Assembly: GCF_014652575.1 (NCBI RefSeq)
Contig: NZ_BMZB01000001.1
Location: 1,169,722 to 1,233,721, forward strand
DNA length: 64,000 nt
Direction of reading: 5' to 3'
Source: Asticcacaulis endophyticus
GTDB lineage: Bacteria; Pseudomonadota; Alphaproteobacteria; Caulobacterales; Caulobacteraceae
Shown piece after piece: positions 1 to 64,000 of the stretch. Position 1 is the first letter of the stretch; every line of letters begins with the position of its first letter. The position numbers and the translations under genes were made by a program. The notes below the pieces were generated by a model. The model was not told the DNA's origin. It worked only from the letters and a program-made list of their open reading frames with translations, and searched no databases.

Positions 1-2
1 CC

Positions 3-779
3 TACTCGACCACGGATATGAAGACGTGGACGTCCCACGGCGTGGTACTGAAACCGACCGATTTCAAGTGGGCGCGCAGCGACGCCTATGCCTCACAGGT
101 GGTCGAAAAGGACGGCAAATTCTATTTCTACGCCACCGCCAAGCACAATAAGCCGGACACGGCCATGGCCATCGGCGTGGCCGTATCGGACAGCCCGACC
201 GGCCCGTTCGTCGATGCTCGCGGCACAGCGCTGATCACCAACGACATGACGCCTGACGCCAAACACGACTGGAGCGATATCGACCCGACCGTCTTTACCG
301 ATGATGACGGCACCTCATGGCTGATGTGGGGCAATGAAAAGGCCTATCTGGTTAAGCTTAAAGCCAATATGATTGAACTGGACGGCCCTATTACTGAGGT
401 CAGCCTGCCTCACTATACCGAAGGCCCGTGGCTGCATAAGCGCGGCGACATGTACTACGTGTCCTATGCGTCGTGGGACAAAGGTGATGCCGGTGAGTAC
501 ATTTCCTTTGCCACGGCATCATCCGTTCAGGGGCCGTGGACCTATCGCGGGAAACTGACCGGCATGGCCGAGAACAGCACCACGATCCACCCGGCGATCA
601 TCGACTTTAAGGGCCAGTCCTATTTCTTCTACCACGATGGCGCATGGTCCATTGGCGACCAGAAGGGCGGCAGCTATCGCCGCGCGGTCAGGGTTGAGCC
701 GCTTTATTATAATGCTGACGGTACGATTAAGCCGATCACGCAAACCAAGGCCGGGGTGTCGGTAGGGCCTAAGCCCTAA
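3..779 (+). CDS. Glycoside hydrolase family 43 protein, 5' truncated by window edge
   Basis: The frame is open to the first bases of the window and reads [13 protein letters not shown], a typical family 43 blade, so the gene starts upstream and the internal ATG at 18 is not its start. GH43 enzymes are five-bladed propellers that hydrolyse arabinose/xylose-containing polysaccharides. Visible signatures are the [13 protein letters not shown] segment, which carries the transition-state-tuning Asp, and [18 protein letters not shown], which carries the general acid Glu. The first catalytic Asp would lie in the missing part. The stop codon overlaps that of the convergent engB. Substrate (xylan or arabinan) cannot be decided from this fragment. 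Confidence 0.88.
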
Positions 780-1426
780 AGCGTGACCCCGCACGCCATC
801 ATGATCTCGGCGCGCAGTTCAGGGATGCCTAAGCCTTTTTCCGAAGAGGTGGCGATCACGAGCGGGTGGGCCGCCGGACGCTTTTTGATGGCGTTTTGGC
901 TTTCGGCCACGACCTTTTCCAGCTCGGCGGGCTTGATCTTATCGGCCTTGGTCAGGATGATCTGATAGCTGACGGCGGCCAGATCGAGCGCATCCATCGG
1001 CTCATTATCGACGCTTTTCAGGCCGTGACGGGCATCGATCAGCAGATAGGCGCGCTTAAGGCTGGGGCGGCCGCGCAGGTAGTCACGGCCCAGATTCTGG
1101 AACTTCTTGACCGTGGTCTTGGACGCGCGCGCCCAGCCATAGCCGGGCAGGTCGACCAGACGGAGTTTCTCTTCCAGCACAAAGAAATTAACCTCGCGCG
1201 TGCGGCCGGGCTCATTTGAGGCCCGCGCCAGATGGTTTTGACCGACCAGCGCGTTGATAAGGCTGGACTTGCCGACGTTGGAGCGTCCGGCAAAGGCCAC
1301 TTCGGGCAGGTCGTCGGGCGGCAACTGCTCAATCTGGGCCGCGCCCATGAGAAAGCGGACAGGCCGCGCGAACTGTATCCGCGCGGCCTCCAGAACGTCT
1401 TCGCTGTAAAGCGGTTCGTCAGTCAA
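776..1426 (-). CDS. engB: Ribosome biogenesis GTP-binding protein EngB/YsxC
   Basis: A 216-residue TRAFAC-class GTPase needed for assembly of the 50S subunit. The P-loop GRSNVGKSS (about residues 46-54), the G3 motif DLPGYGWA and the G4 motif TKAD are all intact. Length and motif order match the EngB family. It is the last gene of a leftward rpmH-rnpA-yidC-engB group, the usual alphaproteobacterial arrangement, and its ATG lies only two bases after the yidC stop, so translation is probably coupled. Its stop overlaps the stop of the convergent GH43 gene. Confidence 0.96.
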
Positions 1427-1428
1427 AA

Positions 1429-3342
1429 TCAGGTATCCTTTTTAGCCTTACGGCTGCGCTTAGTACCGCCGCCTGAGATGACCTCGCCCTTGATAACCTT
1501 GCCGTCATCGTCGCCAGCCGTGGCCGTGACGGTCGCGGTTTGCGTCGTCTCAGCCGTCGGTTTCCGGAACTTACCGATAAAGGTATCGATCGGGTTCTCG
1601 ACCTTCAGGCGGTGCATGATCGAATATTGCTGGGCGATGGTCAGCACGTTCGACCAGGTCCAGTAGATCAGCAGGCCCACCGCGAACGGCGCCATGATGA
1701 AGGTGAACATCAGCGGCATGAAGGCAAAGATCTTGCGCTGAATGGGGTCGGGTGCTGGCGGGTTCATGCCTTGGGTCAGCCACATGGTGAAGCCGTAAAG
1801 AATGGCCACAATACCGATATGCAAGGGCCCGCCGAGGATCGAGCCAATCAGCGGCACGGTCGCCGGATCGTAGGGGATCAGGCCAAACAGGTTAAAAATG
1901 GTCGACGGATCGCGCGCCGACAGATCGTTGATGTAGCCAAAGAACGGCGCATGACGCATTTCGATGGTGACGAACAGCACCTTATAAAGGGCATAAAAGA
2001 CCGGAATTTGCAGCAGCATCGGAAGGCAGCCGGTCATCGGATTGACCTTTTCCTTCTGATACATGTTCATCATTTCGATCTGCATCTTTTGGGCGTCGCC
2101 CTCATACTTTTTCTTCAGTTCCTCGACCTTGGGCTGAAGCATCTTCATCTTGGTCATGGATTCGTATGACTTGTGCGCCAACGGATAGAAGATCAGCTTG
2201 ACCACAACCGTCAGGCCCAGAATGGCCAGACCGAAATTGCCCATGAATTGGAACAACTTATCCAGGGTCCAGAACATCGGGCGGGTCAGGAACCAGAAAT
2301 TACCCCAGTCGATGGCCTTATCGAACGACGGCAGACCCATGTTTTCCTGATAGGCGGTAAGGATGGTGGCGACCTTGGCACCGGCAAACAGGTGGTGAAC
2401 CTCAGTGATCTGCGTGCCGGATGCTATGGTGATGGCATTCGCCACATAACCGGCCTGCAAGACCTGAACGCCCTCAACTTCTGAGGCGCGGAAGGCGGCT
2501 TTCACCTTTTCGTTCTGGGCCGGAATGACGCTGGCCATCCAGTATTTGTCGGTGATGCCGAGCCAGCCGCCGGTTGATTCCGCTTCAAACGTCTTTTTCT
2601 TCTGCCAGTCTTTGTACTTGAATTCTTTCAGCTTGTTGTCGAACACGCCGACCCCGCCTTCGTGCAGTATCATGTTCGTGCCGAGCTGATCCGGCACACC
2701 CTGACGGGTGACGCTGGCATAGGGAGCAACGGTAACCGCCACACCGGACGTATTGATGACCTTTTCGGTAATGGTGATCATGTAGTTTTCGTCGACGGCG
2801 TAGGTGCGCTCAAAGCGCAGACCCGCACCATTGTCGTAACCTAAGACAACATTCTTACCGACGCTCAAAACCGTGCCGGATTGCAGCGTCCATTGGGTCG
2901 AGGCATTTGGCAGGCCATTGATATTCTGGCCCAGCCAGCCGGAATCGGCGAAAAAGGCGTGCTTGGCCCCTTCCGGGCGGAACAGTTCAACCGCCGGTGA
3001 GTTCTTGTCGATCGTTTCCTTATACTTGGTCAGGAACAGATCATCAAAGCGCGCGCCGGTCAGCGACAGTGACCCTTTCAGAGACGGCGTATTGATCTGC
3101 ACCCGCTGCGTCAGGCCGACGGCCTTTTCACGCGCGACGGGGGCAGCCAGCGTTACGGGCGCAGGTGCGGCACCGGCCACAGGCGTGTTGGCCTTGGCGA
3201 CGGCGGCGGCTTTTTCACGCGCGGCCTGTTCCTTTTCCATCTGCGGGTTCAGGACAAAGAACTGATAGCCAAACAATATCACCATCGACAGGGCGATAAA
3301 GAGGAACATATTGCGGTTGTCGGCGGTCTTGTTGGGCGTCAT
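1429..3342 (-). CDS. yidC: Membrane protein insertase YidC
   Basis: A 637-residue Oxa1/YidC-family insertase that works alone or with SecYEG to place proteins in the inner membrane. An N-terminal membrane segment (about residues 10-30) is followed by a large periplasmic domain and, from about residue 370, the conserved five-helix core with the coiled C1 loop rich in Lys and Met ([18 protein letters not shown]) and the [20 protein letters not shown] stretch. The groove position usually occupied by Arg in Escherichia coli is Lys here ([10 protein letters not shown]). The basic Ser/Arg/Lys tail is usual. No yidD gene lies in the 55-base gap to rnpA, although many bacteria have one there. Confidence 0.97.
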
Positions 3343-3397
3343 CGACAGTCTTTATTCAGAGGTTAAGGTACAAATTGTCCGGTGGAGCGGCCCGCCA

Positions 3398-3775
3398 TCA
3401 GCGCGGGCTTTGTTTGGGCGACAGCCTTATCAGGGCACGTCTTATATCGTCAAGCAAACCTTGCCAATCACGCGAACAGGTGCCGGGCTTAGGGGGTGCG
3501 TCTTTCACAGGCGTATCGGCCCGCGCGATCAGCACATAGTCATGGCCGGCCACGCCAAGCTCAGGGATCAGCGCTTGCGCCGCGGCCCGCAGGCGGCGTT
3601 TGGCGCGGTTTCTGACCACGGCCCCGCCGACCTTTTTAGTGGCGGTAAAACCGACCCTTATGTCGTCCGATCCGTCCTCACGCGCACGCATCTGCACCAC
3701 CACACAGCCTTGCGCCCGGTAAGGGGCCTTGGCGGCGGCGAGGAAATCTGCGCGATCGGTCAAACGCTTAATCAT
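3398..3775 (-). CDS. rnpA: Ribonuclease P protein component
   Basis: A small basic protein that binds RNase P RNA and helps process the 5' end of pre-tRNAs. The RNR motif region is clear (VVRNRAKRRLRAAAQ, about residues 59-73), following GFTATKKVGGA. I start it at the ATG at 3775 (MIKRLTDRADF), which matches the family N-terminus; an ATG 18 bases upstream would add six unrelated residues. It sits between rpmH and yidC, as in most bacteria. Confidence 0.94.
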   Translation of the reverse strand: MIKRLTDRADFLAAAKAPYRAQGCVVVQMRAREDGSDDIRVGFTATKKVGGAVVRNRAKRRLRAAAQALIPELGVAGHDYVLIARADTPVKDAPPKPGTCSRDWQGLLDDIRRALIRLSPKQSPR

Positions 3776-3792
3776 GATAAGGCCCAGATGCA

Positions 3793-3828
3793 CAAAGAGC
3801 CCAAAGTCGTTAAACCAAGGGCTCTTTG
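3793..3828 (-). other. Intercistronic hairpin between rpmH and rnpA
   Basis: A perfect inverted repeat, CAAAGAGCCC paired with GGGCTCTTTG (10 bp, 16-base loop), falls in the gap between rpmH and rnpA and ends 17 bases before the rnpA start. No run of T follows, so I read it as an attenuator or RNA-processing site that lowers rnpA relative to rpmH rather than as a full terminator. Function is inferred from position only. Confidence 0.55.
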
Positions 3829-3861
3829 AATATTATGCGAGGTATAAAGCGGTGACGCTGA

Positions 3862-3996
3862 TTAGGCAGTCAGGCGCTTACGACCCTTGGCGCGGCGACG
3901 TGCGACAACTTTTTGGCCGTTCTTGGTGGCCATGCGCGAGCGGAAGCCGTGACGGCGCTTGCGCACGAGTCGGCTTGGCTGGTAGGTGCGTTTCAT
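3862..3996 (-). CDS. rpmH: 50S ribosomal protein L34
   Basis: A 44-codon gene missed by a length cut-off. The translation starts [20 protein letters not shown] and ends KGRKRLTA, the full-length L34 pattern with its high Arg/Lys content. It is the first gene of the leftward rpmH-rnpA-yidC-engB operon and has a recognisable promoter about 60 bases upstream. Confidence 0.98.
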
Positions 3997-4058
3997 GGTC
4001 TGCTCCGATTAAGGACGATAGCCCTCAATGAATTGAGCTACCTTAGTAAAGAGGCGCG

Positions 4059-4087
4059 TGGATATGACAACAGGCCGCGATTGTCAA
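4059..4087 (-). promoter_or_regulatory. Probable promoter of the rpmH operon
   Basis: On the minus strand a consensus -35 box TTGACA (4082-4087) is separated by 17 bases from TATCCA (4059-4064), leaving about 60 bases to the rpmH start. Spacing and sequence fit a housekeeping sigma-70/73 promoter. No experimental support. Confidence 0.65.
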
Positions 4088-4179
4088 CGTCATTTAGGCC
4101 TTACGCCATAAGAATCTATGATGTATTATGAAAATTCAAACGGATTCAAAGCGCGACCGCTCAAAAGTCCGCCCTGACC

Positions 4180-5901
4180 ATGACTAACCCAAAGGCATTG
4201 TATCGGGTGTTCGACCTCGCGACGTCCAGAAAGCCGGAAAAAAAGCCCGGACATAAGGCAAAGGTGCCGGACAGCAACCCGCTGGGTCTGCCGTCAGCGT
4301 TGAAACCCGATGGCTGGGCCTTGCGTGATGGCGGTCATCGTGGCGGAACGTCGGATAGTTCATATGCCAGCGTACAGTGGGCGCAGCGTCTTTATAATGC
4401 CGCCCGAACCAGCGCGTACTGGGGTGCGCGTATATTAAGGCGTCTGCGGACGTTTTTTACCGGATTGTCAGGTCGGCTGCTGATCATCAGCGCCATATTC
4501 GTGGTGGTGGTCGAAGTCCTTATTCTTATTCCGTCATTGGCCTCGTTTCAGGAGCGCTGGCTGATCGACCGCATCCGTCAGGCCGAAATCGCCTCACTGG
4601 CGCTGGATGCCTCCAGCGAAAAGACCGTGACCGAAGATTTGTCGCGCCAGCTTTTGACCAGTGCCGGGGCGAAATATCTAGCGATCCAGAACCAGCAGGG
4701 CACCCGCGACTACGTGCTGTCGGACTTTAATATCACCGTCATTCCTGACGTGATTGATCAGCGCACCAGCCGCTCGGATATTCGCGGCGATATCGCCTAT
4801 CTGTGGGGGCCGTGGCGCACCCTGATGGGGCAGTCCGACCGGCTTATCCATACCGAGGCCGTGCCCAAGGTGCGCAAAGGCGGTGAACTGATCGAAATCA
4901 TCGTGCCCGCCGAACCGCTGAAACAGGAACTTAAGACCTATCTGGGGTCGATGCTGCGCATGTCGATGACCATATCCCTGGCCGCCGGTCTTCTGGTGTT
5001 CGTGGGCCTGTCTATATTCATTGTGCGCCCGATCCAGAACCTGACCAGAGTCATCGCCAGCTTCAAAGCCAATCCCGAAGACATGACCAATGCCCCGAAG
5101 CTGTCCGGGCGGCGCGATGAGATCGGCCACATCGAAGAAGAACTGGCCGCCATGCAGGCTGAGGTTCGCCACGCCCTGACGTCACGGGCGCGACTGGCCG
5201 CCTTGGGGCAGGCGGTCTCCAAGATCAATCACGATTTGCGCAATATGCTGACCTCGGCCCAGATGGCGTCTGACCGGCTGGCGGAGTCGCCCGATCCGAT
5301 GGTCGCCAAGGCCCTGCCGCGGTTGGAGCGCGCGCTCGACCGGGCGCTTAATCTGGCGCAAAACGTGCTCAACTACGGCAAATCCGACGAAGTGGCGCCG
5401 CGGTTCCAGATCCTGAAACTGCGCGACATGGCCTATGCGGCGGCCGAAGATGCGGGGCTTGGCCTGACGCCCAAATCGCCGGAGCCGGTGCGCTTTGCGC
5501 TTAAGGCCCCCAAGGGCTTTCATTTCGAGGCCGACCCTGAGCACATGCACCGGCTGCTGGTCAATCTGATGCGTAATGCCCGTCAGGCCATTGAGCGTCA
5601 GCCCAACCGGCAGGTCTATGATTCCACAGCCCGCAAGGGGCCGCTCGGTCGCGTGACCCTGACGGCCACAAAGTCCGTCGATGAGGTGATCCTGACCGTG
5701 TCCGACGATGGCCCCGGCATCCCTGAGAAAATCCGCGAGCAGCTATTCAGACCGTTTTCGGCCTCGGCACAGGCCGATGGTTCCGGGCTTGGGCTGGCGA
5801 TCGCGCGCGAACTGGCGCAAACTCATGGCGGTGATGTGCATCTGGCGCAAACCGGCCCGGACGGCACGACGTTCGAGATCAGGTTGCCTCTGAAAAGCTA
5901 A
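4180..5901 (+). CDS. Membrane sensor histidine kinase (HAMP, HisKA-like, HATPase)
   Basis: A 573-residue kinase. A hydrophilic N-terminal tail of about 100 residues precedes the first membrane helix (LLIISAIFVVVVEVLILI); a periplasmic sensor region follows, then a second helix (about 265-285), a HAMP linker, and a dimerisation helix with the phospho-acceptor His in KINHDLRNMLTSAQ. The ATPase part has the N box (NLMRNARQAI), G1 box (DDGPGIP), F box (LFRPFS) and G2 box (GSGLGLAIAR). No response regulator gene is adjacent, so the partner is unknown. A small unknown gene follows after 11 bases, probably co-transcribed. The start is uncertain because no clear ribosome binding site precedes the chosen ATG. 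Confidence 0.9.
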   Translation: MTNPKALYRVFDLATSRKPEKKPGHKAKVPDSNPLGLPSALKPDGWALRDGGHRGGTSDSSYASVQWAQRLYNAARTSAYWGARILRRLRTFFTGLSGRLLIISAIFVVVVEVLILIPSLASFQERWLIDRIRQAEIASLALDASSEKTVTEDLSRQLLTSAGAKYLAIQNQQGTRDYVLSDFNITVIPDVIDQRTSRSDIRGDIAYLWGPWRTLMGQSDRLIHTEAVPKVRKGGELIEIIVPAEPLKQELKTYLGSMLRMSMTISLAAGLLVFVGLSIFIVRPIQNLTRVIASFKANPEDMTNAPKLSGRRDEIGHIEEELAAMQAEVRHALTSRARLAALGQAVSKINHDLRNMLTSAQMASDRLAESPDPMVAKALPRLERALDRALNLAQNVLNYGKSDEVAPRFQILKLRDMAYAAAEDAGLGLTPKSPEPVRFALKAPKGFHFEADPEHMHRLLVNLMRNARQAIERQPNRQVYDSTARKGPLGRVTLTATKSVDEVILTVSDDGPGIPEKIREQLFRPFSASAQADGSGLGLAIARELAQTHGGDVHLAQTGPDGTTFEIRLPLKS

Positions 5902-5912
5902 AGGTTATCATT

Positions 5913-6443
5913 TTGGATTTTGAAGATTTGATGGAATTGTCGCGGGATAGTTATGTCTCGCAGTTTGCCAGCTTTATTGAAAAGCAGCAGGCCCTGCATG
6001 ACAAAGGTTCGGCCGAAGTCAAGTTTCAACTCTCCGATCACAGCGGCCTTTACCGGCAATTCTATTGCGCGGACTATGCATCCAATGACGATGGCGTTCA
6101 GATTGTTGAAATGACACCCGACGAAGAGGTCAGTTTTGACTCGATTTCGGTATCACTGGGTGAACTGGAAATGACGGTTCAGCGCCTGAACTGGCATGAT
6201 GTGACCCTGACTCTGGAGGGTGAGGCCTTGCCGCCCGAAGCCTTTGCGGAATGGTTTGAAACCTGGTTCGATCCGGATGAAACCAATACCGACTGGGACT
6301 CGAAGTTTTCCAGCCACGTCCATTCGCTGCTGCTCGACGGACACGATATCCATGTCGATTTTGGCACCGCCCCGGTCGAGGCGCTGGTGGAACTATTTGT
6401 TCTAATTGAGGGTGCGGGCGTGAAGGCGGCTACGGTATCATAA
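5913..6443 (+). CDS. Conserved hypothetical acidic protein
   Basis: A 176-residue acidic, soluble-looking protein with no signal peptide or membrane segment and no family I recognise. The best start is TTG at 5913, eight bases after AAAGG; an ATG at 5931 (MELSRDSY) is the alternative. The 11-base distance from the kinase stop suggests one transcript and perhaps a shared pathway, which is inference only. The middle has alternating acidic and aromatic residues (EWFETWFDPDETNTDWDSKF). Confidence 0.75.
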   Translation: MDFEDLMELSRDSYVSQFASFIEKQQALHDKGSAEVKFQLSDHSGLYRQFYCADYASNDDGVQIVEMTPDEEVSFDSISVSLGELEMTVQRLNWHDVTLTLEGEALPPEAFAEWFETWFDPDETNTDWDSKFSSHVHSLLLDGHDIHVDFGTAPVEALVELFVLIEGAGVKAATVS

Positions 6444-6450
6444 CTTAAGA

Positions 6451-6615
6451 ACCTCCCCTCTTGGAGGGGTTTGACGCAAGCAAACGATCCAGTGAATCGT
6501 TTGTCAGTCATGGGGAGGTTTGATTTATCAAACCGGAAGGTGGGGTAAACGGCAGACAAGGTTACCCCCTCTTCATTTTGACGTCAAAATGAAGCTCCCC
6601 CTGCAACAGGGGGAG
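6451..6615. repeat. Intergenic palindromic repeat cluster overlapping the cobB 3' end
   Basis: About 165 bases of nested GC-rich inverted repeats: ACCTCCCCTC with GAGGGGT, AAACGAT with ATCGTTT, TTTGAT with ATCAAA, CATTTTGACGTCAAAATG (perfect 18-base palindrome around 6574-6591) and CTCCCCCTG with CAGGGGGAG. The CTCCCC/GGGGAG theme recurs at 23034, 36200 and 46543. The right end codes for the last ten residues and the stop of cobB, so the repeat probably replaced the original gene end. No transposase is present. Confidence 0.7.
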
Positions 6616-7321
6616 TTCTCAGCAACCGCCCAACAAATGTCGGCACTACCTCTGTCGCGGGACCCAGAATTTTCTCGTCAAACAGGCTGTGTCCCAGTGA
6701 CGGTTCCAGATTTAGTTCAACCGTATGAGCACCCGCGGCCCGTGCTTCCTGAACAAAGCTCGCAGCCGGATACACATTGCCGGACGTGCCAATCGAGATA
6801 AACAGGTCGCAGTCGCTCAGTGCATCATAGATCGCTTCCATCTCCAGCGGCATTTCCCCGAACCAGACGATATGCGGCCTTAAAAACCCGCTGTCATCAA
6901 ACGGCGAGGGTGCGTTCGGGTCGATATCGCCGGTCCAACCGATCACCCGTTCTGTCACAGTGCAGCGTGCCTTCAGCAATTCGCCGTGTATGTGGATCAG
7001 CCGGAACCCGGCCTTTGGCGGCAGGGCGGCATGGGTGCGGTCATGCAGGTCATCAACATTCTGGGTCACCAGCAGGATATTGCCGTCCCATGCACTGGCC
7101 AGCCGCGCCAAAGCCTCGTGGGCAGCATTGGGTTTAACCTCAGCCAACTGACGGCGGCGCTGATTGTAGAAATCCTGCACCAAAGCCGGATTGGCCGCAT
7201 AGCCTTCGGGCGTAGCGACCTCTTCGACGCGATGGCCACACCACAGCCCGTCCGAGGCTCTGAACGTCGGCACGCCCGATTCCGCCGAAATTCCCGCGCC
7301 GGTCAGGATGACGATGTTCAT
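6584..7321 (-). CDS. cobB: NAD-dependent protein deacylase (sirtuin) CobB
   Basis: A 245-residue sirtuin that removes acyl groups from lysines using NAD+. It has the NAD motifs [14 protein letters not shown] and TQNVDDLHD, and the catalytic His in HIHGELL. The Tyr and Arg of YNQRRRQL match class III (SIRT5-like) enzymes, which prefer succinyl or malonyl groups. The zinc-binding Cys tetrad of most sirtuins is reduced to one Cys (ARCTVTE), so the small domain may lack zinc. The C-terminal residues [12 protein letters not shown] come from an intergenic repeat. Its ATG overlaps the ggt stop, so the two genes are probably coupled. Confidence 0.92.
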
Positions 7322-9039
7322 GGCTGACCTTTGAGAACGACGCCTTCTCTGCGCGGATCGGCCCCGCCGTCATAGCTGCCGTCCGGCTTGCGCATAATGC
7401 CGTGAATACCGGATTCTTCGCCCGCAGATGCCGTAATAGTATAGCCCATGCCGGTCAAAGCGGTAACCACCGCAGGGTTCGTCCGGCCGGTTTCGATGCG
7501 CAGGCTGTCACCACGGGCAATGACATTGGGCAGGGCGGCGGCATCGCTGACACTCAGCCCCCAGTCCAGAACCGCCACCAAAGTTTTTAGGTTATAGCCC
7601 AGAATATTAGACCCGCCGGGTGAGCCGATCAGGGCCACCACCTTACGATCCTTATCCAGCACAATGACGGGTGACATAGATGACCTTGGGCGCTTACCGC
7701 CAAGGGCGGCATTGGCAGCTTTTTGACCATCCGTCATGACGGGCGAGAACGAAAAATCGGTAAGCTGATTATTCAAAAAGAACCCGCCGACCATCCGGCC
7801 GGTGCCGAAAAAGCTTTCGACCGTGGTGGTCATGCTGACCGCATTGCCATAGGCGTCCATAATCACAAAATGCGAGGTGCCCGCCGGTTCATGGGTATTG
7901 TCGGGGGCAAGCGCTACACTAGTCGGCGGCGTTCCCGCCTTGGGGGCAGGCGATGGCGTGCCGGGGGTGATCATCGCCGCACGCTCCACCACATAGGCCG
8001 GATCAATCAATCCCTCAGTCGGCACGCGAACAAACACCGGATCGGCGACATACTGATCGCGGTCAACATACATCAGCTTTTCGGCCTCGATCAGGGCCGA
8101 CCAGCCGCGCGCATCATCCTTACCCCACGCGCTCATGGGGAAACGCTCCAGCAATTGCAGGCCCTGAATCAACGACACCCCGCTGGAGGGAGGTGGCGGC
8201 GCGCACACTATATAGACGCGGTACGGCCCGCACACCGGGGCCTGCTCAAGGGGGCGGTAGCTGGCGAAATCTGAGGGCTGCAAATCACCGGGCAGCGGCC
8301 CCTGATGGGTGCGGGCGATGATCTGATCGACCAGCGGCCCGGACTTGAAAATCGCCGCCCCATCCTTGGCTAGGGTTTTCAAGGTCTCGGCATAGGCCGG
8401 ATTGGTCTGAATATCGCCGGTGGTTTTAAGCCCGCCCTGACCATTGCCCCAATAGGTGCGGTAATCCTCGATCCTGGACTGCGGGAAGCGTTCGCTTTTC
8501 AGGTAATTGCCCAGACGCGGGGAAATGGTGAAACCGCTCTCCGCCAGCGCGATAGATGATCCGAACAGATCGTGCCAGGGCAGCTTGCCGTGGTCCTTAT
8601 GGGCGGCCTCCAGCATAATGACGGCGCCCGGCACGCCAGTGGCGCGACCGGACACGATCGCCTCACCAAATGGCAGGGGTTTGCCGTCGCGCATAAACAG
8701 GTTGCCGTCTGCTGTGGCCGGTGCCACCTCCCGCCCGTCATAGGCCGTCAGGGTTTTGGTCTTGGCGTCATAATAGGTCATGAACGCCCCGCCGCCGAGG
8801 CCGGAGCTTTGCGGCTCGACTAGCCCCAGCGTGGTTTGCACGGCGACTGCCGCATCAATGGCCGTGCCTCCGGATTTTAGGATATCCATCCCGGCTTTGG
8901 CGGCCAGAGGGTTGGCCGCCACCACGATCGGGGTGGTTTTCGCGCCCTCAGTGACGGGCCTGTGCGAGCAGGCCCCGATGAGAAGGCTTAAGGCAACAAC
9001 AGAGGTGAGGGCGGTACGGCGGGACAGATGATTATGCAT
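7318..9039 (-). CDS. ggt: Gamma-glutamyltransferase, exported lipoprotein-like
   Basis: A 573-residue Ntn-hydrolase that cleaves gamma-glutamyl bonds of glutathione and related compounds in the periplasm. The precursor starts with a signal peptide and lipobox-like LIGAC (Cys about residue 24). The autoprocessing Thr is in [10 protein letters not shown] (about residue 388), followed by [12 protein letters not shown], and the small subunit carries KRPRSSMSP and GSPGGSNI, all typical of GGT. The ATGA overlap with cobB downstream implies a two-gene operon. Confidence 0.94.
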
Positions 9040-9219
9040 TTGCTGAACTTAAGTACGCAGGTGCGAAAAGACAAACTCAAATACACAGCCACGGTTTGAT
9101 CAACAGGAAATCCGAAAAAATAGCGCTTGCGCCGTCATTTTGATCTTGCCTTTGCGCGTCTAAGCGACTAATTGTCCGCCCTCTCTGACGGGTACGCCTG
9201 TTAGGGCTAAGGAAAATGC

Positions 9220-9296
9220 GCACTCGTAGCTCAGCTGGATAGAGCATCAGACTACGAATCTGAGGGTCGGGCGTTCGAATCGCTCCGAGTGCGCCA
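9220..9296 (+). tRNA. tRNA-Arg (anticodon ACG)
   Basis: A 77-base cloverleaf: acceptor GCACTCG pairs with CGAGTGC, D stem GCTC/GAGC, anticodon stem TCAGA/TCTGA with loop CTACGAA (anticodon ACG, read as ICG), TTCGAAT T-loop, discriminator G, and an encoded CCA. This tRNA reads CGU/CGC/CGA. Confidence 0.97.
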
Positions 9297-9340
9297 TTCC
9301 ACTAAAAAAGCCTCCCGTCCGGGAGGCTTTTTTAGTGGAA
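9297..9340. terminator. Bidirectional terminator after tRNA-Arg
   Basis: A perfect 21-bp inverted repeat with a two-base loop starts directly after the tRNA CCA. The core GCCTCCCG/CGGGAGGC is flanked by AAAAAA and TTTTTT, so it can stop transcription from either side. Confidence 0.93.
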
Positions 9341-9569
9341 TAATGCCGTCATTATACGCACCCTTCTGAAAACATGACCTTTCAAACGTAGGCGTCAGTA
9401 CTGCACGGCCTTGGCGGCAAAATACCCTCCATTTTTAAAGTCACTTGAATCCGGTTAGGTGGACGTACGCTTTTTGCGTGATTTTTTTGAGCTCTGATCA
9501 GCTTAGGGGCTTTTCTTTTGGGGACAGGAATGTGATTTTCAACCCCATGACGAAAAGGACGGTTGCGTA

Positions 9570-11429
9570 ATGGCCTCGGATATCCTCGCCCACACGGTGC
9601 AGGCCGCGCCGGTGGTTGGACATGCCGCGGCCATCAGCGGTCAATATGCCGTGGGGATCGTGTTTCTGACGGCGGCGGCGGTGTTTGTGCCGTTGTTTAA
9701 CCGCTTTCGGATTTCGCCGGTTCTGGGCTTCCTGATGGTCGGCGTCATTCTGGGGCCGGACGGGCTGGGTCGGCTGGCCGACATGTGGCCGGTGCTGGCC
9801 AAGTTTACGGTCACCCAATCCGAAGACATCCATAATCTGGCTGAACTGGGCGTGGTGTTTCTGCTGTTTGCCATTGGGCTGGAACTGACGTGGGAACGCC
9901 TTAAGGCCATGCGGCGGATGGTGTTCGGCCTTGGGATGCTGCAGATCATCCTGTGTACGCTGGTGCTGTTTGGGCTGTTCCTGATGATGAAGCGCCCGCC
10001 CGAAAGTGCGATCGCGCTGGCTATGGCGCTGGCCTTGTCATCGACGGCCATGGTCATGCCGGTGCTGGCGGAACTGAAAAAACTCAACACCGCCACCGGT
10101 CGCAGCGTGTTTTCGGTTCTGCTGGCGCAGGACCTGGCGGTGGCACCGATCCTGATCACCGTTATTGTGCTGGCGGGCGGTGAAGGCGGGCCGACCGGGG
10201 TGCAGGGGGTTCTGGCCATCATCCCGTCGATTGTGGTTATGGCGCTTTTGGTGCTGGGCGGACGGATGCTGTTGCGGCCATTGTTTAAATCAGCGGCGCT
10301 TACCAAGAGCCCGGAAATCTTCATGGCAGCCTGTCTGCTGGTGGTGCTGATGTCAGGGCAGGCAGCGGTCATGGCCGGTTTGTCCATGGCGATGGGCGCG
10401 TTTGTGGGCGGGCTGCTGCTGGCTGAGACCGAATACCGGCGCGAAATTGAGTTGATGATCGAGCCGTTCAAGGGGCTGCTGCTGGGGCTGTTTTTTGTCA
10501 CCGTCGGGGCGCGGCTTGATATCGATGCGGTCCTCGCCTCGCCGGTACTGGTTCTGGCGCTGGCGGGCGGGTTGATCGCGCTCAAGGTTGTGGTCGTTTA
10601 CCCACTGGCGCGGCTTTATGGCCTGCCGCGGGCCGCAGCACTTGAAGTCGCTGCCCTGCTGGGGCCAGCGGGAGAGTTCGCGTTCGTCATCATCGATGAG
10701 GGCATGGGCCGCAACCTGATCGATCCGCAAATAGGTCAGGCGATCATTCTGGCGGCAATCATCAGCCTGTTTTTGCTGCCGGTGATCGGCTCAACCGTGA
10801 CCCGGTTTACCAAACGCATCAGCCCGCAAAAGGAGGCTGAACCGTCGGCAGCGCCGGACATTATCACTGAGGTCCCCAATGAGGTGCTGGTGGTCGGCTA
10901 TGGCCGTGTCGGGGAACTGGTGGTCGATATGCTGGGGCGGCACAATATCAGCTTCACGATCGTCGATGTGAACCCAAGGGTGACCTCACGGGCGCGGTCG
11001 CAACATCTTGAAACCTGGTATGGCGATGCGTCCAATGTCGAGTTTCTGGCGCGATTGGGGCTTGAGCATCGCAAAGCCGTGGTAGTGACGGTATCGAACG
11101 CCGCCTTTACCGATAATGTCGTCAAGGCGGTGCGGTCATTGCGCGATGATATCTGCCTGATCGCGCGCGCACGGGACGCCCACCATGCCGAGCGGTTGTA
11201 TGAGCTGGGTGTTACCGATGCGGTGCCGGAAACCATTGAGGCGTCGCTGCAACTGGCCGAAAACACGCTGGTTGATCTGGGGGTGCCGATGGGGCTGGTG
11301 CTGGCCTCGATCCACGATAAGCGCGATGAGTTCCGGGCGCGTCTGGCCGCTCATGCGCCTGAAGGGCGGGCATCGAGGGTGCTGCGGTCAACCAAGCGCG
11401 AGCCTAAGCCCACGGAAAAGGTGGTTTAG
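9570..11429 (+). CDS. Monovalent cation:proton antiporter, CPA2/KefB type
   Basis: A 619-residue inner-membrane antiporter. Residues about 25-415 form the multi-helix Na+/H+ exchanger domain with the LLAQDLAVAPIL motif; residues from about 435 form a TrkA-N/RCK domain with the Rossmann motif VGYGRVG and an acidic residue ending the second strand (FTIVDVN). The arrangement matches KefB/KefC/YbaL, which move K+ out against protons under NAD(H) or glutathione-linked control. The Q-rich regulatory C-terminus is short. Its stop overlaps that of the convergent TyrA-like gene by four bases. Confidence 0.9.
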   Translation: MASDILAHTVQAAPVVGHAAAISGQYAVGIVFLTAAAVFVPLFNRFRISPVLGFLMVGVILGPDGLGRLADMWPVLAKFTVTQSEDIHNLAELGVVFLLFAIGLELTWERLKAMRRMVFGLGMLQIILCTLVLFGLFLMMKRPPESAIALAMALALSSTAMVMPVLAELKKLNTATGRSVFSVLLAQDLAVAPILITVIVLAGGEGGPTGVQGVLAIIPSIVVMALLVLGGRMLLRPLFKSAALTKSPEIFMAACLLVVLMSGQAAVMAGLSMAMGAFVGGLLLAETEYRREIELMIEPFKGLLLGLFFVTVGARLDIDAVLASPVLVLALAGGLIALKVVVVYPLARLYGLPRAAALEVAALLGPAGEFAFVIIDEGMGRNLIDPQIGQAIILAAIISLFLLPVIGSTVTRFTKRISPQKEAEPSAAPDIITEVPNEVLVVGYGRVGELVVDMLGRHNISFTIVDVNPRVTSRARSQHLETWYGDASNVEFLARLGLEHRKAVVVTVSNAAFTDNVVKAVRSLRDDICLIARARDAHHAERLYELGVTDAVPETIEASLQLAENTLVDLGVPMGLVLASIHDKRDEFRARLAAHAPEGRASRVLRSTKREPKPTEKVV

Positions 11430-12187
11430 GCCTTAGCGCCGTGCCCGTTTTCTAAGCGGGTGCGCAAACTGTCGATCTCATGGAAAAAGCGCTTACGGAT
11501 TTCGGCCGCGAATGGGTTGTCGCGCTCAATCGACATAAACAGCTCATCACTGTCGCCGGAGACCAGACCGACCCCCTGCATCAGCAAATCATAGGAACGC
11601 GTCGTGTGTTCGGTCGGCAGCGGGCCCATGCCGTTGAGCACCTTGGCGATCAGGTGGGTCAGGCCCTGCACGGCGGCAAGGGCCCGGTCATGCACTTCGG
11701 GGGTGGTCACTGACACCTTGAGGTCGAGGGTTTTCTCAAGGAATTTCACAATCGGCGGCAAATGGCGCACGCGCACCGGGCAGACGACGATTTCCATATT
11801 ATGGATGCCGTAGCGCGCCGACTGCGGCCCGAACAGCGGGTGGGTACACAGGACGCATACCGATTTGGGCAGGGCATCGGTCAGCCATTGAGCCGGGTTG
11901 ACCTTGACCGAGCCGACATCGATGACCAGCGCATTGAGCGGCACGTGGGGGGCGATCTGTTCGGCCAAAGCTTTCAGCGTGCGGATAGGTGTCGCCAGAA
12001 TAACGATCTTATTGGCGGCAGCTTCCTCTAACGAGACCAGTTCGACATTGTGGCGTTTGGCATAGGCCCTGGCTTCGGGGGAGGGGTCATAGGCCCGTAT
12101 GTCAAAGTAAGGCGACAGATGACGCACAATCAGGCGGCCAAATGCGCCGAGACCAAACAAACCGAGCTTATGAACTTTTTTAGGCAC
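11426..12187 (-). CDS. Prephenate/arogenate dehydrogenase family protein
   Basis: A 253-residue NAD(P)-dependent TyrA-type enzyme of tyrosine synthesis. It begins with the Rossmann motif GLFGLGAFG, followed by DVGSVK and the substrate-binding stretch CTHPLFGPQSA. The size fits single-domain cyclohexadienyl or plant-like arogenate dehydrogenases, with neither chorismate mutase nor ACT domain. Whether it prefers prephenate or arogenate cannot be told. No other aromatic amino-acid gene is nearby. Confidence 0.82.
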   Translation of the reverse strand: MPKKVHKLGLFGLGAFGRLIVRHLSPYFDIRAYDPSPEARAYAKRHNVELVSLEEAAANKIVILATPIRTLKALAEQIAPHVPLNALVIDVGSVKVNPAQWLTDALPKSVCVLCTHPLFGPQSARYGIHNMEIVVCPVRVRHLPPIVKFLEKTLDLKVSVTTPEVHDRALAAVQGLTHLIAKVLNGMGPLPTEHTTRSYDLLMQGVGLVSGDSDELFMSIERDNPFAAEIRKRFFHEIDSLRTRLENGHGAKA

Positions 12188-12500
12188 GCAACGCCGCCGT
12201 ATATAGTTGAGGAGGGTCGCCTTGGTAACACATCGCCAAAGTTGAGGCGAGGTGAAAGGGTCGTAAATCTTACGAAAGCGTAAGCTTTTATACTAAAGGC
12301 GTGGGGTTGCATAAAAACTTATACCAAACGCCGGTATTAAATTGCAAAAAGCAGCCTTAAATCCGGCTCTTGCGTGCAAAAAAGCGCCCTAATTTGACGC
12401 CTTTGCCTGTTTGTTGCAGGCGCAACAATATAGAGCGTGACAAATACTGTCTGGCGGCAAGTTGTATCATTTAATACTACTTGCCGCCAGGTTCGCCGGG
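12188..12500. other. Gene-free stretch with a long hairpin
   Basis: I see no convincing gene in these 313 bases. Next to the EF-hand gene lies a hairpin at 12451-12490, CTGGCGGCAAGT with ACTTGCCGCCAG (12 bp perfect, AT-rich loop that can pair further). It lies just past the 3' end of the leftward gene at 12501 and may stabilise or end its transcript, though no T-run follows. Confidence 0.6.
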
Positions 12501-13157
12501 TTACCAGCGGCGTTTTTTACCCTTGCCATCGCGGGGGGCTTCAAGGGCCTGCTGCATCGGCGTCTTCGACAGGGTGTCGAGGGTGAGGGCGCCGTCAACG
12601 TCCTTATCCAGCAGACGGAACCGCGCCAGAGAGGCGGCCTCCCATTCGGCGGCGGTGATCTTGAAGTCAAAATTGGCGTCGGCGCCGCGCACGGGCTGCG
12701 GCTCATTGATCAGGCTGAACTGGGCGGCCCCAGTGATCTGGCGTTGATAGGGCTGGTTGGTCAGGGGCTTGCCCTCGGCGTCGGTGGTGCGGCCTTTTGG
12801 CGGTTGGGTGATCATCGGCACATGCGCCAGGATTTCAGGCGCCAATTCTTCCTCATATCGCGTATTTTCCGGTGAGGAGATCGCGCCATTTTCGTCTTTA
12901 TCGATGACGGTGAAATAGCGTTTGGCGTCGGCCACGTACTCGGCCCGTGTCAGTTTGCCATCACCGTCGGCATCGGCCTTTTTGAACCAGTCGGCGACCG
13001 GATAGGGGGCCGGGGTTTTGGCGCGAAAAACTTCACCCGACGGGCTAAAGAAAATCTGATTGATTACGGGGCGGGCAGGGCCACCTTCGGGTGGCATTTG
13101 CGCTGATGCGGGGGCCGTCAGCGCCAGCAAAGGTAGGAGCAGAAAAAAGCGGGTCAT
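12501..13157 (-). CDS. Secreted EF-hand calcium-binding protein
   Basis: A 218-residue exported protein with a signal peptide cut near APASAQ (residue 20). Two good EF-hand loops, DADGDGKLTRAE and DKDENGAISSPE, and two weaker ones, DANFDFKITAAE and DKDVDGALTLDT, are visible. It probably binds Ca2+ in the periplasm; the target is unknown. It is divergent from a second, four-EF-hand gene 310 bases away. The C-terminus is very basic (KGKKRRW). Confidence 0.85.
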   Translation of the reverse strand: MTRFFLLLPLLALTAPASAQMPPEGGPARPVINQIFFSPSGEVFRAKTPAPYPVADWFKKADADGDGKLTRAEYVADAKRYFTVIDKDENGAISSPENTRYEEELAPEILAHVPMITQPPKGRTTDAEGKPLTNQPYQRQITGAAQFSLINEPQPVRGADANFDFKITAAEWEAASLARFRLLDKDVDGALTLDTLSKTPMQQALEAPRDGKGKKRRW

Positions 13158-13467
13158 GGGTTATTCCGTTATCAGTAAGCGCATTTAAGCCGATCTGTGC
13201 GGGGATTTCATGGTGATTTGATGTCCGTAAGGAAATAATAAGAGCGGGGGCGAAAAATGTGCAGGCCGGTCAATTCTGCCGGATAATAAGGATATGTTTT
13301 TATGTATTCGCTGTAATAAACAGGGGCTTATTGCCTGCATATTGATGTGTATAGCCATAATTTTGTGTAGTTATTGAAATTGTTGTTAATTCAACAGGTT
13401 GTTAAGTAAGTGCTGGCCTTTTTTAGGTGTTTTAGCAATTGGGCTGAAACTATAAAAGGAGGTACAT
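13158..13467. promoter_or_regulatory. Divergent control region between two EF-hand genes
   Basis: These 310 AT-rich bases hold no gene and must carry both divergent promoters. A TGTT-N5-AACA inverted repeat (TGTTAATTCAACA, near 13384) lies upstream of the rightward gene, and a very strong ribosome binding site AAAGGAGG precedes its ATG at 13468. I could not fix the -35/-10 boxes. Confidence 0.45.
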
Positions 13468-14223
13468 ATGCAGATCGGTAGTTCGACATCTGCCTATTCC
13501 AGCACCTATTTGTCGCAGATGCATTCAAAACTGTTCAGCAGTATTGATGCCGACGGGGACGGCAAGATGACCCTGGAAGAACTGGAATCTTCGCAGGCCA
13601 CCAGTAAATCAGGCAAGACGCAATCGTCTTCGGCGAGCGCTTCGGCGGCTGACCGGTTCTCGGTCATGGATACCGACGGTGACGGTTCGGTCACCGAAGA
13701 CGAAGGTCTGGCGTTTTTCACCAGTTCTATGTCGTCGGAGACCATGGGCGGCATGTTGCAGGCCCAGGAAGCTGGCCAACAAGAAGGGACGCGTCCGTCT
13801 GGCCCGCCGCCCGCCGGTGGTGGTGGCGGTGGTCAAGCTCCGCAAACCTTTGATGAGCTGGATACCAATCAGGACGGCACGGTTAGTCTTGATGAAATGC
13901 TGGCCTCATCAGAATCTGAGGACAGTGCCGACACATCCATGATTGAGGAACTGTTCAGTCACATGGATGCCGACGGCGATGGTTCGGTAACTGAGGACGA
14001 AAAAACCGCCTTCGACGAGACTATGAAGGCTAACGGTCCGCCGAAGGGGCCCCCGCCCCAAGTAACTGAGGCCACATCCGCGACATCGACCGAAGCCGTC
14101 ACGAGTACAAGCGATGAAACGGCGTCTAAAATTGCGAACCTGACCGCCCAGTGGATGACCTCGGTCTATCAGGCTCTGTCAGAAGGTACAAAGCAGACAT
14201 CGACCACATCGGTGGCGGCGTAA
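13468..14223 (+). CDS. Four-EF-hand calcium-binding protein
   Basis: A 251-residue acidic protein with four canonical EF-hand loops: DADGDGKMTLEE (27-38), DTDGDGSVTEDE (68-79), DTNQDGTVSLDE (132-143) and DADGDGSVTEDE (167-178). Loops one/two and three/four are arranged as pairs, separated by a Gly/Pro-rich linker (PPPAGGGGGG, about 113-122). No signal peptide is evident; the Ser/Thr-rich N-terminus resembles XopAW-like EF-hand proteins. The ribosome binding site AAAGGAGG is nearly perfect, suggesting strong expression. The Thr/Ser-rich tail may be disordered. Confidence 0.88.
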   Translation: MQIGSSTSAYSSTYLSQMHSKLFSSIDADGDGKMTLEELESSQATSKSGKTQSSSASASAADRFSVMDTDGDGSVTEDEGLAFFTSSMSSETMGGMLQAQEAGQQEGTRPSGPPPAGGGGGGQAPQTFDELDTNQDGTVSLDEMLASSESEDSADTSMIEELFSHMDADGDGSVTEDEKTAFDETMKANGPPKGPPPQVTEATSATSTEAVTSTSDETASKIANLTAQWMTSVYQALSEGTKQTSTTSVAA

Positions 14224-14327
14224 AAGCGCATGCCAAAAAGTGTGCAGCGGTTTTTGGAAACAATGCGCGACTACTAAGCGCATGCCAAAAGTGTGCAGCG
14301 GTTTTGGATTCAATGCGCGTCTATAAA
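14224..14327. repeat. Two tandem copies of a 52-base repeat
   Basis: AAGCGCATGCC begins at 14224 and again at 14276, and the two 52-base units share nearly all positions, including GTGTGCAGCGG and CAATGCGCG. It lies directly after the EF-hand stop codon and before a terminator, so both copies would be transcribed in the mRNA tail. Each unit has short self-complementary parts (GCGCAT with ATGCGC) that can fold over the whole unit. Confidence 0.85.
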
Positions 14328-14330
14328 GCG

Positions 14331-14355
14331 AAAACGAGCCAGAACGGCTCGTTTT
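14331..14355. terminator. Bidirectional terminator
   Basis: AAAACGAGCC and GGCTCGTTTT pair around a five-base loop and a run of seven T follows on the plus strand, with AAAA on the other side. It separates the EF-hand gene from the convergent small membrane protein gene. Confidence 0.9.
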
Positions 14356-14373
14356 TTTGCGGAAGGTTGCAGC

Positions 14374-14577
14374 CTAATCCTCAAGCCTTTGCCATTCGCG
14401 ACGGATATTGGCCCAAGCATAATCGAGCAGCAGATAGTAAACCACCGTCATCACGTAGCGGATCGTGTCCACGGCCCAAAAATACTGAGCCATCATGGCA
14501 AGGGACAGGGTCGCGACCATGACCCAGGCGGCGATCATCAGTTTTTTGGGCATATAAAGGCGGGACAAAAACGACAT
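14374..14577 (-). CDS. Small predicted membrane protein
   Basis: A 67-residue protein with one strong hydrophobic helix (MIAAWVMVATLSLAMMA, about 14-30) and a second weaker one (VMTVVYYLLLDYAW, about 42-55), ending in a charged tail (RREWQRLED). It has no recognised family. It ends 19 bases before a shared terminator. An internal ATG at 14553 is an alternative start. Upstream to 14733 I find only a possible promoter region. Confidence 0.6.
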   Translation of the reverse strand: MSFLSRLYMPKKLMIAAWVMVATLSLAMMAQYFWAVDTIRYVMTVVYYLLLDYAWANIRREWQRLED

Positions 14578-14786
14578 AGGCCAGACCGTGATTTGAATTA
14601 ACGCGCACGCAGCTTATCAAAACGTCATTTCCGGGACGTTAAAACTTATAAGCGGCGCGCAAAAATGTCAGTAAGATAAAATTTCGGCCAAAGTCGGGCT
14701 ACCCTACTGATTTTTTATGGGCAGGCGTCTAAGTGATCCCGTGTCGCTATGGCAGGGACGCGACGGATAAGGCTTTGGTTAGGTTG

Positions 14787-15218
14787 ATGAACGTAAGTGT
14801 AGCGAATGATGCGGCATGGCCCGAAGGTGTGGCTGAGAACGGTCTGCGGGTTCTGGTGGTCGATGATAATCGTCAGTCGGCTATGACACTGAAATGGGCG
14901 ATCGAGGGCTGGGGCGATGAAGTTGTGGCCTGCTATGATGGTCCGACCGCCCTGCAGATCGCGCGTGAGTTCAGGCCCGAAGTGATCCTGCTCGATATCG
15001 GTATGCCGGGCATGGATGGCATTGCGGTCTGTCAGGGCTTACGCGCCGCACCAGAAACCCGCAGCGTGAAAATTATAGCCCAGACCGGCTGGGGCGATGA
15101 CGCCATGCGCCGTAAAACCGCCGAGGCGGGTTTTGATCTGCATCTGGTTAAGCCGGTCAATTTCGATGTCCTGGGCGATATGCTGGCCTTGCTGCGTATG
15201 TTGCCAAAATCGGCCTGA
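14787..15218 (+). CDS. Single-domain response regulator (receiver protein)
   Basis: A CheY-like receiver domain without output domain, about 143 residues from the ATG at 14787. Acidic pocket DD in LVVDDN, phospho-acceptor Asp in ILLDIGMPG, conserved Thr in IIAQTGWG and Lys in LVKPVN are all present, so it should accept phosphate. An upstream GTG at 14733 could add 18 residues, but these do not look like a receiver N-terminus. The orphan kinase at 4180 is a possible but unproven partner. Confidence 0.88.
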   Translation: MNVSVANDAAWPEGVAENGLRVLVVDDNRQSAMTLKWAIEGWGDEVVACYDGPTALQIAREFRPEVILLDIGMPGMDGIAVCQGLRAAPETRSVKIIAQTGWGDDAMRRKTAEAGFDLHLVKPVNFDVLGDMLALLRMLPKSA

Positions 15219-15269
15219 ATGTGAACCGATCCGGTCATCCCAACGAATAAATCATCAGGAGATATAATC

Positions 15270-15824
15270 ATGCGCAAAGCTATGAGTGTAATCATGCCCG
15301 CTGCATTGTTGGGCGCGGCGATGCTGGTAAGTGGCTGTTCGACCCTGTCGCGCGGGCCGGTGGGGAATACGGCTGTGCCGCCGCCCGCCAAGGTCGTCGA
15401 TATCGCCCGCTATCAAGGCCTGTGGTATGAAATCGGCCGTTATGAAAACGGCTTTGAAAAGGGCTGTGAAGCGGTCACGGCGCGGTATGGCCCCTTACCG
15501 GATGGTAAGATTGAGGTGGTCAACACCTGCCACAAAGGCGCCGTCGACGGCCCCGTCTCCACCGCTAAGGGCAAGGCCAAGGTTGTGGACGGCAGCCAGA
15601 ATGCCAAACTCAAGGTGTCGTTCTTTGGCCCATTCTATGGGGATTACTGGGTGCTAGATCGGGCCGAGGATTACAGTTGGGCGATTGTCGGTGAGCCGTC
15701 CGGGCGATATTTATGGATATTGAGCCGCACTGCCAATCTGTCTGAGGCCGACCGCAACACGCTTTTCACGCGCGCGGGTGAGCTTGGGTATGACACCGCG
15801 CTGATCCGTTTGGTTAAGCACTGA
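15270..15824 (+). CDS. blc: Outer-membrane lipocalin Blc
   Basis: A 184-residue lipoprotein with a signal peptide and lipobox VSGC (Cys about 23). The lipocalin signature YQGLWYEIGRYENGFEKGC, the pair of Cys, and the ending region PSGRYLWILSRT match bacterial lipocalins, which bind fatty acids or lysophospholipids at the outer membrane, often in stress or stationary phase. A ribosome binding site (AGGAGAT) precedes the ATG. Confidence 0.93.
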   Translation: MRKAMSVIMPAALLGAAMLVSGCSTLSRGPVGNTAVPPPAKVVDIARYQGLWYEIGRYENGFEKGCEAVTARYGPLPDGKIEVVNTCHKGAVDGPVSTAKGKAKVVDGSQNAKLKVSFFGPFYGDYWVLDRAEDYSWAIVGEPSGRYLWILSRTANLSEADRNTLFTRAGELGYDTALIRLVKH

Positions 15825-15892
15825 CACGTCGCGCCTAATTGAATCTTTGCATATGGGTGGGCCACTGTACCCTTTGTTAATAGAGGGGCATC

Positions 15893-16813
15893 ATGGCTGA
15901 TATCGGCTACAACATACTCATCAATAACCGCTCCGGCACGGTACTCAATATGGGTCAGCCTGCGATTGAGAGCGCGATTGAGGCCAGCGGCATCACGGTT
16001 GCGGAACTGTGTTTCTGTGAGCCCGAAGATATGGCGCAAACGCTAATGCGGATGGCCAAGTCAGATGCCCCGCTGCTGATCGGCGGGGGCGATGGTACCA
16101 TCCGCGAAACGGCGGCCGCTCTGGTGGGTAAGAAAAAAGCCTTTGGCGTTTTGCCGTTCGGCACCATGAACCTGATGGCTAAGGATCTGAACCTCAATTC
16201 GCTTCAGGCGGCACTTTCAGCCTACGGCGAAGGTCACGAGATTCAGGATGTTGATGCAGGCTTCGTCAATGGCGAGATTTTCCTGTGCTGCGCCAGTATC
16301 GGCACCATGCCGCAGGCGTCGGTGTTTCGCGAAGAAAACCGCACCCGCTATAATTTCCTGCTGATTCCGCGCCTGTTTCTGTTTGTGGTTGATCATCTGG
16401 ATAAGAACAAACGCCAGCGCATCAGGCTTCAGATCGACGGGGCGCGGCTGAAGTTCCGGGCGGCCGCCGTGGTGATCTCCAACAACCGCTTTGCCGAAAC
16501 CACAAGCTGGACCGAAAGCAATTTTAAGCGCCAGTCTCTGCAAGGCGGCGAACTGGCCATCTATGCCTCGACCACTAAGTCGCGTCTGTCGCATTTACGA
16601 CTGTTGCTGCGGCTGATAGTGGGGAACTGGCTGAAAGACCCCGATATGTCCGAACAGGTCGGTAAGCGCATGACGCTCACCACTCACCGTAAAAAGGAAC
16701 TGGTGTCGATTGACGGCGAAGTCGCGGAACTGATGACACCGCTCGTATTCACGATTAAGCCGCGCCATATTCAAATGTTGGTCCCGTTGCCCCAGGATGC
16801 GGAGGCGGCATGA
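15893..16813 (+). CDS. Diacylglycerol/lipid kinase family protein
   Basis: A 306-residue protein with the DAGK catalytic signature: NNRSGT near the N-terminus, GGGDGTIRETA (about 64-74) and LPFGTMNLMA. These enzymes phosphorylate diacylglycerol, sphingoid bases or related lipids at the inner membrane. Its stop overlaps the start of the metallophosphoesterase gene by four bases (ATGA), so a kinase/phosphatase pair acting on related lipids is plausible but inferred. Confidence 0.86.
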   Translation: MADIGYNILINNRSGTVLNMGQPAIESAIEASGITVAELCFCEPEDMAQTLMRMAKSDAPLLIGGGDGTIRETAAALVGKKKAFGVLPFGTMNLMAKDLNLNSLQAALSAYGEGHEIQDVDAGFVNGEIFLCCASIGTMPQASVFREENRTRYNFLLIPRLFLFVVDHLDKNKRQRIRLQIDGARLKFRAAAVVISNNRFAETTSWTESNFKRQSLQGGELAIYASTTKSRLSHLRLLLRLIVGNWLKDPDMSEQVGKRMTLTTHRKKELVSIDGEVAELMTPLVFTIKPRHIQMLVPLPQDAEAA

Positions 16814-17580
16814 AGATAGCCCATATTTCCGACCTGCATTTCGGGGCCCACGAAGATGAGGTGCGCGATGCACTGCTGGCGCATCTGAATGGGTCCGAGC
16901 TTGATCTGGTGATTGCCAGCGGCGATATCACCCAGTCGGCGACGGTTGATGAGTTCGAGCAGGCGCGGGCCTTCTTTTCGCGCCTGACCTGTCCGCTATT
17001 GTGCATCCCCGGTAATCACGACCTGCCGGGTATGGATCTGACACGCTTCATAAGCCCGTTTAGCCGCTATAAGCGCTTCATCGCTCAGGAACTGAACCCG
17101 CAGTTTCAATCGGCGCTGGTGCAGGTTAAGGGCATCAATTCGGCCCGTATGATTCTGCCGCACTGGAACTGGGCCAATGGCTCGATCAGCCGCACCCAGT
17201 GCCGTGATATCAAACGCACCTTTGCCGCCTCAAATGCGCCGTGGCGGGTGGTTACCGTCCATCATCCGGCTATGAACTCAAAAGACTTCCCGCTGGATGT
17301 CAGCCTCTATAATGTCAGGCGGTTTTTATCCGCTGTGGACGAAGCGCGGGTCGATGTCGTGCTGGCCGGACATCAGCATCATGCCTATATTGAGCCGCGT
17401 GTCATGGATGGCCACACGACCCTGTTTCTTAATGCCTCGACCGGCATGTCCCACCGGATACGCAGGCAGCCGCACGGCTTTAATATCCTGAATTTCGCGC
17501 CGACCAGCGTGCGTATCGATATGCTCAGATATGACAAGGGGCAATTCACGATTTTTGAGGCTATGAGTCATAGCAAATAG
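16810..17580 (+). CDS. Calcineurin-like metallophosphoesterase
   Basis: A 256-residue cytoplasmic phosphoesterase with all metal motifs in order: DLHFG (Asp-x-His), SGDITQ (Gly-Asp), GNHD (Gly-Asn-His-Asp/Glu), VHHP and GHQHH. The set resembles CpdA/Icc phosphodiesterases, but similar proteins hydrolyse UDP-diacylglucosamine or other lipids, and coupling to the lipid kinase upstream favours no cAMP role. Substrate is unresolved. Confidence 0.87.
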   Translation: MKIAHISDLHFGAHEDEVRDALLAHLNGSELDLVIASGDITQSATVDEFEQARAFFSRLTCPLLCIPGNHDLPGMDLTRFISPFSRYKRFIAQELNPQFQSALVQVKGINSARMILPHWNWANGSISRTQCRDIKRTFAASNAPWRVVTVHHPAMNSKDFPLDVSLYNVRRFLSAVDEARVDVVLAGHQHHAYIEPRVMDGHTTLFLNASTGMSHRIRRQPHGFNILNFAPTSVRIDMLRYDKGQFTIFEAMSHSK

Positions 17581-17589
17581 GCCTTCAAC

Positions 17590-18282
17590 CTAATCCGGCG
17601 TGGTAACCGGCGCAGGCGGCTTTGAGCCATCAATACGTTTGGCCGACAGGATGGTGACCGGTTCGGCCAGCATTTGCCCATCCCAGCCGCTTTCAAACTT
17701 CTGTGTGGTGATCTTGCCGTTCAGGATTTTTTTGACCACTTCAATGCCCTTGGTGACCTTACCGAAGGCGGCGAAACCGTCCGGATCATCCTTGCCAGCG
17801 TCCATATAGGTCATGTCGCCAACCGAGATGGTAAAGCCGTTTGAGGCCGTGCCAACATCATAGCGCGCCATCGAAATCGTGCCGTCTGTGTGGCTAAGCC
17901 CGGTCATTTTGGTCGATTCATGGGCGATAGGCGCGAACTTGTGGCCGTTGGCGGTAGCCTGCACAAAGCCGCCGTTGTGGGCCTTCATGGCCCGCCAAAA
18001 GTTAGCGCCCTCGAATTTACCGGAATCGACGTAGCGCAGGAAATTGGCGACTGTGATCGGGGCCTTTTTGCCGTAAAGCTCAATGACGATTTCGCCTTTT
18101 GAGGTTTCAAGCGCCACAGTCGTGACATCAGGCAAAACCGGCGGAGGGGGCGGTAGTGGTGGTGTCGGCATGACGGCCGGTTTACTGGGCCCCGGCTTTT
18201 TCGGGGCTTCCGGCGGCTGGAAACAGGCGCTCAAACCCGCACCCACAATCCCCAGCGCTCCCAAAAGAAAATGACGTCTCAT
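17590..18282 (-). CDS. Exported cyclophilin-type peptidyl-prolyl isomerase
   Basis: A 230-residue protein: an RR-start signal (MRRHFLLGALGIVGAGLSAC) with a lipobox-like end, a Pro-rich linker (PTPPLPPPPPVLP, about 39-51), then a cyclophilin domain (VALETSKGEIVIELYGKKAPITVANFL). The catalytic Arg is kept in NFWRAMK, but the usual MIQGGD is changed to GFVQAT, so activity may be weak. It would fold proteins in the periplasm. A terminator or promoter for it was not found. Confidence 0.85.
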   Translation of the reverse strand: MRRHFLLGALGIVGAGLSACFQPPEAPKKPGPSKPAVMPTPPLPPPPPVLPDVTTVALETSKGEIVIELYGKKAPITVANFLRYVDSGKFEGANFWRAMKAHNGGFVQATANGHKFAPIAHESTKMTGLSHTDGTISMARYDVGTASNGFTISVGDMTYMDAGKDDPDGFAAFGKVTKGIEVVKKILNGKITTQKFESGWDGQMLAEPVTILSAKRIDGSKPPAPVTTPD

Positions 18283-18350
18283 CCCGTTCCTGCTCCGTAA
18301 TTTAGCGGAGTATCAAAATTCCTTGGCGGCTTGGCAAGCCATTAGCCAAT

Positions 18351-18382
18351 AAAAAAGCGCGGATCTTATGACCCGCGCTTTT
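18351..18382 (-). terminator. Terminator of phoX
   Basis: AAAAGCGCGG at 18353-18362 pairs with CCGCGCTTTT at 18373-18382 across a ten-base loop. Read on the minus strand it follows the phoX stop by 24 bases and ends in TTTTTT. Confidence 0.88.
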
Positions 18383-18405
18383 CAGACTGGTTTCAGGTTC
18401 ACCCC

Positions 18406-20859
18406 TTACAGAGCGACAACACCGCCGTCGTTCTTGGTGATGACAACCGTGGCCGAGCGCGGACGACCCGCCGCCGTACCCGACTGGCTGTAGGGCCAGT
18501 TGGAAGTCGGTGTGTTCGGTGAGCCCAACTCGCCCGGATGCTGGATGTTGACGAACAGGGTGCGGCCATCCGGCGTCGAGTCGATGCCGGTGATCTCACA
18601 TTCCTTTGGGCCGACCAGGAAGCGGCGAAGCTGCATGCCCGGTGCCTTACCCACAAAGGTTGCCTGCGTGGCGGTAGCGCCACCGGTGCCGGTATTGGTG
18701 ATGGTGCGCGCGGCGCCATCGCCGACCGTGCCCGGCATGGCCGCCAGCATCATGCAGTTCGTCACGTCCGTATAGGCACCGTCATCGGTTTGAATCCACA
18801 GCAGCGGATTAACCAGGCCGCCGGCATTGGATGGGCGCGAGAACCACAGTCCGTCGGGGCTGGAGAAATCGTTGCTGGTATCAAGACCGGAGATATTGAT
18901 GTTGGTGGCGTCCAGATCGGCACCGGCTCCGAACAGGTAGATATCCCACTGGAAGGTGGTGGCTTCGGGGTTATTGCCGGCTTCCTTGAGGCGGACCACA
19001 TGACCATTCGGGTTGCCGAAGTTGTTCGCAGCCCCTACCGGATCATTATAGTGACGCGGATTGGCAGCGTTGGTACCAGCCAGCGGACGGTTCGACGCAT
19101 TGTTGTTGGTCAGGGTCAGGTAAACCTCGCCATTAGCGGGGTTGACGGCGGCCCATTCCGGGCGATCCATCTTGGTCGCACCCAGCACGTCGGCGGCCAG
19201 ACGGGTGTTGATCAGCACATCGGCCTGATTGGCGAAGGCGTAGGTCGGATTGGCAGCGGTCAGTACACCGGTGCCGAAGACCAGCGGCAGCCACACGCCC
19301 TGACCAGTGGCATCGAAGCGGGCGACATAGAGCGTGCCGTTATCGAGGTACTTGTCACCAACCGCCAGATGATCGGTGGCGTTGGCATCGGCAGCGTTCC
19401 AAGGGGTGTTTGATACGAACTTATAGAAATATTCGCCGCGGGAATCGTCGCCCATGTAAAACACCGGCTTACGACCGGCGACGAAGTTGGCGGGCCAGGC
19501 GCCTTCGTGGCCCATACGGCCCAGAGCGGTGCGCTTACGCGGGGTGGCGCTGGCATTATACGGATCGATTTCTACGACCCAGCCGTACTGATTGGCTTCA
19601 TTGCGGTAATCACCGGTGCCATCAGCCGCTTTGGTGGTGTCGACCGTGACGTTCCACTTTGAGAAATTAGCTTGATCAGCGGCATTGGCAGCGGTGACGC
19701 TGGCCCAGTTATTGGCGCCGGCAGCGCCTTGCGTCACGCCGTAACGGTTAAAGGCCACAACTTGCTTGGCGGTGCGGTTGGCGTTGTCACCAGCGGCGCG
19801 GCGGAAGTAACCGGCCCAGTTTTCTTCGCAGGTCAGGTAGGTGCCCCAGGCATTGACGCCGTTGGCGCAGTTGTTGATCGTGCCGCGACCGGCCGTGCCG
19901 TTTGCCGAATAGACGGTCTTGATCTGATCATCGCCGCGCACCGGGCCATTGAACACCATCGGCGTCAGCGGTGTAACACGGCGGTTGAGCGCGCCACCCT
20001 GAACATAGCTCCAGCCACCCGTTGTCGCGCGGGTCACTTCGACCACAGCGACGCCGTGACATTCGATTTCCTTGATGGCCTCGGATTCCAGACGTGTGGC
20101 CCCGGCGGTAACGCCGTTCACGTGCAGGTACGGTGCGGTGATGTTTTCATGGTTCATGACCAAAAGCCCGCGGGTCGAGCTGTTGTCATCGCGGGTCGCA
20201 CCCGTAGCGGCCAGACCGAAGTAAGCCATGCCGTCGTGGTGATCGCCGGCGCGACCGGCAAAGTTGGTGTCAGTGCCGTTATTGGCATAGGCGGCGACGC
20301 CGGCCAGGATCGGGTCACCCAGACGATAAAGCACCGACACCGTATAGCCTTCGGGGACGGTGACGATATCGTTCTTGTTCTTTGAAACGGCGGTAAAGCC
20401 GAGGGCGGCTGGGCTGACGGTTACGGTCGCGTTGGCCGATGACGGAAAGCCAGCGGCGTTCTTAGCCGTAAAGCTGAACACCAGCGGGGTGGCGGCGGTG
20501 ACGCTGGGGGCCATGAAGGTGGCGGTGGCGGTATCAGCGCCGGTGAGCGTAACCGCAGGACCCGACACTTGAGACCATGCAACGCTGGAGGAGCCGGATG
20601 CTGTGCCGGTCAGGGTGACCATGCGGCCGGAAGTGGTGGCGCCTGCGCCACCCGCCGATACTACGGCCAGAGGGGCCTTGTCGTCATTGTCGCTGCCGCA
20701 GGCGCTCAGGCCAAACAGGGCGGCAACTGAGGCCATACCGCCCAGAATCTGGCGGCGGGAGTTACGCTGTTCGATAACATCGCTCAGGCTTGGGTTGTTC
20801 GATGTATTTAACTGAAAATCGCCGTCATCATGACGGCCGGTAAGTTTGATATCGGACAC
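18406..20859 (-). CDS. phoX: PhoX family phosphatase with N-terminal Ig-like domain
   Basis: An 817-residue Tat-exported alkaline phosphatase of the DUF839/PhoX family, a Ca2+/Fe3+ propeller that frees phosphate from organic esters outside the cell. The Tat motif lies within NSRRQILGG (about 33-41), ahead of a lipobox-like LSAC. Residues about 62-150 read as an Ig-like/REJ-PKD module (VTLTGTASGSSSVAWSQVSGP), not part of usual PhoX. The PhoX body follows with NHENITAPYLH, GTYLTCEENWAGYFR, RMGHEGAW and SSPDGLWF. It is transcribed alone. Only a weak, one-sided Pho-box match is seen upstream. Confidence 0.9.
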   Translation of the reverse strand: MSDIKLTGRHDDGDFQLNTSNNPSLSDVIEQRNSRRQILGGMASVAALFGLSACGSDNDDKAPLAVVSAGGAGATTSGRMVTLTGTASGSSSVAWSQVSGPAVTLTGADTATATFMAPSVTAATPLVFSFTAKNAAGFPSSANATVTVSPAALGFTAVSKNKNDIVTVPEGYTVSVLYRLGDPILAGVAAYANNGTDTNFAGRAGDHHDGMAYFGLAATGATRDDNSSTRGLLVMNHENITAPYLHVNGVTAGATRLESEAIKEIECHGVAVVEVTRATTGGWSYVQGGALNRRVTPLTPMVFNGPVRGDDQIKTVYSANGTAGRGTINNCANGVNAWGTYLTCEENWAGYFRRAAGDNANRTAKQVVAFNRYGVTQGAAGANNWASVTAANAADQANFSKWNVTVDTTKAADGTGDYRNEANQYGWVVEIDPYNASATPRKRTALGRMGHEGAWPANFVAGRKPVFYMGDDSRGEYFYKFVSNTPWNAADANATDHLAVGDKYLDNGTLYVARFDATGQGVWLPLVFGTGVLTAANPTYAFANQADVLINTRLAADVLGATKMDRPEWAAVNPANGEVYLTLTNNNASNRPLAGTNAANPRHYNDPVGAANNFGNPNGHVVRLKEAGNNPEATTFQWDIYLFGAGADLDATNINISGLDTSNDFSSPDGLWFSRPSNAGGLVNPLLWIQTDDGAYTDVTNCMMLAAMPGTVGDGAARTITNTGTGGATATQATFVGKAPGMQLRRFLVGPKECEITGIDSTPDGRTLFVNIQHPGELGSPNTPTSNWPYSQSGTAAGRPRSATVVITKNDGGVVAL

Positions 20860-20995
20860 AGCGCCCCTCCATAAAGATATGAAAGGTAATTAATGGCCCT
20901 GTTGTGTGTAGGTCTTTTACCAGGTCTGTATTTGTTTTGTGACAGATGGCGATGATTTAGGATTCAGAGCTTAACGCCGGAGCGTGAAACCGCAA

Positions 20996-21166
20996 TTATT
21001 GGAATTGGTTGAATTTGGGATGATGGATCGCGGCGGCGGCAATGGCGGGTCGCAACTCGGCTTTCGCGAGCGACAGATCGAGGTCGGAATGTTTATCCAT
21101 AGTAAATATACGCTCGCAGTAAATATAGAGGGTTTCTATATCAATCTTTGAAAAATCAAATGTCAT
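20996..21166 (-). CDS. Small unrecognised protein, 56 residues
   Basis: A short frame of 56 codons reads MTFDFSKIDIETLYIYCERI and ends AAIHHPKFNQFQ. The ATG at 21166 follows AAAGGA by eight bases, a good ribosome binding site. The frame is open, begins and ends inside the otherwise gene-free phoX-groEL gap, and codes a soluble, partly helical-looking protein without membrane segment. I do not recognise a family. The gap 20860-20995 on its 3' side holds no terminator I can see. Confidence 0.55.
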   Translation of the reverse strand: MTFDFSKIDIETLYIYCERIFTMDKHSDLDLSLAKAELRPAIAAAAIHHPKFNQFQ

Positions 21167-21294
21167 GATCGTAATCCTTTATTTGAATAACGTATCAATT
21201 ATGACGAAATTATAATAAGGTTTCTATGCAAAATTGTATTATTATTTAACTCAACAATTGCGAATGGATTTTCAAATTTTAATATTAATTACAT

Positions 21295-21322
21295 AAAAAA
21301 GAGCGGGCCTTTCGACCCGCTC
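21295..21322 (-). terminator. Terminator of groESL
   Basis: GAGCGGG at 21301-21307 and CCCGCTC at 21316-21322 pair over an eight-base loop and, read leftward, end in six T. It lies 35 bases after the groEL stop. Confidence 0.9.
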
Positions 21323-21356
21323 TCTCTCTGTAACATTTGGCTTACGACGGCGTGGA

Positions 21357-23096
<1,740 letters not shown>

Positions 23097-23102
23097 CTAA
23101 AA

Positions 23103-23393
23103 CTAGCGGTTCACAATGCCCAAGATGTCGGATTCTTTTAGGATCAGCAGGTCTTCGCCGTCGATCTTGACTTCGGTGCCGCCCCATTTACCGAACAGAA
23201 CGCGGTCGCCAGCCTTGACTTCCAGAGCGACGATGTCGCCCTTGTCGTTACGGGCACCAGGGCCGACCGAGACGACTTCGCCTTCTTGCGGCTTTTCCTT
23301 AGCGGTATCGGGGATGATGATCCCACCCTTGGTCTTGGCTTCTTCTTCTACTCTTTTGACCACAACGCGGTCGCCCAGCGGACGAAAGCTCAT
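23103..23393 (-). CDS. groES: Co-chaperonin GroES
   Basis: A 96-residue 10-kDa cap of the GroEL ring, [20 protein letters not shown] to [11 protein letters not shown] longer frame opens at 23477, but that extension runs through the CIRCE operator; the ATG at 23393 with GGAGA eight bases upstream matches the family start. Confidence 0.99.
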
Positions 23394-23425
23394 GAGATGT
23401 CTCCGATTCATTAATGAAAGGTCTG

Positions 23426-23452
23426 TTAGCACTCGACGTGCGTGAGTGCTAA
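23426..23452 (-). promoter_or_regulatory. CIRCE operator for HrcA
   Basis: A perfect copy of the CIRCE inverted repeat: TTAGCACTC, nine bases, GAGTGCTAA. It lies 33 bases before the groES start, in the leader. HrcA binds this site to repress groESL when GroEL is free. Confidence 0.98.
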
Positions 23453-23461
23453 CGCGCCCTT

Positions 23462-23490
23462 GAGGTAGGTCCGCCAACGGGCAGAGTCAA
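23462..23490 (-). promoter_or_regulatory. Probable groESL promoter
   Basis: On the minus strand TTGACT (23485-23490) and TACCTC (23462-23467) are 17 bases apart and end just upstream of CIRCE, so transcription would start at or in the operator. A sigma-32 promoter may overlap, as in Caulobacter, but I cannot assign it firmly. Confidence 0.65.
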
Positions 23491-23531
23491 GGCGCGATGT
23501 CGTGATTTCGTGTGAATTTTTTTATTCAGGG

Positions 23532-24488
23532 TTAAAGCGCGGGTTCGGTGATTTCCAGACCCTGCGCTTTTAGTTTTTGCAAGGCGCCGCCTTGCGACAG
23601 GAGCGCGCTGAGCGGCAGGACGATGACCGATTTTCCGGGTGTCTCAAGGGCCTTATTTATCGATCCCACGGTCTGATCGATGGTGCGCCCAAGCATGGCC
23701 GAGGTTGAGGGGGCCCCTTCAAGGCAGGCTAGCAGCGCAGAATCCGGCGACAGGCGCTGCACGGTTTTCAGGTCGCCGCGTCCCCACGCCTCAGTCGCTG
23801 CGCGGGCATTCTTTGTGGAAAATTCAATCTCATCGAGCGTGGCGCGCACGCAGGACATTTCCTGTGCCGTGGAGAACTGACCGACGCGCGAGATGATCTT
23901 GGCCGCACTATAGGAACCGGTCGGTCGGGTCTTTAGCTGATCCTCTTTGGCAAACCGTTTCAGAGTTTTCTCAGGATCAAGCGTGGCGATCTGGGCTTTT
24001 TCATAGATGTCCGCGCGCAGGGCCGCCGCCGCCCACAACGGCGAGGCCTTCTTATACTTGTCGCGATCAAGACCATGAGCATCCGCCAGCGCATAGAACC
24101 GCTTCGACACATCAGCCGGCAGAACTTCGTCCAGCTTTTTCCCCATCGGCAGGCGCTTGTTCATCTGAAGCTTGGTCAGGCCGATCAGACCGACTTCGGC
24201 TTCGGGGGCGGTCAACAGGACGTTGGACTGTTTCAACACCCGGCGGATGCGGGCATCATCCCACGGGATGCGCTTAACCATCACCGGCATAGCACCAAGG
24301 ATATAGACCTCAGAGTCGTCTTTTTTGACGCGCCACATCGCCGGGCCCGGCAGGTTGGCGGTGACCGTGACTTCGGTGATCCATTCGGCGCCGTCCTGAG
24401 CAAATTCGGGCGCTGATACGGTTTCCTGCGCAGGGGCAGTAAGCGGTAGCGTCATAAGGGCGGCAGCGATGAGCAGGGCTTTGGTCAT
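23532..24488 (-). CDS. TraB/GumN family protein
   Basis: About 318 residues from the ATG at 24488, which gives a proper signal peptide (MTKALLIAAALMTLPLTAPA). The MWRVKKDDSEVYILGAMP segment matches the TraB/GumN start, although the usual GTIH/GTMH motif is altered to GAMP, so the metalloprotease-like site may be lost. The second conserved Cys region (AQEMSCVRATLDEIE) and ACLEGA are present. An upstream ATG at 24533 would destroy the signal peptide. Function unknown, probably periplasmic. Confidence 0.75.
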   Translation of the reverse strand: MTKALLIAAALMTLPLTAPAQETVSAPEFAQDGAEWITEVTVTANLPGPAMWRVKKDDSEVYILGAMPVMVKRIPWDDARIRRVLKQSNVLLTAPEAEVGLIGLTKLQMNKRLPMGKKLDEVLPADVSKRFYALADAHGLDRDKYKKASPLWAAAALRADIYEKAQIATLDPEKTLKRFAKEDQLKTRPTGSYSAAKIISRVGQFSTAQEMSCVRATLDEIEFSTKNARAATEAWGRGDLKTVQRLSPDSALLACLEGAPSTSAMLGRTIDQTVGSINKALETPGKSVIVLPLSALLSQGGALQKLKAQGLEITEPAL

Positions 24489-24529
24489 GGCTACAATATA
24501 GTCGCCAAAACCGTGACCGGAATAGGGCG

Positions 24530-24763
24530 TCACTCTATGCCAGTGGTTAAATCACTTTCACGGGCATCATATTCCAGTATGTCGCCGGGCTGACATCCCA
24601 GCAGCAGGCAAATCTTCGACAGGGTATCAAACCGCATGCCCTTGACCTTACCCGTGCGCAGCAGTGACATCTGAGTTTCCGATATGCCGACCTGTGCGGC
24701 CAGATCTTTGGCGCGCATCTTTCGGCGTGCCAGCATGACATCAAGCGTTACACGGACGGGCAT
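24530..24763 (-). CDS. XRE/Cro-type transcriptional regulator
   Basis: A 77-residue single-domain helix-turn-helix protein. The HTH runs through KDLAAQVGISETQMSLLRTGKVKGMRFDTLSKICLLLGCQPGDIL, the YozG/Cro pattern. Its ATG touches the stop of the DUF2975 gene, so both are on one leftward mRNA. XRE of this type next to DUF2975 membrane proteins is a recurrent pair in many genomes; the membrane protein may influence the regulator, but this is inference. Confidence 0.9.
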   Translation of the reverse strand: MPVRVTLDVMLARRKMRAKDLAAQVGISETQMSLLRTGKVKGMRFDTLSKICLLLGCQPGDILEYDARESDLTTGIE

Positions 24764-25272
24764 CAGATAAAGCTGTCCAGTTCGGTTTTCAGGGCGTCGC
24801 GCTGGGCGTGAATATAGTGGATTCGCGCCGAAAGATTATAGAGAATAAGACCGACCAACAGCGTGACCGTGGCAAACAGCGTATAGTTGGCCGTGCCCAG
24901 GGGCTGCGAACCGTGGTTGCCATATATAGTGTGCCAGGCCCATGCACTTGAACGCACATATAGCGCTATGGAGCCTGCGCCCAGCCACAGGCCGCTGCGT
25001 TTTAAACCTTTGATCAGGATCGGCTCCAGCGGCTGGCCGGGGATGATGCGCGCCACCATATCGGCGGCAAACCAGATGGCCATGGCATATAGACAAAACG
25101 GCAGCAGCGGTAATCCGCCCTGAACCAGCGCCAGCCCGATAATGTGCGGATCGCCGCCCAGCAGGCTCCATACCTTGGGCAACTGAACCACGGTCGCAAT
25201 GGCAAATACCGTCAGCGGTAAACCCACCATCAGCTTTAGCGGCCAGTACGCGACATTCGATAGTTTTTTCAT
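24763..25272 (-). CDS. DUF2975 membrane protein
   Basis: A 169-residue protein from the ATG at 25272, preceded by GGAGGACATC, a strong ribosome binding site; an upstream start would add 12 unrelated residues. Four hydrophobic segments are visible (about 10-30, 45-65, 86-103, 120-143), as in DUF2975. The C-terminus ALKTELDSFI is charged. It overlaps the XRE regulator gene. A matching stump of a second copy lies immediately upstream at 25301. Confidence 0.85.
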   Translation of the reverse strand: MKKLSNVAYWPLKLMVGLPLTVFAIATVVQLPKVWSLLGGDPHIIGLALVQGGLPLLPFCLYAMAIWFAADMVARIIPGQPLEPILIKGLKRSGLWLGAGSIALYVRSSAWAWHTIYGNHGSQPLGTANYTLFATVTLLVGLILYNLSARIHYIHAQRDALKTELDSFI

Positions 25273-25300
25273 GATGTCCTCCGTGCGATGGTGTTTTCGA

Positions 25301-25351
25301 TTAGACAAAGCTGTCCATTTCCGATTTCAACGCCTGCCCCTGCTGCGCCAT
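25301..25351 (-). pseudogene. C-terminal remnant of a second DUF2975 gene
   Basis: The minus strand reads MAQQGQALKSEMDSFV followed by TAA, closely like the end HAQRDALKTELDSFI of the intact DUF2975 protein. The frame can be followed back a few codons (SASPVLFL) before it degenerates into AT-rich sequence. It seems to be what is left of a tandem duplicate whose 5' part has been deleted. It is 28 bases upstream of the intact start. Confidence 0.7.
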
Positions 25352-25576
25352 AAGGAATAGCACCGGGCTGGCAGAATGTATTTATCTTATATGTATATAA
25401 ATTTATATAAAACTTAAAGTCAAGGCATTTGCAGAAGCTTATTGTAGATGCGTCTTAGCCTTTTGGTGGGGCTGATTTCAGAATAACCCGATGCAAAGAA
25501 AAAGACGCAGTAATTCCGCAGGTTATACGAGGGCGCCTTGACGGCCTGCCGATTGCAAAATTACATTAGAGAGAAG

Positions 25577-25653
25577 TGGTGGTTGGAGGCGGGATCGAAC
25601 CGCCGACCTGTGGGTTATGAATCCACCGCTCTAACCATCTGAGCTACCCAACC
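25577..25653 (-). tRNA. tRNA-Met (anticodon CAT)
   Basis: Acceptor GGTTGGG pairs with TCCAACC, D stem GCTC/GAGC, anticodon loop TTCATAA, T-loop TTCGATC, discriminator A and encoded CCA. The anticodon stem lacks the three G-C pairs of initiator tRNA, so this is an elongator Met or, less likely, a lysidine-modified Ile tRNA. Confidence 0.93.
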
Positions 25654-25781
25654 ACGGGTTCTGTCCTTGCCCTTCACGGCGGAGTAGTCAACGCCTTTGG
25701 GGAAGGGCCACGCCTATAACCAATAAGGCCGGTGGCATCAAGTCGATTTTGGCGGATTTTCGCAAAGGGCCGAAATATTTG

Positions 25782-26801
25782 TCAAAGCGACGATAATATC
25801 TGTGAAAGACGTGCCGCCCCCGCGTCCTGACCATAGGTTTCAAGCGCCGCCATGCGCGCCGCTTCAGCGCGGGCAAGGGTGGCGGGCCAGTCATCAATCG
25901 CGGCATTTATGGCCTGAGCCAGATCGCCCGCATCCTGCGCTGCGCACAGCCCACCAAGCGGGGCAGAACCTGTGGGCTGCAAAATCTCACGCGGGCCGTC
26001 GATATCGAACGAGACGACGGGCACGCCTGCGGCCATAGCTTCGGTCACCACAAGGCCGAAGGGTTCGACCCTTGATGACAGGACAAACAGATCAAGCCCC
26101 GACAGATAATCGGCAGGGCTATCCACCCAGCCGCAAAATTCAACTCGATCATTAAGGCCAAGGGCGGTGGTTTGGGCTTCAAGCGCGACTTTTTCCGGCC
26201 CGTCTCCGGCGATACGTACCCGCACCTCACGTCCGCCGCGCACCAACTCAGCCACCGCCTCAAGCAGGATATCAAAGCCCTTATTGACATGCAGCCGCCC
26301 CAGCGCGCCGATGACCGGCACGCCTTTGGGGGCGGGCTTGACCGGACGGGCCTCCAGTGGCGCGAAGTTAGGCATGTCGAAAATCTTAAGCAACGGGTGC
26401 GCTTTGTGCAGGGCGTCACGCACGGCGCGGCTGACGGTCAGGGCGGCGCGGGCCCTGGCGATATCGCGTTTGAAGCGAAAATTATGGACGATCGCGACAG
26501 TCTTACCCGCCCCGCCGCTTAGGGGGTGAACGGCGGTGGCGATGGCGCGGTTACCGTGACACAGGATCAGGTCAGGCTGAAACTGCGAGACGTGACGACG
26601 CACGGCAAGGGCAGCCAACGGGTCATGGCTGAAATGCGAGACAATGGGCGCAAAGGGGGCTGTTAGGCGCGCCAGTTCGCCCTGCGGATGGCCAAGGCTC
26701 ATGGCCTCATGACCGGCAGCCAGCAGGGCCTGATGGTAGCGCACGGCCATGGTCTCCAGACCGCCACGGCCTTTAGCCAGCATGAGATTAAGTATGCGCA
26801 T
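25782..26801 (-). CDS. Glycosyltransferase family 4
   Basis: A 339-residue GT-B glycosyltransferase. Start at the ATG at 26801 (MRILNLMLAKGRGGLETMA), with GGAAGA upstream; a longer frame from 26867 lacks support. The acceptor half has KGRGGLETMAVRYHQALL and the donor half has GRLHVNKGFDILLEA, the EX7E-like stretch SSRVEPFGLVVTEAMAAG and VSFDIDGPREIL. Such enzymes add sugars to lipopolysaccharide or capsule intermediates; no other polysaccharide gene is adjacent, so the product is unknown. Confidence 0.88.
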   Translation of the reverse strand: MRILNLMLAKGRGGLETMAVRYHQALLAAGHEAMSLGHPQGELARLTAPFAPIVSHFSHDPLAALAVRRHVSQFQPDLILCHGNRAIATAVHPLSGGAGKTVAIVHNFRFKRDIARARAALTVSRAVRDALHKAHPLLKIFDMPNFAPLEARPVKPAPKGVPVIGALGRLHVNKGFDILLEAVAELVRGGREVRVRIAGDGPEKVALEAQTTALGLNDRVEFCGWVDSPADYLSGLDLFVLSSRVEPFGLVVTEAMAAGVPVVSFDIDGPREILQPTGSAPLGGLCAAQDAGDLAQAINAAIDDWPATLARAEAARMAALETYGQDAGAARLSQILSSL

Positions 26802-26979
26802 GTTGTCTTCCGTTTCTAATCGCTGGTGATAGGACGGTTTTCTTCGGAAATCCATATTTTTGCGCATTAACCGTTTTTCATGACTTGGCGCGGCTTTAGG
26901 GATGTACTAGGTAGATATTAGCAAAAACGCCCCTGTTTTAGGAAAACTTTATCGGTTTTTGCCCCTGGGAGAAAATAAG

Positions 26980-27477
26980 TTGTCCGATAATATTGACGAG
27001 CTGGATGCCAGAATTCTTGATCTCATTCAGGAAGACGCCAGTCTGTCGGTGGCTGAAATCGCTGAAAAGGTCGGGTTGTCGCCGTCGCCATGCTGGCGGC
27101 GCATCAAGCGGCTGGAAGACATCGGCGTGATCAAAAAGCGCGTCACCGTGCTTGATCCGGAAAAACTGGGGCTGGGCTTTGAGGTCTATGCCGGCATTAA
27201 GTTGTCGGTGCCGTCGCGCGAGAACCTTGAGGCGTTTGAGGCCAATCTCGACAAATGGCCGGAAGTGGTGTCGTGCGCCACGGTCACGGGCCGCGAAGAC
27301 TATATGCTGCGGATCATGACACGCGACATGCATGCTTATGACGACTTCCTGCGGGATCAGTTGCTTGCCTCCGATTTGGTGTCTTCAGTTGAAAGCCGGA
27401 TCATTGTCAGGTCCATTAAAACCACTACGGCGGTACCGCTCAAGCTGGTGATCGGTGACCGTATGACGAATTCGTAA
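26980..27477 (+). CDS. Lrp/AsnC family transcriptional regulator
   Basis: A 165-residue Lrp-type regulator from TTG at 26980 (seven bases after GGGAGA). HTH: AEIAEKVGLSPSPCWRRIKRLEDIGVI (about 25-51); then the RAM/AsnC ligand domain (GFEVYAGIKLSV ... VVSCATVTGREDYML). The pattern SLSVAEIAEKVGLSPSPCW is close to canonical Lrp. It is divergent from the GT4 gene. The amino acid it senses and its targets cannot be told. Confidence 0.93.
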   Translation: MSDNIDELDARILDLIQEDASLSVAEIAEKVGLSPSPCWRRIKRLEDIGVIKKRVTVLDPEKLGLGFEVYAGIKLSVPSRENLEAFEANLDKWPEVVSCATVTGREDYMLRIMTRDMHAYDDFLRDQLLASDLVSSVESRIIVRSIKTTTAVPLKLVIGDRMTNS

Positions 27478-27482
27478 AACTA

Positions 27483-27517
27483 GATTGGAATGATTTTTCT
27501 CATGAATCATTCCAATC
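27483..27517 (+). other. Perfect hairpin after lrp
   Basis: GATTGGAATGATT and AATCATTCCAATC form a 13-bp perfect stem with a nine-base loop starting six bases after the Lrp-type stop codon. No T-run follows. It may end the transcript by hairpin stalling, or serve as a regulator site before the next gene. Confidence 0.6.
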
Positions 27518-27518
27518 A

Positions 27519-27568
27519 GCCGCCATTGCGGCGGCGGCCAAGGCGGCGGATGCTGCCGCCCGGCGAGG
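27519..27568. repeat. Diverged copy of the GCCGCC repeat
   Basis: GCCGCCATTGCGGCGGCGG, CCAAGG and GCCGCCCGGCGAGGG occur in the same order as in the three units at 31708-31846. This copy ends just before the ribosome binding site of the beta-propeller gene. Confidence 0.75.
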
Positions 27569-27586
27569 GCAAAAGAAAGGATGGAT

Positions 27587-28867
27587 ATGAGGCGGCTTTG
27601 GGGGCGATTGAGTGCAGTTTTGGCCGCAGGCGTCATGGCGTGCGCGGGCTTGCCGGTTTCCGCCCAGACGGTTGACCCTGACTCTGATCTTGGCCGGTTC
27701 CGGGCTTTGCGGATCGAAGCCGCCCGCGCCGTGCAGGCCAAGGAATGGGATAAGGCGGTCGCCGCCAGCGACGAAGCCCTGATCATCATGCCGTCATCGG
27801 GCGCCGTGCTGCTTTTGTCGGCTCAGGCGCGGGCCGGGGCGGGCAAGACGGCGGAGGCGAAAGCCAGCCTGCGCGATTATCTGGCGCGCGGCATGGTCGT
27901 CAGCAAATCCAGCTATCCGCAACTGTCGCCCCTGTGGGACGCCAAGCTCGATCAGCAACTGATGGCCAATAGTGAACCGATCGGCACGTTCAAGCCGGTG
28001 CAGCGTCATGCGGCCTTAAGCGTCGCCGAAGGGCTGGCGATTGAGCCGAAGTCCGGCAAGACCTACCTCAGCGCCCTGAGCCGAGGGGCGGTTAATGTCG
28101 TCAATAACGGCGTGCTGAACCCACTCTATAGCTTGCCAGACGGTGTGGGCGCCTATGGCCTAGCCTTGCGCGGTGATGACCTGTGGGTGGCGACGTCGTC
28201 GGGGGCGGTCACCAAAGGCTATGATCCGGCCAAACCGGCGGTGGCCGAAGTGCTGCACATCGACCGCGTGACCGGGCAGGTCAAGGCGCGCTTTACGGAC
28301 GAGGTGGCACCCCGTCGGTTCGGCGATATCTTCGCGGGCAAGACCGATCTTTATGTCAGCGATGGCCAAAAGGGCGAGGTGCTGCGCCTCAATAATTACA
28401 GTGGTGCATTCGAAGTCTTGATCCCCGAAGGCTATATGGGCTCGCCGCAAGGGTTGGTCGAAAACGAAGCGGGCAATGTCCTAATTGTCTCAGATTACAG
28501 TTCCGGGCTTTACCGGATCAATCTCGACAGCGGCGATATGGACCGGCTGGAAGCCCCGGCCAACATAACCCTGCTGGGCATTGATGGTCTGGCCCGTCAT
28601 GGCAATGACCTGATCGCGGTTCAGAACGGTATCAAGCCTGACCGGATCTTGCGCCTGCGCCTGTCGGCTGACTGGAAAACCATCAGCCGCGCTGAAACCT
28701 TGCTGCGCGGGGGCGAAGGGCTGCGCGAACCGACCGGGCTTCAGGTGGTCGGCAATAAACTGATCTTCATCGCCCGCAGTCAGTGGTCGGATGTCGGGGC
28801 GGACGGCACGCCGCTCAGTGTCACCCCCGGCCCCGCGATTGTCGGGGAAATTGATCTCAGGCCGTAG
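27587..28867 (+). CDS. Exported SMP-30-like beta-propeller protein
   Basis: A 426-residue exported protein. The start at 27587 (MRRLWGRLSAVLAAGVMAC) is six bases after GAAAGG; an ATG two codons earlier is too close. After a signal peptide, residues about 35-110 look like TPR helices (AVQAKEWDKAVAASDEALIIMPSSGAVLLLSAQARAG). From about 135 come repeated propeller strands (GLAIEPKSGKTYLSAL, YGLALRGDDLWVATSS, GDIFAGKTDLYVSDGQKGEVLRL, PQGLVENEAGNVLIVSDY). It resembles SMP-30/gluconolactonase propellers, without firm enzyme assignment. It is followed after three bases by a PLP enzyme gene. Confidence 0.8.
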   Translation: MRRLWGRLSAVLAAGVMACAGLPVSAQTVDPDSDLGRFRALRIEAARAVQAKEWDKAVAASDEALIIMPSSGAVLLLSAQARAGAGKTAEAKASLRDYLARGMVVSKSSYPQLSPLWDAKLDQQLMANSEPIGTFKPVQRHAALSVAEGLAIEPKSGKTYLSALSRGAVNVVNNGVLNPLYSLPDGVGAYGLALRGDDLWVATSSGAVTKGYDPAKPAVAEVLHIDRVTGQVKARFTDEVAPRRFGDIFAGKTDLYVSDGQKGEVLRLNNYSGAFEVLIPEGYMGSPQGLVENEAGNVLIVSDYSSGLYRINLDSGDMDRLEAPANITLLGIDGLARHGNDLIAVQNGIKPDRILRLRLSADWKTISRAETLLRGGEGLREPTGLQVVGNKLIFIARSQWSDVGADGTPLSVTPGPAIVGEIDLRP

Positions 28868-28870
28868 AAA

Positions 28871-29983
28871 ATGAAGCCCCGCCTGAAACTCGATATCGGT
28901 TTTAAAGACCTGTTGTCAGTGTTCATGCCGGTGGCCGAGGATGAGGCGTCACTAAGATTAAAGATTGCCCATGGCTTTGGGGGTGACCGGCCCGTAGTGG
29001 CGGGATTATCGGTGCGCACCCTGTTTGATGCGGCACTGACCACCCTGATCCCGGAACTGGGGGCAAAATCGGTGGTCATGAGCGCGGTCAATATCGAAAC
29101 CATGCGCATGATCGCCGAGAGCCACGGCCTTGATGTCCATGCCGTTGATATCGTCTCCGAAACCCTGTTGCCGACCCCGCAAGCCCTTGAGCAGGCCCTA
29201 AAAGACAGTGGGGCGCGCATTGTGGTCATCGCCCAGCTTTATGGCGCGGTATCGGACTTAAAGCCGCTGGCCGAGGTTTGCCGCCGTCATGAGGCCGTGC
29301 TGATTGAGGATGCGGCTCAGGCCTTTTGCGGCGACTTCCATCGCGGCGACCCGGCGGTTGATCTCAGCCTGTTTTCGTTCGGCCCGGTCAAGCGGGCCAC
29401 GGCGCTGGGCGGGGCGGTGGCGGTGGTCAGAGCGCCTGAGCGGGCCGAGGCCATGAGCGCGATCCTCAACCACTGGCCTATGCGCGGCGATGGCTGGTTG
29501 CGGGCGCGGGCGGCGAAGATTGCGGGGCTTAAGCTGGCGTCGTCACCGCTGATCTACGGTCTGATTATCCGGATGCTGGAGGGGATGGGTAAGGACCCGG
29601 ACGCCACCATAGGCCGGCTGGCGCGCGGGTTTTCGGCAGGCAATATCCTGACCCAGATCCGCTACCGTCCGCCGCGTGCCTTGCTCAGGCTGCTGGCGCG
29701 GCGGCTGGGGCAAGTGCATGACCTGAGAAAACGCCGTAACCGCGCCATAGAGGTGGCGATCGGCCTGCCCAAGGGGGCGACTCTGCTGGCCACAGAGGCC
29801 ACAAAAAACGCCTACTGGGTCATGCCGGTGGTGTGCGGCGACCCGGATGAGGTGGTGGTGCGCGCACGGCGTCAGGGCATTGATGTGACCCGTGGCGCGA
29901 CCTCCTTGCGGGCGTTTGGCAGTCCCCGTCAGGCCCCGGCCGCGCATAATCTGATCCGGCGGGTGGTTTACTGGCCTTTATAG
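28871..29983 (+). CDS. DegT/DnrJ/EryC1-type PLP-dependent protein
   Basis: A 370-residue fold-type I PLP protein of the sugar aminotransferase family. The cofactor region reads LIEDAAQAFCGDF and the Schiff-base Lys lies in SLFSFGPVKRATALGGAV. The C-terminal part is Arg-rich and unlike well-known sugar aminotransferases. It lies three bases after the propeller gene and is presumably co-translated. Similar proteins modify nucleotide sugars or antibiotics; the substrate here is not evident. Confidence 0.82.
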   Translation: MKPRLKLDIGFKDLLSVFMPVAEDEASLRLKIAHGFGGDRPVVAGLSVRTLFDAALTTLIPELGAKSVVMSAVNIETMRMIAESHGLDVHAVDIVSETLLPTPQALEQALKDSGARIVVIAQLYGAVSDLKPLAEVCRRHEAVLIEDAAQAFCGDFHRGDPAVDLSLFSFGPVKRATALGGAVAVVRAPERAEAMSAILNHWPMRGDGWLRARAAKIAGLKLASSPLIYGLIIRMLEGMGKDPDATIGRLARGFSAGNILTQIRYRPPRALLRLLARRLGQVHDLRKRRNRAIEVAIGLPKGATLLATEATKNAYWVMPVVCGDPDEVVVRARRQGIDVTRGATSLRAFGSPRQAPAAHNLIRRVVYWPL

Positions 29984-30548
29984 TTTAGCTCAATCGCCGC
30001 ATGGCTTTCCTCGCAGGCTCGGGCGGCCGCTTGGCCTTGCCAGGTTGCGAGCGGCAACCTGGAGGTATCACAACGGATTGATCAAAAAAGGCTTGCCAGA
30101 ATTTAAAAATGCGACTTATTCTCAATTTATCGCGTCGCCATCCGCCGGGAGTAAGTCCGATGATTCTGTTAAGCCTGGGGGCCGTTACCTTGTCGCAGCT
30201 CATAAGCGAAAACGATCGCGTGCCGTTTAGGCCACCGTTACCGCAAGCCTCCCATCTGTCGCGGGCTCATATAACGCCTGTCAATGTCCTGTGGCCGTTT
30301 GAACCGGGGCTGGAAGATGGTGACTCTGCATCCGATTTGACGTAACTGCGATATATGAAATCTTCGGCATTTCAAAATGCTGTATGGTTAACAGTTTTAC
30401 TTTACCTGCGTTAAACCTTGTGTCAGTCTGATGACAAGCTCAGCCGTCATGGCTGGCATCAAACCTGCTTAACAAAAGCTTAAGGGCATCTGGACTGGTT
30501 CAAACCGGCACGATGACTCGGATAAAAGGTAAACGGTAACAGGGTAAA
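29984..30548. other. 565-base intergenic region with hairpin and one possible small gene
   Basis: At 30040-30062, CCAGGTTGC and GCAACCTGG form a nine-bp hairpin downstream of the PLP gene, perhaps an end-of-transcript signal. A possible 61-codon gene lies at 30160-30345. The rest (30346-30548) is AT-rich and probably the promoter region of the next secreted protein. Confidence 0.5.
30160..30345 (+). CDS. Possible small protein, 61 residues
   Basis: ATG at 30160 follows GGGAG by eight bases. The product starts with a hydrophobic stretch (MILLSLGAVTLSQLI) and continues SENDRVPFRPPLPQASHLS to SASDLT, which could be a small exported or membrane-anchored peptide. No family is recognised and no neighbour supports it, so it may be chance. 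Confidence 0.35.
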   Translation: MILLSLGAVTLSQLISENDRVPFRPPLPQASHLSRAHITPVNVLWPFEPGLEDGDSASDLT

Positions 30549-30551
30549 GTG

Positions 30552-31070
30552 ATGGAAACGAAGGCTTTTAAAGTCATTGCAGGTGTGTTTGCGGCTTCTA
30601 CTGTCCTGTTCGGGGCGCAGATGGCTTCGGCCAAGACGATATTGCCCGTTATGACCACCGAATCCTTGTCTCCGGTTTCCGGTGCGGCTCTGGGCGGTGA
30701 TTTTGATGGTGATGGCCGCCGTGATGAGGTCATGGTGGTACGGGATCAGGCCCGTGACCGTCTCGATATCCGTGTCCGTTTGAACCGTGTGGACGGCGTT
30801 CAGGACATTAAGGTCACGTCGGTATCGGCCAGAGAAGGCTGTAACCTGCGGGTTGCGGGTGATGAAGCCTTCCGTCGTGACTGCGGCGATGGCGCGGCCT
30901 GTGAGGCGGGCAGCTTCCGTGCACCCCATGACAGTGTTCTGGTCAGCCTTGATGCCGGTATGGACGTTCTGGTCTACTGGAACGGCAAAACCTTTGAACA
31001 GGATTTCGTGTCGAGTGACGAAGTGCTGATGCGTCGCGCCCTGTCGGCGCTCTATGCCTTCGACCGGTAA
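30552..31070 (+). CDS. Secreted protein with FG-GAP/VCBS-like motif
   Basis: A 172-residue exported protein. ATG at 30552 follows AGGG by eight bases. The signal peptide is cut near AQMASA (about residue 26). GDFDGDGRRDEVMVVRD is an FG-GAP/VCBS-like Ca2+-binding turn. Three Cys, likely one disulfide, are in EGCNLRV, RRDCGDG and AACEAG. Function unknown. Confidence 0.72.
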   Translation: METKAFKVIAGVFAASTVLFGAQMASAKTILPVMTTESLSPVSGAALGGDFDGDGRRDEVMVVRDQARDRLDIRVRLNRVDGVQDIKVTSVSAREGCNLRVAGDEAFRRDCGDGAACEAGSFRAPHDSVLVSLDAGMDVLVYWNGKTFEQDFVSSDEVLMRRALSALYAFDR

Positions 31071-31199
31071 GTCTAAACCGAAGTTTGGTTAATAAAAAAT
31101 CTTTTAAATTTAAGAGTTTAATAAGGAAATTCTTAAGCCTGTTGCCTGTAGACGATGACTTTCAATGTCATCGTAAGCTCAGGGGAGGGCATAACGATC

Positions 31200-31697
31200 A
31201 TGGGCCGGTCTGCGGACTATTCATCACAAAATTGCGCCGTGGCGGCAGCACTGGACGTCGTTGGCGATCCGTGGACTCTGCTGATCATCCGCGACGCCTT
31301 TCGCGGGATTTCCCGCTTTGATCAATTTCAGGAAAAGCTGGGACTGGCGCGCAATGTGCTGGCGTCGCGGCTTAAGATGCTGGTGGCCGAAGAACTGCTG
31401 TCGGCACGCGTCTATAATGAGCGGCCACGCCGTTATGAATATATCCTGACCGCCAAGGGGGCCGATCTGGCCCTGACCATCACCGGGCTCTATGTCTGGG
31501 GCAAGAAATATGTCTACGGTGAGCATAAATCGCGGGTCGAGATATACCACAAAAGCTGCGGCCATCCGCTGGTTGAGCCGATCTGCCACTGCGCTCACTG
31601 CGGCGAGGCCATGGAGCGCAAGGATCTGGTCTTCGATCGCGACGAAGAGGCGATCACCATCGGCGAACTCAAGGCGCTTAAGGGCAAAGTTGATTAG
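31200..31697 (+). CDS. HxlR family transcriptional regulator
   Basis: A 165-residue winged-helix regulator. Start at 31200 (MGRSADYSSQNCAVAAALDVVGD), ten bases after AGGGGAGGG. The HxlR signature runs NCAVAAALDVVGDPWTLLIIRDAFRGISRFDQFQEKLGLARNVLASRLKMLV. The C-terminal extension has CGHPLVEPICHCAHCGE, a Cys/His cluster suited to a metal, seen in some HxlR proteins. The N-terminal Cys is the usual redox-sensing position. Target genes are not obvious. Confidence 0.9.
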   Translation: MGRSADYSSQNCAVAAALDVVGDPWTLLIIRDAFRGISRFDQFQEKLGLARNVLASRLKMLVAEELLSARVYNERPRRYEYILTAKGADLALTITGLYVWGKKYVYGEHKSRVEIYHKSCGHPLVEPICHCAHCGEAMERKDLVFDRDEEAITIGELKALKGKVD

Positions 31698-31707
31698 AGT
31701 GCACCTG

Positions 31708-31846
31708 CCCGGCGAGGGACTAAAGATAAGCGGCCACCCGCGGCGCGGCCAAGGTGGCGTAGCCACCGCCCGGCGAGGGACTAAAGTAAGCCGCCATTGC
31801 GGCGGCGGCCAAGGTGGCGTAGCCGCCGCCCGGCGAGGGACTAAAT
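31708..31846. repeat. Three head-to-tail units of a 60-base GC-rich repeat
   Basis: CCCGGCGAGGGACTAAA begins at 31708, 31769 and 31829, spaced 61 and 60 bases. Between them lie GGCCAAGGTGGCGTAGCC and GCCGCC-rich inverted sequence. The last copy contains the TAG stop of the convergent mnmA. A diverged unit occurs at 27519. Confidence 0.88.
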
Positions 31847-33058
31847 AAGAGCCACGGTGCGCGCGATAAAGCCGCCGCCAAGTACGCGGTCGGTATCTTC
31901 CGGGTCATACAGAACGCACGCCTGACCGGGCGCCACGCCTTCTTCGCCCGCCATGAAGCGCATGATCGGCTGACCGGCGCTATCGAGGTCAAGCTGTGCG
32001 GGCACTGGCGGGCGGGTCGAGCGCACCCGCGCCAGCACGTCCGTCTTTTTAGCGGCGGCAGCGATAAAGCTGTCGTCATCGCCCAGCCAGTTCAGTTCCT
32101 TCAGCGCCAGAGCCCCGGTCAACAAAGCTTCACGCGGGCCAACGATGACATGCTTTTTCACCGGATCAAGCCGCACGACAAACAGAGGCTCACCCACCGC
32201 GACATTGAGTCCGCGGCGCTGGCCGATCGTATAGCTGATGATGCCGTCATGCTGACCCAGCACGCGGCCATCGATATGGACGATATCACCGGCGTCGCGG
32301 CCTGAGCCCTTGGCATGCCCGGCAGGGCGCAGGCGGTCGATCAGGTTGGTATATTTGCCTTCCGGCACAAAGCAGATGTCCTGACTGTCGGGCTTATGGG
32401 CGATTTTCAGGCCCAGTTGGCGGGCCAGATCGCGCACCTGCGGCTTTGGGATGCGCGCCAGCGGAAAGCGCAGGTAATCAAGCTGTTCTTGAGTGGTGGC
32501 AAACAGGAAATAACTCTGGTCGCGGGCCTTATCGGCGGCGCGTCGCATCTGCACCTGATTGCCGCGCAATTCGCGCTCGACATAGTGGCCGGTCGCCATG
32601 GCCTCGGCCCCCAGATCGCGGGCGACATCCAAAAGGTCGCGGAACTTGACCGTCTGATTGCAGCGGATGCACGGCACCGGGGTTTCCCCGCGCAGGTAAG
32701 AGTCCGCAAATTCCTCGATCACGCTGTCTTTGAAGCGGCTTTCATAATCCAGCACATAATGCGGGATGCCGATTTTCTCAGCCGCCACGCGGGCGTCATG
32801 AATGTCCTGACCGGCGCAGCAGGCACCGCTTTTCTTGAGCGCCGCACCGTGGTCATAGAGTTGCAGGGTCACGCCAATGACTTCATAGCCCGCCTGATGC
32901 AGCAGAGCGGCGACCACGGTCGAATCGACCCCGCCGGACATGGCCGCGACAATGCGGCTGCCCACGGGCAAGCCCACGCTGTCGCGCACGGCAGCGATGG
33001 CGGCGGCCATATCGGCATCTTCGATTACGGGTACAGGACACGGTGTCATCGGCTCCAT
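31841..33058 (-). CDS. mnmA: tRNA 2-thiouridine(34) synthase MnmA
   Basis: A 405-residue enzyme that thiolates U34 of tRNAs for Lys, Glu and Gln. PP-loop SGGVDSTV (about 42-49) and catalytic Cys positions in [12 protein letters not shown] and [11 protein letters not shown] are present. The start ATG at 33058 is chosen over TTG three codons earlier. The N-terminus is about 30 residues longer than in Escherichia coli. The stop codon falls inside the 60-base repeat array. Confidence 0.96.
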
Positions 33059-33123
33059 ATAATTCAAGTGATACTAAAATTACAGGGGGTGGTTACTTTA
33101 AGCTGCAAACTTATGGCGGCCGC

Positions 33124-33163
33124 TTGACAGGCGGGGTCGCAGGTGGCCTAATTGTGATCACAA
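33124..33163 (+). promoter_or_regulatory. Promoter and TGTGATCACA operator of puuC-gabD
   Basis: TTGACA at 33124-33129 is followed 18-19 bases on by CTAATT/TAATTG, and directly by TTGTGATCACAA (33152-33163), a perfect 12-base palindrome. The palindrome would cover the -10 region or the transcription start, so a bound protein should repress. Same core before puuA, potF and spuC. Confidence 0.78.
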
Positions 33164-33194
33164 ATTCAAGCTCTTACTGAGTGGTGCGATCTCC

Positions 33195-34721
33195 ATGAGC
33201 CTGACGTCCCCCCTGATCCCGATAACCGCTGTGGCTGACACTAAAGCCAGCGTTATCGCCGCCCTGAAAACCGTGTTTAAGCCCGATAAAGGTTTTGTCG
33301 ATGGGCAATGGAGGGCGGCAGCGTCTGGCGCGACCTTCGATAATATTGCCCCGCGCGACGGGACGCTGACCAATCAGATATCAGCCTTTGATGGCGCCGA
33401 TGTCGATGGGGCGGTGATGTCGGCACGGGCTGCCTTTGAGGATGGCTGCTGGAACGGCATGGCCCCGAAAGCGAAAAAGAAAATCCTGCACAAACTGGCC
33501 GATCTGATGGCCGAACATGCCGAAAATCTGGCGCTTTTGGAAGCGCTCGATACCGGCAAGCCGATCCGCGATGCACGCGCGGTTGATATCCCGCTGGCCA
33601 TCAATTCCGTGCGTTACTATGCCGAAGCGCTCGATAAAATTTATGGCGAAGTGGCCCCGTCGCCGGATACGCGCCTGTCCTATGCGGTCCATGAACCTCT
33701 GGGGGTAATAGGTGCGATCGTGCCGTGGAATTTCCCGTTGCATATGGCCATGTGGAAGGTCGCCCCGGCGCTGGCTATGGGCAATTCGATCGTGCTGAAA
33801 CCGGCGGAAAATTCGTCGATGACCGCGCTTTATACAGCGGCTTTGGCGATTGAGGCCGGTCTGCCCGCCGGTGTGTTCAATGTTATCCCCGGTTACGGGC
33901 ATATTGCGGGTGAGGCTTTGGCGCGGCACATGGAGGTCGATATGATCGCCTTCACAGGTTCCGGTCCGGTTGGGCGGCGGCTGATGGTGGCGTCAGCCGA
34001 ATCTAACCTCAAGCGGGTGTCGCTGGAACTGGGCGGTAAGTCGCCGCAGATCGTGTTTGCCGATTGCCCTGATCTCGATGCCGCCGCGCAAAACGCCGCC
34101 TGGGGCGTGTTCTACAATCAGGGGCAGGTCTGCACCTCCGCATCGCGTTTGCTGGTCGAAGAGGGCATCCGCGATGAGTTCGTCGCTAAGGTCATGGCGG
34201 TGGCCAAATCCATTCGCGTCGGTGACCCTTACGATCCTGATACCCAGTTCGGGGCGATGGTCTCTGAGCGGCAGATGAATACCGCGCTCGATTACATCGC
34301 CAAAGGTCAGGCCGGGGGCGGGCAGGTGCTGATGGGCGGTGGACGTGTTCAGTCTGATACAGGTGGTTTTTACGTTGAACCGACCCTGATCGACAATATC
34401 ACCCCCGACAATATTCTGGCGCGTGAAGAAGTATTCGGGCCCGTCCTGTCGGTGCTGACCTTTAAGGATGAAGCCGAAGCGTTCCGCATCGCCAATGACA
34501 CCATCTATGGGCTGGCATCGGGCGTGTGGACCGCCGATATCGGCCGGGCTATGCGATCGGCCAAAGCCTTAAAAGCGGGTCTGGTGTGGATCAATGGCTG
34601 GGATGCCTGCGATATCACCCTGCCGTTCGGGGGCTTTAAGCAGTCGGGTTTTGGCCGCGATCGCAGCCTTCATGCGCTCTATAAATATGCCGATTTTAAG
34701 TCCGTCTCGATCAGTTTTTAG
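33195..34721 (+). CDS. puuC: Gamma-glutamyl-gamma-aminobutyraldehyde dehydrogenase
   Basis: A 508-residue NAD(P)+ aldehyde dehydrogenase. Catalytic Cys is in FYNQGQVCTSASR, the base Glu in LELGGKSPQIVFADC, and the NAD site in IVPWNFPLHMAMWKVAPAL and FTGSGPVGRR. The LGGKSPQIVFADCPDLDAAA stretch is characteristic of PuuC, which oxidises gamma-glutamyl-aminobutyraldehyde in putrescine breakdown. It is first in a run with gabD and an aminotransferase and follows a TGTGATCACA operator. Use of free 4-aminobutanal is also possible. Confidence 0.88.
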   Translation: MSLTSPLIPITAVADTKASVIAALKTVFKPDKGFVDGQWRAAASGATFDNIAPRDGTLTNQISAFDGADVDGAVMSARAAFEDGCWNGMAPKAKKKILHKLADLMAEHAENLALLEALDTGKPIRDARAVDIPLAINSVRYYAEALDKIYGEVAPSPDTRLSYAVHEPLGVIGAIVPWNFPLHMAMWKVAPALAMGNSIVLKPAENSSMTALYTAALAIEAGLPAGVFNVIPGYGHIAGEALARHMEVDMIAFTGSGPVGRRLMVASAESNLKRVSLELGGKSPQIVFADCPDLDAAAQNAAWGVFYNQGQVCTSASRLLVEEGIRDEFVAKVMAVAKSIRVGDPYDPDTQFGAMVSERQMNTALDYIAKGQAGGGQVLMGGGRVQSDTGGFYVEPTLIDNITPDNILAREEVFGPVLSVLTFKDEAEAFRIANDTIYGLASGVWTADIGRAMRSAKALKAGLVWINGWDACDITLPFGGFKQSGFGRDRSLHALYKYADFKSVSISF

Positions 34722-34733
34722 GGGAGTTGCACC

Positions 34734-36179
34734 ATGTCCCTCACCGCCGCCCATAAGGCCCTGCTGGGTAAGCGCATCCTGACAAATGCCAATCACGATA
34801 GTTTTTCGGTCACCAATCCGGCCAACGGCGAAATCTTATGCCACGTCCATAATGCGGGCTCAAAAGAAACGCTGAAAGCCATTGACGCCGCCCATGCCGC
34901 CTTTACGGACTGGGGCCAGAAACCGCAAAAGGTGCGCTCGGATATCCTGAAAAAATGGTTCGCCCTGATCCTTGAGCATACCGAAGATTTGGCGCAAATC
35001 GTTACGCTAGAGCAGGGACGGGCGATCCGCGAGACCCGCGGCGAAGTGGCTTATGGGGCGGGCTTTGTCGAATGGTTCGCCGAAGAAGGCCGCCGGGCCT
35101 ATGGCCGCACAATCCCCGCCAATGTGCCGGGTAAGCAACTGGTGACCATCCAGCAGCCGGTCGGCGTGGTGGCGGCCATCACGCCATGGAACTTTCCGAT
35201 TTCGATGATTACGCGCAAGGTCGCACCGGCGCTTTCGGCGGGTTGCACGGTGGTGTTAAAACCGTCCGAGGAAACGCCGTTGTCGGCGCTGGCGCTGGCG
35301 GAATTGGCCAGACAGGCGGGCTTGCCAGACGGGGTGTTGCACATCATCTGCACCACCAAGGCCGCGGAGGTTGGTGAAATCCTGACGTCCGACCCGCTGG
35401 TCAAGAAGTTCTCCTTCACCGGATCGACGCCGGTCGGTAAAAAACTTTATGCCCAGTGCGCTTCAACCATCAAAAAGATATCGCTCGAACTGGGCGGCAA
35501 TGCGCCGGTGCTAGTGTTTGACGACGCTGATCTGGATGTGGCGGTGGCGGGTGCCATGTTGTCCAAGTACCGTAATGCCGGTCAGACCTGCGTGTGCGCC
35601 AACCGGATACTGGTGCAAGCGGGAATCTTTGATGCCTTTGCCGCCAAACTGACCAAGGCGGCGCGGGCGCTGACGCTGGCGGACGGCATGGCTGAGGAAA
35701 CCGCCATCGGGCCGCTGATCAACCAAAAGGCGGTCGATAAGGTCGATGCGCTGGTCAAGGACGCCACCGCCAAAGGCGCTAAACTGACCGTTGGTGGTGG
35801 TGTGGATGCCGCGTTGGGGCCGCTGTTTTATAAGCCCTCAGTCCTGACCGGTGTGACTCATGACATGCGCATCTTTAATGAGGAAATCTTCGGGCCGGTG
35901 GCGTCCCTGATTAAGTTCAAGGACGAGGCGGAGGGGATTAAACTGGCCAATGACACGCCGTTTGGTTTGGCGGCCTATGCTTTCACTAAGGATGTGTCGC
36001 GCGCCTGGCGGGTGGGGAGGGCGCTCGATTACGGCATGGTCGGCTTAAATGACGGGGTGATGTCCACCGAAGTGGCGCCCTTTGGCGGCGTCAAGGAATC
36101 CGGCATTGGCCGTGAAGGCGCGATTGAGGGCCTTGAGGAATATATGGAAACCAAGTTCCTGAGCTTTGGGGCGCTGTGA
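34734..36179 (+). CDS. gabD: Succinate-semialdehyde dehydrogenase
   Basis: A 481-residue NAD(P)+ aldehyde dehydrogenase of the GabD group. Catalytic Cys in NAGQTCVCANR, Glu in LELGGNAP, NAD site in PWNFPISMITRKVAPALSAG and FTGSTPVGK. The second Cys two residues away is the redox-sensitive pair known from GabD. GGGAG nine bases ahead of the ATG supports the start. Twelve bases after puuC; it would finish the route from GABA to succinate. Confidence 0.92.
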   Translation: MSLTAAHKALLGKRILTNANHDSFSVTNPANGEILCHVHNAGSKETLKAIDAAHAAFTDWGQKPQKVRSDILKKWFALILEHTEDLAQIVTLEQGRAIRETRGEVAYGAGFVEWFAEEGRRAYGRTIPANVPGKQLVTIQQPVGVVAAITPWNFPISMITRKVAPALSAGCTVVLKPSEETPLSALALAELARQAGLPDGVLHIICTTKAAEVGEILTSDPLVKKFSFTGSTPVGKKLYAQCASTIKKISLELGGNAPVLVFDDADLDVAVAGAMLSKYRNAGQTCVCANRILVQAGIFDAFAAKLTKAARALTLADGMAEETAIGPLINQKAVDKVDALVKDATAKGAKLTVGGGVDAALGPLFYKPSVLTGVTHDMRIFNEEIFGPVASLIKFKDEAEGIKLANDTPFGLAAYAFTKDVSRAWRVGRALDYGMVGLNDGVMSTEVAPFGGVKESGIGREGAIEGLEEYMETKFLSFGAL

Positions 36180-36199
36180 TGGTGGGGTGGGGTTTATTG

Positions 36200-36320
36200 T
36201 TCTCCGCCCCCGTTTACGGGGGAGGGGGACCACGAAGTGGTGGAGGGGGGAACCTTTGCCGTTATGCCCCCTCCGTCTGGCCTTCGGCCATCCACCTCCC
36301 CCGTAAACAGGGGAGGAGAA
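36200..36320. repeat. MITE-like element with about 26-base terminal inverted repeats
   Basis: The left end TTCTCC-CCCCCGTTTACGGGGGAGG and right end CCTCCCCCGTAAACAGGGGAGGAGAA are inverted copies of one another. Between them lie CCACGAAGTGG and GGCCTTCGGCC hairpins. About 121 bases, no gene inside. GGGGAGGAG at the right tip serves as ribosome binding site of the next gene. Related sequences are at 6451, 23034 and 46543. Confidence 0.85.
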
Positions 36321-36321
36321 T

Positions 36322-37698
36322 TTGAGTGTTTCCCTACCCGCCGCTGCCCATGCCCTGAACACGCCGCTGATGGAGTTTATCCTGTCGGAAACGGCGCGGT
36401 TTCTGGATGCCCGCCCAAACACCAAAGCCCTGGCCGAAAGATCAGGGAGGGTTTGGCGAGGCGGGGCACCCATGCACTGGATGAGCGACTGGGCCTCCCC
36501 CATCCCCATCTATGCCGCGCGCGCCGAAGGGGCAAAACTGTGGGATGTCGATGGCTTTGAGTATGACGATTTCTGCTTGGGCGACACCCCGTCAATGTTC
36601 GGACATGCCCGCCCCGAAATCGCCCGCGCCATAGCTGAGCAGGCGACAAACGGTGTCGGCTTTATGCTACCGACGGAGACAGCGGTTGAGGTTGGCGAAA
36701 TGCTGACACAGCGTTTTGCGATGGCGAAATGGCAGATGGCCACAACTGCGTCTGATGCCAATCGCGCCGTCATTCGCTGGGCGCGGGCGATCACCAACAG
36801 GCCAAAAATCCTGATCTTTGATGGCTGTTATCACGGCATGGTCGATGACGCCTTTGTGGTACTTGAGGACGCCACACCGATCATGAAAAAAGGCCTGATC
36901 GGGCAGGTGGCGGATTTCATCGACACCACGACCGTCATTCCGTTCAATGACCTTGATGCCCTCGAAGATGCCCTGAAATATTGTGATATCGCCTGCGTGT
37001 TGTGTGAGCCGGTGATGACCAACTGCGGCATGATCGCGCCCATTGACGGGTTCCATGAAGCTTTGCGTAATCTTACACGCAAATACGGAACCCTGCTGGC
37101 GATCGATGAGACCCACACCCTGTCGTCGGGCTATGGTGGCTATACTCGCGCCCACGGCCTTGAGCCCGATATGTTCGTGGTCGGCAAAGCGATCGCCGGG
37201 GGCGTGCCTGCCGCGGTGTGGGGTGTGACCGAAGAGGTCTCCGCCCGCATGGATCAGGCGCAGGCGGCCATCGGCGCGGGCTCAAGTGGCATCGGCACCA
37301 CCCTGTCCGGCAATGCTCTGGCCATGTCCGCCATGAAGGTCATGCTGACCGAAGTCATGACCGAGGCGGCTTTCGCACACATGATCAAAGGCGCAGAAGA
37401 CCTTGTGGCCCAATTACGGGCAGCTATCGCTGTAAAGGGACTGAACTGGAGTGTTGTACATGTCGGCGCACGGGTGGAACTGGTGTTTGCGGGTCATCCG
37501 CCGCGAACAGCCGCAGAGATGCGCGCGGCTATGAACCCTTTAGAGCTTAAAGCTTTTCATCTTTATCTGATCAATCAGGGCCTGTTGATTGCGCCCTTTC
37601 ACAATATGATGCTGATATCCCCGTTGACATCGCCTGAGGCTGTCGCGCGTCTGGTTGCGGCGATATCCGCATTTGGCCGCATCATCCGGCCAAATTAA
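36322..37698 (+). CDS. Class III aminotransferase, glutamate-1-semialdehyde mutase-like
   Basis: A 458-residue PLP enzyme. PLP motifs: VIRWARAI, DGCYHGMVDDAFV, LLAIDETHTLSSGYGG, and Lys in MFVVGKAIAGGVPAAVWG. It resembles glutamate-1-semialdehyde aminomutase-type aminotransferases, but its place after puuC-gabD suggests use of GABA or another polyamine-derived amine, with no gabT nearby; that is inference. The start is TTG at 36322, placed after GGAGGAG that belongs to the repeat before it. Confidence 0.78.
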   Translation: MSVSLPAAAHALNTPLMEFILSETARFLDARPNTKALAERSGRVWRGGAPMHWMSDWASPIPIYAARAEGAKLWDVDGFEYDDFCLGDTPSMFGHARPEIARAIAEQATNGVGFMLPTETAVEVGEMLTQRFAMAKWQMATTASDANRAVIRWARAITNRPKILIFDGCYHGMVDDAFVVLEDATPIMKKGLIGQVADFIDTTTVIPFNDLDALEDALKYCDIACVLCEPVMTNCGMIAPIDGFHEALRNLTRKYGTLLAIDETHTLSSGYGGYTRAHGLEPDMFVVGKAIAGGVPAAVWGVTEEVSARMDQAQAAIGAGSSGIGTTLSGNALAMSAMKVMLTEVMTEAAFAHMIKGAEDLVAQLRAAIAVKGLNWSVVHVGARVELVFAGHPPRTAAEMRAAMNPLELKAFHLYLINQGLLIAPFHNMMLISPLTSPEAVARLVAAISAFGRIIRPN

Positions 37699-37701
37699 AA
37701 A

Positions 37702-37713
37702 ATGTGATCACAT
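37702..37713 (+). promoter_or_regulatory. Operator palindrome before puuA
   Basis: ATGTGATCACAT is a perfect 12-base palindrome four bases after the aminotransferase stop and 93 bases before puuA. Shares the TGTGATCACA core with three other sites in this cluster. Confidence 0.78.
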
Positions 37714-37771
37714 GGCGAATATCGCGTGACGGACGGGGCGGTTCGATCTTAAGGTGTGGCTTGCAACCGCG

Positions 37772-37787
37772 TCAGCCTATAGGCTGA
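37772..37787 (+). promoter_or_regulatory. Second palindrome in the puuA leader
   Basis: TCAGCCTATAGGCTGA is a perfect 16-base palindrome 19 bases ahead of the puuA ATG. It is unlike the TGTGATCACA core. It could form a small mRNA hairpin over the ribosome binding region or bind another protein. Confidence 0.5.
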
Positions 37788-37806
37788 ACGAAACCATGAG
37801 CATAGC

Positions 37807-39210
37807 ATGACCGAACCCTATTTGCCCCCGCATCCGATGGTCGCCACGCCTGATGAGGCCAAGGCCTTCCTTGAGGCTCACCCGCATCTCAACTATTTCG
37901 AGATCCTGTTTACCTCGATGACCGGGGTGCCGCGCGGCAAGCGTCTGCGCCGCCATGAACTGCTGCCGATTTTTGAATATGGCCGTTTTCTGCCGGGCTC
38001 AATTCTGGTGGTCGATACGCTTGGGGCCGACTGCGAAGAGACCGGCCTTGTCTGGGAAGACGGTGATGCCGACCGGATTGCGCGTCCTGTGCCGGGGACG
38101 CTGACAGAGGCGCCGTGGCTGGGTGATGATGTCGGTCAGGTCATGCTGTCGCTCTATGAACTCGACGGCACGCCCAATGATCTTGATCCGCGCCATGTGC
38201 TGCAGCGGGTGCTGGATCGCTATGCCGCCGATGGCCTGACGCCGGTGGTGGCGTGCGAACTGGAATATTATCTGGTGGACATTGAGCGCGGCCACGACGG
38301 TCAGCTTATGCCGGCCAAGGGTTTTAACACCGGTGAGACGCCACGCGGCATTCAGGTCTACGGTCTGCCCGAAGTCGAGGCTCACGGTGAGTTTTTCCGC
38401 ACCCTGTGGGAAACCGCCGATGTCATGAATATCCCGCTCGAAGGCGCGATTTCAGAATTTGCACCGGGGCAGGTTGAGCTGACCCTGAAGCATAAGCCTG
38501 ATGCCTTACGCGCCTGCGATGATGCCGTGCTCTATAAGCGCATGGCCAAGGGCGTGGCTTTGTCGCTGGGTATCGAGGCGACCTTTATGGCCAAGCCGTG
38601 GGCTGATCGCGCTGGGTCGGGCTTCCATGTTCATATTTCGGTGGCCGACAAAGACGGCAAAAACCTGTGCGCGTCTGATGATCCGCAGGGCTCTGATCTG
38701 CTGAAAACCATGATCGGCGGCATGAAAGACCATCTGGCCGACTGCATGGGCATCCTGGCCCCCGGCGCCAACAGCTTTAAGCGCTTTAAGGCCAATTCCT
38801 ATGCGCCGGTCGGCCTGACCTGGGGGGTGAATAACCGCACGGTATCGCTCCGTGTGACCGCAGGGCCGTCGCATACCCGCCATGTCGAACACCGCGTCGC
38901 CGGGGCCGATGCCAATCCCTATCTGGTCATGGCCGCTATTCTGGCCTGCGCCCACCACGGCATTACGAATAAAACTGATCCGGGACCTGCGGTAGTCGGC
39001 AATGGTTATGAGGTGGCCGCCAAGACGGGGGCTAACCTGCCGACCAACTGGTATGCGGCGGTCGATTATCTCGACAAATCCGCCACCTTGCGCGACTATC
39101 TGGGCGATCGGTTCGTCGATATGTACGTTAAGGTCAAGCGCACCGAGCAGGCGCGGTTTTACGAAGAGGTCACGTCGCTCGATTACGACTGGTATTTGAG
39201 AAACGCTTAA
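37807..39210 (+). CDS. puuA: Glutamine synthetase family, probable gamma-glutamylputrescine synthetase
   Basis: A 467-residue member of the glutamine synthetase family. N-terminal beta-grasp HLNYFEILFTSMTGVPRGKR; metal/substrate motifs ACELEYYLVD, SEFAPGQVEL, KPWADRAGSGFHVHIS, and the ATP region NSFKRFKANSYAPVGLTWGVNNR. The lack of the adenylylation Tyr loop and its location beside puuC, puuD and a polyamine transporter point to ATP-dependent gamma-glutamylation of putrescine rather than ammonia assimilation. Other amines (ethanolamine, spermidine) are not excluded. Confidence 0.87.
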   Translation: MTEPYLPPHPMVATPDEAKAFLEAHPHLNYFEILFTSMTGVPRGKRLRRHELLPIFEYGRFLPGSILVVDTLGADCEETGLVWEDGDADRIARPVPGTLTEAPWLGDDVGQVMLSLYELDGTPNDLDPRHVLQRVLDRYAADGLTPVVACELEYYLVDIERGHDGQLMPAKGFNTGETPRGIQVYGLPEVEAHGEFFRTLWETADVMNIPLEGAISEFAPGQVELTLKHKPDALRACDDAVLYKRMAKGVALSLGIEATFMAKPWADRAGSGFHVHISVADKDGKNLCASDDPQGSDLLKTMIGGMKDHLADCMGILAPGANSFKRFKANSYAPVGLTWGVNNRTVSLRVTAGPSHTRHVEHRVAGADANPYLVMAAILACAHHGITNKTDPGPAVVGNGYEVAAKTGANLPTNWYAAVDYLDKSATLRDYLGDRFVDMYVKVKRTEQARFYEEVTSLDYDWYLRNA

Positions 39211-39229
39211 GATTGTGCGCTGCGGGCGC

Positions 39230-39239
39230 TGTGATCACA
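39230..39239 (+). promoter_or_regulatory. Operator palindrome before potF
   Basis: TGTGATCACA lies 19 bases after the puuA stop and 104 bases before the binding-protein ATG. TTGACA at 39248-39253 follows closely, suggesting a promoter just downstream, although a clear -10 box is not seen. Confidence 0.75.
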
Positions 39240-39342
39240 CTTAGGAGTTGACAGAGGGTTAATCCCGTATTCTGTTACTAATATTACGGTTTCATGAAGG
39301 GGGTTTCATGATGAGGCCCGCGAATATCACGGAGATCAGGAT

Positions 39343-40437
39343 ATGAGTTCACCTCGCCATCTGGCTAATCGTCGTTCCTTACTCGCGGGGCTGGGGGCTG
39401 CGGCTGTCGGCATCAGCTTTTCGGCCTGCTCCAAGCCCGCCGAAAAGGCCACGACCGACGGGGCCGAAGAGCCCAAGCTGAACTTCTATAACTGGGACAC
39501 CTATATTGGTGAAACGACTCTGGCGGACTTTAAGACCGCCACGGGCATCGACGTCAACATGCAGCTATTTGCCACCAATGACGAACTGTTCGCCAAGCTT
39601 AAGGCGGGCAATTCCGGCTTTGACGTGATCGTGCCGTCGAACGAATTTGTCACCCGCATGGGCCAGGCCGGTCTGCTGAAAGCGCTGGATCACGCCAAGA
39701 TCCCGAACATGAAAAATATCGACCCGCAGTATCTGAACCCCAGCTTCGATCCGGGCAATAAGTTCTCGGTGCCCTATACCTGGCTGGTGCTGGGCCTCGG
39801 TTACCGTAAATCCAAGTTCAAGACGGTGCCGGATAGCTGGAAATACGTCTTCGACAGCGCCGAATATAAGGGCAAGATCGCCCTCCTGTCGGAATCCGCA
39901 GACCTGATCCGTCTGGCCGCGAAATATAAGGGCGTCAGTCTCAATAATATCTCGCCTGACATGCTGACCCAGATCGAAGCGATGCTGGTCAAGCAAAAGC
40001 CCAATATCCGCGCTTTCCACGAAGATAATGGTCAGGACATGCTGCAAGGCGGCGACGTCGATATCGTGATCGAATATAACGGCGATATCGCGCAAGTTAT
40101 GGCCGAAGATGACGACATCGGCTTTGTGGTGCCGAAAGAAGGCAGCCTGCTGAATTCCGATACCCTGTGTATCCCGGTCGATGCGCCGCGTCCGAACAAC
40201 GCCCATGCCTTCATCAACTACATCCTTGATGCGCAGGTAGGTGCCGAAATCTATAAGACCATCCTCTATCCGTCGCCGAATGCCGCCGCCAAGGCGCTGA
40301 TGCCGGACGATTATAAGAACAATCCGGTTATCTTCCCGCCGGCGGATATTCTGGCCAAGTGCGAATACGGTGCGTTCGAGGGTGCGGAAAAAGCGTCGCA
40401 GTTTGAGGAAATTATTACGCGGGTCAGGGCTTCCTAG
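39343..40437 (+). CDS. potF: Polyamine ABC transporter substrate-binding protein
   Basis: A 364-residue PotD/PotF-type periplasmic binding protein. The N-terminus has NRRSLLAGLGAAAVGISFSAC, an RR-signal ending in a lipobox Cys (about 29). The mature start LNFYNWDTYIGETTLADFKTATGIDV is the conserved polyamine-binding-protein opening, with WDTY supplying an aromatic box residue; SVPYTWLVLGLGYRK is typical. Delivers putrescine or spermidine to the permease below. A 130-base gap with a palindromic repeat separates it from the permease genes. Confidence 0.93.
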   Translation: MSSPRHLANRRSLLAGLGAAAVGISFSACSKPAEKATTDGAEEPKLNFYNWDTYIGETTLADFKTATGIDVNMQLFATNDELFAKLKAGNSGFDVIVPSNEFVTRMGQAGLLKALDHAKIPNMKNIDPQYLNPSFDPGNKFSVPYTWLVLGLGYRKSKFKTVPDSWKYVFDSAEYKGKIALLSESADLIRLAAKYKGVSLNNISPDMLTQIEAMLVKQKPNIRAFHEDNGQDMLQGGDVDIVIEYNGDIAQVMAEDDDIGFVVPKEGSLLNSDTLCIPVDAPRPNNAHAFINYILDAQVGAEIYKTILYPSPNAAAKALMPDDYKNNPVIFPPADILAKCEYGAFEGAEKASQFEEIITRVRAS

Positions 40438-40440
40438 CCT

Positions 40441-40549
40441 TTCCTTCTCCCTGCGTGCGGGGAGAAGGTGATCCGTAAGGATCGGATGAGGGGCATTCGG
40501 GCGCCCGGCCCCTCACCCCAACCCTCTCCCCGCGTGCGGGGAGAGGGGG
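40441..40549. repeat. Dispersed CTCTCCCCGCGTGCGGGGAGAG-type repeat
   Basis: CTCCCTGCGTGCGGGGAGAAGGTG at the left and CCCTCTCCCCGCGTGCGGGGAGAGGG at the right enclose GATCCGTAAGGATC and GGGCGCCC hairpins. Elements like this are common between genes in many bacteria. It may end, slow or protect the mRNA between potF and potH, setting more binding protein than permease. Confidence 0.85.
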
Positions 40550-40570
40550 CGCCGTTGCAAGGGGACTGCG

Positions 40571-41479
40571 ATGGAACAAAGCTGGCGGCAGGCGAAGTCA
40601 ATTTTCGGGCTGCTGCTGAGTGCGCCCCTGTTTTGGCTGGCCTTTTTCTTTATCGTGCCGATGGGTATTGTCTGGCTCTATTCGTTCGGAGAAAACCGTG
40701 GGCTGGTCGATATCGCCTTTACCGGCACCTGGAAAAACTACGCCCGCGCGCTGGAACCGCTGTATCTCGGCATCTTCGTGAAATCGCTTTATGTGGCCGC
40801 ACTCACCACCTTTCTGTGTCTGGTCGTGGGCTTTCCGGTGGCGCTGGCCATTACCTTTGCCGCCGATAAATGGAAGCCGTGGCTGCTGCTGCTGATCATG
40901 CTGCCGTTCTGGACCAACCTTCTGATCCGCACCTATGCGCTGATTGCGGTGTTGCGCACCGAAGGCTATGTCAATCAAACCTATGAGGTTTTATGGACGA
41001 ACGCCGGTGGATTAATGACGCTGGTGGGCTTAGCCCCCTTGGGGGAGTTTCAGCCGCTAGATCTGCTGCACAATAATTTCGCGGTGATTTTCGGTCTGGT
41101 CTACGTCCACCTGCCGTTCATGATCCTGCCGCTCTATTCGACGCTGGACCGGATGGACCGCTCGCTTTTGGAGGCGTCGCTCGATTTGGGGGCTGGGCAT
41201 TTTCGGACCCTGTGGTCGATCGTTGTGCCGATGTCGGCGGCGGGGATCGCGTCGGGTATTCTGATCACCTTCATTCCGGCACTCGGCGCGTATCTGACGC
41301 CGGATCTGCTCGGCGGGCCGGAGTCGCAGATGATCGCCAATGTCATTGAACGGCAATTCAAGCGCGCCAATGACTGGCCATTCGGGGCGGCGCTGTCGTT
41401 CCTGCTGGTCTATCTGACCTTCATCGGTATCGCCATTCAGGGCATGCTCGACAAACAAAACCGGGGGAGGGCGGCCTGA
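40571..41479 (+). CDS. potH: Polyamine ABC transporter permease (PotB/PotH)
   Basis: A 302-residue inner-membrane permease with six predicted helices. The ABC permease EAA loop is present: EASLDLGAGHFRTLWSIVVPMSAAGIASG (about 194-222). The pair of permeases, ATPase and PotF-type protein form a full importer. Its stop overlaps the next ATG (TGATG). Confidence 0.93.
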   Translation: MEQSWRQAKSIFGLLLSAPLFWLAFFFIVPMGIVWLYSFGENRGLVDIAFTGTWKNYARALEPLYLGIFVKSLYVAALTTFLCLVVGFPVALAITFAADKWKPWLLLLIMLPFWTNLLIRTYALIAVLRTEGYVNQTYEVLWTNAGGLMTLVGLAPLGEFQPLDLLHNNFAVIFGLVYVHLPFMILPLYSTLDRMDRSLLEASLDLGAGHFRTLWSIVVPMSAAGIASGILITFIPALGAYLTPDLLGGPESQMIANVIERQFKRANDWPFGAALSFLLVYLTFIGIAIQGMLDKQNRGRAA

Positions 41480-42354
41480 TGACCCAGTCTGTTGCCAAGG
41501 TTAAAAAGACCCCGCCCGGCCCGCTCGAATATATGCGCCGGTGGCCGATGCAGGCTTGGCTGGTCGGGGTGACGGTGTTCCTGTATGCGCCGCTGATCAC
41601 CCTGATGATCTTTTCGTTCAACGACAGCAAACGTAACATCGTCTGGCAGGGCTTTACCCTGAAATATTACGTTAAGGCCCTTACGAATGAGAGCCTGATT
41701 CAGGCCTTCACCAATTCGCTGGTGATTGCGTTTTTCTCGACCATCATCAGTGTGGTGGTGGGGGCTATGGCGGCCATCCTTCTGTGGCGGTTCCGCTTTC
41801 CGGGCAAGACGGCGCTGGACGGGGCCATGTCGATCCCGATCGTTGTGCCGGAAATCTGCATGGGTGTGGGGATGCTGGTATTCTTCGCCAAGGTCTTTCC
41901 GTGGCCGCAAGGCATGATCTGGCCGCTCAATCTGGGGGCCATCATCATCGCCCACGTCTCGTTCTCCTTCCCGTTCGTGGCGGTGGTGGTGCGCGCCCGT
42001 CTGGCGTCATTTAACCGCGAACTGGAAGAAGCGGCCAAGGATCTGGGGGCGTCAGAAATCCGAACCCTGCTGGATGTGCTGGTGCCGCATATCAAGCCGT
42101 CTTTGCTGGCGGGCGGGCTTCTGGCCTTTACCCTGTCGCTCGATGATTTTGTGATTACTTTCTTCACCGCCGGGCCCGATACGGTCACCTTCCCGGTCAA
42201 GGTCTATTCGATGGTGCGGTTCTCGGTCACCCCTGAAGTCAACGCCGCCTCAACCATACTGATCGTGGTAACGGTGATCCTGACCTTCTTTGCGCTGAAA
42301 TTCCAGGGCTCTGACGCCCTGACCGCCGGTCATGGCGCTGCTGACAAAAAGTGA
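41479..42354 (+). CDS. potI: Polyamine ABC transporter permease (PotC/PotI)
   Basis: A 291-residue permease with six helices; EAA loop EEAAKDLGASEIRTLLDVLVPHIKPSLLAG (about 178-207), then SLDDFVITFFTAGPDTVTFPVKVYSMVRF, the PotC/PotI consensus. Start codon overlaps the potH stop. Ends nine bases before potG. Confidence 0.93.
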   Translation: MTQSVAKVKKTPPGPLEYMRRWPMQAWLVGVTVFLYAPLITLMIFSFNDSKRNIVWQGFTLKYYVKALTNESLIQAFTNSLVIAFFSTIISVVVGAMAAILLWRFRFPGKTALDGAMSIPIVVPEICMGVGMLVFFAKVFPWPQGMIWPLNLGAIIIAHVSFSFPFVAVVVRARLASFNRELEEAAKDLGASEIRTLLDVLVPHIKPSLLAGGLLAFTLSLDDFVITFFTAGPDTVTFPVKVYSMVRFSVTPEVNAASTILIVVTVILTFFALKFQGSDALTAGHGAADKK

Positions 42355-42362
42355 GGCTGAAC

Positions 42363-43508
42363 ATGTTTGACGAAACCGCAAAACCGGCTGAGGCTCAGGG
42401 CAAAACCATCATCAGCTTTAAAAACGTCTCCAAACGCTTCGGCAAAAACGTCGCGGTCGATAATGTCTCGCTCGACATCAAGGAGGGCGAGTTCTTTTCG
42501 CTGCTGGGGCCGTCGGGCTGCGGCAAGACGACTTTGCTGCGGATGCTGGCCGGGTTTGAAATGCCGTCGGATGGACAGATACTCATCGACGGCCATGATG
42601 TGTCGCAGGTCTCACCCAATAAGCGGCCGGTCAATATGGTGTTTCAGTCCTATGCTGTCTTTCCGCATATGACCGTGCTTGATAACGTCGCTTACGGCCT
42701 GAAAATGGATGGGGTGCCCAAGGGGGAACGCCTGGCGCGCGCTCAGGAAGCGCTGGAACTGGTGAAGCTCGGCGGGTTCGGGGAACGCAAACCTGATCAG
42801 ATGTCGGGCGGTCAGCGTCAGCGGGTGGCGCTGGCGCGGGCCTTGGTCAAAAAACCGCGCGTATTGTTGCTAGATGAGCCGTTATCGGCGCTTGACGCCA
42901 AGCTGCGTGATGCCATGCGCACGGAGCTTACCCTGCTTCAGGAAAAGGTCGGTATTACCTTTATCATGGTCACTCACGATCAGGATGAGGCGCTGGCCAT
43001 GGCGACGCGCTGCGCGGTCATGAACCGCGGCCTACTGCAACAGGTGGCGACCCCGTTTGATCTTTATGAGTTTCCCAATTCGCGCTTTGTGGCCGATTTT
43101 ATCGGCAGCGTGAACCTGTTTGAAGGCACGCTGGATGTCGATGAGCCAGATCATGCCATCATCAACACCACCGATATCGGGCCGATCTATCTCGACCACG
43201 GCGTGACGGGCGCGACCGGTGCGACGGTGTGGGCGGCGGTGCGGCCGGAAAAGATTGAGATCGACAAATGGGATGCCAAGCCGCTTAAAATGGAAGACGC
43301 GCCCGAAGGCTACAACATCATCGCCGGTGAGATTAAGCATCTGGTCTATCTGGGCTCGGAAACCGTGTATGAGGTTGAGGTGGCGGGCGGACGCATGGTC
43401 AAGGTCTTGCGCTCAAACCTGACGCGCTGGGATCAGGAAGACTTCACCTGGGACGAAAAGGTATGGCTGTCGTTCAATGCCTGCGCGCCTGCGGCGCTCC
43501 TAAGTTAA
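42363..43508 (+). CDS. potG: Polyamine ABC transporter ATPase (PotA/PotG)
   Basis: A 381-residue ATPase. Walker A GPSGCGKTT, Q loop VFQSYAVFPHM, signature MSGGQRQRVALARAL, Walker B LLLDEPLSALD, switch His in MVTHDQDEA; C-terminal TOBE regulatory domain (AAVRPEKIEID). ATG at 42363 is chosen, five bases after GAGG; a GTG at 42351 overlaps potI and is possible. The next gene starts on the base after its stop. Confidence 0.94.
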   Translation: MFDETAKPAEAQGKTIISFKNVSKRFGKNVAVDNVSLDIKEGEFFSLLGPSGCGKTTLLRMLAGFEMPSDGQILIDGHDVSQVSPNKRPVNMVFQSYAVFPHMTVLDNVAYGLKMDGVPKGERLARAQEALELVKLGGFGERKPDQMSGGQRQRVALARALVKKPRVLLLDEPLSALDAKLRDAMRTELTLLQEKVGITFIMVTHDQDEALAMATRCAVMNRGLLQQVATPFDLYEFPNSRFVADFIGSVNLFEGTLDVDEPDHAIINTTDIGPIYLDHGVTGATGATVWAAVRPEKIEIDKWDAKPLKMEDAPEGYNIIAGEIKHLVYLGSETVYEVEVAGGRMVKVLRSNLTRWDQEDFTWDEKVWLSFNACAPAALLS

Positions 43509-44234
43509 ATGAAACCCCTGATCGGTATTTCCTGTTGCAACCGTGATGTCGGCGGTGAAAACGCCCAGACCGTCAAGGATCGCTACGTCAAGAGCGTGAT
43601 TGAATATGCCGACTGTCTGGCGGTGCTGATCCCGGCGATTACCACAGGGTTTGAGGCTAAAACTCTGGCGGGCAAACTGGATGGCCTGATGCTGACCGGA
43701 TCGACCTCCAACATCTACACGCGGTTTTATGATCCTGACACCCCGGCGGGCGAAGGTCCGTTCGACGTGGACAGGGACGGTGTATCTTTTGCCATGATCG
43801 AAGCCATGATCGACGCGCAAAAACCGGTGTTCGGCATTTGCCGCGGCTTTCAGGAAATCAATGTCGCCTTGGGTGGCACGCTGCGGCGCGATCTGGGGCC
43901 TAAACACCATGCGCCTGACACCGCTACTTTCAACGACATGTTCGAGTTTGGACACGACGTGACCCTGATCGACGGCGGTTTTTTTGAGGAACAGTTGGGC
44001 GGCAACCTCTGGGTCAACTCCGTCCATTTTCAAGGTGTGGCGCGGCTGGCCGATGGCCTGACTATGGAGGCTGTGGCGCCTGATGGCATTGTTGAGGCCT
44101 TCAGCGCCAATCTTGGCGGATCGCAGGTCGTGGCCGTGCAGTGGCACCCGGAATGGCGCCCTGCCGACTATCCCGACCGGCAGAGCTTTTTCCAATGGCT
44201 AGGTCAGGCCGCCCGCGGTGAAGCGGTGGTGTAA
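43509..44234 (+). CDS. puuD: Gamma-glutamyl-GABA hydrolase (class I glutamine amidotransferase-like)
   Basis: A 241-residue PuuD-type hydrolase that frees GABA from gamma-glutamyl-GABA. Nucleophile Cys in FGICRGFQEINVALGG; His and Glu in VQWHPEWRP. Opening residues PLIGISCCNRD fit the family. It has no gap from potG and overlaps the next ATG by one base, so it is translated with both. Confidence 0.92.
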   Translation: MKPLIGISCCNRDVGGENAQTVKDRYVKSVIEYADCLAVLIPAITTGFEAKTLAGKLDGLMLTGSTSNIYTRFYDPDTPAGEGPFDVDRDGVSFAMIEAMIDAQKPVFGICRGFQEINVALGGTLRRDLGPKHHAPDTATFNDMFEFGHDVTLIDGGFFEEQLGGNLWVNSVHFQGVARLADGLTMEAVAPDGIVEAFSANLGGSQVVAVQWHPEWRPADYPDRQSFFQWLGQAARGEAVV

Positions 44235-45034
44235 TGGCTGATCGCCGCACATTACATATCGTATTCAGCTTATCTGCCCCCGTCCATTTGCGCCGTGCCC
44301 TGCAAACTGTGGACAAGGATGAAGATGTTATTGGTTTAGGTGCTGACTGGTCATTTGGCCCACTTGCTGATGCAGAAGTGCGTAAAGCTTATGTTGAGCC
44401 TGCGTTGGGCTATGTTGATGAAGAATGGGATGACCAGATCAAAAGCTTTTGGGAAAGATCGCTAAAGTTCGATGGTCGTCGGGTCGTTTGGTTCTCACGC
44501 CGTCAACCCAGGGAATATTGTAATTTTCTGGAATGGCTGAGGCTTAATGGCGATCAGACTTTTGAAGTTATCGATCTGAGCGATAGCTATATTACCACCT
44601 TAAAAGGTCAGAGATTTCTGGTGGGTAGTGTTTCACGCGTTGGCGATAATGAGTTTGTGTCCGAAGCCTTCTGGGATCATGCTCGTCTGCCTGCTCTTAG
44701 TGAGCTTCGGGCATGGCGGAGTCTATGGGAGACGCTACGTGAGGAGAACGCGCCGATACGGGTGGTGACGATTAATGGTCTGGTTTCTCGGGAGCTTGAT
44801 TGTTTCGATGATGAGTTACTAAGCTATATCAAAGGCCGATGGATAAAGGCGTATCGTGTCGTCGGAAATGTAATGGCTGATATGTTGCGTAATGTAGGTG
44901 TTATTCAAACAAGTGACCTGGTGCTGCGCTTCCGTCTTCAGGAATTGCTCGATGCGGGTACCATCGAGACCAAAGGCGTTAGCAATATTTCCGCACGCAC
45001 ATGGCTTAGGCGACCACGGCATCATACCCAATAA
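44234..45034 (+). CDS. DUF1835/DUF3658 domain protein of unknown function
   Basis: A 266-residue protein. N-terminal DUF1835-like region (LHIVFSLSAPVHLRRALQ ... DVIGLGADWSFGPL), C-terminal helical DUF3658-like region. Function of both families is unknown. It starts on the last base of puuD and stops inside the operator of spuC. Codon use is unlike its neighbours: three 60-base lines I counted here have 45-50% G+C, versus 55-65% in puuD. It may be a late arrival in a polyamine operon. No membrane segment. Confidence 0.8.
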   Translation: MADRRTLHIVFSLSAPVHLRRALQTVDKDEDVIGLGADWSFGPLADAEVRKAYVEPALGYVDEEWDDQIKSFWERSLKFDGRRVVWFSRRQPREYCNFLEWLRLNGDQTFEVIDLSDSYITTLKGQRFLVGSVSRVGDNEFVSEAFWDHARLPALSELRAWRSLWETLREENAPIRVVTINGLVSRELDCFDDELLSYIKGRWIKAYRVVGNVMADMLRNVGVIQTSDLVLRFRLQELLDAGTIETKGVSNISARTWLRRPRHHTQ

Positions 45035-45057
45035 AATTGTGATCACAATTTTATTGG
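45028..45057 (+). promoter_or_regulatory. 30-bp perfect palindrome, operator before spuC
   Basis: Perfect inverted repeat centred between 45042 and 45043: left arm CCAATAAAATTGTGA, right arm its exact complement. It contains the TGTGATCACA core. The stop codon of the DUF1835 gene lies in its left arm, 58 bases before spuC. It may also act as a weak terminator for that gene. Confidence 0.85.
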
Positions 45058-45114
45058 CGCGGGCGTAAATTTCTGGCAGACCAGTGCACACGCAATTTTC
45101 ACGGAAATAATCCC

Positions 45115-46506
45115 ATGAACCGGCCGCTTAAAAACTACGATATTGCCGAACTGAAACGCCTGGATCTGGCGCATCATTTGCCGGCGCAGGCGGACTACAA
45201 GCTGCTGGAAGATATCGGCGGATCGCGCATCATTACCCGCGCCGAAGGCTCCACCATCTATGACGGCGAAGGCCATTCGCTGCTGGACGGCATGGCTGGT
45301 CTTTGGTGCGTCAATGTCGGTTACGGGCGCGATGAACTGGCGCGCGCCGCCTATGAGCAGATGCTGGAACTGCCGTATTACAACACCTTCTTTAAGACCG
45401 TGACGCCGCCGCCGGTGCGGCTGGCTACAAAGATCGCGCAGAAAATGTCGGTCGGCAATCCTGACCTTCAGCATGTGTTTTTCAACTCGTCCGGGTCTGA
45501 GGCCAATGACACCGTGCTGCGGCTGGTGCGCTATTACTGGCAGCTTAAGGGCGAGCCGGAGCGCAATATCATCATCAGCCGCAAGAACGCCTATCACGGC
45601 TCAACGGTGGCCGGGATGTCGCTTGGTGGGATGAGCTTTATGCACGCTCAGGGTGGGCCGATGGTGCCGGGCATTGAGCATGTCCGCCAGCCCTATGCGT
45701 TTAACGAAGGCTTTGGCCAAGACCCGGCGGCGTTCGCGCAGGTCTGCGTCGATGATATCGAAGCCCGTATTCTGGCCGTGGGGCCTGACAAGGTTGCGGC
45801 CTTCATCGGTGAGCCGGTGCAGGGGGCGGGCGGCGTGATCATTCCGCCGGAAGGCTACTGGCCCAAGGTTGAGGCCCTGTGCCGCAAATACGGTATTCTG
45901 CTGATCTGCGATGAAGTTATTTGCGGCTTTGGCCGTTTGGGCCAATGGTTCGGCCATCAGCATTACGGCATCAAGCCGGATGTCATCGCCATGGCCAAGG
46001 GGTTGTCGTCAGGTTATTTGCCCATTTCGGCGGTCGGGGTGTCGTCAAAGATTGTCGAGGTACTGAAAACCGGCGGCGATTTCGTCCACGGCTATACCTA
46101 TTCCGGCCATCCGGCGGCGGCGGCCGTAGCACTTGCCAATATCGAGATTCTCGAACGCGAAGGCTTGGTTGAACGCACGCGTAACGACACCGGCCCTTAT
46201 CTCGCCAAGGCGTTGACGCGCTTGAACGACCATCCGTTGGTCGGTGAGGCGAGATCGCTCGGCCTGATTGGTGCGGTCGAGATCGTGTCTGAAAAAGGCA
46301 CTAACCATCGCTTTGGTGGCAAGGAAGGCACGGCCGGACCACTGGTGCGCGACCTGTGCATCAAAAACGGCCTGATGGTGCGCGGCATCCGCGACAGCAT
46401 CGTCATGTGCCCGCCGCTGATCATCACTCATGAGGAAATCGACCGGATTGTCGACGTCATCGAACAGTCGCTCAATGAGGCGGAGCCGAAGCTGCGGGCG
46501 TTGTAG
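45115..46506 (+). CDS. spuC: Polyamine (putrescine):pyruvate aminotransferase
   Basis: A 463-residue class III aminotransferase. PLP features: NSSGSEANDTVLRLVRYY, DEVICGFGRLGQWFG and Schiff-base Lys in AMAKGLSSGYLPISAVG. WCVNVGYGRDELA and KNAYHGSTVAGMSLGG are typical of SpuC and related putrescine or omega-amino acid:pyruvate aminotransferases. In this cluster it gives a route from putrescine to 4-aminobutanal without glutamylation. Beta-alanine or GABA as amine donor cannot be ruled out. Confidence 0.88.
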   Translation: MNRPLKNYDIAELKRLDLAHHLPAQADYKLLEDIGGSRIITRAEGSTIYDGEGHSLLDGMAGLWCVNVGYGRDELARAAYEQMLELPYYNTFFKTVTPPPVRLATKIAQKMSVGNPDLQHVFFNSSGSEANDTVLRLVRYYWQLKGEPERNIIISRKNAYHGSTVAGMSLGGMSFMHAQGGPMVPGIEHVRQPYAFNEGFGQDPAAFAQVCVDDIEARILAVGPDKVAAFIGEPVQGAGGVIIPPEGYWPKVEALCRKYGILLICDEVICGFGRLGQWFGHQHYGIKPDVIAMAKGLSSGYLPISAVGVSSKIVEVLKTGGDFVHGYTYSGHPAAAAVALANIEILEREGLVERTRNDTGPYLAKALTRLNDHPLVGEARSLGLIGAVEIVSEKGTNHRFGGKEGTAGPLVRDLCIKNGLMVRGIRDSIVMCPPLIITHEEIDRIVDVIEQSLNEAEPKLRAL

Positions 46507-46516
46507 GCCCCCACCA

Positions 46517-46564
46517 CCACGCCAATGAATTGGCGTGGTCCCCCTCCCCAGTGAACTGGGGAGG
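46517..46564. repeat. Two adjacent perfect hairpins
   Basis: CCACGCCAAT-GA-ATTGGCGTGG (46517-46538) and CCTCCCCAGT-GA-ACTGGGGAGG (46543-46564), each a 10-bp perfect stem with the same two-base centre. The second belongs to the CTCCCC repeat family. Confidence 0.85.
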
Positions 46565-46572
46565 TATAAAAG

Positions 46573-46626
46573 CAAAAATCCCCTCTGGGCCGCCCCTTAA
46601 AGTATTTGGGGGACGGATTTTTTCAT
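46573..46626. terminator. Probable bidirectional terminator
   Basis: CAAAAATCC at the left and GGATTTTTT at the right enclose CCGCCCC with GGGGGACGG. It separates convergent spuC and the MaoC-like gene and has a T-run in both directions. Confidence 0.7.
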
Positions 46627-46677
46627 TATTGATGCGGATAAAAGTACACTGAGCGACGCGAAGGACTTTTATCCGAT

Positions 46678-47097
46678 TTAGTCCAGCGGCGGTTTTGCGA
46701 TGGGCAGGCGCTGAAACACCGAACGCGTCAGGCACGAAAATACCAGCCGTCCGGCCTCATCCAGCAAGTCGTGCTGGGCAATGACCACGCCCTTGGTATC
46801 ACCGACCGCGTCCTTGCCCATCACGGTCAGGCGTCCGCGCAGCAACTCACCCGGCGGCGGATTGCGCGACCAGCGCAGGGCATCGACCGCCAAGCGCTTG
46901 GTTTGCGGCCAGCCCTGCGAGGCTTCGGTTTCAAGCCGCGACCACAGCGTAAAGATCAGGGCATCGGGTATGCCGTCCTTTAAGTCCCAGGTCGGCGCGT
47001 AGGTCTTACAAAACGCCGCAAGGTCCTCCTGACTGATGACGCCAGCACCGATTGAGGCGACCTGACCGATCCATAAGTCATCAAAGGCTGCAGGCAT
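46678..47097 (-). CDS. MaoC-like hotdog-fold protein
   Basis: A 139-residue protein whose second half, GELLRGRLTVMGKDAVGDTKGVVIAQHDLLDEAGRLVFSCLTRSVFQR, reads as a MaoC-like dehydratase hotdog strand set. The usual catalytic Asp/His pair (DxxxxH) in the N-terminal half is not evident, so it may not be a hydratase. No fatty-acid genes nearby. Convergent with spuC. Confidence 0.6.
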   Translation of the reverse strand: MPAAFDDLWIGQVASIGAGVISQEDLAAFCKTYAPTWDLKDGIPDALIFTLWSRLETEASQGWPQTKRLAVDALRWSRNPPPGELLRGRLTVMGKDAVGDTKGVVIAQHDLLDEAGRLVFSCLTRSVFQRLPIAKPPLD

Positions 47098-47310
47098 AGG
47101 TAAAACTCCGTCGTGTTCGTATCAAAAACCTCAAATCATGATTTGTCTTTAAGCTGAGTTTTGGCGCGCGGCAATGGCTGTTATGCACAGGTCGTCTGTC
47201 GGATAAGGGCAATATCCGTCATAAATCTGCGCTAATATACGGCGCAGGGCTTTAAGCGTAAAAAACCGGTTTCAAACCGGTGCAATCATGTCATCGTTGA
47301 TGAGGTTGTA

Positions 47311-48615
47311 TTGATTCTGAAAACGGCCTGTGTTTCAGTCGGGAGTATCGGACAGATGAATGCGCGGTCTTTAGGTATGGACGCCGTTAATGTCGGAAGC
47401 GAGTATCAGGGTAATATGACGCAGGATCAGTATCAGGACTATGACGCCGTAGAGGCCGCGGCCGCCGCGGATTCGCTGGCCGGTGAGCCTCTGGCGTCCG
47501 ATCTTCACGCCTCATATGGTCACAGCGATCCGCATCACGGGGTGGTGCTGGGGGATATCCTGCGTTCGGCGCGCGAAGCCTCAAACCTCAGCCTTGAACA
47601 CGTCGCTGACATTACCCGTGTCAGGCGCAGCTATCTCGAAGCGTTTGAAACCGGCGCGCTTGATCTCATGCCCGCCCGACCGTTTGCAATCGGCTATGTC
47701 AAGGCCTATGCCAAGGCGCTGGGGCTTGACGAAGAAACCATGGCCGATTTGCTCAAGCGGGATCTGGCCGATCCGGCGCCAACTTTACGGGCCCCGATAG
47801 GGGCGGCGATGGACGAGGTGCAGCCATCTTATGGCCGCTATGTTGCCGGGGCTATCGTTGTGGTCGGGGCCGTCATTATCTGGAATGTGCTGCAGCGTCA
47901 GCCGGAGCTTTTCAAGGCCCGTGAGGAGACGCCGACGGTGACCACTCAGGGCTGGTCTCAGGGGGTGCCGGTCGTGCGCGACGGCGTGGTCTATGTGTCT
48001 AAGCCCGGTGCGCCGCCAATGGATCAGGACGTTCCTGTCCCCTATGTCACGCCGGGGCTGGAGGTCGGTTTTGCCGAAATTGAGGCTGAAAAGGCCCGTA
48101 ACGGAACGGGAGCCGCATCGCCTTCGGACAGTCTTCAGATGCGCAAAGCTTTCAACCCCAAAGGGGCGGTCTTTGGGGCCCCGCCGGAGCAATCGAGCGT
48201 GGTCATTCAGGCCAAGCGCAGTGTCAATCTGGTGCTGCGCTCTAACGAAGGTCAGGTCTATTTTGCCCGTCAGTTAGGGGCCGGGGAATCTTATCGCGTC
48301 CCCAATGCCACGGCGGTGCCGATGCTGGTCGATGTGTCCGATGCTACGGCGTTTGAAGTTTATTACGACGGCGAATATGCCGGTGGGCTGGAGGGCAATA
48401 CCACGCCCACCGCCCGTATTAATGCACGCGCTCAGCAGACCGCCAAGCTGATGGACGCCCAGCAGGTCGAGGCCCGTCCGGTAGCCACGCCGCGGCCCAA
48501 GATCGAAAAGCCAAGGGCGCGACCGATGCCGACCGAGCCGATCCCGTATCAGCCCGCCCAGCCCGTACAGGCTCCACCGGCGCAACAGCCGGCAGATCAG
48601 ACCATACCTTATTAA
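47311..48615 (+). CDS. rodZ: RodZ-like membrane-anchored HTH protein
   Basis: Up to 434 residues. HTH (GDILRSAREASNLSLEHVADITRVRRSYLEAFETGALDLMPARPFAIGYVKAYAKALGL, about 80-140), one membrane helix (YVAGAIVVVGAVIIWNVL, about 175-192), then a periplasmic DUF4115-like domain (VNLVLRSNEGQVYFARQLGAGESYRVPN) and a Pro/Gln-rich tail. RodZ links MreB to the wall-building machinery in rod-shaped cells. Start uncertain: 47311 TTG, 47356 ATG or 47416 ATG (after AGGG) are possible. ispG follows, as is common. Confidence 0.85.
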   Translation: MILKTACVSVGSIGQMNARSLGMDAVNVGSEYQGNMTQDQYQDYDAVEAAAAADSLAGEPLASDLHASYGHSDPHHGVVLGDILRSAREASNLSLEHVADITRVRRSYLEAFETGALDLMPARPFAIGYVKAYAKALGLDEETMADLLKRDLADPAPTLRAPIGAAMDEVQPSYGRYVAGAIVVVGAVIIWNVLQRQPELFKAREETPTVTTQGWSQGVPVVRDGVVYVSKPGAPPMDQDVPVPYVTPGLEVGFAEIEAEKARNGTGAASPSDSLQMRKAFNPKGAVFGAPPEQSSVVIQAKRSVNLVLRSNEGQVYFARQLGAGESYRVPNATAVPMLVDVSDATAFEVYYDGEYAGGLEGNTTPTARINARAQQTAKLMDAQQVEARPVATPRPKIEKPRARPMPTEPIPYQPAQPVQAPPAQQPADQTIPY

Positions 48616-48679
48616 CGCTCAACCCCTTTTATTGCGGGGCGAAAAGCCTTAAGTAGGGGACAGGTTACAGAGGTGGTCT

Positions 48680-49822
48680 ATGAGTTCTCACCAGCATGTT
48701 CGTCCGTGGCGCATGATCGAGCGCCGCAAAAGCCGTAAAATCCGCGTAGGCTCGGTTGAGGTCGGGGGCGATGCCCCGATCACGGTGCAGTCCATGACCA
48801 ACACCCTGACCTCGGACGCGCAAGCGACCCTGCGTCAGATCGCGGCCCTCGAAGAAGCCGGTGCCGATATTGTGCGGGTGTCGTGCCCGGATGTGGAATC
48901 GACTCAGGCGCTAAAGACCATTGTCGACAACACCGCTATACCCATCGTCGCCGACATCCATTTCCACTATAAGCGTGCCATTGAGGCGGCTAAGGCCGGG
49001 GCGGCCTGTCTGCGCATCAATCCCGGCAATATCGGTTCTGCCGACCGGGTGCGTGAAGTGGTGCAGGCGGCCAAGGACTATGGCTGCTCCATGCGTATCG
49101 GCGTCAATGCCGGATCGCTGGAGAAAGAACTGCTGGAACGCTACGGCGAGCCATGCCCCGAAGCCATGGTCGAAAGCGCTTTGTTCCATGCCAATATCCT
49201 GCGCGACCACGATTTCCATGAGTTCAAGATTTCGGTCAAGGCGTCGGATGTGTTCCTGACCGTGGCCGCCTATCAGGCGCTCGCCGATGCCATTGACTGC
49301 CCGCTGCATATCGGGGTGACTGAGGCGGGGCCGCTGCGCACCGGCACGATCAAGTCGTCAATTGGTTTGGGTAATCTGCTGTGGGCCGGTATTGGCGACA
49401 CCATCCGCGTGTCTTTGGCCGCTGATCCGGTCGAGGAAATCAAGGTCGGCTTTGATATCCTGAAAAGCCTGGGCCTGCGTCACCGTGGCATTAACATTAT
49501 CGCCTGCCCATCGTGCGCGCGACAGGGGTTCAATGTCATCGACACCGTCGCCAAACTCGAAGAACGGCTGGCTCATATCTCAACGCCTATGTCGCTGTCG
49601 ATCATCGGCTGCGTCGTTAACGGGCCGGGTGAGGCTTTGTTTACCGATGTTGGCTTTACCGGCGGCGGGGCGGGTTCGGGCATGGTCTATATGGCCGGCA
49701 AGCCTGATCATAAATTAGCCAATGTTGATATGATCGAACACATCGTCGAACTCGTAGAACGTAAGGCTGAGGAACTGAAGGCGCAGCAGGATGCCCTGAT
49801 GCCGGTTGCCGCCGCAGAGTAA
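48680..49822 (+). CDS. ispG: 4-hydroxy-3-methylbut-2-enyl diphosphate synthase IspG
   Basis: A 380-residue 4Fe-4S enzyme of the MEP isoprenoid pathway, converting MEcPP to HMBPP. TIM barrel N-terminal half ([17 protein letters not shown]), cluster Cys in [16 protein letters not shown] and [13 protein letters not shown]. Eight bases separate it from dsbD. Confidence 0.97.
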
Positions 49823-49830
49823 AGATCACC

Positions 49831-51906
49831 ATGAAATCCGCAACTGCCATAAGAGCTTTTGTCCTGTGCCTTATGGCGTTTTGGGGTGGGCAAGTATCTG
49901 CCGAGCCGGTGAAAACCGCGCATCTGACGACCGAACTGGTGGCGGAGCATAAGGCGGTGGCCAAAGGCGGCGACATCTGGATCGCCGTCCGCCATGAACC
50001 GCTCAAAGGCTGGCACACCTACTGGCAAAATCCCGGCGATACGGGTTTGGCACCTGTGGTCACCTGGTCGCTGCCGGATAAGGTGACGGTCGGGGCGGCG
50101 CAGTGGCAAACGCCGGAGCGTCAGCCCTATATGGGGTTGGTCAATTATGGCTATAGCGGTGAGACCTATCTCTTTTACAAACTGACCAATGGCACCGCGC
50201 TGAACGATGGCGATATATTGCCGCTTAAGGCCCGCATTGATTTCCTGGTGTGTGAAAAAGTCTGTGTGCCGGAAACGGTCAATGTCAGCCTTAATCTTCC
50301 GGTTGGGACGCCGGGTGGCGCAGACCGGGCCTTTCAAAAGACGTTTGAGGTTCTGCCGAAACCGGTACCGGCTGGATATTTCCGCAAAACTGGTAATATA
50401 ATCGAATTGGGCTTTCCAGCACCTGACAATTCCGAAATGTTTGAAAAGCCAAATGGTGCCTATTTCTTTCCCATTACGTCCAATGCCGTCCCGCCTGCCG
50501 CCGATCAGGCGCTCGATACCGGGGCCGATGGCTTTACCCTCAAGGCGACGACGGCAGACGATAAACCGCTAACCGGCCCCATATCCGGTGTGATCGCTTT
50601 TCCGAACGGCGACAGCTATCAGGTCACGCTCAATGAGGGCGCAATCCCGCTAAATCTGCGCGGCCTTGGATCTTTAAGCGCCGCATCCGGCGAGGTATCG
50701 GTGGTGGGCGTGATCATCGCGGCGGGCCTGGCCTTTGTCGGCGGGATTATTCTCAACCTTATGCCGTGCGTCTTTCCTATCCTGTCGATGAAGATACTGG
50801 CGGTATCGCGGGCCGGTCAGGATCATCGTCTGGCCCGCCACGAATCCCTGCTGTACGGGGCCGGTGTCATCATAAGCTTCGTGGCGCTGGCGGTGATGAT
50901 CAGCGTGGCGCAGGCCTTAGGATCTGCGCTCGGCTGGGGCTTTCAATTGCAGTCGCCGTTTGTAACGGCGGCCCTTAGCATCGTTATGTTGTTGGTGGCG
51001 CTTAACCTGTCAGGCCTGTTTAATATCGGTTCCAGCGTTCAGGGCTTGGGTGCGGGCGTGGCGGTGAAAAACCCATACATCGGCGCGTTCCTGACCGGCG
51101 TTCTAGCGGTGGTGGTGGCGGCACCCTGTACCGCGCCGTTTATGGCTACCGCCATCGGCGTCGCATTGGCGCAGGGCGGGTTCGTCAGTTTTGTGATCTT
51201 TCTGGCGCTGGGTATCGGGTTTGCCCTGCCGATCGTGGGGCTGACCTATGCCATTACCTATCTGCCCGGACTGGCGAAACGTCTGCCAAAGCCCGGCCCG
51301 TGGATGGATAGGTTCAAGCATATACTGGCCGTGCCGATGTATTTGGCGGCTCTGTGGATGGTGTGGGTATTTGCCCAGCAGGTCTCTGGCTTTGGCCTGT
51401 TTGCGTTGATTATTGCGCTGGGGCTGGTCGTCCTTGGCGTGGTACGCACCCTCATTCCCGCCGTCACGCGCCCGGTATTACTGGGGTTAGGTATTGTGCT
51501 GGCGGTCGTCTCCGCCGCCCAGACCCGCGCCGTCACCACACCCGCCGCAGTAAAGGCTGATGTGCCTTATGAAACCTTTTCGGTCGAACGCATCGCCCAA
51601 CTGCGCGCTGAGGGTAAAAACGTCATGGTCGATCTGACCGCCGCCTGGTGCGTGTCGTGTAAGGTCAATGAGCGGCTGGTGTTCCATACCGATGAGTTCG
51701 CCGCAGCACTTAAGACCACCAACACGGTCTACATGGTCGGTGACTGGACCAATCAGGACGCGCGCATTTCGCAGTACCTCAGCCGCTATGGCCGCTCTGG
51801 TGTGCCGCTCTATGTCTGGTATGGCCCGAAGGGCGCCGAGCCGGTTATCCTGCCGCAACTTCTGAACAAGGGCGAGGTCATAAAGATGATGGGCTCAGGT
51901 GCCTGA
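49831..51906 (+). CDS. dsbD: Thiol:disulfide interchange protein DsbD/ScsB type
   Basis: A 691-residue electron carrier that passes reducing power from cytoplasmic thioredoxin to periplasmic proteins. Signal peptide (about 1-25); DsbD-N like domain with the Cys pair in FLVCEKVCVPE; eight-helix core (about 290-570) with Cys in NLMPCVFPILSMK and VAAPCTAPFMATA; C-terminal thioredoxin domain with AAWCVSCKVNE. Longer N-terminal part than Escherichia coli DsbD suggests the ScsB kind. The stop overlaps the convergent lipoprotein gene by 12 bases. Confidence 0.92.
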   Translation: MKSATAIRAFVLCLMAFWGGQVSAEPVKTAHLTTELVAEHKAVAKGGDIWIAVRHEPLKGWHTYWQNPGDTGLAPVVTWSLPDKVTVGAAQWQTPERQPYMGLVNYGYSGETYLFYKLTNGTALNDGDILPLKARIDFLVCEKVCVPETVNVSLNLPVGTPGGADRAFQKTFEVLPKPVPAGYFRKTGNIIELGFPAPDNSEMFEKPNGAYFFPITSNAVPPAADQALDTGADGFTLKATTADDKPLTGPISGVIAFPNGDSYQVTLNEGAIPLNLRGLGSLSAASGEVSVVGVIIAAGLAFVGGIILNLMPCVFPILSMKILAVSRAGQDHRLARHESLLYGAGVIISFVALAVMISVAQALGSALGWGFQLQSPFVTAALSIVMLLVALNLSGLFNIGSSVQGLGAGVAVKNPYIGAFLTGVLAVVVAAPCTAPFMATAIGVALAQGGFVSFVIFLALGIGFALPIVGLTYAITYLPGLAKRLPKPGPWMDRFKHILAVPMYLAALWMVWVFAQQVSGFGLFALIIALGLVVLGVVRTLIPAVTRPVLLGLGIVLAVVSAAQTRAVTTPAAVKADVPYETFSVERIAQLRAEGKNVMVDLTAAWCVSCKVNERLVFHTDEFAAALKTTNTVYMVGDWTNQDARISQYLSRYGRSGVPLYVWYGPKGAEPVILPQLLNKGEVIKMMGSGA

Positions 51907-52380
51907 CACCCCAAACTCCAGCACGCAGTCCATGCCCGACTGAACCGTAGCCGGGGTGGTGATCACGTCGATATTGTCGCTGAGTAAGGCCGAAAGCTCA
52001 TTCAGGGTGTGCTGCAATTCAGCGTCGGTTTTGGCGGCGATCAGGGCGTCGTGCTTGAGTTTCAAATCAATCGATACGCCCTTAAGCACGCATTTCAGAT
52101 CGTTATCCGTGCCGCGCGCTTTCATGTCGAGATGGGCTTTCAGGTTCTGTTCGGACAGACTGCCTACCTCCGCAGTGAATGCTTGAAATTTCTCATTTGT
52201 CAGAAGTGTTAGCGATGGGGTTTTGGCGTATGTATCGCTGCGGGTTTTCAATTTGCCCGCCTGTTTGATGATCCCGGCATAGGGCTGTTCTTTGGCGATG
52301 GCATTTACCGGCGCAGGCGTCGTCGCGCACGCGCTGAGCGGCACGGCAATAAGTGTCAGGGCAAATAAGGCGTATCTCAT
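51895..52380 (-). CDS. Hypothetical lipoprotein
   Basis: About 161 residues from the ATG at 52380 (MRYALFALTLIAVPLSAC), giving a lipobox PLSAC. The mature part is Lys/Leu-rich and helical (QNLKAHLDMKARGTDNDLK, DAELQHTLNELSALLSD), with two Cys. No family recognised. It ends inside the dsbD 3' end on the opposite strand. Confidence 0.7.
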   Translation of the reverse strand: MRYALFALTLIAVPLSACATTPAPVNAIAKEQPYAGIIKQAGKLKTRSDTYAKTPSLTLLTNEKFQAFTAEVGSLSEQNLKAHLDMKARGTDNDLKCVLKGVSIDLKLKHDALIAAKTDAELQHTLNELSALLSDNIDVITTPATVQSGMDCVLEFGVSGT

Positions 52381-52421
52381 AGTTCCGATATGCCCCAATC
52401 CGCCCAATAATGGGTTAACGT

Positions 52422-53777
52422 CTATGCGCCGCCGCCTAAAGCCTGATAAAGTGTCGCCTGCGTGATCAGTCGGTTCAGCCGGTTGGCATCGACGGCCTGT
52501 TGCGCTGACCGCAAGCTTTCCTGTGCATCCAGCCAGATCCGCAGGCTGACTGCGCCGGTACGATAACGCAAAGCATAAAGCGCCTCAGTCTTTTGCGCGG
52601 CGGCCAGGCTTTGCCCCAGCCGCGCGGCCTGAATGGCCAGTTGGGACTGGGCCGATAAAGTATTATCGACATCCGTGAAGGCCTCAAGCATCGTCTGGCG
52701 GAAGTCGATCACGGCGATTTCATATTCGGCTTTAGCGACTTTGATGTTGAGGCGGTTCTGGGCGAAATTCAGGAACGGCAGGGTTAGCCCAGCGCCCAAA
52801 GTGCCAATCGGATTTTTCAGAACGTCCGATAACGCCGTCGATGACCCGCCCGCAGAGCCGGTCAGGGACAGCGCCGGATAGTAAGACGCGCGGGTGGCAT
52901 CCACGCCCGATAATATCGACCTTAAGCGATATTCCGCGGCCTTGAGGTCAGGCCGTCTGCCCAATAATTCGGCGGGCAATCCGGGGGCAATGGCGGGCAG
53001 GTCAGCGGTGGGCAGGGTCGTGGCTTCCTGCTCCTGTGGCACGGCATCACCGTTCATCAACAGCGCCAAGGCGGCCCTATATTCGACCTGTTGCTGCTGA
53101 AGCTCGCTCAAGGCCGCGATCTGGGCATTGACGGTCTGTTCAGCCTCACTGACCTCAATACCGGACACTGACCCGGCGTCATGCTGGACATTGATCATGG
53201 CCCGAACGCGCTGGGCGTAGTCCAGACTGGCCTGAGCATTGCGGATACGGTCATGGGTATAGGCGATCTGCCAGTAAAAGGTCGCCGCCGTCCCGATCAG
53301 GCTGAGGCGGGTGGCCTCAAGGTCTTCGGCGGTGGCTTCGGCCTCCCAACGGGCGGCATCGGTCTGGGAGGCCAGACGGCCCCACAGGTCGGCTTCATAG
53401 CTTGCCCCGACACGGGCGCTGTAGGATTCGCCGTTATCGCCGGACGATGTGTCGTTAAGCTGTTGGGAGGCATCGACGCTGCCAGACGCCTGCGGAAACT
53501 GGTCAAGGCGATACACGTCCGTGCGCAGTCTGGCCTGACGCAGGCGAATGGCGGCGGCGGTCAGATCGTTATTGCTGACCAGTACCTTATCAATCACGGC
53601 ATTAAGCTTAGGGTCGCCAAACCTTTCCCACCAGCGCTCAGAGGCCGCATAGGTGCCTGATGCGGCCGCGTGCTGAAACGCGGACGGGGTATTGACCGAC
53701 GGAGTCTCATAGGGCGTGTGCAGGCAGGCGCTTAAACTTACCGACGTCAGCAGAATGGCAATAAGGTGTTTTTTCAT
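52422..53777 (-). CDS. Outer-membrane efflux lipoprotein, NodT/TolC family
   Basis: A 451-residue outer-membrane channel. Lipobox SLSAC (about 18), then two TolC repeats of coiled-coil helices: WWERFGDPKLNAVIDKVLVSNNDLTAAAIRLRQAR and RRPDLKAAEYRLRSILSGVDATRASYYPALSLTGSAG (NodT hallmark). It forms the exit duct of the MacAB pump upstream. Three bases after macB. Confidence 0.92.
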   Translation of the reverse strand: MKKHLIAILLTSVSLSACLHTPYETPSVNTPSAFQHAAASGTYAASERWWERFGDPKLNAVIDKVLVSNNDLTAAAIRLRQARLRTDVYRLDQFPQASGSVDASQQLNDTSSGDNGESYSARVGASYEADLWGRLASQTDAARWEAEATAEDLEATRLSLIGTAATFYWQIAYTHDRIRNAQASLDYAQRVRAMINVQHDAGSVSGIEVSEAEQTVNAQIAALSELQQQQVEYRAALALLMNGDAVPQEQEATTLPTADLPAIAPGLPAELLGRRPDLKAAEYRLRSILSGVDATRASYYPALSLTGSAGGSSTALSDVLKNPIGTLGAGLTLPFLNFAQNRLNIKVAKAEYEIAVIDFRQTMLEAFTDVDNTLSAQSQLAIQAARLGQSLAAAQKTEALYALRYRTGAVSLRIWLDAQESLRSAQQAVDANRLNRLITQATLYQALGGGA

Positions 53778-53780
53778 AGT

Positions 53781-55736
53781 CTAATCCCTCGCTAAGGCCG
53801 CGACCGGATCAAGCCGCGCGGCATTGCGCGCTGGCAGGAAGCCGAAGATGACCCCGATCAGGGTGGAGCAGCCAAAGGCTGCGATAATGGATGACATCGA
53901 ATAGACCAGCCGGAAGTCGGTTGAGAACTGCGCAAAAATCACCCCAAACAGCAAGGCAACCACAATCCCCAGCACTCCGCCGATCAGGCAGACCAGAACC
54001 GCCTCGATCAGAAATTGCTGCAATATATCGCGCTGCCGCGCACCCACGGCCATGCGCACGCCAATTTCCGACGTGCGCTCAGTCACGGAGACCAGCATGA
54101 TGTTCATCACCCCGATGCCGCCCACGATCAGAGAAATCACCGCAATCGCCGAAATCAGCACCGTCAGGGTCTGGGTAGTGGCGGTGATGGTTTTGCGGAT
54201 CTCATCGGTATTGATGATGAAGAAATCCTTGGTGCCATGGCGCTGGGTGAGCAGGTTCGTTACCCCGGCTTCGGCAATGCTGGATTCAGTGTCGTCGTTC
54301 ACCCGCACAGTAATGCTGCGCAAGGTAGTGGTGCCCAGCATCCGCGCATTAACGGCGGTATAGGGCATGTAGATATTCATCGAATCCCCGCCGCCGCCAA
54401 AGCCTGAGCTTGAGGCCTCGACCACGCCGATGATGCGGGCGGGCGTGGAGCCCAGAAGAATGACCTCACCAATCGGATCGCCTGCGAATTTAAGCGTAGT
54501 GACGGTGTTCTGATCGATGACCACGTCCTGAGCGGTGGTGGCGATTTCCTCATCCCCAAACAGGCGGCCACTGGAGAGTTTCACGCCCTTGACGCGGAAA
54601 TATTGCGCACCCACGCCGTTGACCTGCCCCGTATTGGCAACAGCCCCGTAGCGCACGGTGACGGAAGATCGCACGGTTGGCGTCACGCTATCGACATAGG
54701 GTTGCCTTGCCAGCGCATCGGCATCGGCGACCACCAGTGTACGGATAGCCCCCGATCTTCGGTCACCAAAGCCAGACCCTGGCATGATCTCCAGCGTATT
54801 GGTGCCAATGGAGGAGATTTGTTCAAGCACCTTTTGCCGCGATCCGGTGCCAAGTGCGACCACACACACCACTGAGGCAATACCGATGATGATACCGAGC
54901 ATGGTCAGAAAGGTGCGCATGCGGTGGGCATTCATAGCCAGCAGCGCCATCTGAAAGGCTTCACGGAAACTATCGATCAGGGCACCGATGCCGTCACGCC
55001 CTTGCGCGGTCAGGGCGGGTAGGGGCTCATGATCGGTTTCGCCTTTGCCTGCACCGGGACGGTCGTCGATGATCTCACCGTCGCGGATTTCAATGACCCT
55101 TTGGCAGTGTTCGGCCACGTCGCGGTCGTGAGTGACGATGATGACGGTGTGGCCATCGGCGTGCAGCCCTTTGAGGATGCGCATGACCTCTTCGCCCGAC
55201 TTGGTATCGAGTGCGCCGGTCGGCTCATCGGCCAGCACGATCTCACCGCCGTTCATCAGGGCGCGGGCAATCGACACACGTTGCTGCTGGCCCCCCGATA
55301 ACTGTCCGGGCCGGTGCTGAGTGCGGTCGCCTAAGCCTAAGCGTTCCAGCAGGGCGCGGGCGCGGTCTTTGCGGGCCTCGACCGGCACGCCGGCATAGAT
55401 CGACGGCACCTCGACATTGCCGAGCGCGCTCAAATCCCCCAGCAGGTGATAGCGCTGAAAAATAAAGCCAAAATGCTCACGGCGCAGTTCGGCCAACTCA
55501 TCAGGCTCAAGGGCGGCGGTTTCGCGATCGCCAACCCGGTAAACGCCCGCGGTCGGGCGGTCGAGACAGCCCAGTATGTTCATCAGGGTTGATTTCCCCG
55601 AACCGGACTGACCGACAATGGCGACCATCTCCCCGGCCTCAATGGTCAGGTCGATGTCTTTCAGGACGGTGATCGTCCCTTCCCCGGCCGGAAATTCGCG
55701 CCGGAGTTTTTCAACTTTTAAGACGGGCGGTTTCAT
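53781..55736 (-). CDS. macB: MacB-type ABC efflux transporter
   Basis: A 651-residue half transporter: N-terminal ATPase (Walker [10 protein letters not shown], signature [15 protein letters not shown], Walker [12 protein letters not shown], switch His VTHDRD), helix at about 275-298, large periplasmic MacB-PCD domain and three C-terminal helices ([34 protein letters not shown]). MacB exports peptides, macrolides or lipids with MacA and a TolC protein. Confidence 0.95.
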
Positions 55737-55748
55737 GATCAGCGGCCC

Positions 55749-56957
55749 TTACAATCCGCCCTGCGGGCCGCGTCGCATGCGTTGTGAGGTATCGCTGGGG
55801 CCGGAGGCAGCTTGCGCGGTGACGACCCGTTCCCCGGCTTTCAGGCCCGACTTGACCTCGACATTATTCCCGTCATTGAGGCCGATGGTGATCTTACGCG
55901 GCGTGATTTTCTCATCGGCCCCAAGCACCTGAACGGTGTAATTGCCGTCACGGTCAGGTTTGCCAAGCGCCGTTGACGGGATGGTCAGGACGTTGCGGGC
56001 GCTGCCCAGCACGATGGTGACATTGGCGGTCATGAAGGTGCGCAGGGCCCCGTCGGCATTATCGACATCAAAAATACCGTAATAATAGATGGCGTTGGAG
56101 GCGGTCGAGGTATCGACGCTGTCGCTTTCCTTGATCGAATCCGGCGCAGGCGCGATGGAGCGCAGGGTAGCCTTATAACGCCTGCGCGAATCGCCCAGGG
56201 TGGTGAAATAGACCTCCATACCTTCGCGGACATTGATGACATCGGCCTCGGAAATTTCCGCCTTGATGGTCATGCGGTCAAGCTGACCCATCTTGACGAT
56301 GGTCGGGGTCGTCTGGTTGGCGTTGATGGTCTGGCCTTCCTTGGTGACGATGGCCAGAACTGTGCCGTCAATCGGGGCGGTGATGCGGGTATAGCCGAGA
56401 TTAACTTCGGCGGTGTTGCGCGAGACCTGAGCCGACGCGATCTGGGCGTCGATGGCTTTCAAACTGGCCTGAGCGCTTTTGTATTCGGTTTCGGCACTCT
56501 CGAAGTCGGCTTTCGATCCGGCATCGGCCTTATAGAGTGTGGCCTGACGGTCATAGTTGAGTTTGGCCGCCGCCAACCGGGCTTCACCTTCGGCGCGCTG
56601 GGCACGGACATTGTTGATGTTAGCCAGCGCGGTTTGCAGGGCGTTATTCTGCGTGGCGGAGTCAATCTCGGCAATCAGAGCGCCTTTTTTAACCTGATCG
56701 CCCAGATCGACCTTGAGTGCGGTCACCCGCCCGGAGGTCTGCGCCCCAACGCTGACCAGAGTGTAGGGCTCCAGCGATCCGGTCGCCAGAACCGTCTTTT
56801 CAATATCGCCCATCTGAGCCGGGGCCGATATCACCGGCGGGGCCTTGGGCTTGGAAAAGAAGGCGGCCTTGAGGCCCCATCCGGTCAGAACCAGAACCAA
56901 AACCCCCAGCCCGATCATCAGGGCTTTGTTGTCTTTGCGGAAAAATTTCGACGCCAT
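55749..56957 (-). CDS. macA: MacA-type periplasmic adaptor protein
   Basis: A 402-residue membrane fusion protein with N-terminal anchor helix (ALMIGLGVLVLVLTGWGL). Barrel and lipoyl halves: GSLEPYTLVSVGAQTSGRVTALKVDLGDQVKKGALIAEID and NLGYTRITAPIDGTVLAIVTKEGQTI; coiled-coil hairpin between about 110 and 170. First gene of the leftward macA-macB-tolC operon, 12 bases before macB. Confidence 0.94.
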   Translation of the reverse strand: MASKFFRKDNKALMIGLGVLVLVLTGWGLKAAFFSKPKAPPVISAPAQMGDIEKTVLATGSLEPYTLVSVGAQTSGRVTALKVDLGDQVKKGALIAEIDSATQNNALQTALANINNVRAQRAEGEARLAAAKLNYDRQATLYKADAGSKADFESAETEYKSAQASLKAIDAQIASAQVSRNTAEVNLGYTRITAPIDGTVLAIVTKEGQTINANQTTPTIVKMGQLDRMTIKAEISEADVINVREGMEVYFTTLGDSRRRYKATLRSIAPAPDSIKESDSVDTSTASNAIYYYGIFDVDNADGALRTFMTANVTIVLGSARNVLTIPSTALGKPDRDGNYTVQVLGADEKITPRKITIGLNDGNNVEVKSGLKAGERVVTAQAASGPSDTSQRMRRGPQGGL

Positions 56958-57213
56958 AAGTCTATTGCCTCATCAGACGGCCCCCGCAAGGCAACGGGCG
57001 CACACACTTCAGTTTTTTAGGAACTATGGATAGGCCGCGCTTTGTAAGGTTGCCATTATAAGTTCCGCCCGCCACAGCAGGTTTATGTAAGGGACTTAAC
57101 ATGCGAATACGCTCAGCTTATGTCGGCTGATTTTACAAACCGCACGTTTGACGATAGTTATTGTGGCGAGCCTTCAGATGAGAGCTTTGAAAAAACTTGT
57201 CACTTAAGGCCGG

Positions 57214-58749
57214 ATGTTCTATCGCCACGGCATGACCGATAAAGCCCCAAAATCCACAGAAACCGATCCCAAAGACTTTCGCCCCGAAGCGCGCGCCCCG
57301 CGTGGCTTTGCTGATAAGCGCGCATCACAGATCGCGGCCGAGCGCCGCCTGATCACGGCGGTATCGAAAGTCTACGAGGATTTTGGCTTTGAGGCCCTGC
57401 AAACCTCGGCCTTTGAATATGCCGATGCATTAGGGAAATTCCTGCCCGATGCCGACCGCCCCAATGTCGGCGTGTTCGCGGTTGAGGATGATGCGGATTC
57501 TGAGGGCAAGAATGGGCAATGGATGGCGCTGCGCTATGACCACACCGCCCCGCTGGCGCGCTTTGCGGCGCAGAACTGGGATGGCTTGCCCAAGCCCTTC
57601 CGCCGCTATGCCTTCGGGCCGGTGTGGCGCAATGAAAAGCCGGGGCCGGGGCGTCTGCGTGAGTTTATGCAATGCGATGCTGATACCGTCGGCACTGACC
57701 GCCCCGAAGCCGATGCTGAAATCATCGCCCTGGCCGTGGCCGGTTTCAAGGCCGCAGGTCTGCCCGCCGGATCGACGGTGCTCAAAATCAATAACCGTAA
57801 GCTGTTGAACGGCTTGCTGAACAGCCTTGGTGTGGTTGATGCGGGGCAACAGATGGGTGTGTTGCGCGCTATCGATAAGCTGGACCGTCTGGGTCTCACG
57901 GGCGTTGAACTGTTGCTGGGCGGTGGGCGCAAGGATGAGTCGGGTGATTTCACCAAGGGCGCCAATCTGAATGATGCGGCGATAGCTGCCGTTCTGGCCT
58001 TTGTGGCGGCGGGTAATGCGGAGCGTTCCGTGGTTCTGGATCGTCTCGCGGCGGTTCTGGCCAATTCGCCCGAAGGCATGGCGGGGCTGGATGATCTCAG
58101 CCGCATTGGCGCAACTCTGAATGGGTTGGGCGTTGGAGAGGCCGATGCGATCTTCGATCCTTCGATTGTGCGTGGTCTGGAATACTACACCGGTGCGGTA
58201 TTCGAAGCCGAACTGCTGCTGGAAACCCGCGACGAAAAGGGTGAACTGGTTAAATTCGGCTCCGTAGGTGGCGGTGGTCGCTACGACGATCTGGTGGCCC
58301 GCTTTACCGGCGAGAAGGTTCCTGCGACCGGATTCTCGTTCGGTGTGTCGCGTCTGGCGGCGGCTTTGGCCCTAACCGAAGCTGGCAAGGCGTCGCCGGT
58401 GCGCGGGCCAGTGGTCATCATTGCCTTTTCTGATTCGGATATGGGCGAATATTTCAAACTGGCGTCAGAAATCCGCGCCGCGGGTATTCCGGCGGAGGTT
58501 TATCTGGGTAGGTCAGGCATGAAAGCTCAGATGAAATATGCGGACCGTCGTTTATCCCCGGCCGTGGCCATGATTGGCGGCGACGAGCTGGCCAATGGTA
58601 CGGTTACCATCAAAGATCTTGATCTTGGGCGCGAAATGGCTGCGGAAATTTCAGATAACAAAGCCTGGCGTGAAGGCCGTCCGGGGCAGGTTACGCTGCC
58701 GCGTCAGGAGGCCATTAACCATTTGAAAACTATTGTTAAATCTTTGTAA
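57214..58749 (+). CDS. hisS: Histidine--tRNA ligase
   Basis: A 511-residue class II aminoacyl-tRNA synthetase. Motif 2 FRRYAFGPVWRNEKPGPGRLREFMQCDADTVG, His-binding VRGLEYYTGAVFEAE, motif 3 GGGGRYDDLVARFTG...GFSFGVSRL. Length, N-terminal extension and motif wording are of the divergent alphaproteobacterial HisRS type. ATG at 57232 is the alternative start. The gene is alone in its transcript. No clear terminator follows. Confidence 0.95.
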   Translation: MFYRHGMTDKAPKSTETDPKDFRPEARAPRGFADKRASQIAAERRLITAVSKVYEDFGFEALQTSAFEYADALGKFLPDADRPNVGVFAVEDDADSEGKNGQWMALRYDHTAPLARFAAQNWDGLPKPFRRYAFGPVWRNEKPGPGRLREFMQCDADTVGTDRPEADAEIIALAVAGFKAAGLPAGSTVLKINNRKLLNGLLNSLGVVDAGQQMGVLRAIDKLDRLGLTGVELLLGGGRKDESGDFTKGANLNDAAIAAVLAFVAAGNAERSVVLDRLAAVLANSPEGMAGLDDLSRIGATLNGLGVGEADAIFDPSIVRGLEYYTGAVFEAELLLETRDEKGELVKFGSVGGGGRYDDLVARFTGEKVPATGFSFGVSRLAAALALTEAGKASPVRGPVVIIAFSDSDMGEYFKLASEIRAAGIPAEVYLGRSGMKAQMKYADRRLSPAVAMIGGDELANGTVTIKDLDLGREMAAEISDNKAWREGRPGQVTLPRQEAINHLKTIVKSL

Positions 58750-58753
58750 ATTC

Positions 58754-58771
58754 TTTGACAGCGTTGTCAAA
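58754..58771. promoter_or_regulatory. Palindrome TTTGACA-N4-TGTCAAA
   Basis: TTTGACA, GCGT, TGTCAAA form an 18-base inverted repeat just after the hisS stop. The same pattern recurs at 59086-59103, on the other side of the candidate small RNA. Possibly operators for one regulator. Confidence 0.6.
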
Positions 58772-58789
58772 TGCTGCGCAGTATTCGCT

Positions 58790-58806
58790 GCGTAACAATG
58801 TTACGC
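58790..58806. promoter_or_regulatory. Perfect 17-base palindrome
   Basis: GCGTAACAATGTTACGC is perfect around its central base. It lies about 60 bases upstream of the putative promoter of the candidate small RNA. No gene starts here. A regulator site is likely but unproven. Confidence 0.55.
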
Positions 58807-58902
58807 GTTGTATTTATGTCGCAAGCCCAAAAAGGCCACTTTATTTTTGACATAATGTTATAAAATCTATTGACACCGCCGCCGAAAAACTGTTTTGTCG
58901 GT

Positions 58903-59023
58903 CTCAAGAGAACGGAACTTTCCCCGAAGAGGAAAGTCGGTTCCCGGCGTTTCGGGGAGGAAACGCCTGCATAACAAAGAAGGGCCTGTCAGAGATTATC
59001 CCCCTCAGACAGGCCCTTACTTT
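58903..59023 (+). ncRNA. Candidate small RNA with three hairpins
   Basis: In a 389-base gene-free gap (58750-59138), three hairpins follow in a row: GGAACTTTCC with GGAAAGTCGGTTCC, GGCGTTTC with GAAACGCC, and the 11-bp terminator AAGGGCCTGTC with GACAGGCCCTT followed by TTTTT. A TTGACA box lies at 58870-58875 with T-rich sequence 15-17 bases on. No gene follows on this strand, so it is not a leader or riboswitch for a neighbour. About 120 bases long; the 5' end is approximate. I do not recognise a named RNA family. Confidence 0.6.
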
Positions 59024-59082
59024 TTGTACCCAAAAGCCCGTTTTCAGCATCAATTGAATATCAAAAATAAGCCTGCCGTGAG

Positions 59083-59106
59083 CATTTTGACAAATGTGTC
59101 AAAATG
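59083..59106. promoter_or_regulatory. Second palindrome CATTTTGACA-N4-TGTCAAAATG
   Basis: A perfect 10+10 inverted repeat with spacer AATG, holding TTTGACA-N4-TGTCAAA. It stands 33 bases after the 3' end of the DUF6445 gene (minus strand) and downstream of the candidate small RNA. Confidence 0.6.
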
Positions 59107-59138
59107 TAATTGCGCTTGCTTGATTTTGCAATAATGCG

Positions 59139-59849
59139 TCAGGCCGGTGAGATAAAAGTATTGACCGTAAGGCGTCCGGTGCGTGGGTCATCGGTCAGGG
59201 GGCTGCCGCCGAGCAGGGCCGAATGCAGGCAATTATTGCGATAGACAATCAGGCGATCAAAGGCGGCGTCGACGGCGGCGATCATCTCATAGGACGGGGT
59301 TTGGGCGCTGGTGTAATGGTCGGGGAGGCCACGTCTCAGGTCGTCTGCGGCGTGTTGATCGAATTGGCTCATCTGACTTGGGCTCACCGTTTCAAAGCCG
59401 GTGGCGCGCTGCCGGAAAAAGCCGGTGCCGCCATGAGGGCCATCGCAAAAATAATGCACAACGGCCAGCCGGAATGGATCAGTCGAATCGAAATGCGGGA
59501 TGCGCTGATAGGGTTTGAGTTCCGAGGCGGCCAGAGTCGCCAGCGCCAAAAAGCTGTGGAATTGCAGCGGTGCTGATTTGGGTAGCCCAAATCCCTGATG
59601 CAGGATGGGTTGCAAGGCCATGGCCAGAGCCTGACCGTAAGCCACCGGCATGGGCGCGTTCAGCCCCGGATAGGCAGAGTTGTCGGGCCGGATGAACGGG
59701 GTTTGGGTGGCCAGTGCCAGCACGCCCTGCGGGTTTTTCAGCACATTATCGATAATCAGCAGGGGCTGTCGCTCGCGGCCGATGTGACGGGCCTCAAGGC
59801 GCGCCGCCGGATTGAATTCGGGCGTAAAATTAGGCGTCGTCATAATCAC
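59139..59849 (-). CDS. DUF6445 family protein
   Basis: A 236-residue protein. Opening FTPEFNPAARLEARHIGRERQPLLIIDNVLKNPQGVL and the ending YRNNCLHSALLGG with the HFD motif (PHFDSTDPFRLAVVHYFCDG) look like a 2-oxoglutarate/Fe-type double-stranded helix, as described for DUF6445-like proteins. Such genes sit with tryptophan halogenases and TonB receptors in Caulobacterales. The GTG start overlaps the TetR stop by four bases; ATG two codons later (59843) is an alternative. Confidence 0.72.
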   Translation of the reverse strand: MIMTTPNFTPEFNPAARLEARHIGRERQPLLIIDNVLKNPQGVLALATQTPFIRPDNSAYPGLNAPMPVAYGQALAMALQPILHQGFGLPKSAPLQFHSFLALATLAASELKPYQRIPHFDSTDPFRLAVVHYFCDGPHGGTGFFRQRATGFETVSPSQMSQFDQHAADDLRRGLPDHYTSAQTPSYEMIAAVDAAFDRLIVYRNNCLHSALLGGSPLTDDPRTGRLTVNTFISPA

Positions 59850-60478
59850 AGGCTTTTACAGGTGGCGCGCATCAGCCAGCTTATCTGGTCTTCGACGGCG
59901 TGGCTGGGGATGGCGATGATACGTTCCTCCAACGCAATGACCACGATGCCGTGGACCGCTGAAAACAAGGTGCGGGCGGTAACCGTCACGGCCATATCGT
60001 CGGCATCCGGCATCAGACGCTTAAGTGGGGCGGCGATATGACCAAACAGGCCCAGTTGCGCGCTTATGTTCCATTCGGGCAGGGGGCGACTTTTCAATCG
60101 CATCTCGAATAAGGCGCGCCACAGCAGCAGATTGCTGCGCGCAAACCGGTAATAGGCATGGGCGACGGCCTCAAGGCGCGCCACAGCGTCTTCTGAGGTG
60201 ACCATGGTTGATCCGGCGGCCTCCGTCAGGGCCTGATCAAGGCGGATCATGGTACGCTGGGCTACCCGCAAGTACAGCATCTCCATATCTTCGACCAGAT
60301 TATATAGCCCGCCCAGAGCAATGCCGACATCGGCGGCCAGATCGCGGGCCTTGAGACTGTCTATGCCCTCGGCGGCAATACGCTTTTCGGCGGAATCGAT
60401 CAGAGCGTCTAGCTGAGCCTGACGGCGGGCGGTGGTCGCTGTGGACGGGGTTGGGGCGGTATGGGCAGCGGGCGGCAT
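59846..60478 (-). CDS. TetR family transcriptional regulator
   Basis: A 210-residue regulator from the ATG at 60478 with AGGA ahead. HTH: IAAEGIDSLKARDLAADVGIALGGLYNLVEDMEMLYL (about 35-71). The rest is the ligand-binding helical bundle (HGIVVIALEERIIAIP). A longer frame begins at 60520 but that part runs across a TGAAC-N3-GTTCA palindrome, so I prefer the short start. Probably binds the three palindromes just upstream and controls itself and the DUF6445 gene with which it overlaps. Confidence 0.88.
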   Translation of the reverse strand: MPPAAHTAPTPSTATTARRQAQLDALIDSAEKRIAAEGIDSLKARDLAADVGIALGGLYNLVEDMEMLYLRVAQRTMIRLDQALTEAAGSTMVTSEDAVARLEAVAHAYYRFARSNLLLWRALFEMRLKSRPLPEWNISAQLGLFGHIAAPLKRLMPDADDMAVTVTARTLFSAVHGIVVIALEERIIAIPSHAVEDQISWLMRATCKSL

Positions 60479-60497
60479 GAGCACATCCTGATAAAAA

Positions 60498-60569
60498 TGA
60501 ACTGTGTTCAAAATATCCATTGAACAATGTTCAAATACATTCTACATATCAATTCGTGAACGGCGTTCA
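60498..60569. promoter_or_regulatory. Three TGAAC-N3-GTTCA operators before the TetR gene
   Basis: TGAACTGTGTTCA (60498-60510), TGAACAATGTTCA (60521-60533) and TGAACGGCGTTCA (60557-60569), each a 13-base inverted repeat, start 23 and 36 bases apart. They lie 19 bases upstream of the TetR start and extend towards the divergent small membrane protein gene. Pattern is typical of TetR autoregulatory sites. Confidence 0.85.
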
Positions 60570-60784
60570 TAACACATCGTATCCCCGTGTTAAAGCGTCC
60601 ATTCATGTTTCTGCCTATGGGGTGGCCCGCATAATCCAGATCCTTGAGGATGGCGGGGCAGATCGGGGGCGGGCGGCAGTTTGCCAATGGCTGCCGCCCG
60701 AAGTCCTGAACCTATTGCAGAAACGTCCGGCTTACCGTGCGCGTGGCACCGCGTGGGGATATTCAGGTTTCAAAGAGCAAACAC

Positions 60785-61024
60785 ATGGCTCGCTTTAAAT
60801 TTTCGGCTCGCACCACTATGATTCTGGGCTCGGCCCTGATGATCGCGCCGGTAGGCATTTTGCTGGCGGTATTCATGAGCGCGGGGCAATTGCCGTCCGA
60901 CACCTATGATATGTCCGGTCACTTTGGGCGCTATCAGGCGCAGGCCGAAATCGGTGCCGGTATTCTGACCGCAGGTGTGTTGATGCGCCTGTTCGGTCTT
61001 CTGTGGTCGGCCCGAAACGACTAA
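60785..61024 (+). CDS. Small predicted membrane protein
   Basis: A 79-residue protein from the ATG at 60785 (MARFKFSARTTMILGSALMI). Two membrane helices (about 10-29 and 53-72) around a loop LPSDTYDMSGHFGRYQAQ. Divergent from the TetR gene, thus a possible target of its operators, 215 bases away. Its stop overlaps that of the JmjC/cupin-like gene. An upstream TTG/ATG frame from 60737 is less likely. Confidence 0.65.
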   Translation: MARFKFSARTTMILGSALMIAPVGILLAVFMSAGQLPSDTYDMSGHFGRYQAQAEIGAGILTAGVLMRLFGLLWSARND

Positions 61025-62010
61025 GATAATGCCCGGACTATGGCCGACTTTAACCGGCGGATCAGTCCGGGCGTCAGATCGCCTAATACGCCCTTGTCAT
61101 GGGGGCGCAGATGAGCGGTCGGGTCACCATGACTGCCGAAGATGTAGTAGTCGAACATAGTCTTCCACAGAGAGCGCTGATCCTCCGGCAGGTCGCGTAT
61201 GGCCAGCATGGCATGATATAGCGCCTCATAAGGAGCGGCGGGCTGAGTGGCCTCGTTCCACCAGTAATTGACCATGACATTGACCGGGCTCAGCGAATGA
61301 ACCTGATGCCACCAGCCGTAAGGTATATAGAGCGCATCCCCCGGTTCCAGCTCAACCGTGATCATCTGCGCCTTTGCCTCGGCAAAGCGCGGATGGCGCT
61401 CCAGGTCGGGATTTTCGATATCGACCATGCTGACTGGAACCCCGCCAATGGTGCGGTCGAAAGGGCCGGGATAGAGATTAACCACCTGCTCCGGCGGGAA
61501 CAGGTGAAAGCGGCGCTGGCCCGCCACCACGCAGGCGACATTATAATTCAGATCGTTATGGGCCCGCGTCACCACGCCGTTACCGATCCAGATGCGCGGC
61601 TCCACGTCTGGCAGGATGTCGAGGCGGTTTTCCACGCCAAAGCCCGGCATGTGCTTTGAAATGATCGCGGACTGAAGGCTGATGCCCTGCGGGTGAGGAT
61701 TATCGCGTGCCTTCAGAATTTCAGCCAGGATTTGCGGGATCGGCGCTGGGCCATGGCTGAAATTATAGGACTGAGTGTCCATGCCATAAAATAGCCGTCC
61801 GTGCGCCTGCGGTGGTGCCACATAGACCCCGGCGGGTTCGCCGGTGTCGTGGCCGTTTATATAGTCAATGACGGCCTCATCTGAGTGTTGCGCCATATGC
61901 ACGGCGGGCCAATGCGCGACCTGCGCCTTAAGTACTGCCGGGGTCGCCTCACGCCGAATCTGGCTGAACCGGTCCGGTGTAACGTCACGATAGTCTTTTA
62001 GATCCGGCAT
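61021..62010 (-). CDS. Cupin-like (JmjC/HIF-hydroxylase type) protein
   Basis: A 329-residue 2-oxoglutarate/Fe(II)-type oxygenase domain of the Cupin_8 family. Iron motif HND in VVTRAHNDLNYNVACVVAGQRRFHLFPPEQVVNLYPGPFD and the distal His in LEPGDALYIPYGWWHQVHSL are in place, followed by NVMVNYWWNEA. Such proteins hydroxylate protein or small-molecule targets. It is divergent from the TonB receptor gene and part of the DUF6445/TonB group; the substrate is unknown. Confidence 0.85.
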   Translation of the reverse strand: MPDLKDYRDVTPDRFSQIRREATPAVLKAQVAHWPAVHMAQHSDEAVIDYINGHDTGEPAGVYVAPPQAHGRLFYGMDTQSYNFSHGPAPIPQILAEILKARDNPHPQGISLQSAIISKHMPGFGVENRLDILPDVEPRIWIGNGVVTRAHNDLNYNVACVVAGQRRFHLFPPEQVVNLYPGPFDRTIGGVPVSMVDIENPDLERHPRFAEAKAQMITVELEPGDALYIPYGWWHQVHSLSPVNVMVNYWWNEATQPAAPYEALYHAMLAIRDLPEDQRSLWKTMFDYYIFGSHGDPTAHLRPHDKGVLGDLTPGLIRRLKSAIVRALS

Positions 62011-62096
62011 GAAATCCTGTCCGTTAAGCGCGGGGCGGTCGATTACCTTAACACCTATGTTGGCAAAAATGCATCAGTTTGGCACAACACGAATAA

Positions 62097-62127
62097 TTGT
62101 ATACGTTATTAGGCATGATCGTATAAT
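62097..62127 (+). promoter_or_regulatory. Possible promoter of the TonB-dependent receptor gene
   Basis: TTGTAT (62097-62102) and TATAAT (62122-62127) are 19 bases apart. TATACG and CGTATA also form an inverted repeat over this unit (62100-62125), a possible operator. About 113 bases of leader precede the ATG. Confidence 0.45.
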
Positions 62128-62239
62128 TTATAATTGACGCGACCTCTATACGGTGGTTCTGTCACGATTGTGTCAGAAATATTGCACCCTCGCTTTGGGC
62201 GACGGGTAGCGTATCGCCTATCAGCATAAGGGGATTTTT

Positions 62240-64000
62240 ATGCAAATCAGTAAGAAACGTGCCTTAATGTTAGCCGGAGCGGCCTTTTCGGCCCTGCTCA
62301 CCGGCCTTTCGGCGGCTCCTGTGTTTGCGCAGGATGCCCCTGCGGAACCGGCCGCCGAAGAGGCAGTCCAGGAAGTGGTTGTCACGGGTACGCGTATCCG
62401 CCGCCCGAATCTCAAGAGCGCCTCACCGATCACCACGGTCGATGCTGCCGAAGTCAAGCTTCAGGGCGCCACCGGCGTTGACAGCTTCCTCGCTAAGCTG
62501 CCGCAGATCGAAGCCGGCAATAACGAAAACCAGTCGAATAACTCCGACGGCACTGCGGGCGTTAACCTGCGCAGCCTGGGTGGCAACCGTGCGCTGGTGC
62601 TGATCGACGGTCAGCGTTTCTTGCCAACCCTGGGTGTCGACCTGAACTTTGTGCCGTCAACTCTGGTGGAGCGCACGGACGTTCTGACCGGTGGTGCGTC
62701 ATCGGTTTACGGCTCTGACGCCATGTCGGGTGTTGTCAACTTCATCATGCGCAAGAAGCTGAACGGCGTGCGCGTCGATGCGCAATACAGCATCTATAAC
62801 CACCATAACGACAATGGCGGCCTGCGAACCATTCAGGGCAATAAAGGCATTGAACTGGCTGACAATCACGTTTGGGATGGTGAAAAGTACGACTTCAACA
62901 TTGCGGCCGGTGGCAACGTAGACGACGGCAAGGGTAATATCACCGGCTACTTCGGCTACCGTAAGATGGAAGCTGTCCGGCAGGATTCCCGCGACTATTC
63001 TAACTGCGCCCTCGAATTCAACGACCCGGCTGGCGGCTCGTTCCGCTGCGGCGGGTCTGGCACACACGCTTACGGCTGGTTCTTACCGCAAAGCGGTCCA
63101 AGCAATGGCGTGCCGCTTGCCAACGCCAAAGACGGCTCAAAGACATGGGTCAGCAACGACTCGTCGTTTGCCTATAACTATGCGCCGGACAACTACATCC
63201 TGCGTAACTCCGAGCGTTATCAGGCCGGTGCATTCGCCAACTATATGTTCAATGATCATGCCGAAGTCTATGGCAGCTTCATGTTCATGGATGATCACTC
63301 GATAAGCCAAGTGGCCCCTTCGGCTATCTGGTCGGGCCGTGACTTCACCATTAACTGCGCCAACCCGTTCATGAGCGCTCAACAGGGTAACCTGCTGTGT
63401 GGTTCCAATTACGGAAATGCCGGTGTGGATATGACCACCTGGGCGTCCTACCGGGCCGCTACGGGCGAACCGCGCCGCAATGATATGCGTCACACCAACT
63501 ACCGCTTCACGGCAGGCCTGCGTGGCGATATCGTCGAAGGCTGGAGATACGACGCCAACTACATGCATGCAACCACGATTGGTCAGTTCAACTATCAGAA
63601 CGACATCAATCAGGACAAGGCTGAGCAGGCTCTGAACGCGGTGACGCGCAATGGTCAAACCGTCTGTTTTGATGAGTCGAATAACTGTAAACCTTTCGAT
63701 ATTTTCAGCGCCAATGGCCCATCGACCGAAGCCTATACCTTCGTTTATGCGCCGACCTTTACGCGCAATGAGCAGACCATCGATGTCTTCAACGCCTATG
63801 TCAGCGGTGATCTGGGCCAGTATGGCATCACCTCGCCTTGGGCAGCAGATGGTCTGGCGATCGTTCTGGGTGCTGAGCACCGTAAGGAATCGCTTGATGA
63901 ACGCCGTGACGAAAGCCAGCTTTCCTACGCGTCTAACGCGGATGGTAAGGTGTCTGCCGATGAATGGTTCACCGAAATCGAAGTTCCGATCGTGTCGGAT
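62240..64000 (+). CDS. TonB-dependent receptor, 3' truncated by window edge
   Basis: The frame runs open from ATG at 62240 (six bases after AAGGGG) to the end of the window, 587 codons. Signal peptide MQISKKRALMLAGAAFSALL to about residue 31, TonB box-like EEAVQEVVVTGTRIRR, then the plug (SASPITTVDAAEVKLQGATGVDSFLAKLPQIEAGN, LVLIDGQRF, VERTDVLTGGASSVYGSDAMSGVVNFIMRKKLNG) and the start of the outer-membrane barrel. Such receptors of Caulobacterales take up oligosaccharides or siderophores. Its neighbour group with DUF6445 and a cupin-like protein is common to that clade. C-terminal half is missing. Confidence 0.95.
   Translation, partial: MQISKKRALMLAGAAFSALLTGLSAAPVFAQDAPAEPAAEEAVQEVVVTGTRIRRPNLKSASPITTVDAAEVKLQGATGVDSFLAKLPQIEAGNNENQSNNSDGTAGVNLRSLGGNRALVLIDGQRFLPTLGVDLNFVPSTLVERTDVLTGGASSVYGSDAMSGVVNFIMRKKLNGVRVDAQYSIYNHHNDNGGLRTIQGNKGIELADNHVWDGEKYDFNIAAGGNVDDGKGNITGYFGYRKMEAVRQDSRDYSNCALEFNDPAGGSFRCGGSGTHAYGWFLPQSGPSNGVPLANAKDGSKTWVSNDSSFAYNYAPDNYILRNSERYQAGAFANYMFNDHAEVYGSFMFMDDHSISQVAPSAIWSGRDFTINCANPFMSAQQGNLLCGSNYGNAGVDMTTWASYRAATGEPRRNDMRHTNYRFTAGLRGDIVEGWRYDANYMHATTIGQFNYQNDINQDKAEQALNAVTRNGQTVCFDESNNCKPFDIFSANGPSTEAYTFVYAPTFTRNEQTIDVFNAYVSGDLGQYGITSPWAADGLAIVLGAEHRKESLDERRDESQLSYASNADGKVSADEWFTEIEVPIVSD

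Follow-up and report, generated by a model that had tools for sequence, protein, structure and literature searches.

Genes and palindromes of the window

The window, the whole stretch of 64,000 nt of Asticcacaulis endophyticus that was analysed, includes four exact copies of the palindrome TGTGATCACA (33153-33162, 37703-37712, 39230-39239 and 45038-45047). They are located before puuC, puuA, potF and spuC, respectively, at the positions given by the original prediction. One-mismatch variants were not found in the 64-kb window. The distance from the palindrome to the start codon is 32, 94, 103 and 67 nt, and the perfect palindrome around it reaches 12, 12, 10 and 30 bp (same order). All genes mentioned in this section are carried by the + strand; the substrates assigned to the enzymes of the pathway are predicted ones.

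The first copy precedes genes encoding a puuC-like aldehyde dehydrogenase (33195-34721; best NCBIfam match PuuC, 565.8 bits, below the cut-off of 850), the succinate-semialdehyde dehydrogenase GabD (34734-36179; TIGR01780, 648.5 bits, cut-off 646.35) and a HemL-like PLP aminotransferase of the PRK07046 subfamily (36322-37698; 659.9 bits, cut-off 425). The second is followed by a gene encoding a puuA-like gamma-glutamyl-polyamine synthetase with a glutamine-synthetase fold (37807-39210; GGputSyn, 203 bits, below the cut-off of 650). The third is found upstream of genes encoding a potF/potD-like polyamine-binding protein (39343-40437; NCBIfam PotF, 206 bits, below the cut-off of 636), a potB/potH-like permease (40571-41479; best NCBIfam match PotB, 220.8 bits, below the cut-off of 348), a potC/potI-like permease (41479-42354; best NCBIfam match PotC, 243.1 bits, below the cut-off of 326), a potA/potG polyamine ABC ATPase (42351-43508; TIGR01187, 388.3 bits, cut-off 355.6), a puuD-like gamma-glutamyl-GABA hydrolase (43509-44234; 138.6 bits, below the cut-off of 266) and, within the cluster, a DUF3658/DUF1835 protein (44234-45034; Pfam). 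The fourth is the core of a perfect 30-bp palindrome (45028-45057) before the gene of a spuC-like (putrescine) aminotransferase of the PRK07480 subfamily (45115-46506; 691.4 bits, cut-off 510).

Regulator gene and its link to the palindrome

A gene encoding a GntR/FCD regulator is located 1.17 Mb from the window, beside aptA (C1:36646-37323), and a copy of TGTGATCACA separates the two genes. The comparison of genomes agrees with the shared operator and the GntR-type regulator outside the window that had been proposed initially. The family search gave 80 places matching the regulator in 199 genomes, some of which are near-identical; 30 of these loci were examined. In all 30, an exact copy lies no more than 700 bp from the regulator, versus 4 of 30 for the runner-up when all palindromic 10-mers were counted. 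The scan of related genomes for a conserved nearby regulator, suggested along with the original prediction, placed the GntR/FCD gene beside an exact copy in 24 of 24 named loci. The order aptA, palindrome, regulator, palindrome, puuC-gabD-aminotransferase-puuA, potF is found in 17 of these 24. The copy between the regulator and puuC is exact in all the named loci holding puuC there (21/21). The copy on the aptA side is exact in 10/10 named Asticcacaulis loci; among the 13 other named loci holding aptA, 11 have it with one mismatch (TGTGATCGCA or its complement). At the scale of whole genomes, the palindrome is present in 79/79 family genomes with a regulator match versus 41/120 without, and, in genus g22, in 30/30 versus 2/8; one genome (G016) carries seven copies and no regulator match. 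In relatives, the regulator gene adjoins the same polyamine genes, which suggests a single switch for the pathway, with TGTGATCACA as the very probable binding site of this predicted GntR-type repressor. Another FCD gene, near gabT (L004:2372-2941), was considered as the regulator and is unsupported: it is the gene linked to aptA that is found beside the palindrome across genomes.

The protein has a GntR winged helix (PF00392, 51.2 bits) and an FCD domain (PF07729, 77.9 bits), both above the gathering cut-offs, and is a member of the FCD subfamily of GntR regulators. In the protein model, a confident one (pLDDT 90.6), the winged helix is followed by six helices (86-109, 113-131, 135-152, 156-180, 190-198 and 202-225). 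Members of the FadR group have seven helices in the C-terminal domain. Six are given for the VanR group in the accessible text on AlkR (PMC12042122). According to the model, the regulator is of the six-helix type, which adds it to the FCD/GntR regulators of the VanR type as a new member. The profile alignment to TM0439 (3fms) puts N142, H146, H190 and D212 at four pocket positions, which we take to be those binding metal in TM0439. H146 is invariant and the three other residues are at least 90% conserved (43 sequences). The pocket of metal-binding FCD regulators holds three His together with one Asp or Asn (accessible part of PMC7797058); here the third His is replaced by Asp, and metal binding may still occur.

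Distribution of the palindrome

The 3.95-Mb host genome carries 13 exact copies. Those outside the window, nine in number, precede or adjoin aptA and the regulator gene, mmsA, gabT, a second glutamine-synthetase-like gene (gs2), ald, a cyanophycinase/isoaspartyl-peptidase gene, a TonB receptor gene and TonB-like genes, except for L013, for which no target is evident. The operator first proposed as shared by the polyamine cluster is retained, but the predicted regulon is wider and adds beta-alanine, GABA and alanine genes.

For the orthologous promoters compared, the chance expectation is about 0.007 per 301-nt stretch. Within the genus, the site is found upstream of gs2 in 25/25 cases with at most one mismatch (24 exact) and upstream of gabT in 17/17 (16 exact), versus 0/7 for the gabT paralogue. 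It is found, one mismatch being allowed, in only 10 of the 17 ald loci with upstream sequence, and in 15/21 cases for the cyanophycinase-type gene (11 of them with one mismatch). The potF copy is present in all eight named Asticcacaulis loci reaching potF and absent from 12/12 Caulobacter-type loci; one genome (G104) has only four copies, none at potF. The spuC core is also found in L159, L106 and L062, in which the full 30-bp symmetry was not found. The puuA copy recurs in only one (L074) of the eight named Asticcacaulis loci reaching puuA, and in genome G154 (L172); this copy alone could be incidental. Three genomes were gone through one site at a time; for 13 of their 30 sites, none of the 27 query proteins gave a clear match. 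Most Caulobacter genomes carry one to three copies, and the wide regulon is therefore supported for Asticcacaulis only.

Among regulator loci compared at the class level (32-45% identity), TGTGATCACA is again the commonest palindromic 10-mer (9/29); TTTGATCAAA is found in 6/29 and is not confined to one clade. On the class-level regulator tree (43 rows; the alignment covers 15 of the 24 named loci and 27 of the 29 at the class level), TGTGATCACA is scattered, with at least six changes. A clean split of operator types by the tree was rejected on these grounds. Beyond the family, regulators with the site have differing neighbours, as judged by translated starts only, and some regulators lie beside spuC-, gs2- or potF-like genes without the exact palindrome.

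The pooled half-sites of 109 distinct sites have AT-rich flanks over four positions. Complementarity of the left and right flanks beyond base composition was not found; a longer operator palindrome is therefore unsupported and was dropped.

Promoter positions and mode of control

The likely puuC promoter, read from conservation (33124-33152, + strand), consists of TTGACA (33124-33129), 17 nt and CCTAAT (33147-33152), the latter directly before the palindrome; a generic scan did not list it. TTGAC[AT] is found 19-25 nt upstream of the palindrome in 21/21 named loci (23 nt in the window). This spacing points to repression, which is the likeliest reading of a site lying on or just after the probable -10 region. 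Regulators of the VanR group bind short palindromes located at the core promoter; at puuC, the candidate operator lies at what is likely the core promoter. At potF, the TTGACA of the likely promoter (39248-39253, + strand) follows the palindrome after exactly 8 nt in 9/9 sequences (the window and eight named Asticcacaulis loci). A copy so placed, upstream of the -35, would suit an activator too. The same regulator might then activate potF and repress puuC and its own gene. Such dual control is rather unlikely: VanR-group Atu1419 and AlkR are repressors (PMC7797058 and PMC12042122, accessible parts), and binding at the puuC site would block the polymerase.

The palindrome could also be the operator of another regulator, controlling the GntR gene as well: either the Lrp/AsnC protein encoded divergently from ald, one copy lying between ald and this lrp-like gene (L010), or a CRP-family protein, as TGTGA and TCACA resemble CRP half-sites. 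This is improbable. The palindrome lies beside the GntR gene throughout the family loci examined and in almost a third of the class-level ones. The Lrp-like protein was judged an unlikely binder because seven genomes of the genus lack the ald site and all keep exact copies at their regulator loci. A CRP site is TGTGA-N6-TCACA and needs the 6-nt spacer, whereas the half-sites abut in all 13 genome copies. The initial comparison with a collapsed pair of CRP half-sites was a superficial likeness; the CRP-like reading was rejected, there being no spacer and the palindrome tracking the GntR/FCD gene.

Chance or composition can hardly explain the four copies of the window (0.05 expected, all before genes of one cluster), since orthologous promoters keep the site, the gabT paralogue lacks it, and conservation speaks against chance at puuC, potF and spuC. 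In shuffles of the window, 31 words together gave 1.51 copies, or about 0.05 each. TSWGATCWSA is found at 62 places in the genome; subtraction of the 13 TGTGATCACA leaves 49 for the 15 other words, i.e. 3.3 per word per genome or 0.053 per 64 kb. Both estimates are close to the 0.06 first put forward. The Poisson probability of at least 13 copies for an expectation of 3.3 is 4e-5. Comparable GATC-centred words reach about 3.3 copies per genome and single copies can therefore be random: chance could explain about three of the 13, and most of the others lie at amine or amino-acid genes, so that the many unrelated copies that would have spoken against the regulon were not found. The reversed degenerate pattern (1 copy versus 62) was dropped as background; it contains CTAG, which makes its count too low for a fair control.

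Proposed regulation

It is quite likely that TGTGATCACA is the operator of one VanR-group FCD/GntR repressor, induced by a product of the pathway, that switches the polyamine pathway on together. The operator, usually TGTGATCACA with AT-rich flanks, would be read by a dimer contacting both half-sites. At puuC, the regulator bound over the -10 or immediately after it would block RNA polymerase; at potF, its site would abut the -35 region from upstream; at the divergent regulator/aptA site, it would control its own gene. A product of polyamine breakdown would enter the FCD pocket and release the repressor, the best guess being an omega-amino acid (GABA, beta-alanine) or a gamma-glutamylated amine.

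The predicted regulon seems to span uptake to succinate and acetyl-CoA. It would include uptake (PotFBCA), glutamylation (the PuuA-like and second GS-like enzymes), transamination (SpuC, AptA and the HemL-like aminotransferase), oxidation (PuuC) and hydrolysis (PuuD). GABA would be converted to succinate by GabT and GabD, and beta-alanine to acetyl-CoA by AptA and MmsA; Ald would recover pyruvate from the alanine formed by pyruvate-dependent transaminases.

More tentatively, the regulator could be a master VanR-type FCD repressor of total polyamine breakdown in Asticcacaulis. It would govern uptake, the two carbon branches, in which the putrescine half goes to succinate and the aminopropyl half via beta-alanine to acetyl-CoA, and the recycling of alanine formed by transamination, and would sense an amine or omega-amino acid directly, in a pocket with Asp for a metal-binding His. 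The TGTGATCACA specificity would then be old in the class, given the distant loci that share it, and recruited to different pathways.

Comparison with known systems and significance

Atu1419 of Agrobacterium fabrum is a VanR-group FCD/GntR repressor whose 10-bp palindrome lies over the -10 box (PMC7797058, accessible part, as for the other features of Atu1419 given here). Both proteins combine a GntR winged helix and an FCD domain; the continuous 10-bp operator overlapping the -10 box has its counterpart in the short TGTGATCACA palindrome, a predicted operator, and binding before the catabolic cluster and the own gene in predicted sites at both. Unlike here, the operator of Atu1419 is ATGTATACAT, its pathway is hydroxycinnamate degradation, and its third metal His is not Asp; its base-reading Arg45 appears to correspond to Pro54, judging from motif spacing.

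The closest solved structure, by sequence (profile, E 1.7e-45) and fold (TM 0.84/0.90), is McbR/YncC of E. coli (4p9f). Identity is however 27%, the regulator scores 93.3 bits against NCBIfam PRK11414, presumably the McbR profile (cut-off 225), and is not a member, and the gene context of McbR in E. coli differs. The targets of CsiR of E. coli differ from this regulon. CsiR is a GntR/FCD regulator linked to GABA genes (PMC6265302, listing); the regulator scores 40.6 bits against its profile PRK11534 (cut-off 218), outside that family. The letters of TGTGATCACA occur in 11 papers on eukaryotes and in one on Sphingobium degradation (PMC12724174), judging by titles. A description of the regulator or operator was not found in the open literature (listings and starts of abstracts); one may exist in subscription papers or RegPrecise, mostly beyond reach.

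The best-known examples of how polyamine catabolism is controlled are PuuR of E. coli and the regulation in Pseudomonas. PuuR represses a glutamylation-type putrescine pathway, like the one predicted here, and is an XRE/cupin protein with another operator, unrelated to the GntR/FCD regulator. The present comparison points to a different regulator with a precise predicted operator in Asticcacaulis and Caulobacter, including records under the name Caulobacter vibrioides (L091, L095 and L096). For Asticcacaulis, a pathway regulon tying polyamine, GABA, beta-alanine and alanine metabolism is predicted. It gives a handle on several uncharacterised enzymes: the HemL-like aminotransferase, the second GS-like enzyme, the DUF3658 protein and the cyanophycinase-type gene. 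The predicted pair of operator and repressor would be simple to test and might serve as an amine biosensor.

Palindrome copies in the window and in the genome

Four exact copies of the 10-bp palindrome TGTGATCACA are found in the window, upstream of puuC, puuA, potF and spuC, as stated in the original prediction; the 64 kb hold no one-mismatch copy. In the whole host genome, 3.95 Mb in 13 contigs, there are 13 exact copies. The fair background is the 15 other words fitting TSWGATCWSA, found at 49 places; the 30 one-mismatch words of TGTGATCACA are found at 77 places (2.6 per word). Set against random copies, the genome-wide excess holds and is real (13 vs 3.3 per background word; P of at least 13 copies, 4e-5), and about three of the 13 copies may be due to chance.

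Nine copies lie outside the window: between a GntR/FCD gene and aptA (omega-aminotransferase, 732.9 bits, cut-off 500; locus L001); before mmsA (653.8 bits, cut-off 448.5; L003); before gabT (571.3 bits, cut-off 506.65; L004); between gs2, which is glutamine-synthetase-like, and a SpoU methylase gene (L009); between ald (489.8 bits, cut-off 391.85) and an Lrp-like gene (L010); between a TonB receptor gene and a cyanophycinase/isoaspartyl-peptidase gene (L002); before a TonB receptor gene (L011); between two TonB-like genes (L012); and near a GH43 gene, without a clear target (L013). One-mismatch copies at G000:C1:574593 and 750282 (G000, the window's genome; C1, its contig), about 2-3 kb from the mmsA and gabT operators, are possible second sites. 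At L002 (G000:C1:66740-66818), an exact and a one-mismatch copy are 69 nt apart. The gene there, divergent from the TonB receptor gene, encodes a cyanophycinase-type domain fused to an isoaspartyl-peptidase domain; cyanophycin or dipeptide use is possibly linked to this regulon.

Conservation at target promoters

The 300 nt upstream of target genes were scanned in 25 genomes of the genus (0.007 matches expected). The site upstream of gs2 is exact in 24/25 and has at most one mismatch in 25/25. For gabT orthologues (76-100%; present in 17 genomes), 16 sites are exact and 17/17 have at most one mismatch; the second gabT copy (63-65%), an internal negative control, has a site in 0/7 upstream stretches. 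Upstream of ald, 5 sites are exact and 10/17 have at most one mismatch, a count that leaves out an 18th, cut-off locus; seven genomes have no ald match at the threshold. The cyanophycinase-type gene has a site in 15/21 loci (4 exact, in near-identical genomes; 11 with one mismatch, seven of them TGCGATCACA).

Sites were read one by one in three genomes (G080, 15 sites; G075, 11; G104, 4). In all three, they precede spuC, puuC or the regulator gene, and aptA or an aptA-like gene; they also precede mmsA in G080 and G075, and potF in G080. For thirteen of the 30, the protein set gives no clear match, and some of these fall inside open frames or at their margins; they may be chance copies or serve other targets.

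The regulator and its loci

A search of 199 genomes from the window's family with the GntR/FCD protein as query gave matches in 79 of them, at 80 places (E 1e-20 or better). In the best 30 of the 80 places, which include the own genome and near-identical ones, the exact palindrome lies within 700 bp of the regulator gene in 30/30; the runner-up, every palindromic 10-mer being counted, is found in 4/30. The original prediction placed a regulator, perhaps of GntR type, outside the window and called for a conserved regulator gene near the polyamine genes: an exact copy adjoins the candidate gene in all 24 regulator loci of named genomes (Asticcacaulis, Caulobacter and two MAG records identified no further than order or phylum).

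In 17 of the 24, the order is aptA, palindrome (exact or one mismatch), GntR, exact palindrome, puuC-gabD-AT-puuA (AT, HemL-like aminotransferase) and potF, followed by potB, potC and potA as far as the stretch extends. Elsewhere, the stretch stops early (L081, L090, L094) or begins within the regulator gene (L095), a puuC match is lacking (L096), or the aptA-side copy is lacking with one mismatch allowed (L087, L090). L073 has no puu genes in its stretch, owing either to an effect of the contig or to a split like the one seen in the window's genome. There, 1.17 Mb separates the aptA-GntR pair (C1:36.6-38.8 kb) from the puuC operator (C1:1202874); the most likely scenario is a break of the cluster after the regulator gene, the puuC operator staying with puuC. 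Two Asticcacaulis loci (L076:17079-18128 and L080:8014-9057) encode, between puuA and the potF that bears the operator, another potF-like binding protein that is divergent (47-51%).

Within the genus, the site is found in 25/25 genomes with a regulator match (mean 9.0 sites). It is found in 32/32 genomes with a match at 53-61% (mean 1.9), in 22/22 with a match at 35-43%, possibly not an orthologue (mean 2.2), and in 41/120 without a match (mean 0.47). In genus g22, these counts are 30/30 with a match vs 2/8 without. G016 (2.0 Mb), without a regulator match, has seven copies, none adjoining a gene of this regulon (27 query proteins).

Operator form and promoter geometry

In 109 distinct sites, both half-sites pooled, the flanks are AT-rich over four positions. 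Left and right flanks show no complementarity beyond composition; the palindrome is therefore taken to be the 10-mer itself, and a longer one was dropped. Before spuC, three aligned relatives do not preserve the whole of the 30-bp palindrome.

All 21 named loci holding puuC have an exact copy upstream of it, with a TTGAC[AT] box 19-25 nt 5' of the operator. TCTAAT or CCTAAT abuts the operator upstream, 17-18 nt past the box, in five Asticcacaulis loci and in the window, which would place the operator at about -6 to +4. The 13 Caulobacter-type loci have 19-20 nt between box and operator, which would make the operator overlap the -10 region. At potF, TTGACA lies exactly 8 nt downstream of the palindrome (9/9); the palindrome precedes potF in 0/12 Caulobacter-type loci. 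A generic promoter scan listed neither promoter, and both are therefore read from conservation. The potF and puuA copies are lineage-specific; this and the lack of a longer palindrome alter details, not the regulator-operator link.

Regulator protein

The AlphaFold2 model, built from 43 homologues, has a pLDDT of 90.6 and a pTM of 0.86. McbR/YncC (4p9f) is the top match by sequence and by fold. After the winged helix come six helices, the number found in the VanR group. N142, H146, H190 and D212 align with the four metal-site places of TM0439; on this alignment the third His is replaced by Asp, which is a lead. The regulator has SPMPVREA where 7u5q and 3c7j carry SRTPVREA or SRMPVREA. According to PMC7797058, Arg45 of Atu1419 reads guanine; matched by spacing to the Arg of these motifs, it would be Pro54 in the regulator, also a lead.

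Distant relatives in the class

Among 385 genomes of the class searched at 1e-30 or better, 29 match the regulator, including two of the window's family (G000 and G020). The class loci (L126-L154) are 29 of 35 places outside the own genome; in 9 of these 29 the exact palindrome is near the regulator, and it is the commonest palindromic 10-mer there too. The genes neighbouring the nine differ; other members lack the exact palindrome and adjoin spuC-, gs2- or potF-like genes. At least six changes of site state are needed on the tree. A second GATC-centred palindrome, TTTGATCAAA, is found in 6/29 loci (L131, L132, L133, L134, L145, L150).

Predicted pathway and status

The pathway is deduced from the families to which the proteins are assigned, in several cases with scores under the equivalog cut-off. 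PotFBCA would ensure uptake, and the PuuA-like enzyme and gs2 glutamylation; transamination by SpuC or the HemL-like AT would be followed by PuuC, PuuD, GabT and GabD, to succinate. The aminopropyl half would be used by AptA and MmsA via beta-alanine and malonate semialdehyde, and Ald would handle alanine made by pyruvate-dependent transaminases. A Caulobacter crescentus omega-transaminase is presumably this AptA. That enzyme acts on beta-alanine (PMC3281772). No PuuB-like oxidase is found among the 11 cluster genes; perhaps the HemL-like aminotransferase replaces PuuB as a polyamine or glutamyl-polyamine transaminase. This PRK07046-subfamily gene (window 36322-37698) is also in the puu operon of named relatives whose stretch extends there. 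A DUF3658/DUF1835 protein gene (window 44234-45034) lies between puuD and spuC.

At the level of sequence, the sites, their excess, their conservation and the promoter geometry are established, and the palindrome is linked to the GntR/FCD regulator as its predicted operator. No earlier description of this regulator or operator was found in the open-licence papers searched.
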